A program made the position numbers and the translations under genes. Below the pieces are notes generated by a model. That model was not told where the DNA came from, searched no databases, and saw only the letters and a list, made by a program, of their open reading frames with translations. Below, piece after piece: positions 1 through 34,358 of a stretch of 34,358 nt of DNA. This DNA is from a virus, in the IMG/VR virus record IMGVR_UViG_3300025000_000281, positions 1-34,358 of that record; one strand, written 5' to 3'. Position 1 is the first letter of the stretch; each line of letters begins with the position of its first letter.

Positions 1-101
1 TTAATTCGCTGCTGGCAATGCTCTAACAAGTTTACCGGGATCCTTATGGTCACCAATTTAGTCTGTATGACGTTGCACCCCCTTTGTAATACGCAATGGT
101 T

Positions 102-126
102 AAAAAAATAATGCAGTTTTACTGCA
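102..126 (-). terminator. Rho-independent terminator after the XRE gene
   Basis: On the minus strand a perfect 6-bp stem (TGCAGT / ACTGCA, loop AAA) is followed by TTA and then seven T residues. It lies about 105 bases downstream of the stop codon of the XRE regulator at 233-619 and is in the right orientation to end that transcript. Confidence 0.7.
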
Positions 127-232
127 AAACCACCTTTTAATAAGTTAAACAACTCTGTTTAATATGTATTACAATTCTATGTCTTATAACTTGTCCGCTA
201 TTCCAAGAAAAACAAAACCCGTCAGAGGTAAA

Positions 233-619
233 TTATTCCTCTACGGGTTCAATGTAAAATAGATCGTCTGTATTGCAGCCAGTGGTCTTAGCTAGTAGAA
301 TAGCTGCGGTTATGGTTGGTTCATGGTGACCATTAGATATTTGGCTTATGTATGCTCTGTTTATGCCGGTCTCTAAAGCCAATTGTGCTTGGGTTTTACC
401 GGATAATTTCATAGCATCTTTTAAGTTATTTCTAAGTTTAATTTTTCTTTTTGTTATCGCCTGATATATTTTACTAGAATTATAGGGCTCCAACCAATCA
501 TCAATTATCTGCTGAATAAATAACTTTTCCGTCAATTCAGGACTCAGCTTTTTTGCCTTGCGGTATATCACTGTTAAAATCTCTGTCATACCTGGTGGTA
601 GATCTAGTTGATTAAACAT
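233..619 (-). CDS. XRE-family HTH transcriptional regulator
   Basis: A 128-residue protein. Its C-terminal half (about residues 64-122) carries a Cro/C1-type helix-turn-helix, with the sequence KTQAQLALETGINRAYIS followed by the usual NGHHEPT turn. The N-terminal ~60 residues are charged, helical and not recognised. It starts with ATG preceded by GAGGTG at suitable spacing. The gene stands alone on the minus strand, divergent from a small plus-strand ORF at 685, and is closed by its own terminator, so it is a single-gene unit at the lysogeny end of the phage. Known XRE proteins of this size act as dimeric repressors, and this could be the phage repressor or an accessory regulator. Which operator it binds cannot be told from sequence. 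Confidence 0.85.
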   Translation of the reverse strand: MFNQLDLPPGMTEILTVIYRKAKKLSPELTEKLFIQQIIDDWLEPYNSSKIYQAITKRKIKLRNNLKDAMKLSGKTQAQLALETGINRAYISQISNGHHEPTITAAILLAKTTGCNTDDLFYIEPVEE

Positions 620-684
620 GCCATCACCTCTTTGTTATGTATATTCAACATTGGTCGCGGAAATAATACGGCTGAGGTGATTTT

Positions 685-822
685 ATGCTATCTCTACTAA
701 AAACATCAAAACTGATAGGTAAGGAATACGACCGCGACAGCTACGACATCAACCGGGCCGCCAAAGATATAGCCGATAAGACAAGGAAGGCTGCACAAGA
801 AAGCAAAAACCCTCCCAGGTAG
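685..822 (+). CDS. Small 45-residue protein, unknown function
   Basis: An ATG follows a good SD (GAGGTG, spacing 4) and opens a 45-codon frame rich in Lys, Arg and Asp (MLSLLKTSKL at the start, QESKNPPR at the end). It is on the plus strand, divergent from the XRE gene, with only 65 bases between their starts. Its last codons run into the hairpin at 807-838, which is also the 3' end of the predicted minus-strand RNA at 804-900, so the two transcripts would be antisense over about 18 bases of coding sequence. I recognise no domain. The SD and amphipathic charge pattern support translation, but a chance ORF is possible. Confidence 0.45.
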   Translation: MLSLLKTSKLIGKEYDRDSYDINRAAKDIADKTRKAAQESKNPPR

Positions 823-900
823 GAACCTAAGAGGGTTTAGCTATCCTTACATGTACCGCCCTGGTACGCTTTTAGTGAAGGAAGCGCGGCGGCATCTGTT
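804..900 (-). ncRNA. Predicted ~95-nt small RNA
   Basis: A minus-strand promoter (TTGTGG, 17 bases, TATAAT at 907-935) predicts a start near 900. A strong intrinsic terminator ends near 804. The ~95 nt between hold no ORF longer than 7 codons but contain a GTACC/GGTAC hairpin (853-867, loop AGGGC on the RNA) followed by the long terminator stem. Two TGCGTTAC operator-like boxes lie just upstream of the promoter. The 3' end is antisense to the last codons of the ORF at 685-822. Promoter, compact hairpins and terminator are what the sequence shows. That it is an expressed regulatory RNA is inference. Confidence 0.5.
807..838 (-). terminator. Intrinsic terminator of the predicted small RNA
   Basis: The minus strand reads AAACCCTC, an inner AGGT-TCCT-ACCT hairpin, then GAGGGTTTTT. 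This gives an 8-bp outer and 4-bp inner stem with the T-run on the minus-strand side. The plus-strand side ends in only three Ts, so termination is mainly for leftward transcription. Confidence 0.65.
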
Positions 901-906
901 GGGTAT

Positions 907-935
907 ATTATAACCTATTTTCAGTAAGGCCACAA
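907..935 (-). promoter_or_regulatory. Sigma-70-type promoter (TTGTGG-17-TATAAT)
   Basis: The -10 box TATAAT is the complement of 907-912 and the -35 box TTGTGG the complement of 930-935. The spacer is exactly 17 bases. It drives leftward transcription of the predicted small RNA. The -10 is consensus and the -35 matches 3-4 of 6 positions. Confidence 0.5.
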
Positions 936-952
936 CTGCCCTACTGCTTTTT

Positions 953-985
953 TGCGTTACTCTTAACTTCGTTAATGCGTTACTC
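953..985. repeat. Two TGCGTTACTC direct repeats, operator-like
   Basis: TGCGTTACTC occurs at 953-962 and 976-985, 23 bases apart (about two helical turns). The same TGCGTTA core occurs twice more, at 2446 and 2482, in the promoter of the 1069-2423 operon. This placement just upstream of a promoter suggests sites for a shared regulator. Confidence 0.5.
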
Positions 986-1042
986 AAAAGCTATTCAGTT
1001 ACAAGGTGGAATATTCCATGTGGAATAATTTTGGGGAAAAAT

Positions 1043-1063
1043 AAACCGCCCGGAGGAGGCTAT
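1043..1063 (-). terminator. Degenerate terminator-like element after the HNH-repeat/RHH gene
   Basis: This stretch is a 20-of-21 match to the terminator region after the integrase at 11410-11430. Minus strand: GCCTCCTCCGGGCGG then TTTATTTTT. The single difference puts a mismatch in the middle of the stem, so the hairpin is weaker here, though the T-rich tail is kept. Confidence 0.4.
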
Positions 1064-1068
1064 ATTAA

Positions 1069-1602
1069 TTAGCGATTTAAAACTTTACTGCGTATGTATG
1101 CGTTTGGCCTCATTCCTGCCTCTTTTGCACGGTATTCAATTTCAGCCCACTCGGAATCACTAAATCTAATCATTTTCTGAGATCTAACCCCAACAGGTGA
1201 CTCCCTGTCCGCATTAGACTGAGGACTTTTTCTTTTATCTGTTATCTTGTTAGGAGGCAGGCCAGCGGCTTCGATAAGTGCATTCCACGATCCGAAAAGC
1301 TTTTTAGTGTATAATGCACAAGGTAAATCTGGCTGCTCATTAAATTCTCGAAAACTGGGGGTTTTTCCTAGTATTTTAGATAGATTAATGACATGTTGAA
1401 TCATTTCTTCCTTAGTTACAAATGTTTTTTTATTAACATCCAGACCACATGCTTTAAGGAAGTTATTCCATGACGTAAAGTGCTTTCTTACTGAGAATCC
1501 GCAGTTAGAGTTAGTATATTTGTCAAACTCTTTCACTGTAGGCGTTCTGTCAAGATCTTTTGATAATTCTTGACATTGTTGAATCATTTTCTCTTTATCC
1601 AA
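1069..1602 (-). CDS. Two HNH-associated repeats fused to a ribbon-helix-helix domain
   Basis: A 177-residue protein. Two tandem copies of the homing-endonuclease-associated repeat (HNHR type) are visible at about residues 5-55 and 66-116, each with the pattern L-x-RTPT-x-x-EF ... FxSWNxxLxAAGL. The C-terminal ~35 residues (MIRFSDSEWAEIEYRAKEAG ... YIRSKVL) look like a MobC/Arc-like ribbon-helix-helix DNA-binding domain. No nuclease core is present. Family knowledge says such repeats bind DNA next to HNH or GIY-YIG nucleases, so this is probably a multi-domain DNA-binding protein. The first codon may be TTG (1602) or the in-frame ATG six codons on (1587); neither has a strong SD. It is the last gene of a three-gene unit starting at 2423. 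Confidence 0.7.
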   Translation of the reverse strand: MDKEKMIQQCQELSKDLDRTPTVKEFDKYTNSNCGFSVRKHFTSWNNFLKACGLDVNKKTFVTKEEMIQHVINLSKILGKTPSFREFNEQPDLPCALYTKKLFGSWNALIEAAGLPPNKITDKRKSPQSNADRESPVGVRSQKMIRFSDSEWAEIEYRAKEAGMRPNAYIRSKVLNR

Positions 1603-1657
1603 AATTATAGGACGGGCTATTTTAAATCACCACTTTCTATGCAAAATTAAATATTTA

Positions 1658-2032
1658 TTACTTACATCCAATTCCTTCGCCTGCTTCAACTTCCTCGGCA
1701 TCGGCAATATATTGGCCGCCTTCATTGTAAACGCGGCCATATTCGTCTATGGTCATTTCAATGCTGTTTTCATAACAGTTAAGCATTGCCTTGTTATCTT
1801 CCTCTGTTTTTCCTAACACTGCAAAAATGTCAACTTTTTTCATTTTATCAATCCCCTTTTCTATCTTTGGGTTGGGATGATCTTTAGGCATCACCCATGT
1901 TTTACCGATCTTCACGGCAATAACTTTGCCGGCAGCACACATATTTTTGATTGTGCCGGGAGCGAGGCCCCATTTTTCTGATGCTTCTTCTACCCCCATG
2001 ATTTGCTTAAGACACTCAAAATTATTTTTCAT
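1658..2032 (-). CDS. HTH DNA-binding protein (MerR/excisionase-like fold), Aca-like position
   Basis: I start the protein at ATG 2030-2032, with GGAG upstream; an in-frame TTG lies two codons earlier. Residues ~12-50 carry a winged helix-turn-helix of the type common in Firmicutes phages (GVEEASEKWGLAPGTIKN, then KVIAVKIGKTWVMPKD, ending in the typical wing and proline). The rest (~70 residues) is acidic and unrecognised. The start overlaps the end of the acidic protein gene at 2022-2423, so the two are translationally coupled. A small HTH protein directly after a small acidic protein, under a promoter with a palindromic operator, suggests autorepression in the way of anti-CRISPR-associated (Aca) proteins. 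That role is inferred from layout only. Confidence 0.7.
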   Translation of the reverse strand: MKNNFECLKQIMGVEEASEKWGLAPGTIKNMCAAGKVIAVKIGKTWVMPKDHPNPKIEKGIDKMKKVDIFAVLGKTEEDNKAMLNCYENSIEMTIDEYGRVYNEGGQYIADAEEVEAGEGIGCK

Positions 2033-2423
2033 CCTCAATAAGCTCCATTTCCACTATATAGTAACCCATTTCCTCACAATCCCAATCGCTCGATACATAA
2101 GTAATTCTCATCTTTGTATCGGCAGGAACCAAGCATTCAGCTTCATCTTCACAGTCAGTTGCTCCTAGAATGTCACATTCATTAGCGTTATTATAGTCTA
2201 CAACGTGACAAGGTACGTTATTACAAAATAGTACATACGTTATTGATCCTGTCGATTCAGGTGTAAAATCTTTTTCTGCCCTACTTCTATCTGTCCAACT
2301 CTCTGCTTTGCCTCTATTGTCGTATATTTCACCTTCTACGAAATCCATTTCAAAGTTTGTTACTATTGTTCTACCTAAATCTTTGATGCCGTCTATTTTA
2401 TTTGCAAGTTCATTCTTTGTCAT
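2022..2423 (-). CDS. Strongly acidic 133-residue protein, unknown function
   Basis: Unrecognised. I count 31 Asp/Glu against 12 Lys/Arg (net about -19) and six Cys (67, 72, 83, 91, 97, 116). The C-terminal third is particularly acidic (TDCEDEAEC, DWDCEEMG, MELIEDEK). ATG at 2423 follows AAGGAG with good spacing and lies about 40 bases downstream of a predicted transcription start. It is the first gene of a promoter-driven unit beyond the lysis terminator, followed by a coupled HTH gene. Such position and acidity are common in morons that mimic DNA or block host defences, but nothing in the sequence proves this. It could equally be a lysogenic-conversion protein. Confidence 0.65.
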   Translation of the reverse strand: MTKNELANKIDGIKDLGRTIVTNFEMDFVEGEIYDNRGKAESWTDRSRAEKDFTPESTGSITYVLFCNNVPCHVVDYNNANECDILGATDCEDEAECLVPADTKMRITYVSSDWDCEEMGYYIVEMELIEDEK

Positions 2424-2445
2424 TTTAATTATCTCCTTTTGTCTA

Positions 2446-2499
2446 TGCGTTATCGTCTTTCTTATTTATAATTATATACTATGCGTTACCGCATGTCAA
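2446..2499 (-). promoter_or_regulatory. Consensus promoter with palindromic operator for the 1069-2423 unit
   Basis: The minus strand reads TTGACA (2494-2499), a 17-base spacer and TATAAT (2471-2476), a perfect sigma-70 promoter. The spacer contains ATGCGGTAACGCAT (2481-2494), an inverted repeat with ATGCG/CGCAT arms, and a second half-site ATAACGCAT lies at 2445-2453, just downstream of the start site. A protein bound at either would block RNA polymerase. Only the HTH protein or the RHH protein of the same unit, or an XRE protein, are nearby candidates. Confidence 0.75.
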
Positions 2500-2520
2500 C
2501 ACCTTTTATTAAAGTTGGGG

Positions 2521-2555
2521 AAAATAAAAAAAGCCCCGACCGCGTAGGCCAGGGC
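2521..2555 (-). terminator. Strong intrinsic terminator of the late operon
   Basis: Minus strand: 9-bp stem GCCCTGGCC / GGTCGGGGC (two G-T pairs), loop TACGC, then TTTTTTT. It lies 45 bases past the stop of the last lysis gene and separates the late operon from the promoter at 2471-2499. Confidence 0.85.
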
Positions 2556-2599
2556 ATGAAGGTAATTCGCGTATGTTATTTTTACCAGCATGGGTAAAT

Positions 2600-3061
2600 T
2601 TATGATGCTTGGCTTTCCGCCTCTAATACCGGCTGCGTCTCCCCGATCAATCCAACTTCCACCGACTCCAAACTGCTGGCATCCATTTGCACATCAAAAG
2701 TCCGCAAACTCTTGTCCGCCAACCATGCCCGTTCCACAGCGTTTCTGGCCAGGTTGTAACTAAGGTTAACACCGGACAACCCCTGGCTGTCCATGTGCTT
2801 CTGGAAAAAAGAAATGGCTTCATGCAGCTTGTCCGCTCCGCTCTTCTCCCGGAAAACTGTTTCGGCGTACACAAAAGCCTTTTGGCCAAGCTGCTTGACG
2901 AGCTCCTGCTGTGTTGCCGTGGTGTGTGCTTTAATCCACTTGTCGGCAGCCGGATACAATCTCCTGACCACCACTCCGACGTAGGAAAATACCGCTGCTG
3001 CAATTAAATAGAGCATGTCCGGCAGGAAATGATTGATTAGACCTACCATAAAATCTTGCAT
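2600..3061 (-). CDS. Phage holin, LL-H type
   Basis: A 153-residue protein with one N-terminal membrane segment (about residues 13-33, PDMLYLIAAAVFSYVGVVV) followed by RRLYPAADKWIKAH and a long soluble part rich in Lys and Ala. This is the layout of the LL-H holin family, whose members form the membrane lesion that lets endolysin reach the wall. I start it at ATG 3059-3061, because the frame's upstream GTG (3076) lies in the SD itself (GGAGG, 5 bases before this ATG). It is the last gene of the lysis cassette, after the amidase, and is followed by the late terminator. The cassette also has a BhlA-type holin, so one of the two may be a pinholin or antiholin. Confidence 0.85.
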   Translation of the reverse strand: MQDFMVGLINHFLPDMLYLIAAAVFSYVGVVVRRLYPAADKWIKAHTTATQQELVKQLGQKAFVYAETVFREKSGADKLHEAISFFQKHMDSQGLSGVNLSYNLARNAVERAWLADKSLRTFDVQMDASSLESVEVGLIGETQPVLEAESQAS

Positions 3062-3126
3062 TTTCTGTACCTCCACTTTTTAATTTTATAGCCCCAGCAT
3101 GGCCAGGGCAGCTCAGGATAACCTTG

Positions 3127-3774
3127 TTATGCTTTTATTTTTAACGCGTTCAAAATAACTTTCAGCACAAACCATTTCGGCGCTGGGTCATCAGGATTAT
3201 GGTCCTGACTAATTAAGCCAGCCTTTTTTGCTTCCTCAATGATATCCAGTTTCCATTGTTCCGGCATTTGATTTTCACCTCCGCGCAAATCACCAAACAA
3301 CCTGTTCCAGGGGAACTTCGTACCCGGACAATTGGGACGGTTAACGCTGTCAATACGGTAATGTCCGATGATGTGATCCTTATCTATGGGAATACCATGT
3401 TTAGCGATTAACTGTTTATGTAGCCAGAGAGTTGCTTGATATTGTTCCTCGGTCAAATTTCCATCCCCGCCGGCACCAGTATATCCTTCATGTTCAATAC
3501 CGATGGTATAGAGATTGGGATTCGTGCCATCATAGAGCAGCCAACTGGGTTTTGCAACTGCCCCGGCGTGCCATGCTGCGTTTTCATCGGCGACAAGCTG
3601 TATGATCTGGCCGTCCCTGGTGACAATATAGTGGGCAGAGGCTTTTGCTGTTGGGTTGCAAAGCCAGTCCCGGCAACCGGGAAACTTACCTGCAGTGATA
3701 TGGTTGACAATGGCTATCGGCCTTCTGCCGTTCCTGCTACTAAAGTTTGGGCTTGGTGATTGTTTGATTTGCAT
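3127..3774 (-). CDS. N-acetylmuramoyl-L-alanine amidase endolysin (Amidase_2)
   Basis: A 215-residue enzyme that cleaves the MurNAc-L-Ala bond of peptidoglycan at the end of the lytic cycle. The Amidase_2/T7-lysozyme fold covers residues ~15-155. The three zinc ligands are visible as His25 (IVNHITAG), His138 (IIGHYRID) and Cys149 (RPNCPG). The core motifs SAHYIVTRDG and YTIGIEHEG are also present. The C-terminal ~55 residues (MPEQWKLDIIEEAKKAGLI ... KWFVLKVILNALK) resemble a short helical wall-associated or dimerisation segment seen in other Clostridial phage amidases. There is no signal peptide, so export depends on the holins that flank it. The start ATG lies a few bases after the stop of the BhlA-type holin. 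Confidence 0.93.
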   Translation of the reverse strand: MQIKQSPSPNFSSRNGRRPIAIVNHITAGKFPGCRDWLCNPTAKASAHYIVTRDGQIIQLVADENAAWHAGAVAKPSWLLYDGTNPNLYTIGIEHEGYTGAGGDGNLTEEQYQATLWLHKQLIAKHGIPIDKDHIIGHYRIDSVNRPNCPGTKFPWNRLFGDLRGGENQMPEQWKLDIIEEAKKAGLISQDHNPDDPAPKWFVLKVILNALKIKA

Positions 3775-3778
3775 CTTA

Positions 3779-3985
3779 CTACCTCCCTTTAATATTTTCT
3801 TTGATTTCTACAACATCTTTTCTGATGTCGTCCACTACATCGAATTTTTCAGCCAAAATGTTAATTGTGCTCTGATATTTTTCCTCTCTTTTGGCGTTCT
3901 CCCGGAGTACATAAAAAAGCAACACTACAAATAGTACTGCAAAAAAACCCTGACTTGCTGCCATTTTTAAAACTTCTGCGTCCAC
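3779..3985 (-). CDS. BhlA/UviB-type small holin
   Basis: A 68-residue protein: MDAEVLKMAASQ, one membrane helix (about residues 13-28, GFFAVLFVVLLFYVL), then RENAKREEKYQ and a charged coiled-coil tail. This is the typical BhlA/UviB holin sequence. I start it at GTG 3985, with GGAGG in front. An ATG in the same frame at 4063 would add 26 residues not found in the family and lacks an SD. It is the first lysis gene, just before the amidase. UviB-like proteins are membrane proteins tied to bacteriocin and phage release. A cluster of GTATAC palindromes lies directly upstream (4027-4141). Confidence 0.85.
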   Translation of the reverse strand: MDAEVLKMAASQGFFAVLFVVLLFYVLRENAKREEKYQSTINILAEKFDVVDDIRKDVVEIKENIKGR

Positions 3986-4026
3986 CCTCCCACCTCCGGT
4001 AACCAAATAAAATAACCGCCATCGCG

Positions 4027-4141
4027 GTATACTTTCAAGCCTTGATTTTGTTGAGGTATACATAGGTATAATTGTATACTTTTTGTATACCTGCTGAATT
4101 TGCTAGGTTTTTTAAGCATAATGTAATAATAAAAAGTATAC
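4027..4141. repeat. Five GTATAC palindromes between tail and lysis genes
   Basis: GTATAC occurs at 4027, 4056, 4074, 4085 and 4136. In addition CATAGGTATA (4061-4070) is the exact reverse complement of TATACCTATG (4137-4146), the second arm spanning the stop codon of the tail gene. No clear promoter accompanies them. They could be operator sites for lysis control or form a stem in the late mRNA. Confidence 0.5.
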
Positions 4142-5632
4142 CTATGTCAGTATCTTAGATTTCACCGTCCCCGCTGAAATCTGCTTCAAGTAATCCGACA
4201 GCAGCGGTTTATTAATCTTACCCCCACTGTCCACGGTAAACTGCGTATAAAACCCATCCGGGCCGAAACGATGTGTAACAGTCGTAATAGTACCAAGCAA
4301 ATTCGGTCCGTCCTCGTCAATAATCTGCGCGGCGTCCCTAGGCATCAATTGGGGTCGTATCGGCCCAACAAACTCTTCTACCTCTCCCGAATTGCTCATT
4401 TGCTCAGCTATTTCGACTGCTAATGCCGCCGCCTGGATTGATGTAGTACCATCCGGGCATTGCTGATATAGTGTTTTTTGTGCAGGAGGTAGCCAGCCTA
4501 AACTACTGGATACCGGTCTATATGCTTTGACCGAAAAATCCGAAGTATGCACACAAACCCGACCATACGTGTTATTGTCATCCTTGGTTACGCTCCTGGA
4601 AAACACGTCCCTATTACGGTAAAATGTATACGTCCCAGGCTGTGTAAATGCTGTATCTGTACGCTCTGCAATGACTACCTTGCCGTCTGGTTCCTCTCTA
4701 ATCATCCAATCCCTAACTATAGTCAGAACGTCGTCTAGTCCGCTTAAAATGTCCTGGTTTGGCGAAAACTCCATGCCCAACTCGGTTGTTTTGGTCCCGA
4801 CATAATAACTCGTTATGCCTGCACCGGCGATGATTTGAGCTAACAATAACTGTATTTGCTGCTTCGGGTAGATATTTCTTTCGTCAAAAGTTTGGTCTTT
4901 TAAATATTTCCCGACTGAATTTCTGGCATCTACACTAGCATTAGCCCTGCCTACGGCAAAATTTGTTCTGTCAACATAAAAAATCCCCATCAGTAGAGGA
5001 TCTGAATCGCCAGCTTTGAAGTTTAATTTTATTTTTGAAGCAGGTGGGTAGTTTGGTATAAATTCGTCACCAGCACTATCTTGCCATTCGCCTACATCTG
5101 TGTAGTCACCGCCGGAAGTTGTCCAGCTGCTACCAGTTTTAAATATATTCCAGGTAGCTTGATCCTCCACCCAATCTGCTCGGGTGAGCTTGTATACCTG
5201 AATAACCATTCCGGCACTAAGATTTATTCCATCCACGTATAAATTCAAAGAAGCTGCAGTAACGCTTGAAATACCGCTTATATCCATAGATATAATGCCT
5301 CTTAAATTTTGAGCTGTTGACTTACTTCTACAATAAAAATGAGCATAGCTAGAAAGATTGATATCCGGATAGTTTTGGTCTATATACACATCCGAGGTAG
5401 AACTTTTCTGCATGCCGTCAATATCTAAAACCGGAACTGATGAAGCTTCGCTAGAACTAAATCTAACGTAGCGTGTGCTTCCGTCGTAGTTTTCCAATTT
5501 AAATTTAAGCAAAAAATTAACACTGCTAAGTCCGCTATGAATAGCATCCTTGACATGATTAGTAACATCCCACTCCATCCATTGTCCAGATACTGATGGT
5601 ATGGTAGCTTCTGCAACTACGGATATCTCCAT
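4142..5632 (-). CDS. Tail protein with DNRLRE domain and hub-like C-terminal part
   Basis: A 496-residue protein. Residues ~1-75 look like the second half of a DNRLRE (disaggregatase-related) beta domain (QWMEWDVTNHVKDAIHSG ... LLKFKLENYDGSTRYVRFSS), and residues ~80-235 are a complete second copy (FYCRSKSTAQNLRGIISMDIS ... KLTRADWVEDQATWNIFKTG). From about residue 255 it changes to a phage baseplate/hub-like region (TFDERNIYPKQQIQLLLAQII, then DDVLTIVRDWMIREEPDGKVVIAERTD). ATG 5632 has a GGAGGTG SD lying in the last codons of the previous gene. Starting inside a half domain is odd and suggests recombination at the 5' end. Expected role: distal tail tip, host surface binding. Confidence 0.7.
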   Translation of the reverse strand: MEISVVAEATIPSVSGQWMEWDVTNHVKDAIHSGLSSVNFLLKFKLENYDGSTRYVRFSSSEASSVPVLDIDGMQKSSTSDVYIDQNYPDINLSSYAHFYCRSKSTAQNLRGIISMDISGISSVTAASLNLYVDGINLSAGMVIQVYKLTRADWVEDQATWNIFKTGSSWTTSGGDYTDVGEWQDSAGDEFIPNYPPASKIKLNFKAGDSDPLLMGIFYVDRTNFAVGRANASVDARNSVGKYLKDQTFDERNIYPKQQIQLLLAQIIAGAGITSYYVGTKTTELGMEFSPNQDILSGLDDVLTIVRDWMIREEPDGKVVIAERTDTAFTQPGTYTFYRNRDVFSRSVTKDDNNTYGRVCVHTSDFSVKAYRPVSSSLGWLPPAQKTLYQQCPDGTTSIQAAALAVEIAEQMSNSGEVEEFVGPIRPQLMPRDAAQIIDEDGPNLLGTITTVTHRFGPDGFYTQFTVDSGGKINKPLLSDYLKQISAGTVKSKILT

Positions 5633-5634
5633 GC

Positions 5635-7611
5635 TTAAACACCTCCGTCCATTGCCGACACCTCTAAGCTGATTTGTACAACTGGGCTATCCTGCCGGAG
5701 GGTAATACTGCCGCTAATCAACCCCAAAATTTCTTCTACCTCTGCCGTTTCGTCCTGCGGGAATATCCTGTGCTGCCCCCTAGAACGCCAAACAAGCCAA
5801 GTTTTGCTGTCAAAATATTTCGCCTTTAGCCTGGAAATATAACTGTCTGAGGCTATGTTGGCCACGCTGTTAAAAGCAAGCGTTCCCCAATCACCGGAAA
5901 AAACAGCCTCGCTTTTAGACATGGCCTGCACCGCATTGACATAGTACAACTTGGTCACGTCTTCGGCAGTTTGAATCAGGTTTCCGCATGTACCGGGAGG
6001 CAAGGTTTTTGTGTATGCGATAGTCATATTATCCTGCTCGGTCAGGGCCCAACTCATAGCACCATCGACATCGGCAATAAAGCCTATCCTATCATCGTTG
6101 GTTTTAAATATATTAAGGGTATCAGTACCGGCAGGCAATTCAGCCACTTCCACAACCGCCGCCCAGGATGTACCGTCAAATTTACGGTAGTATGTCAAGC
6201 CATTCACCGTGTAGGCACAAATCAAACCTTGTGTTGCACTACCCTTCACCGCTGATATAACAATACCCAGAGGATCGTAAAATACCCTGAGTATTGGGTA
6301 AGGGTTTTCATCCTGGTCGATAACGAAATAGTAGTCGAAGCCAAACCAGTCCTCTTGATAGGTGGTTTCGATACCCAGTTCATTTGTGGTCTTACCTTCA
6401 CCGCCATGGGTATTTGACGCAGTATTTGTGTCACTGTTGTAGTATGCCGGTGTCTCATAGGTTACAGTACCAATAGGGTCGTCAGGGAAATAGGGCGCAC
6501 CCCTGTAGCCAATAATCGCGCCTCTCCTATTCCCCGTAACAGAACCAGTGCAGTAGACATTCCGGAAATCTAAATAATAAGGGAATACATAACCTATCAC
6601 GCCGCCAACATGCCCAACCGCGCCCACATTGCCCTGAGCGAATGAATTAGCTATGTTAGGAGATCTGTATCCACCGCCGTTGCCAGCGCCAACCAGCCCC
6701 CCTGCTCGGTAGATACCGACTACATCACCAAGCGCATAACATCTGTCGATTAATTCAAAATCCATGAAGCCAACTAGACCACCGACACCGATAAGACTCG
6801 TGTTCCAAATCTCTGGTTCGGAAATAGCCTCAGTCCCGGTTACATCGCCCTCGGCATAGGATTTTCTAATCAAAGATCTATTGCCAGCATACCCTACCAG
6901 ACCACCGGCGCACCGTTTACCAATCACGTTACCTGTCGCATAGGCAAACTCACAAGAGCAGTCGTAGTAGTAGCCAACCATACCGCCCACAACATCACCG
7001 CCTGTCACAGTGCCAGTTGCGTGGGATTGAAGGGCTTTGAGGTATTTTAGGTGCCCGACCAGACCGCCAATATTTTCACCTGATCCGGTTACGGTTGCCA
7101 AAGAGTAGCTTGACGCTATCCTGCCTATGCGGTAATAATCCTCGTCACCGTAGTCAATGCCGGACTCAACACCTTCGGCATGACCGACAAGACCACCGAC
7201 GTTATCCCTACCATCTACTGTGCCGGTAGATGAGCAGTTTTGCACTAAATCAAATCCACCTGTCGTGTATTTATCAGTCGTGATTTTACCTGCGAGCGCC
7301 CCGACATTATCCTGCCCTACTACATCCGCGCCCGTGATAGTAATGTTTTTTAAGTTTGGAGAATCGGCCAGGACGTTGAATTGGCACACCCCAAACAGGC
7401 CCACATTGTCAGTAGTAGACCTGTCGATAGTTGGGTTGGATATGTCGTATATACTGCCATCTAACTTGCCTGTAAATGGTGCCGCTGCCGTGCCTATCGG
7501 TTCCCAATTTACATATCCTGATAGGTCAATATCAGCGCCAAGTATGTAGTCACCAGACAGGCCAGATCGAATGTCGTTTAAGTCGGATGCTGTTAAAATT
7601 ACTATTGCCAA
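5635..7611 (-). CDS. Large tail-tip protein with GLUG repeats
   Basis: A 658-residue protein with a TTG start (7609-7611) and GAGGTG SD. Residues ~1-450 hold GLUG-type repeats: at least eight GGLVG-like motifs spaced 25-50 residues apart (VGGLVGHAEG, IGGLVGHLK, AGGLVGYAG and others), a beta-solenoid found in adhesins and surface proteins. Residues ~455-625 resemble short beta-propeller-like repeats (GLTYYRKFDGTSWAAVVEV). The last ~30 residues (LISGSITLRQDSPVVQISLEV) look like the opening strand of a tail-hub fold that does not continue in this frame. Position between the distal tail genes and the DNRLRE protein fits a receptor-binding or tail-spike role. It has no signal peptide, so it is a virion part rather than a host adhesin. 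Confidence 0.7.
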   Translation of the reverse strand: MAIVILTASDLNDIRSGLSGDYILGADIDLSGYVNWEPIGTAAAPFTGKLDGSIYDISNPTIDRSTTDNVGLFGVCQFNVLADSPNLKNITITGADVVGQDNVGALAGKITTDKYTTGGFDLVQNCSSTGTVDGRDNVGGLVGHAEGVESGIDYGDEDYYRIGRIASSYSLATVTGSGENIGGLVGHLKYLKALQSHATGTVTGGDVVGGMVGYYYDCSCEFAYATGNVIGKRCAGGLVGYAGNRSLIRKSYAEGDVTGTEAISEPEIWNTSLIGVGGLVGFMDFELIDRCYALGDVVGIYRAGGLVGAGNGGGYRSPNIANSFAQGNVGAVGHVGGVIGYVFPYYLDFRNVYCTGSVTGNRRGAIIGYRGAPYFPDDPIGTVTYETPAYYNSDTNTASNTHGGEGKTTNELGIETTYQEDWFGFDYYFVIDQDENPYPILRVFYDPLGIVISAVKGSATQGLICAYTVNGLTYYRKFDGTSWAAVVEVAELPAGTDTLNIFKTNDDRIGFIADVDGAMSWALTEQDNMTIAYTKTLPPGTCGNLIQTAEDVTKLYYVNAVQAMSKSEAVFSGDWGTLAFNSVANIASDSYISRLKAKYFDSKTWLVWRSRGQHRIFPQDETAEVEEILGLISGSITLRQDSPVVQISLEVSAMDGGV

Positions 7612-7615
7612 GTTA

Positions 7616-8080
7616 TCACCTCGCTATCGCTGCTAATTCTGTCCCAGCCGGTTGTGCATCCGTCCCGTCCCACTGCAACGCCCAGATTTTGTCGTAACTA
7701 ACGCCACGCTCTACCCAAAACAGCCAGGGCAGTTCGCCGTCAAACGCGATCGACACATCCCTAACCTTTGCATCCAATTCCTCTGTGGTAAGCGTGAATG
7801 TTCTATCAGGTGTAGCAAAATCAATCGTTTCCGCGTAGGTGTAGACGTTTACGACGGCCTGAGCATTTACGACGGAAATGATCCATATCTCGGTAACAGC
7901 AGCATCAACGATTTTCGCGGCAAGGTCAATGCTGCCCAAGGTGCCCGACTGGATTGTTTGTATGTCCAACGTCCGATTTGCCTTGACGATAAAAGCCTCC
8001 ATGTGAGGATCTGCGTTGTTGTAGATGGTTTGCTGCACAAGGTTTATACGGGCCTGGATATCTGCTGGCAAAGTCCTCAT
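7616..8080 (-). CDS. Tail protein, probable N-terminal hub segment
   Basis: A 154-residue protein starting MRTLPADIQARINLVQQTIYNNADPHMEAFIVKAN. A start MRTLP followed by a short helix is what I associate with the N-terminus of large siphophage hub/tip proteins in Clostridial prophages; here the frame ends after one or two beta-propeller-like units (YDKIWALQWDGTDAQPAGTELAAIAR). ATG 8080 follows GAGGAGGG and overlaps the end of the upstream gene. I suspect this gene and the two that follow are pieces of a formerly longer hub gene. Function beyond tail tip is not known. Confidence 0.55.
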   Translation of the reverse strand: MRTLPADIQARINLVQQTIYNNADPHMEAFIVKANRTLDIQTIQSGTLGSIDLAAKIVDAAVTEIWIISVVNAQAVVNVYTYAETIDFATPDRTFTLTTEELDAKVRDVSIAFDGELPWLFWVERGVSYDKIWALQWDGTDAQPAGTELAAIAR

Positions 8081-8421
8081 ACCGTGCCCTCCTCAGAGAC
8101 CACTATACTGACGGATGCCCTATATAAACCAGGAGCCAAGCGATCCCAACTGGGAGCTTCTTTTATTACTCCGGCATAATATTTAGTTCCAGAAATAACC
8201 TTCACTGGCGTACAAATTGACTCATAGGTATCAATTGTTTCCTTTGCAGCTTCGGTAGCTACTAATGAAGCGCTTACTACTTTTACACCGGTACCGATAG
8301 TTTGGAAGTGGTATGAGCCATCTAGTAGCCTATTAGTTACCTTTATCGTATCTAGGCCAGGAATAACAGCAGTGATGCGATCAGTAATAAGAACGTCGGC
8401 AGTGGTGTATAAACTTGCCAC
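8077..8421 (-). CDS. Small tail protein, possible distal tail component
   Basis: A 114-residue mostly beta protein (MASLYTTADVLITDRITAVIPGLDTIKVTNRLLDGSYHFQTIG ... GLYRASVSIVVSEEGTV). Unrecognised as a family, but it lies between the tape measure gene and the tip genes, where siphophages code the distal tail protein. Its length is below that of usual Dit proteins, so it may be a Dit core or a tail-completion protein. It overlaps both neighbours (ATGA-type overlap with the next gene, 1-base overlap with the tape measure stop), showing tight coupling. Confidence 0.6.
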   Translation of the reverse strand: MASLYTTADVLITDRITAVIPGLDTIKVTNRLLDGSYHFQTIGTGVKVVSASLVATEAAKETIDTYESICTPVKVISGTKYYAGVIKEAPSWDRLAPGLYRASVSIVVSEEGTV

Positions 8422-10691
8422 TAGATTCGCACCTCCTGCCTTAGAGTATCAATAACAAGGTCAACCACTCCATTTTTTAAATCAGTTACCACAAATTTAG
8501 CTCCTCTGAGTGACGAGGCAACGGCAGCACCTAAACGGTTATAATCAATCGCTGAACTACTGTTTGCCTTAAGAATATCAACTGTATCTTTATTTGATAC
8601 TACTCCAGCACCGCCAGCATTAAAGTATCTTAGCTCCGGCCCTTTCTCACCCACAATAGCCAAGCCGGATGAAATAATTTCGCCACCAGCAGCCAGCATT
8701 GGGATTTTAGATATATCTATTCCCCACTTATTGCCTCCGCCAAATTCTTTCGGTACCCAACTAGGTATATCAATGCTTATTTTATTTAGTCCGTCGATTA
8801 CCCAGTTTACCCCACCGATCATAAGATTAAGAAAACCTTTTACTGGACTCCATAGACCGTCCCACATGCCTGTAAAGAAGTCGCTAAAGCCTTGCCAAGC
8901 CTCTTTCATGTAATCTACAGCTATTCCGGTATATTTAGCTATGCTATCCCAAACTTCGGATGCTAGTTTTTCTAGTTCATCCCAGTTTTTGTACAACTCG
9001 TATCCAAGATAAGATAGTCCAGCAAGAGCTAATGTAATCAAGGTTATTGGAGAAGTTAAAACAGCCATAGTAACACCTAATGCAGCTGTAGCTAAATCTA
9101 AAGCTCCTACAGCTAATACGGCAGCCCAATATGCTGCGGTTGACCCCCATGTGGCAATAGTTCCAGCAGCAAACAGACCTCGTACTTTTAGGACTATCGG
9201 GCCCAATCCAATCATTGCAAGACCAAGCGTGCCCAGACCATCAATGATAGGCCAAACCTCTTCCAAAACAGTGCCAAACATCGTAGTCTCGAACTTCTTT
9301 TTAAGTCCTTCTATTGTAGCAGCTAATCCGGAGTACTCTTCATTCATTGAATCTGTTGCACCTGTCAAATCAATAGTTTTATCCTTTGTCTCAACAAATT
9401 TCTGCAATAGCGGATCTAGAACATTTAAGGATAGTTCGCCGCCGACATCTCCAAACAATTCAACAGCTAGAGCAGCCCTTTTACCTGGGTCCTCTATGCT
9501 AGCAAGTCCCTGTGCAATGGCATAAAAGGCATCCCTACCTTTAGGGCCTCCAGCGGCTACATTTGATATTAATTGTTCCACTTCTTGCGCTGGAAACATC
9601 TGTAGTAAAGCGTCTCGTGCTTTATCCTTTTCCTCTTTAAAAATTCTCGCCATTTCATGCACAGAATCGGCAAGCTTGTCTGTGTCCATGGCTCCTGCCC
9701 TCATGCCTTCCGTTAACCACTTTGACATATCTTGAGCAGTAAGACCAATATCTTTAAAAAACTTTGGGTATTCAGTCATAGTTTCAAGAAGATCACCGGC
9801 ACCACCTGCACCGCCTTGAAAGCCGTTTGTAATAATATCAAGGGCCTCTTGTGAGCTAATCCCCCAGGCTGTTGTCATGGCGCGAATTGCTTGTAAATCT
9901 GCTTGCGTATCTGCCCCAAGTTCTCCAAAAACATCATTAAGCATTAATACGTTTTCAGTTTGCTTTTTAAGCTCTTCACCAGTTAAATTTAGTGATTGAC
10001 TTACCAAAGCTACTGCTTCACTTGCTTCGCGCATGGTTCCGCCGAAGTTATCACCGTACACCTCACGGGCAACTTGGTTAAACTCCTTTGCTTCCTCTTT
10101 AGTTAGTCCAAGCATGGCTCGTAAGTGACCGGCACTTGAAACGCCATCATCGACAGACTTAGCTATTTCCAAGCCAGCAAGTCCGGCGGCTAGCCCAGCA
10201 ACACTTTTTTTAACTTTGTCTAGCATGGTTTCGGTTTCCCTAAGTTCGTCCTGTGTATCATCCATAGATCGCCTTGCATCCTGGCCAACTTCGCGCCATG
10301 ACTCACCGAAGATGATTAGTCCTCGCCTGTTACGCTCAACAGCATCATCAACATTGTTTAATTCATCGCTCATGTTGTCAGTGTTGAACCTATCAACTTC
10401 GCTTTGGGTTCTGTTCAAGGCTTGGGTAATTTCTCTGGCAGCACTTTCCCCGGCCTCTCCACCCTGTTGTAACTCTCTAATTAGTCTATCTGTGGTCACA
10501 TCATCGAACATAGTACCCAAAGCCTGACGAACACCATCAGCGTTCCGGGAAAGCTGCGTAGTTGCGGCCTGGACTGCCCTGGTTACTGCGGCCATAGAGC
10601 TTTGACTCTCAGTTCTCAGCCCTAAAAAAGAGCTGACAGCATTACTGGAATCGCCCATAATCCTAATTAATAAATCAGCTGCACTAGCCAC
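8421..10691 (-). CDS. Tail tape measure protein
   Basis: A 756-residue protein that sets tail length and is ejected with the DNA. Residues ~1-180 are helical and coiled-coil-like, rich in Gln, Asp, Arg and Ser. Residues ~190-430 match the PhageMin_Tail/TP901 tape-measure core (GTMREASEAVALVSQSLNLTG, ADLQAIRAMTTAWGISSQEA, KRAALAVELFGDVGGEL). Several hydrophobic segments follow at about 470-565 (IDGLGTLGLAMIGLGPIVLK and SPITLITLALAGLSYLG). The C-terminal part has the common glycine/tryptophan motif region (VDYMKEAWQGFSDFFTGMW, AAGGEIISSGLAIVGEKGPE). It starts at GTG after GGTGGTGG, overlapping the chaperone frame by 8 bases. By the usual ~1.5 Angstrom per residue rule its length would give a tail near 110 nm. 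Confidence 0.93.
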   Translation of the reverse strand: MASAADLLIRIMGDSSNAVSSFLGLRTESQSSMAAVTRAVQAATTQLSRNADGVRQALGTMFDDVTTDRLIRELQQGGEAGESAAREITQALNRTQSEVDRFNTDNMSDELNNVDDAVERNRRGLIIFGESWREVGQDARRSMDDTQDELRETETMLDKVKKSVAGLAAGLAGLEIAKSVDDGVSSAGHLRAMLGLTKEEAKEFNQVAREVYGDNFGGTMREASEAVALVSQSLNLTGEELKKQTENVLMLNDVFGELGADTQADLQAIRAMTTAWGISSQEALDIITNGFQGGAGGAGDLLETMTEYPKFFKDIGLTAQDMSKWLTEGMRAGAMDTDKLADSVHEMARIFKEEKDKARDALLQMFPAQEVEQLISNVAAGGPKGRDAFYAIAQGLASIEDPGKRAALAVELFGDVGGELSLNVLDPLLQKFVETKDKTIDLTGATDSMNEEYSGLAATIEGLKKKFETTMFGTVLEEVWPIIDGLGTLGLAMIGLGPIVLKVRGLFAAGTIATWGSTAAYWAAVLAVGALDLATAALGVTMAVLTSPITLITLALAGLSYLGYELYKNWDELEKLASEVWDSIAKYTGIAVDYMKEAWQGFSDFFTGMWDGLWSPVKGFLNLMIGGVNWVIDGLNKISIDIPSWVPKEFGGGNKWGIDISKIPMLAAGGEIISSGLAIVGEKGPELRYFNAGGAGVVSNKDTVDILKANSSSAIDYNRLGAAVASSLRGAKFVVTDLKNGVVDLVIDTLRQEVRI

Positions 10692-10980
10692 GATTTACCA
10701 CCACCTTTTCAACCGCAAAGCCCGGCATATTTTCTAAATCGTCTATACTCATACGTGTCGCCTTGCCCTTGCTTTTCAGTGCCCTTAATGCCAGGTCTTC
10801 CGTAGTATCACCGGAAGTTCCTTCTATCCTGTTTAATCTGCTCTCAACAAGCAATGTCATTTGCTCATCAGTAAGCTCGGTCTCTATTTTTTCTACCGTG
10901 TACGAAGGAAAAGCTGCCATAAACCCTTCGTATATATTTGCAAGTGTTACTTGCTCCCCCTCTGCCGGGGGCTCGTAGGG
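10684..10980 (-). CDS. Tail assembly chaperone -1 frame extension (gpT-like part of a GT fusion)
   Basis: This frame lies -1 to the chaperone gene at 10947-11387. It is open from the slippery site through the upstream stop region into an ATG-started ORF of 78 residues at 10920 (MAAFPSYTVEKIETELTDEQ). Reading on from GGGAAAC gives PYEPPAEGEQVTLANIYEGF and then that ORF, 98 residues in all, for a fusion of about 234 residues. A possible separate start at 10920 has GAAGGG in front. In lambda-like tails the longer GT protein binds the tape measure while G coats it. The end overlaps the tape measure start, as expected. Confidence 0.8.
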   Translation of the reverse strand, partial: PYEPPAEGEQVTLANIYEGFMAAFPSYTVEKIETELTDEQMTLLVESRLNRIEGTSGDTTEDLALRALKSKGKATRMSIDDLENMPGFAVEKVVVNRG

Positions 10981-11387
10981 TTTCCCAGGCCGTTCATATG
11001 CAGGGCTAAAAGCATAGCCTCTGCCAGTTCCTCATTAGTAGCGTTATCATCGATCCAGTCTTCTTTTCCGGTCAGCTCCGGAATAGCTATGGTAAGTGTA
11101 TTTAACTGCAAAGGTTCGGCTTCTCCTAGATTATCAAGAAGCGCAACAACTGAATCAACAGAAGAGGCTTTATCAGTCAGCCCGGCGCCAATATGTAAAA
11201 ACTTCGTAGCCGTCTCAGCCCACTTTTGACGAAAAGCCCGGGCCTGTTTGCGTACCAAGGGTTTAATTTCATATACATGGCCGCCAATACTTACGGGCAC
11301 TCCTTCGCGGATCATTTTTTGGTCGGGTGTACGGTTTTTTATGGATTCGATTTTATCTTCAACGGTTTTGTTTACTTCGCAAATCAT
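10947..11387 (-). CDS. Tail assembly chaperone (gpG-like)
   Basis: A 146-residue soluble, mainly helical protein directly before the tape measure gene, the usual place of the gpG-type chaperone. Visible segments are PVSIGGHVYEIKPLVRKQARAF (a motif common in such chaperones: a short beta hairpin that begins the tail-chaperone fold) and DWIDDNATNEELAEAMLLAL. Near the end, codons CTG GGA AAC form the slippery heptamer GGGAAAC. Most ribosomes finish at the TAA 13 codons later, while a minority would shift to make the long form. Upstream lies the integrase block rather than the tail tube gene, which is unusual. Confidence 0.85.
   Translation of the reverse strand: MICEVNKTVEDKIESIKNRTPDQKMIREGVPVSIGGHVYEIKPLVRKQARAFRQKWAETATKFLHIGAGLTDKASSVDSVVALLDNLGEAEPLQLNTLTIAIPELTGKEDWIDDNATNEELAEAMLLALHMNGLGNPTSPRQRGSK
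10980..10986 (-). promoter_or_regulatory. -1 ribosomal frameshift site GGGAAAC
   Basis: On the minus strand the heptamer is in the correct X XXY YYZ phase relative to the 11387 start (CTG GGA AAC). It has the same form as the lambda G/T site GGGAAAG. The -1 frame stays open for 98 codons after it, and the zero frame stops 33-40 bases downstream. Confidence 0.85.
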
Positions 11388-11408
11388 AGGTTTGGCCCCC
11401 TTAAATTT

Positions 11409-11426
11409 AAAACCGCCCGGAGGCGG
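11409..11426 (-). terminator. Intrinsic terminator of the integrase
   Basis: Minus strand: CCGCC-TCCG-GGCGG then TTTTAAATTT, immediately after the integrase TAG. It would also stop late-operon read-through from upstream unless antitermination acts, so it marks the left edge of the block at 11409-13449. Confidence 0.75.
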
Positions 11427-12269
11427 CTATCTGAAATATTTATTATACTCCTGGCGGCGTCTTTCACCCGAGAGCTGCGCGTATATCATTGTTGTGGAAA
11501 TGCGTTGGTGCCCAAGATTTGACATAATAACTTCCATCGGGGCCCCGTTATTCAACATGGTTGTGGCCATGGAATGACGCCAACGGTGCGGGTAGACGTT
11601 AGTTTCGACCTCTGAGTGTTTAGCGATTTCTTTGACGATTTCGCGTATCCTGGCGATCGACATACGCCGGATTGGATTTCTAACCGTAACAAACAGGGCT
11701 TCGTGGTCATCGGTCCGGGATTTTATATATTTGTCCAGCCAAATTTTACATTTAATCGTAAAGTACACTTCACGCTGCTTGTCACCTTTTCCGATGACTG
11801 AAGCCGAACGCGCGTCCCAGTTAATATCTCTACGGTTTAATCCGTACACCTCACCGATGCGGCAGCCGGTACTAAAAAAGAACTCTGTCAGTGCTTTTTC
11901 CAGCAGAGAATCACAGCTATCCCGTAGCAACTCAATCTCTTCCTCATTGAAAAACTTTGGGATCCTCTTTCCCTGCTTTGGCTCTCTTAGTTTTGCGGCA
12001 ACATTATGGTTCACGAATCCTTCTTCGTGCAAATATCGGAACAGCGAACGAATAAACTTGATTCTATGGCCAACACTGGCAGGTTTAAGATGTACCTGCT
12101 TAATTAAATACTCTTTAAGAGCAAGATGGGTAACATTTTCAATCTCAATGTCGCCTATGTGTCTAATTAATAAGTTAGACTGTATTTGGTATGCATTAAG
12201 CGTGTGGGGAGAATATCCTAAAAGCCTTTTATCCCCCTCGTAAAGTTTCCAAGCTTCAGTGAGTAACAA
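11427..12269 (-). CDS. Tyrosine recombinase / integrase (XerC/D-like)
   Basis: A 280-residue integrase. A SAM-like core-binding domain covers residues ~1-90 (SPHTLNAYQIQSNLLIRHIG). The catalytic domain follows, with every key residue visible: Arg137 (GCRIGE), Lys161 (IGKGDKQR), His228 and Arg231 (PHRWRH), His254 (LGHQ) and the nucleophile Tyr263 (TTMIYAQL). It is therefore likely active in site-specific strand exchange. It has its own promoter (12313-12341) and terminator, and lies inside the tail operon rather than at the phage end next to attP. So it may serve a smaller element inserted in the phage, or be a displaced phage integrase. No N-terminal arm-binding domain is seen, which fits a XerC/D-like rather than lambda-like enzyme. 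Confidence 0.93.
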   Translation of the reverse strand: MLLTEAWKLYEGDKRLLGYSPHTLNAYQIQSNLLIRHIGDIEIENVTHLALKEYLIKQVHLKPASVGHRIKFIRSLFRYLHEEGFVNHNVAAKLREPKQGKRIPKFFNEEEIELLRDSCDSLLEKALTEFFFSTGCRIGEVYGLNRRDINWDARSASVIGKGDKQREVYFTIKCKIWLDKYIKSRTDDHEALFVTVRNPIRRMSIARIREIVKEIAKHSEVETNVYPHRWRHSMATTMLNNGAPMEVIMSNLGHQRISTTMIYAQLSGERRRQEYNKYFR

Positions 12270-12285
12270 GTTGCCGCCCCCTTAT

Positions 12286-12355
12286 TGTTCCGTTTAGCGT
12301 AACACTAATATTATATTAACATGTTCCGTTTTGCGGGTCAATATGTTAATATAAT
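12286..12355. promoter_or_regulatory. Divergent promoter/operator between integrase and XRE gene
   Basis: Two 13-bp arms form a perfect inverted repeat (12310-12322 ATTATATTAACAT and 12343-12355), separated by 20 bases. A 14-bp direct repeat TGTTCCGTTT(A/T)GCG occurs at 12286-12299 and 12322-12335, its second copy filling the inverted-repeat spacer. For the integrase (minus strand) TTGACC (12336-12341), 17 bases and TAATAT (12313-12318) form a promoter. For the XRE gene (plus strand) TATAAT is at 12350-12355 but no good -35. The repeats are good candidates for the XRE operator. Confidence 0.7.
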
Positions 12356-12381
12356 CGAAACAAATAAAAGGAGCTGCAATT

Positions 12382-12585
12382 ATGGAAGTTAGAATCAAAC
12401 TGGCCGAGTTATTGGAAAAGAAAAACATGTCTCAAAGAGAACTTTCACGATTAACAGGAATTCGCCTGGCATCAATAAATGAGATGTATAATAATGATAC
12501 TTCCAGGCTGCCATTGGGTAACCTTGCAAAAATATGTGAGGCACTAAGCTGTAAAATTCAGGATATATTAAAACTGGAGAACTAA
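12382..12585 (+). CDS. Small XRE-family HTH regulator (Cro/YozG-like)
   Basis: A 67-residue protein made almost wholly of one helix-turn-helix (residues ~5-62: AELLEKKNMSQRELSRLTGI, then RLASINEMYNNDTSRLPLGNLAKICEALSCKIQDIL). Such short Cro/C1-type proteins (YozG-like) act as dimeric regulators. ATG follows AAAGGAG with 8-base spacing. It is one of few plus-strand genes, divergent from the integrase and convergent with the zinc-finger/recombinase-like gene, and the promoter region between it and the integrase is full of repeats. It most likely controls the integrase, and possibly itself. Confidence 0.9.
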   Translation: MEVRIKLAELLEKKNMSQRELSRLTGIRLASINEMYNNDTSRLPLGNLAKICEALSCKIQDILKLEN

Positions 12586-12601
12586 ATCATTAGGAATATC
12601 C

Positions 12602-13387
12602 TTATTGTTCTTTATTATAATACACCCTTGGTGAACGGACCATTATGCCAGCTCTACTAGCTACTTTTTTTAAGTGATAGCGCATCTGATTAATAGGCAT
12701 CTTATGTGGTGCACGCTCTGTTACAATAAGTGCCGAGTCATCATCATTGCGTAAATCCAGGTAACTTTTCAACCACTTTATGAGTTCTGCATCACTGTAT
12801 GTTTCATTTCTTATAGTTACTATGCTTTCAGATATTTTTATATCTCCCTTGTTTAAAGATATTAACTCTTTAAACTGGCCTTGAAAAATATAAAGTAGTT
12901 CTACCAGTAAGTGCTCTAAGGGTGTCTTGCAATAATCTGCTAACATTTTTTTATTTTCTACATCTCTAATGTCAAGTTCATTTATGCCTCTTAGTTTTTC
13001 AATTGTTAAATCAGTTACATCAACGGCATCTGCATGAAGCATCTTATTGTGCAACTGACAAACCCAAATAATTTTTTGGCGCTCCCCTTTTTCATATGAA
13101 AGATGATGAGCCACAACATTTGTATCTCCACAAATTGCACAGGGTGACTTCACCAACCTACCTTGTTTCACTGCTTTTTTTACTATTTCCATGGATCTTA
13201 CTACTTCTTTCCTGCGCTGCCTATAATCACGATTGTATTCTGTTATCTTTTTCCGGTTTTCTTTTTGGTACTTTTTAGTTCGTTCATTTTGACATACCCG
13301 GCATCTGTGGTAAGCTGGTGATCTTTCCAATAATCCAGGAGAAAATGCTGTCTCAGGTAAATCGCGGCCGCAATCTCTGCAAATCAT
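12602..13387 (-). CDS. Zinc-finger/HNH-like protein with a degenerate tyrosine-recombinase C-terminus
   Basis: A 261-residue protein from ATG 13387 (SD GAGGTG, spacing 6). Residues 1-60 begin with a zinc ribbon (Cys3, Cys6, Cys29, Cys32) and a highly basic KKYQKENRKK stretch. Residues ~80-120 carry a second metal motif, Cys83-x2-Cys86, His94-His95, Cys110-x2-His113, His118, as in HNH-like domains of phage proteins. Residues ~150-255 align by eye with the catalytic domain of the neighbouring integrase (LEHLLVELLYIFQGQFKELISLNKGDI against LEKALTEFFFSTGCRIGEVYGLNRRDI; then SYLDLRNDDDSALIVTERAPHKM). The catalytic Arg is lost and the chain ends before the His-x-x-Arg and Tyr boxes. So recombinase activity is unlikely; DNA binding or regulation of the integrase is my inference. 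Confidence 0.7.
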   Translation of the reverse strand: MICRDCGRDLPETAFSPGLLERSPAYHRCRVCQNERTKKYQKENRKKITEYNRDYRQRRKEVVRSMEIVKKAVKQGRLVKSPCAICGDTNVVAHHLSYEKGERQKIIWVCQLHNKMLHADAVDVTDLTIEKLRGINELDIRDVENKKMLADYCKTPLEHLLVELLYIFQGQFKELISLNKGDIKISESIVTIRNETYSDAELIKWLKSYLDLRNDDDSALIVTERAPHKMPINQMRYHLKKVASRAGIMVRSPRVYYNKEQ

Positions 13388-13420
13388 AATTAGCACCTCG
13401 AATATAATATCACTTTTCTT

Positions 13421-13449
13421 ATTATAATCTAAACTAACTACCTATGCAA
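13421..13449 (-). promoter_or_regulatory. Promoter of the zinc-finger/recombinase-like gene (TTGCAT-17-TATAAT)
   Basis: Minus strand -10 TATAAT (complement of 13421-13426) and -35 TTGCAT (complement of 13444-13449) with a 17-base spacer; predicted start is about 30 bases before the ATG. It shows that this gene does not depend on the late operon. A nearby inverted repeat CTAACG/CGTTAG lies at 13501-13518. Confidence 0.6.
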
Positions 13450-13529
13450 TAATTATCAAACCATTGATTTGCCTGAGTTTTAATGACTATTAATAGTAAG
13501 CTAACGCATTTTCGTTAGTTGAGTAAATG

Positions 13530-13715
13530 TCAGTTCAGCTTAAAACCATTTTCCCATGCAAAATCTCCACCGATTAACTCGATATTTTGACCAGTTTGAT
13601 TGTATCTGCTTATTAAACCAAACATCGACAATTCTGGTTCTTCTTCGGTTGGAATAAAATTATCATAAATGCTTTGTAAAATTGCAATAATTTCTTGTTT
13701 ACGTTCTTCACTCAT
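13530..13715 (-). CDS. Small 61-residue protein, unknown
   Basis: MSEERKQEIIAILQSIYDNF, then TEEEPELSMFGLISRYNQTG and a C-terminal IELIGGDFAWENGFKLN. Acidic, with an N-terminal helix. It starts one base after the stop of the structural protein at 13717 and is probably coupled to it, so it belongs to the tail operon. It is the last late gene before the integrase block. No family recognised; it may be a small tail-fibre assembly helper. Confidence 0.6.
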   Translation of the reverse strand: MSEERKQEIIAILQSIYDNFIPTEEEPELSMFGLISRYNQTGQNIELIGGDFAWENGFKLN

Positions 13716-13716
13716 C

Positions 13717-14613
13717 TTAATACCTCCATACTTTCATCAATCTTATGGTTGCTGTTGCGAGTGATGCAGATAAATTTGTTATACCAAATCGCATCTGTAA
13801 CCCGCCACCTTGCCTCTGACTATAAGCCTCGGAAAAGGTTGAATAATCAGGAAACAATTGACCACCTACCCCATCTTTGGGCGCAACAACCAACAATGAG
13901 CGTATTGGACGAAGTATACTTGACGCCGTAGTTGTCACACTCGTACGTACTGGGTAAAATGCTTGGTCTGTCAATTCGGTCTGTCCATATGACCAAAATC
14001 CTGGACTAGCTTTTATAATCCAAGGTTGCTGATCTATGTTTACTAGTACCCAAATTTCATTGGGTGCATCTGCAATGTCGTAATAAATAGTATTATTTCC
14101 TCCGCTGCCTGCCAAACTTACCGCGTTCATAATTGTCACACTTTGGTATTTAATATTAGCGCCAGAAATTTGGATAGCGTTAGTTACGCCTGGTGTTGTT
14201 TGGTCTATCCCAAATTTTCCTACAACTTCACTCCCTGCGGTAAGCGAAGGTAAACTACCAGATAGTTGGACAATCCCTGGATTGTCCCCAGTCAAAAGCG
14301 GGTATACGCTTTCGTCTGGAATGCCGATTAACTGCGTCAGCACTGGGTTACCCAGTTCGTTAGTTACTTGGGCGCTTACCTTCCCTAATTCGCGAGCTGT
14401 CCTGTCAGTTACATCGACATGACCAGGTTTTTCGGCAGTCAATAAGGCACTGCCGTCAGCTCCCCACAGTAGTACCCTTGTAGCCCCACCGCTACCGTAA
14501 TTTTTTTCATACCCACCATTACCACCATCAGCATCAGGGTTCCAATGCTGCCCAGGGACAACCTCGGGCAAGTATCCCTGAGCAGGCTTAGTCTCTCTTA
14601 AAAGTTTGTCCAT
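13717..14613 (-). CDS. Phage structural protein, fibre-like
   Basis: A 298-residue protein rich in Gly, Ser, Thr and beta-prone segments. The N-terminal part is low in order (QHWNPDADGGNGGYEKNYGSGG), the middle has DVTDRTARELGKVSAQVTNELGNPVLTQLIG, a stretch I associate with accessory virion proteins in Clostridial phages, and the end (GLQMRFGITNLSASLATATIRLMKVWRY) looks like a closing beta domain. Position next to the tail tube suggests a decoration or fibre protein. No enzyme motif is visible. Start ATG overlaps no neighbour; the upstream gene ends 3 bases before it. Confidence 0.6.
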   Translation of the reverse strand: MDKLLRETKPAQGYLPEVVPGQHWNPDADGGNGGYEKNYGSGGATRVLLWGADGSALLTAEKPGHVDVTDRTARELGKVSAQVTNELGNPVLTQLIGIPDESVYPLLTGDNPGIVQLSGSLPSLTAGSEVVGKFGIDQTTPGVTNAIQISGANIKYQSVTIMNAVSLAGSGGNNTIYYDIADAPNEIWVLVNIDQQPWIIKASPGFWSYGQTELTDQAFYPVRTSVTTTASSILRPIRSLLVVAPKDGVGGQLFPDYSTFSEAYSQRQGGGLQMRFGITNLSASLATATIRLMKVWRY

Positions 14614-14616
14614 ATT

Positions 14617-14949
14617 CTACCTCAACCTTATAGCAGCCACGGTAACAGTCGTAACCGCCGAAAAGTTTACGCTTACAGTGCCATCGGCCTGGTTAAAAAG
14701 CAGCGGTGGGATTGGCCCGATCATTCGCTCTTCTTCTGCTGTAACAGTTACAGCCCTGTCTCCAGTCCTACCCCATGGATCCGCCACACTGACCAAAGTT
14801 ACGGTTATATCAGCGACAGCAGCATTCTTAACGTGCAAAAACATTTCACCGTTATTTGCTACGCTATGGCCGTCAGCGTTGGCAGCAGTGTAAGCGGTTT
14901 CAAGTCCAGAAATAGCTATTAATTGTGTTGCTAATGCAGTTCTTGCCAT
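14617..14949 (-). CDS. Small beta-rich virion protein
   Basis: A 110-residue protein, MARTALATQLIAISGLETAYTAANADGHSVANNGEMFLHVKNAA, then beta strands ADITVTLVSV and AVTVTAEEERMIGPIPPLLFNQADGTVSVNF. The FLHVKN ... D.TVTL ... DRAVTVTA pattern is seen in small structural proteins of many dsDNA phages, usually near the capsid or tail tube. It has no charged catalytic cluster and no signal peptide. It is most likely a decoration protein of the tail tube or capsid. The gene lies 12 bases after the tail tube gene. Confidence 0.65.
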   Translation of the reverse strand: MARTALATQLIAISGLETAYTAANADGHSVANNGEMFLHVKNAAVADITVTLVSVADPWGRTGDRAVTVTAEEERMIGPIPPLLFNQADGTVSVNFSAVTTVTVAAIRLR

Positions 14950-14961
14950 TATTCAGCCCTC

Positions 14962-15513
14962 CTAACTTGTCGCTTCTGCGGTTTCATAGGTTATCTTGCC
15001 CAGGCGTTTCCCAGCCACTTTGGTCATATCGTTTAGAGCACGGAAGGTCATTGCGATCATGGTCTGTCCCTTCTTAGTAAATTTCTTTTCCAAGGAAGGC
15101 ACTGCCACGACCTTGTAAAGCTCAACAATAACATTAAGTGCCGGGTTGTGCCTACGCGGTACGGTGTACTTTAAAGTCCTGCTTGTAGCTGTACTGCTGC
15201 TACCAAATTCCAGAACGTCCTTGCCTTTCGTACCTGCCCCGGCAGCTGTAGTAGTGATAGTGCCATGCCCCATAGAAGCTTTTACTTTTGAAGCCTCTAT
15301 CTCCTTGCAGGTTATGGCAAATGTGCACTCCTCACTGGTGATGTATACTTCAACGGGACCTATGGCCTCATCTATTTCAATATTCTCTATAGTGGCGGAA
15401 AAAGCCAAAGTTCCTCCCTCTTCGGATGCCTCTACAGTCAAAGCTGTGGCTAGTCCTTCATCAAGAGCCAAAACACCTGCCCCAACATGGATCGAATTTA
15501 CGTTTATAGTCAC
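14962..15513 (-). CDS. Major tail tube protein
   Basis: A 183-residue protein with alternating beta strands, starting MTINVNSIHVGAGVLALDEG, then EASEEGGTLAFSATIENIEIDEAIGPVEVYITSEECTFAITCKEI and a C-terminal region with conserved-looking GKRLGKITYE. The pattern (polymerising beta-sandwich, EIEASK segment, about 180 residues) and its position after the tail terminator and ahead of the chaperones and tape measure support the tube role. It should be among the most abundant virion proteins. The start overlaps the stop of the previous gene. Confidence 0.75.
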   Translation of the reverse strand: MTINVNSIHVGAGVLALDEGLATALTVEASEEGGTLAFSATIENIEIDEAIGPVEVYITSEECTFAITCKEIEASKVKASMGHGTITTTAAGAGTKGKDVLEFGSSSTATSRTLKYTVPRRHNPALNVIVELYKVVAVPSLEKKFTKKGQTMIAMTFRALNDMTKVAGKRLGKITYETAEATS

Positions 15514-15974
15514 TAGTATCCCCCCTCGATAGTATCAACACTAAACTGCAACCGGCAGGCCCGAAGAAAACCTGATTCAATAGCCAAAACAGAGCTAATA
15601 AACCCGTCACTCACCCTCGGATCATGACCATAACCCTGCCAGTTCAGTTCCTTTTCAAGTATCTCTTGCCCGGCTGCAGCCATCCGCTTGATCTGTATTT
15701 CAAGTTCTTCTTGGTTATGGTTAGCCTGGTAAAATTCAATGTTCAAAAAGTGCCGCCAGGTGTATTCTTCTACTTTAGAAAATCTTAAATAGCTAATCTT
15801 GCAGGCCGGGTAATTGACCATCATATTTTCGTCTATTTCCCTGCTGAAATATTCCACAGGAGTAGATGTGACAATTCCCTTGCCATTCTCAGCGTCTATT
15901 TCAGCTAGTTTTGCTTCGATATTGTTGACAATAATTGACTTGCAAACGTCAGTTATCTGTTCAGCGTTAGGCAT
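15513..15974 (-). CDS. Tail terminator/completion-type protein
   Basis: A 153-residue protein: helix MPNAEQITDVCKSIIVNNIEAKLAEI, then beta segments (KISYLRFSKVEEYTWRHFLNIEFY, RACRLQFSVDTIEGGY) around a helix (QEELEIQIKRMAAAGQEILEKEL). A helix/beta-hairpin fold of this size lying just before the tube gene is usual for tail terminators, which cap the tube and join it to the head. I do not recognise a specific family name. It overlaps the tube gene by one base. Confidence 0.6.
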   Translation of the reverse strand: MPNAEQITDVCKSIIVNNIEAKLAEIDAENGKGIVTSTPVEYFSREIDENMMVNYPACKISYLRFSKVEEYTWRHFLNIEFYQANHNQEELEIQIKRMAAAGQEILEKELNWQGYGHDPRVSDGFISSVLAIESGFLRACRLQFSVDTIEGGY

Positions 15975-15978
15975 TTTA

Positions 15979-16503
15979 TCACCTCGGCGGCCTCATTTCG
16001 TTCTGCCTCTGCCAGGGGATTACATCATCCCAAAGCCAGTCATGCATAATGCCTACCCATTCGTTCTTTTGCTGTGCCGTTAGTTCAACAGGAGGACGGG
16101 CAGGCATTTTCCTGGTCCCCTTTTGGTGTAACAGTCCAAGGTTCCACCTGCCATCGGGGGTCCTTATTTTCGTACCCATAGAAACGCCATCATCGGTAGC
16201 TTCGTAAACATGATCCGGGTCGCTGGCTTGGGTTAGGCTTGCACGTAAGTTACCCTTTAGGACTAGGATAGGTTGTCCAGGGTAACGGCTATCTTTCCAC
16301 AGCTTATACTTTGGGCTTAGAGGCTTCCATTTGGCCTTGCCGCCAAAAGCCCCCTCTATAGCAAAAGTGCCATGCTCGCCTTGGAGGAAGTTTTGGTGTA
16401 TTAGATCCCAGGCAGGCCTCATATTGGATAGGTCTTCACTCACTCGGTCCAGCATCCGGGAAAGCTGCACATCTCCAGCCACTTCCATCCTTAGATGAAA
16501 CAT
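15979..16503 (-). CDS. Phage virion morphogenesis protein (Mu gpG / P2 gpS-like)
   Basis: A 174-residue protein: MFHLRMEVAGDVQLSRMLDRV near the N-terminus, then FGGKAKWKPLSPKYKLWK and LVLKGNLRASLTQ, and finally LHQKGTRKMPARPPVELTAQQ. The W-x-PLSP-x-Y, LxxxGxLxxS and HQ-x-G-x-x-x-PARP motifs mark the virion morphogenesis/tail completion family (Mu gpG, P2 gpS). It acts at the head-tail joint during assembly. It lies directly after the gp36-type gene, as in Mu. Confidence 0.88.
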   Translation of the reverse strand: MFHLRMEVAGDVQLSRMLDRVSEDLSNMRPAWDLIHQNFLQGEHGTFAIEGAFGGKAKWKPLSPKYKLWKDSRYPGQPILVLKGNLRASLTQASDPDHVYEATDDGVSMGTKIRTPDGRWNLGLLHQKGTRKMPARPPVELTAQQKNEWVGIMHDWLWDDVIPWQRQNEMRPPR

Positions 16504-16507
16504 ATTA

Positions 16508-16933
16508 TCACCACTGATCCGTTCCTAATTTCCAGATAGCCTCTGAATCAGCCATGGCAGAATAGGGAGTATTTACCGAACCGGCTTTTGCTGCTGCGCC
16601 GAATTTCATTTCCTTTGCAATTACCATACCGAGCACCTTCTCGGATTGGCTTTCCCACTCTCTGGCTTTATTGCTCTCACCCTGCTGGGCTGCGTAGATA
16701 ATACGCCAGCATTTAGCGGCAGTTAGCTGGGCGGAGACAGGTAGAAGTATTGCTTTGGCTTCCGTGTCTACAACCGGTACCGTGTAGGTATTAGCCAGAC
16801 GACTGTCAATATAGCGGTCAGTGTCGGCTATATACTTTGCTGCATCTGTTGCAGTGATTTTTGAGGTTTCGGTAAAGGTGAAATTTAGCTGCTTAAGAAG
16901 GGCTTCAACGTCTGCTTGGGTATGGTACGACAT
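16508..16933 (-). CDS. Mu gp36-like head-tail connector (DUF1320)
   Basis: A 141-residue helical protein starting MSYHTQADVEALLKQLNFTF, with DAAKYIADTDRYIDSRLANTYTVPV (the typical second helix of the DUF1320 / gp6-like connector family) and ILLPVSAQLTAAKCWRIIYAAQQG. Mu gp36 and relatives form an adaptor ring below the portal. Gene order capsid, gp35-type, gp36-type, gpG-type is that of Mu. Confidence 0.88.
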   Translation of the reverse strand: MSYHTQADVEALLKQLNFTFTETSKITATDAAKYIADTDRYIDSRLANTYTVPVVDTEAKAILLPVSAQLTAAKCWRIIYAAQQGESNKAREWESQSEKVLGMVIAKEMKFGAAAKAGSVNTPYSAMADSEAIWKLGTDQW

Positions 16934-16935
16934 GG

Positions 16936-17271
16936 TTAATCACCACCAGAGTGCATCAGCATTTCAATCAGATCGGCTTTTTTGGCCTTCTGGTAGCCTT
17001 CCAGGTTCTCTGTAGCGGCTAAAGCTCTAAGCTCTTCAAGTGTCATAGCCTCAAGTTTTTTCTTGGTCATTTCATACTCACTGTCAACCGGTTCGGTGTA
17101 TATTTCTTCCGGCACCTCGGTTATAAGCAGCATCCTTTTTTCACCCATAATTAAATCGACCTGCTGCTTGGTCAGCTTTTCGGTGTCAATTTTAACACCA
17201 TCGGCGGGGAAGTGAATCCCGCCTCTCCAAAAACCCTGCGGTTGAAGTGCTCTTACTAAATATTTAGGCAT
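16936..17271 (-). CDS. Mu gp35-like head protein with Rho-N/SAP-like C-terminus
   Basis: A 111-residue protein. Residues ~1-55 (MPKYLVRALQPQGFWRGGIHFPADG, TEKLTKQQVDLIMGEKRMLLI) resemble the short Mu gp35/HI1506-type protein. Residues ~75-108 (MTLEELRALAATENLEGYQKAKKADLIEMLM) form a helix-extended loop-helix of the Rho-N/SAP kind, which binds nucleic acid or protein. The role in the virion is not known. It lies between capsid and gp36-type connector, close to each. Confidence 0.7.
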   Translation of the reverse strand: MPKYLVRALQPQGFWRGGIHFPADGVKIDTEKLTKQQVDLIMGEKRMLLITEVPEEIYTEPVDSEYEMTKKKLEAMTLEELRALAATENLEGYQKAKKADLIEMLMHSGGD

Positions 17272-17334
17272 GATAATCCCCTTTCTAAACTACAAAGGCC
17301 CGGAGGATATCCGAACCTTTGAGATGAGTTAAAG

Positions 17335-18231
17335 CTAGGCTCCTGCTACTTCTGATCCAACAGCCAACTGATACATACCAAGTCCAACATTGTAACGACC
17401 GTCAACACCATAGAGAAACTTCTTTTTCATAAAAGCGTTATAGTCATCCGGCTTGTCTAGTGCTATGAACTCCGGCTTTTTGCGCATTTGCAAAAGGACT
17501 GGTTTAAGTGGTCGCTTGGTGCAGCCGATAAACCAATTATTTGTATCGGTCAAATGAGGCGTTACCACTAAATTTTCAAGTACACCCTTCATAATGTTAC
17601 TGGCTCCTGCGTCATTTCTTTCAGCAAAAAGCAACTTGCGGCCTGTAATCTCCAGTTCGGGTGGCACATACAGGGTATCAAATTCAATGTTTAACGCCCT
17701 GCCTGTATAACCTTTCAACCTGCGCCCAAGCGCGATGGCATCTGAAAGTCCGGTAGCGTCAAGAGCCAGAGTTAACTTGTTTGACTGAGTGGTTCCATCT
17801 GCCAGAGGATGATCTGTATCAAAAAAGTACTGCCCGTCATAGCAAACAGTAGCGAAACCAGCAGCCAGTAGTGTAAATACAAGTTCGTCGGGGTGCATCT
17901 TTGCAGCCATAGCAAGATCCTGGATTCTCGGTTTGATCTGATTTAGCTTGTTGTCTTCCATGGTATTTCTGTCAACACTAATGGTATCTTCCCAGTCTTT
18001 GTTCTTAATAGAAAACCCGAATTGCTTCAAATCTTCCAGGGTGCGTTCATCCACCCATTCTTTCATCCCTGGAACCTCAGCCATCCAGGAATAGTCCTCT
18101 GTCTCAGTTTCAGAGGAGACTTCCATAGCAAGGGTATTCCACTTGGGATTAGTAGCTTCAAAAGTTTCGCCATAAATGGCCCGTAGGCCGGCATAGGTCG
18201 CAGCTAAAAAATCAGATGTTACTACAGCCAT
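17335..18231 (-). CDS. Major capsid protein (Mu gpT-like)
   Basis: A 298-residue protein with clear gpT-family features: MAVVTSDFLAATYAGLRAIYGETF at the start, ETEDYSWMAEVPGMKEWVDER, the VDRNTMEDNKLNQIKPRIQDLAMAAKMHPDEL segment and YFFDTDHPL. HK97-fold shells of this family do not need the N-terminal delta domain, since scaffold comes from the gpI/gpZ gene upstream. The C-terminal segment (YNAFMKKKFLYGVDGRYNVGLGMYQLA) is also as in the family. The length is usual. It follows the decoration gene with a normal intergenic SD. Confidence 0.95.
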   Translation of the reverse strand: MAVVTSDFLAATYAGLRAIYGETFEATNPKWNTLAMEVSSETETEDYSWMAEVPGMKEWVDERTLEDLKQFGFSIKNKDWEDTISVDRNTMEDNKLNQIKPRIQDLAMAAKMHPDELVFTLLAAGFATVCYDGQYFFDTDHPLADGTTQSNKLTLALDATGLSDAIALGRRLKGYTGRALNIEFDTLYVPPELEITGRKLLFAERNDAGASNIMKGVLENLVVTPHLTDTNNWFIGCTKRPLKPVLLQMRKKPEFIALDKPDDYNAFMKKKFLYGVDGRYNVGLGMYQLAVGSEVAGA

Positions 18232-18258
18232 AATTACTTTACCTCCTTATCTAGCTTG

Positions 18259-19296
18259 TTAGCTAGTTTTCAATTTGCTGGTTACTTCCAGCCAGGCAGC
18301 ATAGATGTAGAGCTCATCAGTTGCCATCTGTCCAGCAGTCGGGGTTAAAATGATCGTCAAACTTGACGGTGCTGCAGGCACGTCACCATGAGCGATAGTA
18401 CAGGTTATTTCACTTAAAGTCACCCCTCCGGTTACTTCCGGGTCAGTTCCGGCACAATCAGTATCTCCAGCCCCGAAAAAGGCTTCGTGTACGATTACAG
18501 GGGTATCACTAGCACCGGCCATCCTAGCCAACAAATGCACCACGCAAGCAGCCGCGTCATTGATGCCAGGATCAACAAAAGGTACGGTTACGGCAATAGG
18601 TGTCTGCGTTGCATTGCCGTCCCAAGTCAACACAACCTCTTTATTGGCCAACTGCTGAAATCCAGGAGTTGCACCACCAGTAGCGTATTTTGTTAGCGCA
18701 GTACCGTCTTCCAAGGTAAAGGAATTCAAGGGAATTGGAATAACCTTCTGCGCCGAAATCAAGTCCTGGTAAATCTCCTGCAAAGCACCTTCAACGTCAG
18801 TTTCTGCCGTAAATGTCCCAGCATCCGTGATAGAGATAGAGCTTGCAGCATGAGCACCGGAAGTATCGGCAATGTGAGTAGCTACATCGGTTTGTAGTAG
18901 TGCCGGGTAGATGTCCACCCAAACCTGAGTAGCAGACTCAAAATTAGCAATAACACCACAATAAATGTCATTGGTAGTTGTTGCAGCTAGCCCAACAGTG
19001 TTATCGTCAACGATAAAAACAGCGTCCCCGATATTGGCAATGGTAGCTGCAGCTATGTTAAATAAATACAAACCTTTGCGCTCTACCCGACATTTTAAAA
19101 CACCATTTCCGGCAAGTGACTCATAAGCCACCCCGGCAAAAATTAAACCTGCAGTGTCGGCACCGGGAATAAGGTAGCCGTCAGCACCTACACATGCAAG
19201 AGCGCCCTTGTAAACAGTGTTAGCGTTCTTGACAATCAGCGCCAACAGATCGCCGTCTTTTTTCTTCCTATTTGCTCCTGTAGTCAAAACAGCCAT
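18259..19296 (-). CDS. Capsid decoration/structural cement protein with C-terminal extension
   Basis: A 345-residue protein. Residues ~1-150 match the small decoration proteins often found before gpT (VKNANTVYKGALACVGADGYLIPGAD, GIIFAG-like repeats, NDIYCGVIANFESATQVWVDIYPALLQTDVATHI). A linker of about 40 residues (DTSGAHAASSISITDAGTFTAETDVEGALQ) leads to a second beta domain (~200-345; IPLNSFTLEDGTALTKYA, VTVPFVDPGINDAAACVVHLLARMAG) like accessory phage surface domains. The extra domain roughly doubles the normal length and would protrude from the capsid. Confidence 0.7.
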   Translation of the reverse strand: MAVLTTGANRKKKDGDLLALIVKNANTVYKGALACVGADGYLIPGADTAGLIFAGVAYESLAGNGVLKCRVERKGLYLFNIAAATIANIGDAVFIVDDNTVGLAATTTNDIYCGVIANFESATQVWVDIYPALLQTDVATHIADTSGAHAASSISITDAGTFTAETDVEGALQEIYQDLISAQKVIPIPLNSFTLEDGTALTKYATGGATPGFQQLANKEVVLTWDGNATQTPIAVTVPFVDPGINDAAACVVHLLARMAGASDTPVIVHEAFFGAGDTDCAGTDPEVTGGVTLSEITCTIAHGDVPAAPSSLTIILTPTAGQMATDELYIYAAWLEVTSKLKTS

Positions 19297-19832
19297 TATT
19301 CTTTACCTCCCTGTTTCATCCAGTCAGGTACACCACTAAGCATCTTTTCTTCACTAAGGCCCAGCATTTTAGCAACCTCAGCCTGAGCCTCGGACAGCTT
19401 AGAGGTACCGTCGCCACCTGCTCCGGCAGTGTTGGAGTGACCTTTTTCGCCGGGTATAATTTTGGGTAAGTCTTTAATAATAGCCCCTATCCCTTCGGGG
19501 TTAGCCATAAACAGAGGCTTGAATTTCTCCGACAAAGCTACGGTCATGCGTCCTTCGGCAAAAGCCTTCTGTGAAATACTTTCCCACCTTACCGCTTTGG
19601 CTGCTTCGGCCAGCAAAATGTTAGTTTCAGACAATGTTTTAATCTGCACCTGAGCCGCAGTAAGCTGCTCTCCCATAGTTTTAACCGTCTCGGACAGCTG
19701 CACAACCTCTGTGTTGTCAGTTTTTGCAGGTGCCGGATTGGTTTTCATGGCCGCAATTGCGGCTAAAACTTCGGCCTCTGTTGCGGTTTCGGATAACCCG
19801 AGGGCTTTGTAGTGTTCTGTTGAAAGTTTCAC
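19296..19832 (-). CDS. Nested scaffold protein (gpZ-like), internal start
   Basis: Inside the protease gene and in the same frame, AAGGAGGT (complement of 19839-19846) stands 6 bases before GTG (19830-19832). The product, 178 residues (MKLSTEHYKALGLSETATEA, AQVQIKTLSETNILLAEA), is the scaffold part alone. In Mu gene Z is the in-frame 3' part of gene I, so this is the expected arrangement, and the strength of the SD suggests that scaffold is made in excess. Confidence 0.8.
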   Translation of the reverse strand: MKLSTEHYKALGLSETATEAEVLAAIAAMKTNPAPAKTDNTEVVQLSETVKTMGEQLTAAQVQIKTLSETNILLAEAAKAVRWESISQKAFAEGRMTVALSEKFKPLFMANPEGIGAIIKDLPKIIPGEKGHSNTAGAGGDGTSKLSEAQAEVAKMLGLSEEKMLSGVPDWMKQGGKE

Positions 19833-20768
19833 GTCTGTACCTCCTTGATTATTTTTCCGGTTGTCGCCGGGTATGCTCTTATATATAAAGCCAAGGGTTT
19901 CCATAACTCCCTCGGATAATAAAATAGGATCCATATTTTTTATAAACGGTCGGTTAGTTAGAGCCCCGCCAAACAGGACATTCTTATAAATCCTGCCGCT
20001 CTCAGGGTCTTTCCACTCATTCGTAAACTCAGGGCTAAAGTAGCGGTATATGCCATCACGTATTAAGCTTTCACCCTGATAAGTCCACTGTATTTCCGCT
20101 TGTAAACTAAACCCATCACCATCATCACGCGGCACCTTCCAGAGCTTCTTAAACCAACCCATGGCACCGGCTTCCGGCTTATGCTCTTGGTCAACTGCTA
20201 TGTCGATTCCGCGCACATTAGCAAAAAAGTTAGCTATAAAACCGTCTAAATCTGACTCCATAATAGATATCGGGCCATAGAGCGGATGTTCCCACTGTCC
20301 TGTTCGCATAATCTCAACTACCGAAGTCGCTGAATACTGCATCCCGGAAGGAGCCGGAACCAGCATAGCCTCACCCAGGGCTATTAGTCCATAAAATTTA
20401 CTTGACATTTCGTCACTCGCCTTTACCGTAACTGTGTACCCTGCGCCCTCTACGGCTGTCCAGGCACCTTCCTCACACTTTAACCTGTCCTTACCCTCGA
20501 CAAGGGAATTAAAAGCCTGCATCCAGACCTCTTGAGCTTCTACCGGGAGTAATCCTCTTACCTCTTCCGGTAGCTCGACAAGATTAGTGTAGGCTGAAAA
20601 TTCCTCATCTGCAGGTTCTGCTTGCCCTGCCTTAGGCGAAGTTTTGCCGCCAGCATAAGCCCGAGCCTTCTTATGTGCCTCTTCTTCGGACATACCTTTT
20701 CTGATCAGCCAGGATTTTTTAGCCTTGAAGCGTTTACTTGAATTTTTTCCATCAATGTCTTTTCCCAA
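19296..20768 (-). CDS. Mu gpI-like prohead protease with scaffold C-terminus and ChaB-like domain
   Basis: A 490-residue protein. Residues ~1-55 are basic (KAKKSWLIRKGMSEEEAHKKAR), residues ~60-105 resemble ChaB (ELPEEVRGLLPVEAQEVWMQAFN), and residues ~120-290 form the Mu gpI-type protease with the conserved DQEHKPEAGAMGW (His196) and YRYFSPEF (Ser245) motifs. The C-terminal ~178 residues are coiled-coil scaffold. As in Mu, the protease should cut scaffold and capsid tail during maturation. An internal GTG at codon 313 with a perfect SD gives the scaffold alone. The catalytic roles of His196 and Ser245 are inferred from the family pattern. The end overlaps the decoration gene start. Confidence 0.88.
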   Translation of the reverse strand: MGKDIDGKNSSKRFKAKKSWLIRKGMSEEEAHKKARAYAGGKTSPKAGQAEPADEEFSAYTNLVELPEEVRGLLPVEAQEVWMQAFNSLVEGKDRLKCEEGAWTAVEGAGYTVTVKASDEMSSKFYGLIALGEAMLVPAPSGMQYSATSVVEIMRTGQWEHPLYGPISIMESDLDGFIANFFANVRGIDIAVDQEHKPEAGAMGWFKKLWKVPRDDGDGFSLQAEIQWTYQGESLIRDGIYRYFSPEFTNEWKDPESGRIYKNVLFGGALTNRPFIKNMDPILLSEGVMETLGFIYKSIPGDNRKNNQGGTDVKLSTEHYKALGLSETATEAEVLAAIAAMKTNPAPAKTDNTEVVQLSETVKTMGEQLTAAQVQIKTLSETNILLAEAAKAVRWESISQKAFAEGRMTVALSEKFKPLFMANPEGIGAIIKDLPKIIPGEKGHSNTAGAGGDGTSKLSEAQAEVAKMLGLSEEKMLSGVPDWMKQGGKE

Positions 20769-20847
20769 ATTATCACCTCCCCGAAGGAATATAGGTTAAC
20801 GCCATAGAATTTATACTAGACAAGCCTTTATAGAAAGGGGTTCCAAT

Positions 20848-21114
20848 ATGGCTAAAAATAAAGATGTAGTCCAGCTTGAATTCGGAGCCGACCAAAAAGG
20901 ACGGGTTAAACCAAAAGAGAAAAAAGTAACGCTAAATATCCGTCTTGATGAGGATATCGCCGCCGAGCTCGAAGGCACCGGATATTATGGATTTGAGCGG
21001 CTAACCAACGATGACAGGATTAGGCGCTTAGCCCCGCTCATTTGGAAACAACTAGACAGAGTACAAGAAAGATGGCAGCGCAGACCAGGAGGGTCACTAG
21101 ACCATAGGGATTAG
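20848..21114 (+). CDS. Small plus-strand protein, possible RHH-type regulator
   Basis: An 88-residue basic protein (MAKNKDVVQLEFGADQKGRV, then KKVTLNIRLDEDIAAELEGTG and RRLAPLIWKQLDRVQERW). The KVTLNIRLDEDIAAELE segment looks like the strand and first helix of a ribbon-helix-helix fold; the rest does not confirm it. ATG follows AAAGGGG with 8-base spacing. It is one of only three plus-strand genes called here, placed in a gap of the head operon, and its last 77 bases overlap the end of the zinc-ribbon gene on the other strand. Confidence 0.5.
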   Translation: MAKNKDVVQLEFGADQKGRVKPKEKKVTLNIRLDEDIAAELEGTGYYGFERLTNDDRIRRLAPLIWKQLDRVQERWQRRPGGSLDHRD

Positions 21115-21238
21115 CTCTCTTCCTGCTTAGGAGACCAACACTTGCCCCACATTCAGAACATAGTAATTTGCAATTATCTTTCTGGTCTCTAATAGCCCGA
21201 GCTGTATTGCCACAATCACAAGTAATGGTTGGTAACAA
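21038..21238 (-). CDS. Zinc-ribbon protein with C-terminal membrane segment (Com-like position)
   Basis: A 66-residue protein from TTG 21238, with GGAGGT at 6-base spacing. Cys7-x-Cys9 and Cys27-x2-Cys30 form a short zinc ribbon, followed by SRKRANPYG and a hydrophobic helix (LVTLLVCAAIFLVLCLVV). It lies between the portal and protease genes. Mu-like phages often keep a small Cys-rich Com protein near, but Com has no membrane helix, so I do not equate them. Function unknown. Confidence 0.6.
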   Translation of the reverse strand: MLPTITCDCGNTARAIRDQKDNCKLLCSECGASVGLLSRKRANPYGLVTLLVCAAIFLVLCLVVSK

Positions 21239-21257
21239 TAAAACACCTCCACGTTAA

Positions 21258-23384
21258 TTATTTAGCTATCAGGTTACCATGTTTCTGCAACATCTCATCC
21301 GGCGGCGGCTCAAAGGTTAATTCCGGCTGCGGCTGCTCCTCCGGCATAACATAGGCAAAAATACACCGACAATTTGAATGTATAGGCGGCTTGAACCTCT
21401 TAGCCTCCGGCGTACCTGCCTGAATTATCATACCGTCAAGCTTTTTGCACAAAGGACAGGTGCGCTTATCTAGGATGGCTGAGTATTGGATCCGTTTTAC
21501 CCCTTGCTCCTCAGCAACAAAATCCCTACCTGAGTTAATTGCCCAAGCCGTTTGTACCGTAGCGTGTCCTTCGAGTTCCTTCTTGGTGTAGTCCTCAAAG
21601 TTCTGCTTTGCCGCTTTAACAGCGTCCTTTGGCTTCTCGCCTGCCTCAATACCATTTAACACATCGAAGACAATTCTTGCACTCATGGATGCAATTATTT
21701 TTTCTGTTATGGTTGCTGCACGGAGCCCAATTATTTGCTTGCTCATATCAGGCATAGCAGGCTTTTCGGTTTCAAGTTCTCCTGCTGCCTGCTCGGAACC
21801 AAAGGTGAACAATCCGGCAAGGTAACTATTGATGAATTCTGCCAAGGGTTCGCTTTCAACTACTAACTGACTTACCTCTTCCCACTTGCCTTCCGCGATT
21901 AATGCGGCCAACTGCTTTAGGCATGGCGCAAACTGTTCGCCAAGAATCTCTAAGCCTCTCTTAATAAACTCTTCTTCGGAGGTGTCAAACTTTTGGTCTA
22001 TTTCGGCAAACTTGATTCTTTTTTCGTAAGTTGTTAGGTCCCTACGCCATACAGGTTCAGCAAATTTAAATCCTATTTTTTTTGCTCCACCGCAGCAATC
22101 ATGTTCGCTTGCCTTTACTGGTTCCTTTGGCGGCTCAGGAGGATTATTGGGAGGTATAAAAGCTTCCTGCTGACCTCCCCGGATTGTTGCCTCATCAATT
22201 TCCGGCAACTCCATTAGCTCACGCATATACTTTTCTAACCCATCATCAGGCTGTATTATCCTGCCACCAACAAGAGTATTAACACCATTAATAATGCCTT
22301 CCGAATTCCTACCGCCAACCTTTTCAAACTTCAGCTTTGGATATCCCTCAACGTCCCAGTTATAGTCAACCAACTGAGGTATGGCATAACTGTTTACCGT
22401 GTCGCAAATATACTTAGCCTGAGAGTTTAGAGACATCAAAAAGAAGTCGCTCTGGTCTTTGCCCAGGGCAAAACTTCCTACGCTGCCGGTTCCAAGCTGC
22501 AGGAATTGAGCTAGTGCAGCTTTGGCGATCATCTGGTCCTGGTACTGAATATAGGGCAAAACCTCGATAGCAACCCTTTTCCCCTCGAACATCTCAAGGG
22601 TCCATCCGAATGGTAATACTACTCCTGCATCTTGACCAGAGCGGAGGTTCCTTGTTATTTTTTCGGCTTCTTTCTTATCACTATCATCGTCCTGAGTATC
22701 TTGCGGCAGCCCAATAACTGGCGTGCCAACATGGTTTTTCTCAATACCAATGTTCGTTATTTTTAAGAGGAAGTCCTTAATAAACCAGTGCTTATATGCG
22801 GCTCTCAGTACCGGTATCCCGTGCAGCCTCCCACCCTCCTTCCGGTGAGTAAAGATAAGGCAGTTCTCTACTGGCATTTCAACAAAAGAAGCCCCTGCTA
22901 CGTACTGTTCAACGTGCATCGGCCCGCCTCTTTCATCATATTTGAAATCTTTTATGGTCTCATGTGGCCGTTCGGCAAACTTTTTCCATTTAGCGAAGCC
23001 TTTAGAATCAACCTCATAGACCTTCTCAAAAACCGAATGACCGAATGGGAACATCAGCAAAGCCAGGCGCAAAAAGTCATCCCAGTGGGTAGTCATACCC
23101 TTTGGAGGACCTGAGAAAAGGTTTTCCTCTATGAATTCAGCTATCTGTACGTCCTTAGGATTATTTTTGTCGTAAGGCTCCACATACCACCTAGTAGACC
23201 TGATCGGTAGTTCCAGGCAATAGAGTAAAGCCTGTACCTGGGCATCTGACCGGCGCATCTTGTCGTAGGTTGTTATGCTGTTCGGCCATGTCAGTAGGGA
23301 AAGATACTCTGTATCTGACAACCGGTTAAACAGTGAGCGCGATATTGATCCTATTTCTTCTTGCGATACTTGTCTTTTTGCCAT
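21258..23384 (-). CDS. Portal (DUF935/Mu gp29-like) fused to MuF minor head protein
   Basis: A 708-residue fusion. Residues ~1-420 are the DUF935 portal (MRRSDAQVQALLYCLELPIRSTRWYVEP, HWFIKDFLLKITNIGIEKNHVGTPV, IKYIQYQDQMI-like helix ALAQFLQLGTGS), which forms the dodecameric DNA gate. After a Pro-rich linker (PPNNPPEPPKEPVK) comes a helical part and the MuF domain near residues ~590-690, with AINSGRDF, ILDKRTCPLCKKLDG and PPIHSNCRCIFAYV (two Cys-x-x-Cys-like pairs and His). In Mu these are two genes (gp29 and gp30/F). It starts at ATG two bases after the terminase stop. Confidence 0.93.
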   Translation of the reverse strand: MAKRQVSQEEIGSISRSLFNRLSDTEYLSLLTWPNSITTYDKMRRSDAQVQALLYCLELPIRSTRWYVEPYDKNNPKDVQIAEFIEENLFSGPPKGMTTHWDDFLRLALLMFPFGHSVFEKVYEVDSKGFAKWKKFAERPHETIKDFKYDERGGPMHVEQYVAGASFVEMPVENCLIFTHRKEGGRLHGIPVLRAAYKHWFIKDFLLKITNIGIEKNHVGTPVIGLPQDTQDDDSDKKEAEKITRNLRSGQDAGVVLPFGWTLEMFEGKRVAIEVLPYIQYQDQMIAKAALAQFLQLGTGSVGSFALGKDQSDFFLMSLNSQAKYICDTVNSYAIPQLVDYNWDVEGYPKLKFEKVGGRNSEGIINGVNTLVGGRIIQPDDGLEKYMRELMELPEIDEATIRGGQQEAFIPPNNPPEPPKEPVKASEHDCCGGAKKIGFKFAEPVWRRDLTTYEKRIKFAEIDQKFDTSEEEFIKRGLEILGEQFAPCLKQLAALIAEGKWEEVSQLVVESEPLAEFINSYLAGLFTFGSEQAAGELETEKPAMPDMSKQIIGLRAATITEKIIASMSARIVFDVLNGIEAGEKPKDAVKAAKQNFEDYTKKELEGHATVQTAWAINSGRDFVAEEQGVKRIQYSAILDKRTCPLCKKLDGMIIQAGTPEAKRFKPPIHSNCRCIFAYVMPEEQPQPELTFEPPPDEMLQKHGNLIAK

Positions 23385-23385
23385 A

Positions 23386-24951
23386 TTACCACCCCATACT
23401 TGCTGCTTCGTTACGCGGATTGTTTATGCCTTCGAGTTGATCCTTGGCTGGCTTTCTATTTGGTGCAAGCCTTGTTAATGCCTGCGTAAGAGTATCAACC
23501 TGATCTTTATATGTCCCGTTGGGAAAGTTAGTCATCTCTTCGATGAAATCATTTACCCACCCATAGATCATCGGATGTGGTAAATAGACATTGCCTGCCT
23601 CTATCTGAGGCGATACCGCATAGGCCCTAGCCTCTTTGCTTCCATCAGGCTTGACTTCAATTAGCCCGGTTATTTCTCGTTTTAGAGCAGATATAACTGC
23701 CGGCCCGTTTGCCTTATCCTCTACAAGTTTTGCCATAGCTTTAGGCCACTTTGACGTTAGCGTTCTGACGGCCTGTATTGTTTTTACAAAGTCCAGCTTA
23801 TCCCTTATCTGATCAAGCAGGTACTTGTCAGCACCCTTCCGGCCCCAAGCTTGACCTACTACATAGGCACTTATTTTTGTATCTTTAAAGGCCATGTCCC
23901 ATGACTGTATTTGTTCGTCAAAGTGGAGAGGCAGGTTCTCTGGATAAACCAAAATAAACTCACCATCCGGCAGTTTTACAGTAACCGGGGGCAAGTCCTG
24001 TCCAGGCATCTGCCAGTATTTCCACCACTCACGCTTAAGAATATTTCCACCAGCAACACTTGGCCGCTGCTGCATAAGAGCATTCCACTCATAACTACCC
24101 ATTGTGGCTTTCATTTTCAATAGCTCTTTCAGTGGGTACTTATCCGGCCATAGCGGTTCCCCGGTGTTTCTTATGTCATCAGAGTGCCGATTATCTTCAG
24201 CTATAGCCGGAAAATTCACCACAACCCACTGGTCAGCGTCAGGGCACTCTTTGGCTAACTTTAGTAGTCTGCCTGCAAGATCGTCCTCATGCCAGCGAGT
24301 TAGGGTTATCAGTACGCGGGCATCCTTTTCTAAACGGGTATAGAATGTCGATGTGTACCAATCCCACAAGGCTTTTCTGTATGTCAGGGATTCTGCCTCT
24401 GCTCTGTTCTTAATCGGGTCATCAATAATGCCATACACACAGCCCATACCTGTTATGGCACCACCAACACCAGCGCTTTTATAAACTCCCTTGTGTCCGA
24501 CCACCTCAAATATATCTGAGTTCCTGAGGTAACTTCCTTTTGCTACGGTCCGGACATTTGAGCCAAAAAGCGTTGTCTCAGGAAATAACTCAAGGTACTT
24601 TTCATCATCAATTATCCTCTGGGTATCACGGTTCATCATAGAGGCAAGGTCAGCGGTGTAGCTTGTCGCTATAATACTTGCATTAGGGTCCTTGCCTAAA
24701 ATAAAAGCTGGTAGCCTACGAGATACAAGCTCGGATTTACCGTTCCTTGGAGGAAGAAAAACCATAAGACGTTTTATTTCACCTGATACAAAACGGTCAA
24801 GGTAATCGCAAAGTGTGCGGTGGTGCCAGTTAACTTGGTATTCCGGATATGTATAAGTTGAAAAATCAATTAGCTTTTCGCGGGCATTATCCTGCTTCTC
24901 TTCTTTAAGTAGCTTCTCAAGTTCTAGTTCCTCTTTTTGCGATAAGCTCAT
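23386..24951 (-). CDS. terL: Terminase large subunit
   Basis: A 521-residue packaging motor. The ATPase domain has Walker A PPRNGKSE (residues 67-74) and Walker B YGIIDDP (about 173-179), followed by the coupling motif region LITLTRWHEDD (about 214-224). The RNase H-like nuclease domain follows, with IQSWDMAF (first metal Asp) and KLVEDKANGPAVI. It pumps DNA through the portal coded next to it and cuts the concatemer. Its start overlaps the small subunit gene by 35 bases, so the subunits are translationally coupled. Confidence 0.96.
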   Translation of the reverse strand: MSLSQKEELELEKLLKEEKQDNAREKLIDFSTYTYPEYQVNWHHRTLCDYLDRFVSGEIKRLMVFLPPRNGKSELVSRRLPAFILGKDPNASIIATSYTADLASMMNRDTQRIIDDEKYLELFPETTLFGSNVRTVAKGSYLRNSDIFEVVGHKGVYKSAGVGGAITGMGCVYGIIDDPIKNRAEAESLTYRKALWDWYTSTFYTRLEKDARVLITLTRWHEDDLAGRLLKLAKECPDADQWVVVNFPAIAEDNRHSDDIRNTGEPLWPDKYPLKELLKMKATMGSYEWNALMQQRPSVAGGNILKREWWKYWQMPGQDLPPVTVKLPDGEFILVYPENLPLHFDEQIQSWDMAFKDTKISAYVVGQAWGRKGADKYLLDQIRDKLDFVKTIQAVRTLTSKWPKAMAKLVEDKANGPAVISALKREITGLIEVKPDGSKEARAYAVSPQIEAGNVYLPHPMIYGWVNDFIEEMTNFPNGTYKDQVDTLTQALTRLAPNRKPAKDQLEGINNPRNEAASMGW

Positions 24952-25915
24952 CTATTCTCGCCTTCCGTTCTTCTGGTGTCATGGTCACTTCGTCCTTCGA
25001 TCCATTAGTATCACCTATTTTTTTTAGTACCTTTTTCTTTTCAAGCTCAAGCTTCTCTCTCTTTAATTCCATATCCTGTATATCCATTTCCATCTTATGT
25101 TTTAGAGCTATCTTTTTCGTATACTCAGCCTGAACTTTAGTTAATTCCCGTTCAATTTCTTGTATCTGACCTAGTGTTGCCTGTTCTTCTTTACTCTCTT
25201 TGTCAATATGCCCCATAGGACTTTCGCCCTCTTCATATTTACGCTTTACTACCGTATAATCAAGTCCTGAAAGGTTGGCTATCCGTTTCACCATGCGCCT
25301 TTCTCGAATAGCCAAAAGCTGTATATCCATTTCCAATGATTTTATCTTATCCTGAACCACTAATTTTACAAGTTCCTGCTCATCCTCATCCAATTGGTCC
25401 ATCCAAATAGTTTCATATGCTCCATGAGTTAAAGCATTCTTACTACCCAGTGGCGGCCCTGTACTTTTTCCCCCGTGAAACTTGCATTTGTCCTTCCCGG
25501 GCTCAGCTTTCTTTTTGCAGCGCTCACCGGTCTGCTTTGATATGGCAGTACACTGACCTTCCCAACCGTCAAGGTGTATCTTGCAGAAGCGTTCACCATC
25601 CAAAGCTTTATTTTTACAGCGCTCACCAGACTTATGGCCAATGGCTTCACACTGGCCGGAGAAATAATCCTTCTCCGCTGTTTCAGAGTACTCCGTTTGC
25701 TCATTGGAGTACTCTGAATTAAACGGAGTACTCTGTATTTCTTTTTGGAGTACTCCGTTTAATTTATCGTCCCATTTATCTTTACACTTCCAGCCACTTA
25801 TAGACTTTTCCGATATACTTAGCTGGTTAGCTATTTCCCTGTTGGCTATATTGCCTTGGTGCTTCTGATATATTTCAAAAGCCTTATCTCTTTCGGGACT
25901 TCTTTCCCGCGCCAT
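24917..25915 (-). CDS. terS: Terminase small subunit with two Cys-rich knuckles
   Basis: A 332-residue DNA-recognition subunit from ATG 25915 (GTG one codon before; SD AAGGTGAGG). N-terminal HTH with NIANREIANQLSISEKSISGWKCKDKW is the phage terminase HTH. Then follow two copies of a Cys/His motif: GQCEAIGHKSGERCKNKA ... CKIHL and GQCTAISKQTGERCKKKA ... CKFHGG. A helical coiled-coil rich in Glu and Lys (QEIERELTKVQAEYTKKIALK) forms the oligomer part. The gene holds four GAGTACTC palindromes in its N-terminal coding region, a likely binding site for the protein itself. Confidence 0.88.
   Translation of the reverse strand: MARERSPERDKAFEIYQKHQGNIANREIANQLSISEKSISGWKCKDKWDDKLNGVLQKEIQSTPFNSEYSNEQTEYSETAEKDYFSGQCEAIGHKSGERCKNKALDGERFCKIHLDGWEGQCTAISKQTGERCKKKAEPGKDKCKFHGGKSTGPPLGSKNALTHGAYETIWMDQLDEDEQELVKLVVQDKIKSLEMDIQLLAIRERRMVKRIANLSGLDYTVVKRKYEEGESPMGHIDKESKEEQATLGQIQEIERELTKVQAEYTKKIALKHKMEMDIQDMELKREKLELEKKKVLKKIGDTNGSKDEVTMTPEERKARIDELIAKRGTRT
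25686..25755. repeat. Four phased GAGTACTC palindromes in terS; candidate pac/cos recognition site
   Basis: The 8-bp palindrome GAGTACTC occurs at 25686, 25707, 25726 and 25748, steps of 21, 19 and 22 bases (about two helical turns). Wider consensus CAGAGTACTCCgttt, with copies 1 and 4 in one orientation and copies 2 and 3 in the other. In the headful phages P22 and SPP1, pac lies in or near the small terminase gene, so this is a plausible site for TerS binding. Confidence 0.6.
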
Positions 25916-25943
25916 CACCTCACCTTCAATCTTCTGCTATATC

Positions 25944-25969
25944 TCAAAACAAAAGAAGCCTCTCGGCCT
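25944..25969 (-). terminator. Weak terminator-like hairpin before terS
   Basis: Minus strand AGGCC-GAGA-GGCTT followed by CTTTTGTTTTG. The stem is only 5 bp with one G-T pair, so it may be a partial terminator or attenuator between the small 57-residue gene and terS. Confidence 0.3.
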
Positions 25970-25970
25970 C

Positions 25971-26144
25971 TCATTTCTTTTTCTTTTTCTTCTGCTGCAG
26001 CTCGGCCAATTCCTCAGACTTTGTTTTAACCATTATATTTTTATACCACCCGGGATCATATATCCACTTACCATTCACACAGCGGAAATCCTGCGGCAGT
26101 ATCGGACTAACTAAAAGAGGGTCTGCGCCAACAACTTTCCGCAT
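25971..26144 (-). CDS. Small 57-residue basic protein
   Basis: ATG 26144 overlaps the stop of the sigma-like gene (TGATG) and follows GAGGGGG. The protein reads MRKVVGADPLLVSPILPQDF, then RCVNGKWIYDPGWYKNIMVK, and ends in six lysines. The WxYDPxWYKN segment occurs in small proteins before terminases in several Firmicutes phages, as I recall. No function can be assigned. The coupling with its upstream gene supports translation. Confidence 0.6.
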   Translation of the reverse strand: MRKVVGADPLLVSPILPQDFRCVNGKWIYDPGWYKNIMVKTKSEELAELQQKKKKKK

Positions 26145-26614
26145 CAAACAACCCCCTCATATATATGTTGCGATCGTACGACAAGCCCAATCTTTTTTTC
26201 TGCCCTCTGTACAAAATTCTGGACACTGCCCTTGTTGCATCCCATTATCGTTCCAGCTTGGGAAAAAGAATAACCTCTCCCTCTAACCAAATCAAACGCA
26301 TACCGTTCCCGCTCGGTTAGGTTTTTCATCAAGCTATCTAACAGATCTAAAACATGTTCGGGGGCAGAATCTGTGGAAGCTCTGTTGGTAATAAACTGCG
26401 ACAGTCCAGCAGGATCAACGGATATTTCCCGTCTTTCCTTGGGTAGTCTACCTACTTGCCAAGTGGTTCCCGGTATACTCCCAGTCTCCATGATCTCTAT
26501 GGCAAAATTGGCGTCAGAGATCATGCTGCTACACTCAACCGGAACTACCTTAGCATTTCTCAAATCTTTAATCGACTGCTTGTACTCCTTAATCAAATCC
26601 TGCAATTCATCCAC
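26144..26614 (-). CDS. Sigma-70 region 4-like late regulator
   Basis: A 156-residue protein whose C-terminal part (about 90-150) is a sigma region 4 HTH: MKNLTERERYAFDLVRGRGY, then SFSQAGTIMGCNKGSVQNFVQRAEKKI. The N-terminal part (DLIKEYKQSIKDLRNAKV) is helical. It is of the ArpU/RinA-like group in position, directly upstream of packaging genes, and such proteins turn on late transcription. The ORF starts at GTG 26614; an in-frame TTG at 26605 has GGGGGTGG at better spacing and may be the true start. Confidence 0.75.
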   Translation of the reverse strand: MDELQDLIKEYKQSIKDLRNAKVVPVECSSMISDANFAIEIMETGSIPGTTWQVGRLPKERREISVDPAGLSQFITNRASTDSAPEHVLDLLDSLMKNLTERERYAFDLVRGRGYSFSQAGTIMGCNKGSVQNFVQRAEKKIGLVVRSQHIYEGVV

Positions 26615-26660
26615 CCCCGAAATATGTATTAGTCAGGCGTTAACCTGGCTTGTTGGTTAT

Positions 26661-26882
26661 TTATATCTTCACAAACAGGGCTACATAGGCACGAAAAATA
26701 TATAGGCACCAAACAATTACGACCTCACCGTTGAAAACCTGGAACCACACAGGCGGCTTGTCGCCAGGCTCATTTTCGTACCAGTAATCTTTCTTTTTAG
26801 TTGACCAAGCGACGATTAAGCCAAAGTCCTCTCCAAACACGAAGCGTTTTACGCCTTTCTGTTTACTGTGTGCTGTCCTCAT
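26661..26882 (-). CDS. Hypothetical 73-residue protein
   Basis: MRTAHSKQKGVKRFVFGEDFGLIVAWSTKKKDYWY, then a tail with PPVWFQVFNGEVVIVWCLYIFRAYVALFV, a hydrophobic end that could insert in the membrane. ATG has GAAGGTGG ahead. It stands alone between two unknown genes in the early-to-late transition region. Not recognised. Confidence 0.5.
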   Translation of the reverse strand: MRTAHSKQKGVKRFVFGEDFGLIVAWSTKKKDYWYENEPGDKPPVWFQVFNGEVVIVWCLYIFRAYVALFVKI

Positions 26883-26931
26883 CTTACCACCTTCGCGCCC
26901 TTCCTAAGATTACATCTGCTAGTTATTTTAA

Positions 26932-27213
26932 TCATTTACGATTCCTCACCTTGGACGCTTTAGCCAACTTACGCCTGCGCCGCTTAATTAAATTAAATCT
27001 CAGCTTTGCTTTGGGTACCCTTTTAACTTCTTTTGGATCATAACCCAAGGGGTATACATTATTCATAAAATCCTTAAGCCTCTCATTTATGTTGCTCGGA
27101 GATAAAAGTTCTGAATTACCTAAATCAACATCATTAATATTAGGCGTAAAACAAGTGATCCTTTCAGCCAATAAACCAGATCCTCTGCCTACTACCATAC
27201 ATGCAGTTGACAT
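26932..27213 (-). CDS. Hypothetical 93-residue basic protein
   Basis: MSTACMVVGRGSGLLAERITCF at the start, a middle DLGNSELLSPSNINERLKDFM, and a very basic end (FNLIKRRRRKLAKASKVRNRK) suggesting nucleic-acid binding. ATG has GGGAGG with 8-base spacing, the SD lying inside the end of the preceding gene. No family recognised. Confidence 0.5.
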   Translation of the reverse strand: MSTACMVVGRGSGLLAERITCFTPNINDVDLGNSELLSPSNINERLKDFMNNVYPLGYDPKEVKRVPKAKLRFNLIKRRRRKLAKASKVRNRK

Positions 27214-27216
27214 TAA

Positions 27217-27492
27217 TCACGCCTCCCTTTTCCGCTTCTTCTTCTTTGGTGGCGGAGGATTAATACTAAGCCTTGCAATGGCTACTAAATATGTCGGCTT
27301 AGGAGAATTCCATGACCGACTAGGCACCAACCGCATAGCCTCTGCCCTTTTAATTTCCTCGTCCCGACGTTGCTGCAGCTTCTTCATATCCCGCCTAATC
27401 GCACATGCTCCCCAAATCAGAATTACCAGCATTGCTGCCGCGAAAATGATACTTGGTGCTATTGCGGCTAGTATGTCATAGTTAATTTTCAT
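27217..27492 (-). CDS. Small membrane protein with basic Pro/Lys tail
   Basis: A 91-residue protein: MKINYDILAAIAPSIIFAAA leads into one membrane helix (about residues 8-30), followed by a charged coiled-coil region (RRDMKKLQQRRDEEIKRAEAM) and a proline then lysine-rich tail (PPPPKKKKRKREA). ATGA overlap with the preceding gene shows coupling. Function unknown; the shape resembles Rz-like or superinfection-exclusion proteins but the location is not that of lysis genes. Confidence 0.55.
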   Translation of the reverse strand: MKINYDILAAIAPSIIFAAAMLVILIWGACAIRRDMKKLQQRRDEEIKRAEAMRLVPSRSWNSPKPTYLVAIARLSINPPPPKKKKRKREA

Positions 27493-27773
27493 GCTGTTTT
27501 CTCAACCTCCCTCTTCCCGCCCCGCAAAATTATCGTCCTAGCCGACAGCACACCGCCCTCAATACGCAAAGCTGCCAGATAACCACCACCGATATGAAGC
27601 AAATGCAGGCCGTTCCGCGAAAACTTCAGCCCTCCAGCGGATCTAATTGTGTCGTTAACCATGCTTATTATTTTGTTATGTAGCTTTCGGCGATTCCGAT
27701 ACCCCCCCCGCTCGCGGTAACGATTATAAGCATGGTTTGTTAGCTCTACTTTGTAGTTCCGATATCCGTACAC
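27489..27773 (-). CDS. Hypothetical 94-residue protein
   Basis: I start it at GTG 27773, because AAGGAGG lies 7 bases in front; the longer frame to 27797 would put the SD inside the gene. Sequence begins MYGYRNYKVELTNHAYNRYRERGGYRNRRKLHNKI, with a His-x-x-x-Arg-x-x-x-Arg pattern as in some short DNA- or RNA-interacting proteins. The end is beta-rich (LHLLHIGGGYLAALRIEGG). I do not recognise the family. Confidence 0.5.
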   Translation of the reverse strand: MYGYRNYKVELTNHAYNRYRERGGYRNRRKLHNKIISMVNDTIRSAGGLKFSRNGLHLLHIGGGYLAALRIEGGVLSARTIILRGGKREVEKTA

Positions 27774-27828
27774 CCCGCCCCCTCCTTCAGTATCCACTTA
27801 ACAAAAACAGGTTATTTGACCACTTAGC

Positions 27829-28005
27829 TCAACAGTCAAGGCTTGTCAAGTTATCGCCTTTATCATACCCGCACCACGAACAAGTTTCTTTAATCATCCC
27901 CGAAGTGCAGCGCGGGCAAAGCTCTTCCTCCTTGGCAGCTATCATCAGAGCAGCAACGACCATCCCGAATATATAGCCGACAAATAATCCGATGCCTAGT
28001 AACAT
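27829..28005 (-). CDS. Small membrane protein with zinc ribbon
   Basis: A 58-residue protein from ATG 28005 (GGAGGT, 6-base spacing). MLLGIGLFVGYIFGMVVAAL is one membrane helix, followed by KEEELCPRCTSG and ETCSWCGYDKG, a four-Cys zinc ribbon. Layout is the reverse of the protein at 21038-21238. Function unknown. Confidence 0.55.
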   Translation of the reverse strand: MLLGIGLFVGYIFGMVVAALMIAAKEEELCPRCTSGMIKETCSWCGYDKGDNLTSLDC

Positions 28006-28030
28006 AATCACACCTCCAAATAAATATTTC

Positions 28031-28390
28031 CTACGAATAACTAACCTCCATAATTACAACTTCTACCCTCTGCTCCTCTTTTGTCGCGCACTCAAACCGA
28101 GCGACAAAACCCTGGACAACTTGCCTATCATCTAACCAGGCTACACCGTTTAGGCCATCACAGATACTTTTTGCATAGTTGTCCCAGTCGCCAATTTGTC
28201 CACCACAAAGATATATACGAATATTTATACTAACCTGCTGCTTAGCTACCCTAACCCCTGCTGCCCTAGCTGTCCAACCGACCAAAGCTTTATACTCCAG
28301 GTATCTTTTGGCTTGGGGGTTCTTATGCATACTACGCTGTGTCATTCTCACGGCAGGAACTGGCCTGCCGTGAACTGTAAACTTAATCAT
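28031..28390 (-). CDS. rusA: RusA-family Holliday junction resolvase
   Basis: A 119-residue enzyme that cuts branched DNA. Family residues are visible: GRPVPAVRMTQRSM near the N-terminus and the metal site GDWDNYAKSICDGLNGVAWLDDRQV with Asp68, Asp70, Asp78 and Asp87/88. It should resolve recombination or replication branches before packaging. Start ATG with GAGAGGTG. It sits in a row of small early genes. Confidence 0.93.
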   Translation of the reverse strand: MIKFTVHGRPVPAVRMTQRSMHKNPQAKRYLEYKALVGWTARAAGVRVAKQQVSINIRIYLCGGQIGDWDNYAKSICDGLNGVAWLDDRQVVQGFVARFECATKEEQRVEVVIMEVSYS

Positions 28391-28412
28391 GCTGCACCTC
28401 TCAGCCAGATGG

Positions 28413-28610
28413 CTAAGCCCTCTGATTATTTTGTTTCAGCCACCTAGCCATACCTTTTAGGATAATATCCAAGGCCACATCGGAAAACTGACATTTCAAA
28501 TGGTCTAGTGCCTTTACTTTGGTCATTTTACGCATAGATTCATGATTATCCTGACAAAATTCCCTGACTTCCTCAACCTGCTTCTCTTCCTGTTCGGTTC
28601 TTTTAGCCAT
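28413..28610 (-). CDS. Hypothetical 65-residue helical protein
   Basis: From ATG 28610, which overlaps the ParB stop and has the G-run GGGGGGG nine bases in front. MAKRTEQEEKQVEEVREFCQ, then KMTKVKALDHLKCQFSDVALDII. Charged and helical, maybe an adaptor or DNA-binding helper. Unrecognised. Confidence 0.55.
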   Translation of the reverse strand: MAKRTEQEEKQVEEVREFCQDNHESMRKMTKVKALDHLKCQFSDVALDIILKGMARWLKQNNQRA

Positions 28611-31287
28611 TACGTGCATCCCCCCCTATATTGACTAACTGACTACCCATCAGCTCCAGCAAACGCCTGTCCTTCTCGGCCTGAATCCGAAACTTTCCGC
28701 TTTCCCTCATGTCCCGGAAAAGTGCCATATCTAGTTCTTTTTCCGATACTGAACCAAGCAGGAACTTGTATTCGTCGCTATCCAACGGGAGGCTTAGAAG
28801 TCTGGTTGCCCTGTCTACTATAGCAAGCTCACCCGACTCGTCCTTTTCGATACTAAGCGGCACGCCTTCGCATAAGATAACATCATCTTTCAGAGCTATG
28901 CTATTAATATAGTTGTCGCTTTTAAACTGGTTTTTGTATGTCAAACTGTAGAACCCATCCTCAAGAGGCCCTACAACATGGACTACTACCCCACCAGTAC
29001 CGTAAGGGGTTTTTATGTGCTTACCCATCAGCGCATGAACCTTATCGGCAAACTCTCGCGGCTGATCGAAAGGATCCGCCTCTGCCTGCCTCGGTTCATC
29101 CTGCCCAACCTTCTTCCAACCCCGCTTCTCCGCATATTCCACAAGGTTTGCTTCGGCCTCTTTCCGCGTCTCGACGTATGGCATCGACGTTGATTTCATG
29201 CAAGTAAGAGCTTCTTCTCCGTCCTTGCAATAGAACGTCCTATATGCCTTTCCTGCTGCTCCGTAGGTTACAAATAAGATGCGGCCATCATTATCCTCGT
29301 AGTGGCAAGTTCTATCGGATGGACTAATTTGCTCTGCATCCGCACTAACTAGTCCACTCGTTTCTGACTGCGACTTTTCCTTAGCGGGAGCCGAAAAACC
29401 TCTACAAGCACGGAATAGCTTACTGTTTTCCTCAAATTCTGCCCAGTTTTTGCACGGCGTGTTAAATTCTCCATTTCCGCATCTATCCCTTTTAATCCCG
29501 GCGCTTGCTGGAATCCTAAACATACACCCGTCCGGGCAGTTGTCATGTATGTTGTGAGTGCTTTTCGGTTCAAAATCGGGATTTTCTTTCACCGGCAAAC
29601 CCTCTACATTAGGTATATGTTCGGTATCGTCGAACACTCCCCGGCAGTCCCCCCATTTTTCTTCCGGGTCCTCAGTATAGCTATCATTAAATAATTTAGG
29701 GTTACTGCACCGATAATGTTCTCGCTCCAAGTGCATCACTTTAACCTTATATCTACATTCATCAGGGCAGTCGAAATGTGTATTCATTGTGTTTTGAAGA
29801 GTGTACTCAGCATTAGATTCTGTTACTAAAACATCAGTTTCCGTTACCGTGATGTCTGTATTTGTTACTGTAGCATCAATTTCCGGCCTATTAAGCTCAC
29901 ACTCGCCGTTCTTGCACATCCAAAAAGGTTGTCCCTGATCTATCACTCTGACAACGTGACTACACTCAGGCGGGCATTTTGCCGTGTACAAGAAAGTGTT
30001 TTTCATAGTCCAAACTGGGTCTGCCGGTTCGTTTATAGTTTCCGGCCCATCATTCACAGCCTCTATTTCTTCCTCAATAAAAAAATCGTCTAAGTTGCTT
30101 TCTCGTACATTGCCCAGCCTCAACTCATCTACCATATGCCAGTCAACAGCCTCTACTTCACACACCGGTTTACTATCATCGTCAGTAAGGTCTAGGGGTA
30201 ATCTAGCCTTAAATAGCTTCTCCTTAGCCTCTTCCTCGCTTTCAGCCCTGATCCTAAAGCTGATTCTCGCCACTACACTGACCTGGCCGTAGAACTCTTT
30301 CAGCGAGCTGTCTTCCTGCTCCGGTTCTACATCCTCGTCCTGCTCGAACAGCATTACATCGTTCCAGACACAACTTTGCTCAGCGTATACAATTGCGGCT
30401 TCTTCCTCTGAATTTGAATCAAACGGGCATCCTACGGGAGATATGCAAACGTCAAATACCTTCTCCCCATCTCTTAGTTTGGCAAGTTTTTTGCTCGTAC
30501 AATCTCCGCATTTATCGGGTTCCGTCAGTATTACAAAACTCTCAGAAAATTCGTTGATGGTCAGTATTTCCTCGTTCGCCTTTTCAGCCTCTTGCCTTGC
30601 CAATTCCTCCTGTAGCCACTTCTCACGCTCACGATTTGCCGCAATTTCGCGCTCTATGGCTATCTCTTCGCGTAGAGCAATTATTTCACTAGCTATGTCT
30701 CTTACCGCCAGTTTCTTCTCAGCAACTCTTTCCCCTAAACGCTCCATGAATTCTGGCCCAAACTTCTTCGCTACCAAAATTTCCTTAGCCTGGCCAACCG
30801 AAATTATTCCACGTGAAATATTCCACAGCACAGATTCGGGTAGCTCCAACAATCGCACCCTGTTCGCTATATGGCTCTGACTCTTACCTAGCCTTTCAGC
30901 AAGTTCCTCCTGCTTCAGACCGGTGTCTAGGAGCAGCTTAAACCCGTTAGCCTCTTCGATGGGGTTAACGTCTTTGCGCTGCAGGTTCTCCACGACCATG
31001 ATTTCAAGCTCCTGCGCTTCTGTGAGGCCGCTTTTTATGACTGCAGGTATTTCGGTAAGTCCTGCCTCTTTTGCCGCTCTCCAACGGCGTTCCCCTGCAA
31101 TTATGCGGTATGTTGGGGATAGAGTTGGTGTCTCTGTGTCAATCATCACAACCACGATAGGTTGCACCACTCCCATACTCCGTATGCTGGCGGTAAGCTC
31201 AGCCAGCCCCTCCGGGCTAAAGTCTTTTCGCGGATTATTAGGATTCGGCACTATCATGTCAAGCGGTATATTTATCATGCTACTCAA
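28603..31287 (-). CDS. ParB/Spo0J-family protein with long Cys-rich C-terminal region
   Basis: I start it at TTG 31287 (SD GGGGTGA; ATG three codons on is the alternative), giving 894 residues, about three times a usual ParB. Residues ~1-230 are the ParB CTPase/N domain and HTH (GERRWRAAKEAGLTEIPAVI, VVENLQRKDVNPIEEANGF, LAERLGKSQSHIANRVRLLELP). A coiled coil follows (EIAIEREIAANREREKWLQ). Then at least three Cys-rich units: KCPPECSHVVRV ... WMCKNGEC, DCPDECRYKVKV ... YRCSN, NCPDGCMFRIPA ... DRCGNG. The last ~300 residues include a separate region with LLSLPLDSDEYKFLLGS. Phage ParB-like proteins may serve plasmid-type partition or gene control. No ParA is in the window. Confidence 0.85.
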   Translation of the reverse strand: MSSMINIPLDMIVPNPNNPRKDFSPEGLAELTASIRSMGVVQPIVVVMIDTETPTLSPTYRIIAGERRWRAAKEAGLTEIPAVIKSGLTEAQELEIMVVENLQRKDVNPIEEANGFKLLLDTGLKQEELAERLGKSQSHIANRVRLLELPESVLWNISRGIISVGQAKEILVAKKFGPEFMERLGERVAEKKLAVRDIASEIIALREEIAIEREIAANREREKWLQEELARQEAEKANEEILTINEFSESFVILTEPDKCGDCTSKKLAKLRDGEKVFDVCISPVGCPFDSNSEEEAAIVYAEQSCVWNDVMLFEQDEDVEPEQEDSSLKEFYGQVSVVARISFRIRAESEEEAKEKLFKARLPLDLTDDDSKPVCEVEAVDWHMVDELRLGNVRESNLDDFFIEEEIEAVNDGPETINEPADPVWTMKNTFLYTAKCPPECSHVVRVIDQGQPFWMCKNGECELNRPEIDATVTNTDITVTETDVLVTESNAEYTLQNTMNTHFDCPDECRYKVKVMHLEREHYRCSNPKLFNDSYTEDPEEKWGDCRGVFDDTEHIPNVEGLPVKENPDFEPKSTHNIHDNCPDGCMFRIPASAGIKRDRCGNGEFNTPCKNWAEFEENSKLFRACRGFSAPAKEKSQSETSGLVSADAEQISPSDRTCHYEDNDGRILFVTYGAAGKAYRTFYCKDGEEALTCMKSTSMPYVETRKEAEANLVEYAEKRGWKKVGQDEPRQAEADPFDQPREFADKVHALMGKHIKTPYGTGGVVVHVVGPLEDGFYSLTYKNQFKSDNYINSIALKDDVILCEGVPLSIEKDESGELAIVDRATRLLSLPLDSDEYKFLLGSVSEKELDMALFRDMRESGKFRIQAEKDRRLLELMGSQLVNIGGDARNG

Positions 31288-31303
31288 TATGTTCACCCCA
31301 TTT

Positions 31304-32932
31304 TTAAATAGCTTTGCGATTTTCAGCACACAATTCATTCAAATTAGCCCGGGTAAGATGTTCGGCCAGTGCCGGAGGTACAGCATTTCCGCACCTGGCA
31401 ACTTGGTTGGCTTTCGAGAAACGGTTCCCCTCGGCGTCCCTGTCAATTATGTAGTCGCTTGGGAAACCTTGCGCCGCGAAAAGCTCGTGTGGCTCCAGCA
31501 TCCGCATTCCGATGTCAATGATCTGATAGTCCTCGCCATGAATAGTTACAAGGCCAAATCTGTGTTTAGTTGTGATAGTTTGGAGTGGCTCATCACAGGC
31601 TTGTCCTACACTATTTCCGTAAAATTTCGTCAAGAAGGCTCTGACCTCTCCTAGATGTGTTCCTCCGGCAGAAACAGTATGCAGCGGTTCTGTAACTGTT
31701 TGACCTATATTCATACCCGGCCCAGTACCGCGAAACTTGATCAGGTGACTAGTTACAAGAGCAAATCGGTTTGCCGTGTCAACTGTCCTAATTGGTTCGC
31801 CTGGTTGCTGTCCTCTCGCGCCTGCCGATGACGTTTCACCATGATACTTTGACAAAAACGCTGTTACTAGAGCGTTGTGGTCAGTGGTCGTTACTGTGTG
31901 TATCGGATGGTCAAGACTACTACCAGAGCCTGTGTAACCGCCGCCGTAGTGTTTAGCCAGGAATGCGGCAACTAATTGAGATTTGCCCATTCCTCCAGCC
32001 GTGATTGTCCCCAATGGGTCGGTTACATTATGGCCAACGCTTTGACCGAACTGTCTGGCTATTACAGGAGCAACTACTCCCCAGCCATTCTTTGATGTTA
32101 TGGTTTTGAAAGGTTCGTCTATAGAGTCACAGTAGTGGTGACTTGACCCGCTATAATTTACTCTCACAATAAAAGGCTTTGGGTTATCTACAACAAACTT
32201 CTGAATTCCCCGGGCAATTCTCCGCATAGTGTTCTCGGCCAGTGGCTTTTTGCGCTCGAATATTGAAGGACAAGGTAATGACCAATCAATTATTTCAGCA
32301 GCGGTTCTCCAGGGTAGAAGTTTTCCTGATTTCACTTCTGGACTATCTGGACTGCCGTTGGTCGGTTGCGGCCAAACAATCGGCCTACCGTCACAGCGTG
32401 CCACCAGGAAAAACCTTTTTCTGATAGTTGGCGCCCCATAATCACACGCTCTAAGCTCCCGATACTCCACCTGGTAGCCTTGACGTTTCAGTGCGTTCAC
32501 AAAAGCGTTGAACGTCCGGCCTTTTTGTTTTGGATCTGGTTTGCCTTCCACAAGCGGACCCCAAGTTTTAAATTCTTCCACGTTCTCCAAGATTATCACA
32601 CGTGGTCGGACAGTAGCTGCCCACCTGACTGCCACCCATGCCAGACCTCGGATATGTTTTTCTACCGGCTTTCCGCCTTTGGCTTTGGAAAAGTGCTTGC
32701 AGTCAGGACTCAGCCAGCACAGCGCCACCGGTCTACCGTTTACCGCTTTTCGCGGGTCTATATCCCAAACTGATTCACAAAAGTGTTCTGTATCAGGATG
32801 GTTAACCCGGTGCATAGCGACTGCTACGGGGTCATGGTTAATTGCGATATCTACCGACCGGCCTATTGCCAGTTCAATACCAGTTGATGCTCCGCCACCA
32901 CCGGCAAAGTTGTCTACTATGATTTCTCTAAT
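31304..32932 (-). CDS. DNA (cytosine-5-)methyltransferase, apparent ATT start
   Basis: Probable length 542 residues. Motif I (DNFAGGGGASTGIE) lies 7-20 residues from an in-frame ATT at 32930-32932, and no ATG, GTG or TTG occurs between this point and the upstream stop. The first ATG (32815) would lose motif I. Motif IV is SPDCKHFS with Cys78, motif VI ENVEEF, motif VIII RKRFFLVAR and motif X VARCGNAVPP. The variable region holds about five repeats of the form DxPxxTITxxxxxxLVxxFLxKxYG. SD candidate: eight Gs at 32940-32947. The target sequence cannot be predicted. Likely role: protecting phage DNA from host restriction. Confidence 0.85.
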   Translation of the reverse strand: MREIIVDNFAGGGGASTGIELAIGRSVDIAINHDPVAVAMHRVNHPDTEHFCESVWDIDPRKAVNGRPVALCWLSPDCKHFSKAKGGKPVEKHIRGLAWVAVRWAATVRPRVIILENVEEFKTWGPLVEGKPDPKQKGRTFNAFVNALKRQGYQVEYRELRACDYGAPTIRKRFFLVARCDGRPIVWPQPTNGSPDSPEVKSGKLLPWRTAAEIIDWSLPCPSIFERKKPLAENTMRRIARGIQKFVVDNPKPFIVRVNYSGSSHHYCDSIDEPFKTITSKNGWGVVAPVIARQFGQSVGHNVTDPLGTITAGGMGKSQLVAAFLAKHYGGGYTGSGSSLDHPIHTVTTTDHNALVTAFLSKYHGETSSAGARGQQPGEPIRTVDTANRFALVTSHLIKFRGTGPGMNIGQTVTEPLHTVSAGGTHLGEVRAFLTKFYGNSVGQACDEPLQTITTKHRFGLVTIHGEDYQIIDIGMRMLEPHELFAAQGFPSDYIIDRDAEGNRFSKANQVARCGNAVPPALAEHLTRANLNELCAENRKAI

Positions 32933-32961
32933 GTCCTCACCCCCCCCTTCATGAGGTTATT

Positions 32962-33402
32962 TTAGTTAAACGGCACATCTGCCGCATCCACCTGCTCAGC
33001 TCCGTCAAACAGGGTTCTTTCCCCATATCTCTCCACCCACTCATCACGGTTCTTCTGAATCAGCCACTTTATATCCGGCATATGATCAACTACTTCCGCA
33101 ACCAGTGGGTATGCCTCTTTTCTCTCATCACCGGCTTTACATACACACCTGGCCGTAAACTGGTACAAGCCATTCATTTCCTGAGCCTGGTAGTGCACAA
33201 TACCTTTGTCGTTGCAGATAAAGCACTCTGGCTGTTCGGGTTTGGCACTTGTGATCACTGTACATTTCGGTATCGTTATGGTTATTCCACATCTAGGACA
33301 CCTTTGCCGCCACTGATTTTCCCCGAAAATAACCTGCTTGCTGCAATTTTTACAGCCTACAGTTTGCCTGGATATTTCAGAAATGTGTACTAGCTTACCC
33401 AC
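32962..33402 (-). CDS. Zinc-ribbon protein, helicase-loader neighbour
   Basis: A 146-residue protein from GTG 33402 (GGAGG 7 bases before; the longer frame to 33423 would include the SD). Cys17-x2-Cys20 and Cys35-x2-Cys38 form a zinc ribbon, and a second Cys-x2-Cys pair (CFICNDKG) with CVCKAG follows. C-terminal helix KWLIQKNRDEWVERYGERTLF. Its start overlaps the end of the DnaC-like gene. The pattern recalls accessory loader proteins that carry a DnaJ-like Cys module. Function inferred from neighbourhood only. Confidence 0.6.
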   Translation of the reverse strand: MGKLVHISEISRQTVGCKNCSKQVIFGENQWRQRCPRCGITITIPKCTVITSAKPEQPECFICNDKGIVHYQAQEMNGLYQFTARCVCKAGDERKEAYPLVAEVVDHMPDIKWLIQKNRDEWVERYGERTLFDGAEQVDAADVPFN

Positions 33403-34039
33403 ACTTAAGCCTCCAATCGTCACCCGTCAACTCGTGAACCTCACACAGTCCCACAAGGCGCGACACTGAACGATCATGTCCTAGCCTGTCCTCTAATTCT
33501 TCAAGCGTGTAGTTTGTTGTCCCAATCACAGGCAACTCAAGCTCAATGCGCTGGTTAAGTAGCATATAAACCTGATCAGCTACCCAATCAGTAGGTTTCG
33601 ATGTGCCTAAATCGTCTAGTATCAGCAAGGGTGACTCTGCGGCTCTACCAAGTATAGGGTGACCACCTTTTAGCACCATACTGCAGTAAAGACAGTTTCC
33701 ATATGGCTTTGACTGGTATTGTTTGACGCTGCAATGCCCATGACAGCCCTGAAAACATTTCTCTGCCAGCTCCATTTTGGTCTGCGTTGCGCTGCCTGGC
33801 CTAAGCTCTGCCAATAAGTCAGACATGCTTGCCCAGTAGACACCCTTGCCTACCCTGTTGGCTATCGCCTGCGCCAAATGGGTTTTTCCTGTTCCTGCCT
33901 GGCCCATAAATAAAAGTCCTTTTTTCGCATCAGGGAACTTTAGGCAAAATTCTTTTGCTCTTTTAACCGTGTCGTTGATGCCTTCATGGGTGGTTAGATT
34001 GTCAAACGTCTTGCCCGTTTTTGTGAACAATCCCAGCAT
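33395..34039 (-). CDS. DnaC/DnaI-like helicase loader ATPase with Cys-rich insert
   Basis: From ATG 34039 (GGAGGT 7 bases in front), 214 residues. AAA+ motifs: Walker A GQAGTGKT (46-53), Walker B LLILDD (138-143), sensor GTTNYT (about 173-178) and a Ser-x-Arg-Leu finger (SVSRL). Between Walker A and B lies Cys95, Cys99, His101, Cys103, Cys116 and Cys119 (CFQGCHGHCSVK ... NCLYC), an uncommon metal-binding-like insert. Such proteins load the host DnaB-type helicase at the phage origin. The gene overlaps the initiator gene upstream. Confidence 0.88.
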   Translation of the reverse strand: MLGLFTKTGKTFDNLTTHEGINDTVKRAKEFCLKFPDAKKGLLFMGQAGTGKTHLAQAIANRVGKGVYWASMSDLLAELRPGSATQTKMELAEKCFQGCHGHCSVKQYQSKPYGNCLYCSMVLKGGHPILGRAAESPLLILDDLGTSKPTDWVADQVYMLLNQRIELELPVIGTTNYTLEELEDRLGHDRSVSRLVGLCEVHELTGDDWRLKCG

Positions 34040-34358
34040 ATTTCCCACCTCCCACCGTTTTATTAATCGCCTTATCGGCTAAAAATTTGTTTATCTGCGA
34101 ATAAAACACGCCCAGCGAGTAACTAGAGCCGGTTATAAAAGCGTCTTTACTGCTAAAAAAAGCGTCTAGCCATGACTTGATTTTGTCCTCCTGGTAATCA
34201 GCAAGCAGTTTTTTAAGCAGGTTCCCGTCTTTGGCTCCGTTAATAACCGGCTTGTCCCCGAACTTTTTAACAAAGCTGTCATGGTAATAATCAATCAAAA
34301 CTTTTACGGATGGATTTTTTTCGTCAGTAGATGTTTTAGTTTTCTTTAGTTTAGTTTC
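34002..34358 (-). CDS. Replication initiator/DnaD-like protein, 5' end cut by window
   Basis: The frame is open to the last base of the window, so the N-terminus is missing. The visible part, about 118 residues, includes TKTSTDEKNPSVKVLIDYYHDSFVKKFGDKPVINGAKDG, then WLDAFFSSKDAFI and YSLGVFYSQINKFLA. This pattern (K-x-LIDYYHDxFVKKFG ... GxFxSQINK) is typical of the C-terminal part of phage replication initiator/replisome organiser proteins of Clostridia, which work with a DnaC-like loader coded just after. An internal TTG at 34298 is not needed as a start. Confidence 0.75.
   Translation of the reverse strand, partial: ETKLKKTKTSTDEKNPSVKVLIDYYHDSFVKKFGDKPVINGAKDGNLLKKLLADYQEDKIKSWLDAFFSSKDAFITGSSYSLGVFYSQINKFLADKAINKTVGGGKYAGIVHKNGQDV

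What the first reader, a model, noticed from the sequence alone, without database searches (positions are those of the whole stretch)
1069..2499. Candidate anti-CRISPR/Aca-type operon beyond the lysis terminator
A strong promoter with an operator palindrome in its spacer drives, in order, a very acidic Cys-containing 133-residue protein, a coupled HTH protein and an HNH-repeat/RHH fusion. It sits between the late terminator (2521-2555) and the lysogeny end, where morons are common. A small acidic protein followed by an HTH repressor that acts on its own promoter is the known logic of acr-aca operons. The promoter, operator and coupling are seen in the sequence; the anti-defence role is inference.
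Basis: partly seen in the sequence, partly recalled or inferred. Interest (0 to 1): 0.75.

Follow-up and report, generated by a model that had tools for sequence, protein, structure and literature searches.

The report
Phage ADP-ribosyltransferase counter-defence operon (predicted)
A phage of an unknown bacterium carries a small self-regulated gene set whose first protein looks like a miniature ADP-ribosyl-transferring enzyme; its close relatives sit beside proven anti-CRISPR genes in Listeria phages and plasmids, so it is probably an enzyme that disables bacterial immunity.

Summary
In detail: a minus-strand operon (2423 to 1069) lies behind the lysis terminator, with a perfect sigma-70 promoter, a palindrome in its spacer, an acidic 133-aa protein, an overlapping HTH protein and an HNH-repeat/RHH protein. 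The palindrome alone is not significant (p 0.11), but inverted repeats in the promoter spacer recur across 11 related loci (combined p 7e-6). AlphaFold models of two members of the acidic protein's family match only ADP-ribosyltransferases (ARTs) among the best PDB hits, and Arg18, Ser42 and Glu94-x-Glu96, the R-S-ExE signature, are invariant. About 40 relatives occur in Listeria, Lactobacillus and other phages, Listeria plasmids and viral contigs. One lies directly behind acrIIA2-acrIIA1; on a Listeria plasmid one shares an island with a Cas5b-like gene (probably AcrIB3) and an AcrIIA1 homologue. The second gene changes family from locus to locus while gene order and promoter design stay, which fits an interchangeable Aca-type regulator rather than an antitoxin. 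A Lactobacillus host with type I-B CRISPR carries spacers against its ART prophage, but imperfect ones. Best reading: an autoregulated counter-defence operon with an enzymatic, likely anti-CRISPR, effector. Target and activity are untested.

The parts
2533..2555 (-). intrinsic terminator of the lysis operon, upstream boundary
   Evidence: 9-bp stem, T7 tail; holin and endolysin upstream
2471..2499 (-). sigma-70 promoter, TTGACA-17-TATAAT
   Evidence: 12 of 12 matches; the same design recurs in related loci
2481..2494 (-). putative operator ATGCGGTAACGCAT in the promoter spacer
   Evidence: alone p=0.11, combined over 11 loci p=7e-6
2446..2453 (-). second TAACGCAT site, between -10 and ribosome-binding site
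2022..2423 (-). gene 1: 133-aa acidic protein, predicted minimal R-S-ExE ADP-ribosyltransferase (R18, S42, E94-x-E96), PHROG 32996
1658..2032 (-). gene 2: 124-aa HTH_17/excisionase-like DNA-binding protein, 11-nt overlap with gene 1; candidate Aca-type repressor
1069..1620 (-). gene 3: two HNH_repeat domains plus C-terminal RHH (NikA-like); possible second regulator; TTG start 1602 or ATA start 1620
953..982 (-). two further TAACGCA copies 23 bp apart downstream of the operon; role unknown
   Evidence: (D7)

Best explanation
A self-contained, autoregulated counter-defence operon. At infection or induction the strong promoter makes a burst of gene 1, a minimal ADP-ribosyltransferase that uses NAD+ to modify (probably on arginine, because of its E-x-E) a component of the host's immunity, most likely a CRISPR-Cas effector. 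The co-translated DNA-binding protein(s), gene 2 and perhaps gene 3, then bind the spacer palindrome and the downstream half-site and shut the promoter, as Aca proteins do. Shown: the operon, the promoter, the ART fold prediction, the invariant R-S-ExE residues, the linkage of relatives to validated acr genes, and the interchangeable second gene. Inferred: catalysis, target, and repression.
For: ART fold: AF2 pLDDT 87.4/pTM 0.80 for P0003 and 89.5/0.81 for a Listeria relative; the 50 listed Foldseek PDB hits are ARTs or toxins with an ART domain, E from 5e-5; VIA Z up to 8.7 and 9.5; viral library likewise rich in phage ARTs and MuF-ART fusions; the family profile A3 had one PDB match at E<=10, the ART Vis, aligned on its ExE (E 0.29). 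R, S and ExE are among the 14 columns invariant in 19 sequences down to 33% identity. acr linkage: L031 acrIIA2 (6mcc E 1.7e-35; NF033945 2e-46) - acrIIA1 (5y69 E 6e-70) - ART; plasmid p60 ART - HTH - Cas5b-like (27.243 kDa; AcrIB3 listed as 27.24 kDa in PMC13131331) - AP2 - unknown - AcrIIA1 homologue (E 1e-27); AcrIIA1-NTD-like gene 2 in Listeria phages (E 5e-4) and Lactobacillus (40% id). Position behind or against the lysis genes is shared. Promoter design shared. Gene 2 families vary: HTH_17, RHH, XRE-like, AbrB, or ART-RHH fusion. L. selangorensis: complete type I-B, no Cas9 hit, two spacers against its own ART prophage.
Against: No enzymatic, binding or phage data. Pfam and NCBIfam do not call gene 1 an ART. 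The window itself has no validated acr gene, and its host is unknown. The window's palindrome is not significant alone (p 0.11). Gene 2 resembles excisionases as much as repressors and belongs to no Aca family I could test. The Lactobacillus self-targeting is imperfect: a PAM-adjacent mismatch in one spacer, a non-CCW flank (ACA) and three PAM-distal mismatches in the other, so escape can explain it. The second Lactobacillus genome has type I-E and no matching spacer.
Confidence: 0.6

Rival explanations
1. Gene 1 is a host-takeover ART, like T4 Alt/ModA/ModB, modifying RNA polymerase, ribosomal or other host proteins to favour the phage, and not an anti-defence enzyme.
For: Phage ARTs of this kind are known and are prominent in the viral fold hits; a MuF-ART fusion in L015/L016 suggests injection with the DNA.
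Against: Relatives also sit on Listeria plasmids, which need no phage takeover, inside acr islands, and in phages with Aca-like regulators.
Confidence: 0.15
2. An ART toxin with a DNA-binding antitoxin, or a lysogen-protecting (superinfection-exclusion or abortive) ART module.
For: Toxin plus DNA-binding antitoxin with an operator in the promoter is type II toxin-antitoxin logic; ART toxins exist; one partner matches MazE/AbrB.
Against: The second gene belongs to unrelated families in different loci, is absent in L012, and is replaced by RHH or MuF fusions in L043 and L015, so there is no conserved antitoxin.
Confidence: 0.12
3. A catalytically dead ART scaffold acting as a stoichiometric, acidic (DNA-mimic) inhibitor of Cas or restriction enzymes.
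For: pI about 4.1-4.4 in every member checked; the fold lacks the N-terminal helices of most ARTs; many Acr proteins are acidic binders.
Against: R, S and E-x-E are invariant at 33% identity, which a dead scaffold would not need.
Confidence: 0.1

Closest known systems
acrIIA2-acrIIA1 operons of Listeria phages
   Same: A relative of gene 1 sits directly downstream of them (L031); lysis-proximal place, strong promoter with operator, HTH regulator of the same N-domain type in Listeria phage and Lactobacillus relatives
   Different: Gene 1 shows no sequence relation to AcrIIA1 or AcrIIA2; predicted enzyme; the window's own regulator is HTH_17, not AcrIIA1-like
AcrIF11 (ADP-ribosyltransferase anti-CRISPR, PMC12421852)
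   Same: Small phage/plasmid ART in an acr setting; precedent for the mechanism
   Different: AcrIF11 is diphtheria-like with H-F-H-D key residues; this family is R-S-ExE (arginine-type), did not match AcrIF11 in the sequence search of solved structures, and lies in Bacillota elements
R-S-E ADP-ribosyltransferases (Vis, VIP2, C3, Tre1; phage Alt/VIP2 and MuF-ART domains)
   Same: Fold, invariant R, S, ExE; MuF fusion in L015/L016
   Different: Only the catalytic core, about 130 aa; own sequence family (PHROG 32996, no function assigned)
Aca1-Aca10 repressors (PMC9410906)
   Same: Second gene, DNA-binding, palindrome inside the core promoter
   Different: HTH_17/excisionase-like; not assigned to a named Aca family; binding untested
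AcrIB3 (Cas5 mimic, PMC13131331)
   Same: A Cas5b-like gene of the same mass lies two genes after a gene 1 relative on L. seeligeri plasmid p60
   Different: A neighbour of a relative, not a relative; no Cas5-like gene was seen in the window operon

Membership tests
ADP-ribosyltransferase superfamily, R-S-E clade | ART fold | tested here: met
   Two AF2 models; listed PDB hits are ARTs or ART-domain toxins. A prediction, not a solved structure
ADP-ribosyltransferase superfamily, R-S-E clade | conserved Arg, Ser and E/Q-x-E | tested here: met
   R18, S42, E94, E96 invariant in 19 sequences; ExE aligned with Vis by the family profile; R and S positions agree only with alignment ranges, not checked atom by atom
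ADP-ribosyltransferase superfamily, R-S-E clade | recognised by a curated ART profile | tested here: inconclusive
   No Pfam ART hit; one member reaches the PHROG ART exoenzyme family only at E 0.13
ADP-ribosyltransferase superfamily, R-S-E clade | NAD+-dependent transfer | not testable with these tools
   needs an assay
anti-CRISPR (Acr) | inhibits a CRISPR-Cas system | not testable with these tools
   no experiment on this family found in the papers searched
anti-CRISPR (Acr) | linkage to validated acr or aca genes | tested here: met
   met for relatives; not in the window itself
anti-CRISPR (Acr) | carried in a genome whose own CRISPR targets the element | tested here: inconclusive
   L. 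selangorensis type I-B spacers 35/36 and 33/36 to its ART prophage, both imperfect; G002 none
Aca repressor | operator inside the core promoter | tested here: met
   combined p 7e-6 over 11 loci; window alone p 0.11
Aca repressor | member of Aca1-10 | tested here: inconclusive
   HTH_17 just under the Pfam cut-off, excisionase PHROG E 6e-10; Aca models were not at hand
AcrIF11 | diphtheria-like H-F-H-D key residues | tested here: not met
   family has invariant R-S-ExE; AcrIF11 residues from PMC12421852
type II toxin-antitoxin | conserved cognate antitoxin gene | tested here: not met
   partner genes unrelated, absent or replaced by fusions

The most novel reading that the evidence does not exclude
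A new family of enzymatic anti-CRISPRs of Bacillota phages and plasmids: minimal arginine-type (R-S-ExE) ADP-ribosyltransferases that inactivate type I-B Cascade (or another Cas effector), used both as expressed proteins with swappable Aca repressors and, fused to MuF head proteins, as injected ones.
Probability: 0.4. Interest if true: 0.85.

Novelty: new variant of a known kind. Interest (0 to 1): 0.7.

Why it matters
Enzymatic anti-CRISPRs are rare, and AcrIF11 is the ADP-ribosylating precedent found here. A second, apparently unrelated ART lineage in Listeria, Lactobacillus and other Bacillota elements would show that phages recruited ARTs against CRISPR at least twice, would give a substoichiometric off-switch, and would explain an unannotated gene in well-studied Listeria acr loci. 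The ART-first/regulator-second/spacer-operator pattern is also a handle for finding more counter-defence genes.

Tried and rejected
Phage DNA similarity: none. Single-sequence scans of viral contigs with P0003 found nothing, with P0002 one weak relative; only the family alignments reached relatives. First genome scan empty, second gave two Lactobacillus loci. Cystine-knot toxin Pfam hit (E 0.016) rejected: below cut-off, single member. Profile A4 against PDB gave only a chance myosin match, so the sequence-level ART link is weak and the case rests on fold plus invariant residues. Host co-occurrence: Cas5 in 2 of 2 Lactobacillus carriers means little, since 107 of 399 class genomes have it, and the subtypes differ (I-B, I-E). 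AcrIF11 was not seen among the listed fold matches, which shows nothing. Whether the Listeria relative has already been tested or named (AcrIIA12, AcrIB1 and a Listeria type I-B screen come to mind) could not be checked: the primary papers are not held. No Rfam match. P0012, the plasmid second gene, did not match AcrIIA1 significantly, so only the phage and Lactobacillus second genes are called AcrIIA1-NTD-like.

Full report
What is in the sequence. Behind holin 2600-3076 and endolysin 3127-3774 stands a terminator (2555-2533), then a 12/12 sigma-70 promoter (2499-2471), a 133-aa acidic protein (2423-2022), an HTH protein whose ATG (2032) overlaps it by 11 nt, and a protein with two HNH-repeat domains and an RHH end (1620 or 1602 to 1069). 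The promoter spacer holds ATGCGGTAACGCAT, and TAACGCAT recurs at 2453-2446; two more TAACGCA lie at 982-953 beyond the operon. The window is a viral contig record of unknown host.

What gene 1 is. It belongs to PHROG 32996, function unknown. Its relatives are Listeria phages at 42-45% identity, Listeria plasmids at about 35%, some 35 viral contigs at 38-68% and two Lactobacillus genomes. In the first alignments I noticed that R18, S42 and E94-x-E96 followed by LxPAxTK look like the R-S-ExE signature of ADP-ribosyltransferases, and that in L015/L016 the domain ends a minor head protein of the MuF type, where ART domains are common (PMC5576092, PMC9503650). The test came afterwards: an AlphaFold2 model with 19 family sequences (pLDDT 87.4, pTM 0.80) found ARTs or ART-domain toxins in the 50 listed PDB rows, Z up to 8.7; a second model started from a Listeria relative gave pLDDT 89.5 and Z up to 9.5; the viral library gave many phage ARTs. 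With more distant members added, R, S, E, E remain among only 14 invariant columns. By my own knowledge of iota toxin (R295, E380) and VIP2 (R349, E428), the aligned ranges put their catalytic residues within about two residues of R18 and E96; I could not superpose atoms, so this is agreement, not proof. E-x-E rather than Q-x-E suggests an arginine target (established knowledge of the family).

What it goes with. In L031 the order is acrIIA2, acrIIA1, ART, AcrIIA1-NTD-like, AP2 protein. On plasmid p60 (L006) the order is ART, HTH, Cas5b-like, AP2, unknown, AcrIIA1 homologue. The Cas5b-like protein weighs 27,243 Da; AcrIB3, a Cas5 mimic, is listed at 27.24 kDa (PMC13131331), so it is probably the same protein, though I had no sequence to compare. 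In Lactobacillus selangorensis the ART follows an endolysin and precedes a 74-aa protein 40% identical to the AcrIIA1 N-domain. Elsewhere the second gene is HTH_17-like (L011, L039, L040; by resemblance to gene 2), RHH (L009, L010), XRE-like (L013), AbrB-like (L045), or fused as RHH to the ART (L043). An AP2 protein is third or nearby in the Listeria, L006/7, L013/14, L042, L044 and L045 loci; the window has an HNH-repeat/RHH protein there.

How it is controlled. In most loci a near-consensus promoter with a 17-nt spacer lies 55-76 nt before the ART, often with an inverted repeat of different sequence in the spacer (L012 and L042 lack it). Shuffling spacers gives p=0.11 for the window alone and 7e-6 for 11 loci together. 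Aca operators in core promoters are the published pattern (PMC9410906). Unrelated DNA-binding proteins in the same slot with unrelated operators fit an exchangeable repressor and speak against a toxin with its antitoxin.

Is CRISPR the target? L. selangorensis has Cas3, Cas5b, Cas7b, Cas6 and an unassigned gene in the Cas8 position and no Cas9 hit. Two of its spacers match the prophage that carries the ART: one in the major head gene (35 of 36 nt, flank CCT, mismatch next to the PAM), one in an unknown gene (33 of 36, seed intact, flank ACA). This is what an anti-CRISPR prophage would show, but both matches are imperfect and escape could explain them. The second carrier has type I-E and no match.

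Verdict. The ART fold is very likely (about 0.9), catalytic activity likely (about 0.75), a counter-defence role likely (about 0.75), and CRISPR as the target about even. It works like an acr-aca operon with an enzymatic effector; it is not a member of AcrIF11, and I do not file it as a proven Acr.

Noticed in passing
1012-1027 and 30805-30820: parS-like near-palindromes TATTCCATGTGGAATA and TATTTCACGTGGAATA; the second lies inside a ParB-like gene (28603-31338). 6 pattern hits against 0.96 expected.
   Followed up: partly
953-959 and 976-982: Two TAACGCA direct repeats behind the operon, matching the half-site of the promoter; may be further sites of the regulator or arm sites, since gene 2 resembles excisionases.
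   Followed up: partly
11427-13396: Tyrosine integrase and HNH-endonuclease-like gene inserted among tail genes, far from the usual lysogeny region.
   Followed up: no
21258-23384: Portal and MuF head domain fused in one 708-aa protein.
   Followed up: no
1618-1620: Gene 3 seems to start at ATA (MARPIILDKEK), a non-standard start, with AAAGTGGTG before it.
   Followed up: partly
L015 and L016, 1169-3043: ART domain fused to the C-terminus of a MuF-type minor head protein; suggests an injected form.
   Followed up: partly
L043, 6001-6549: ART fused to an RHH-like DNA-binding tail, an effector and possible repressor in one chain.
   Followed up: no
L048 and L051: Lactobacillus selangorensis type I-B array spacers match its own ART prophage (head gene and an unknown gene).
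   Followed up: yes
L006 5820-6533: Cas5b-like plasmid protein of 27,243 Da, probably AcrIB3, two genes after the ART relative.
   Followed up: partly
window 2446-2488 and L013 promoter: The octamer TAACGCAT is shared by the operators of the window and L013, although their second genes belong to different HTH families.
   Followed up: no
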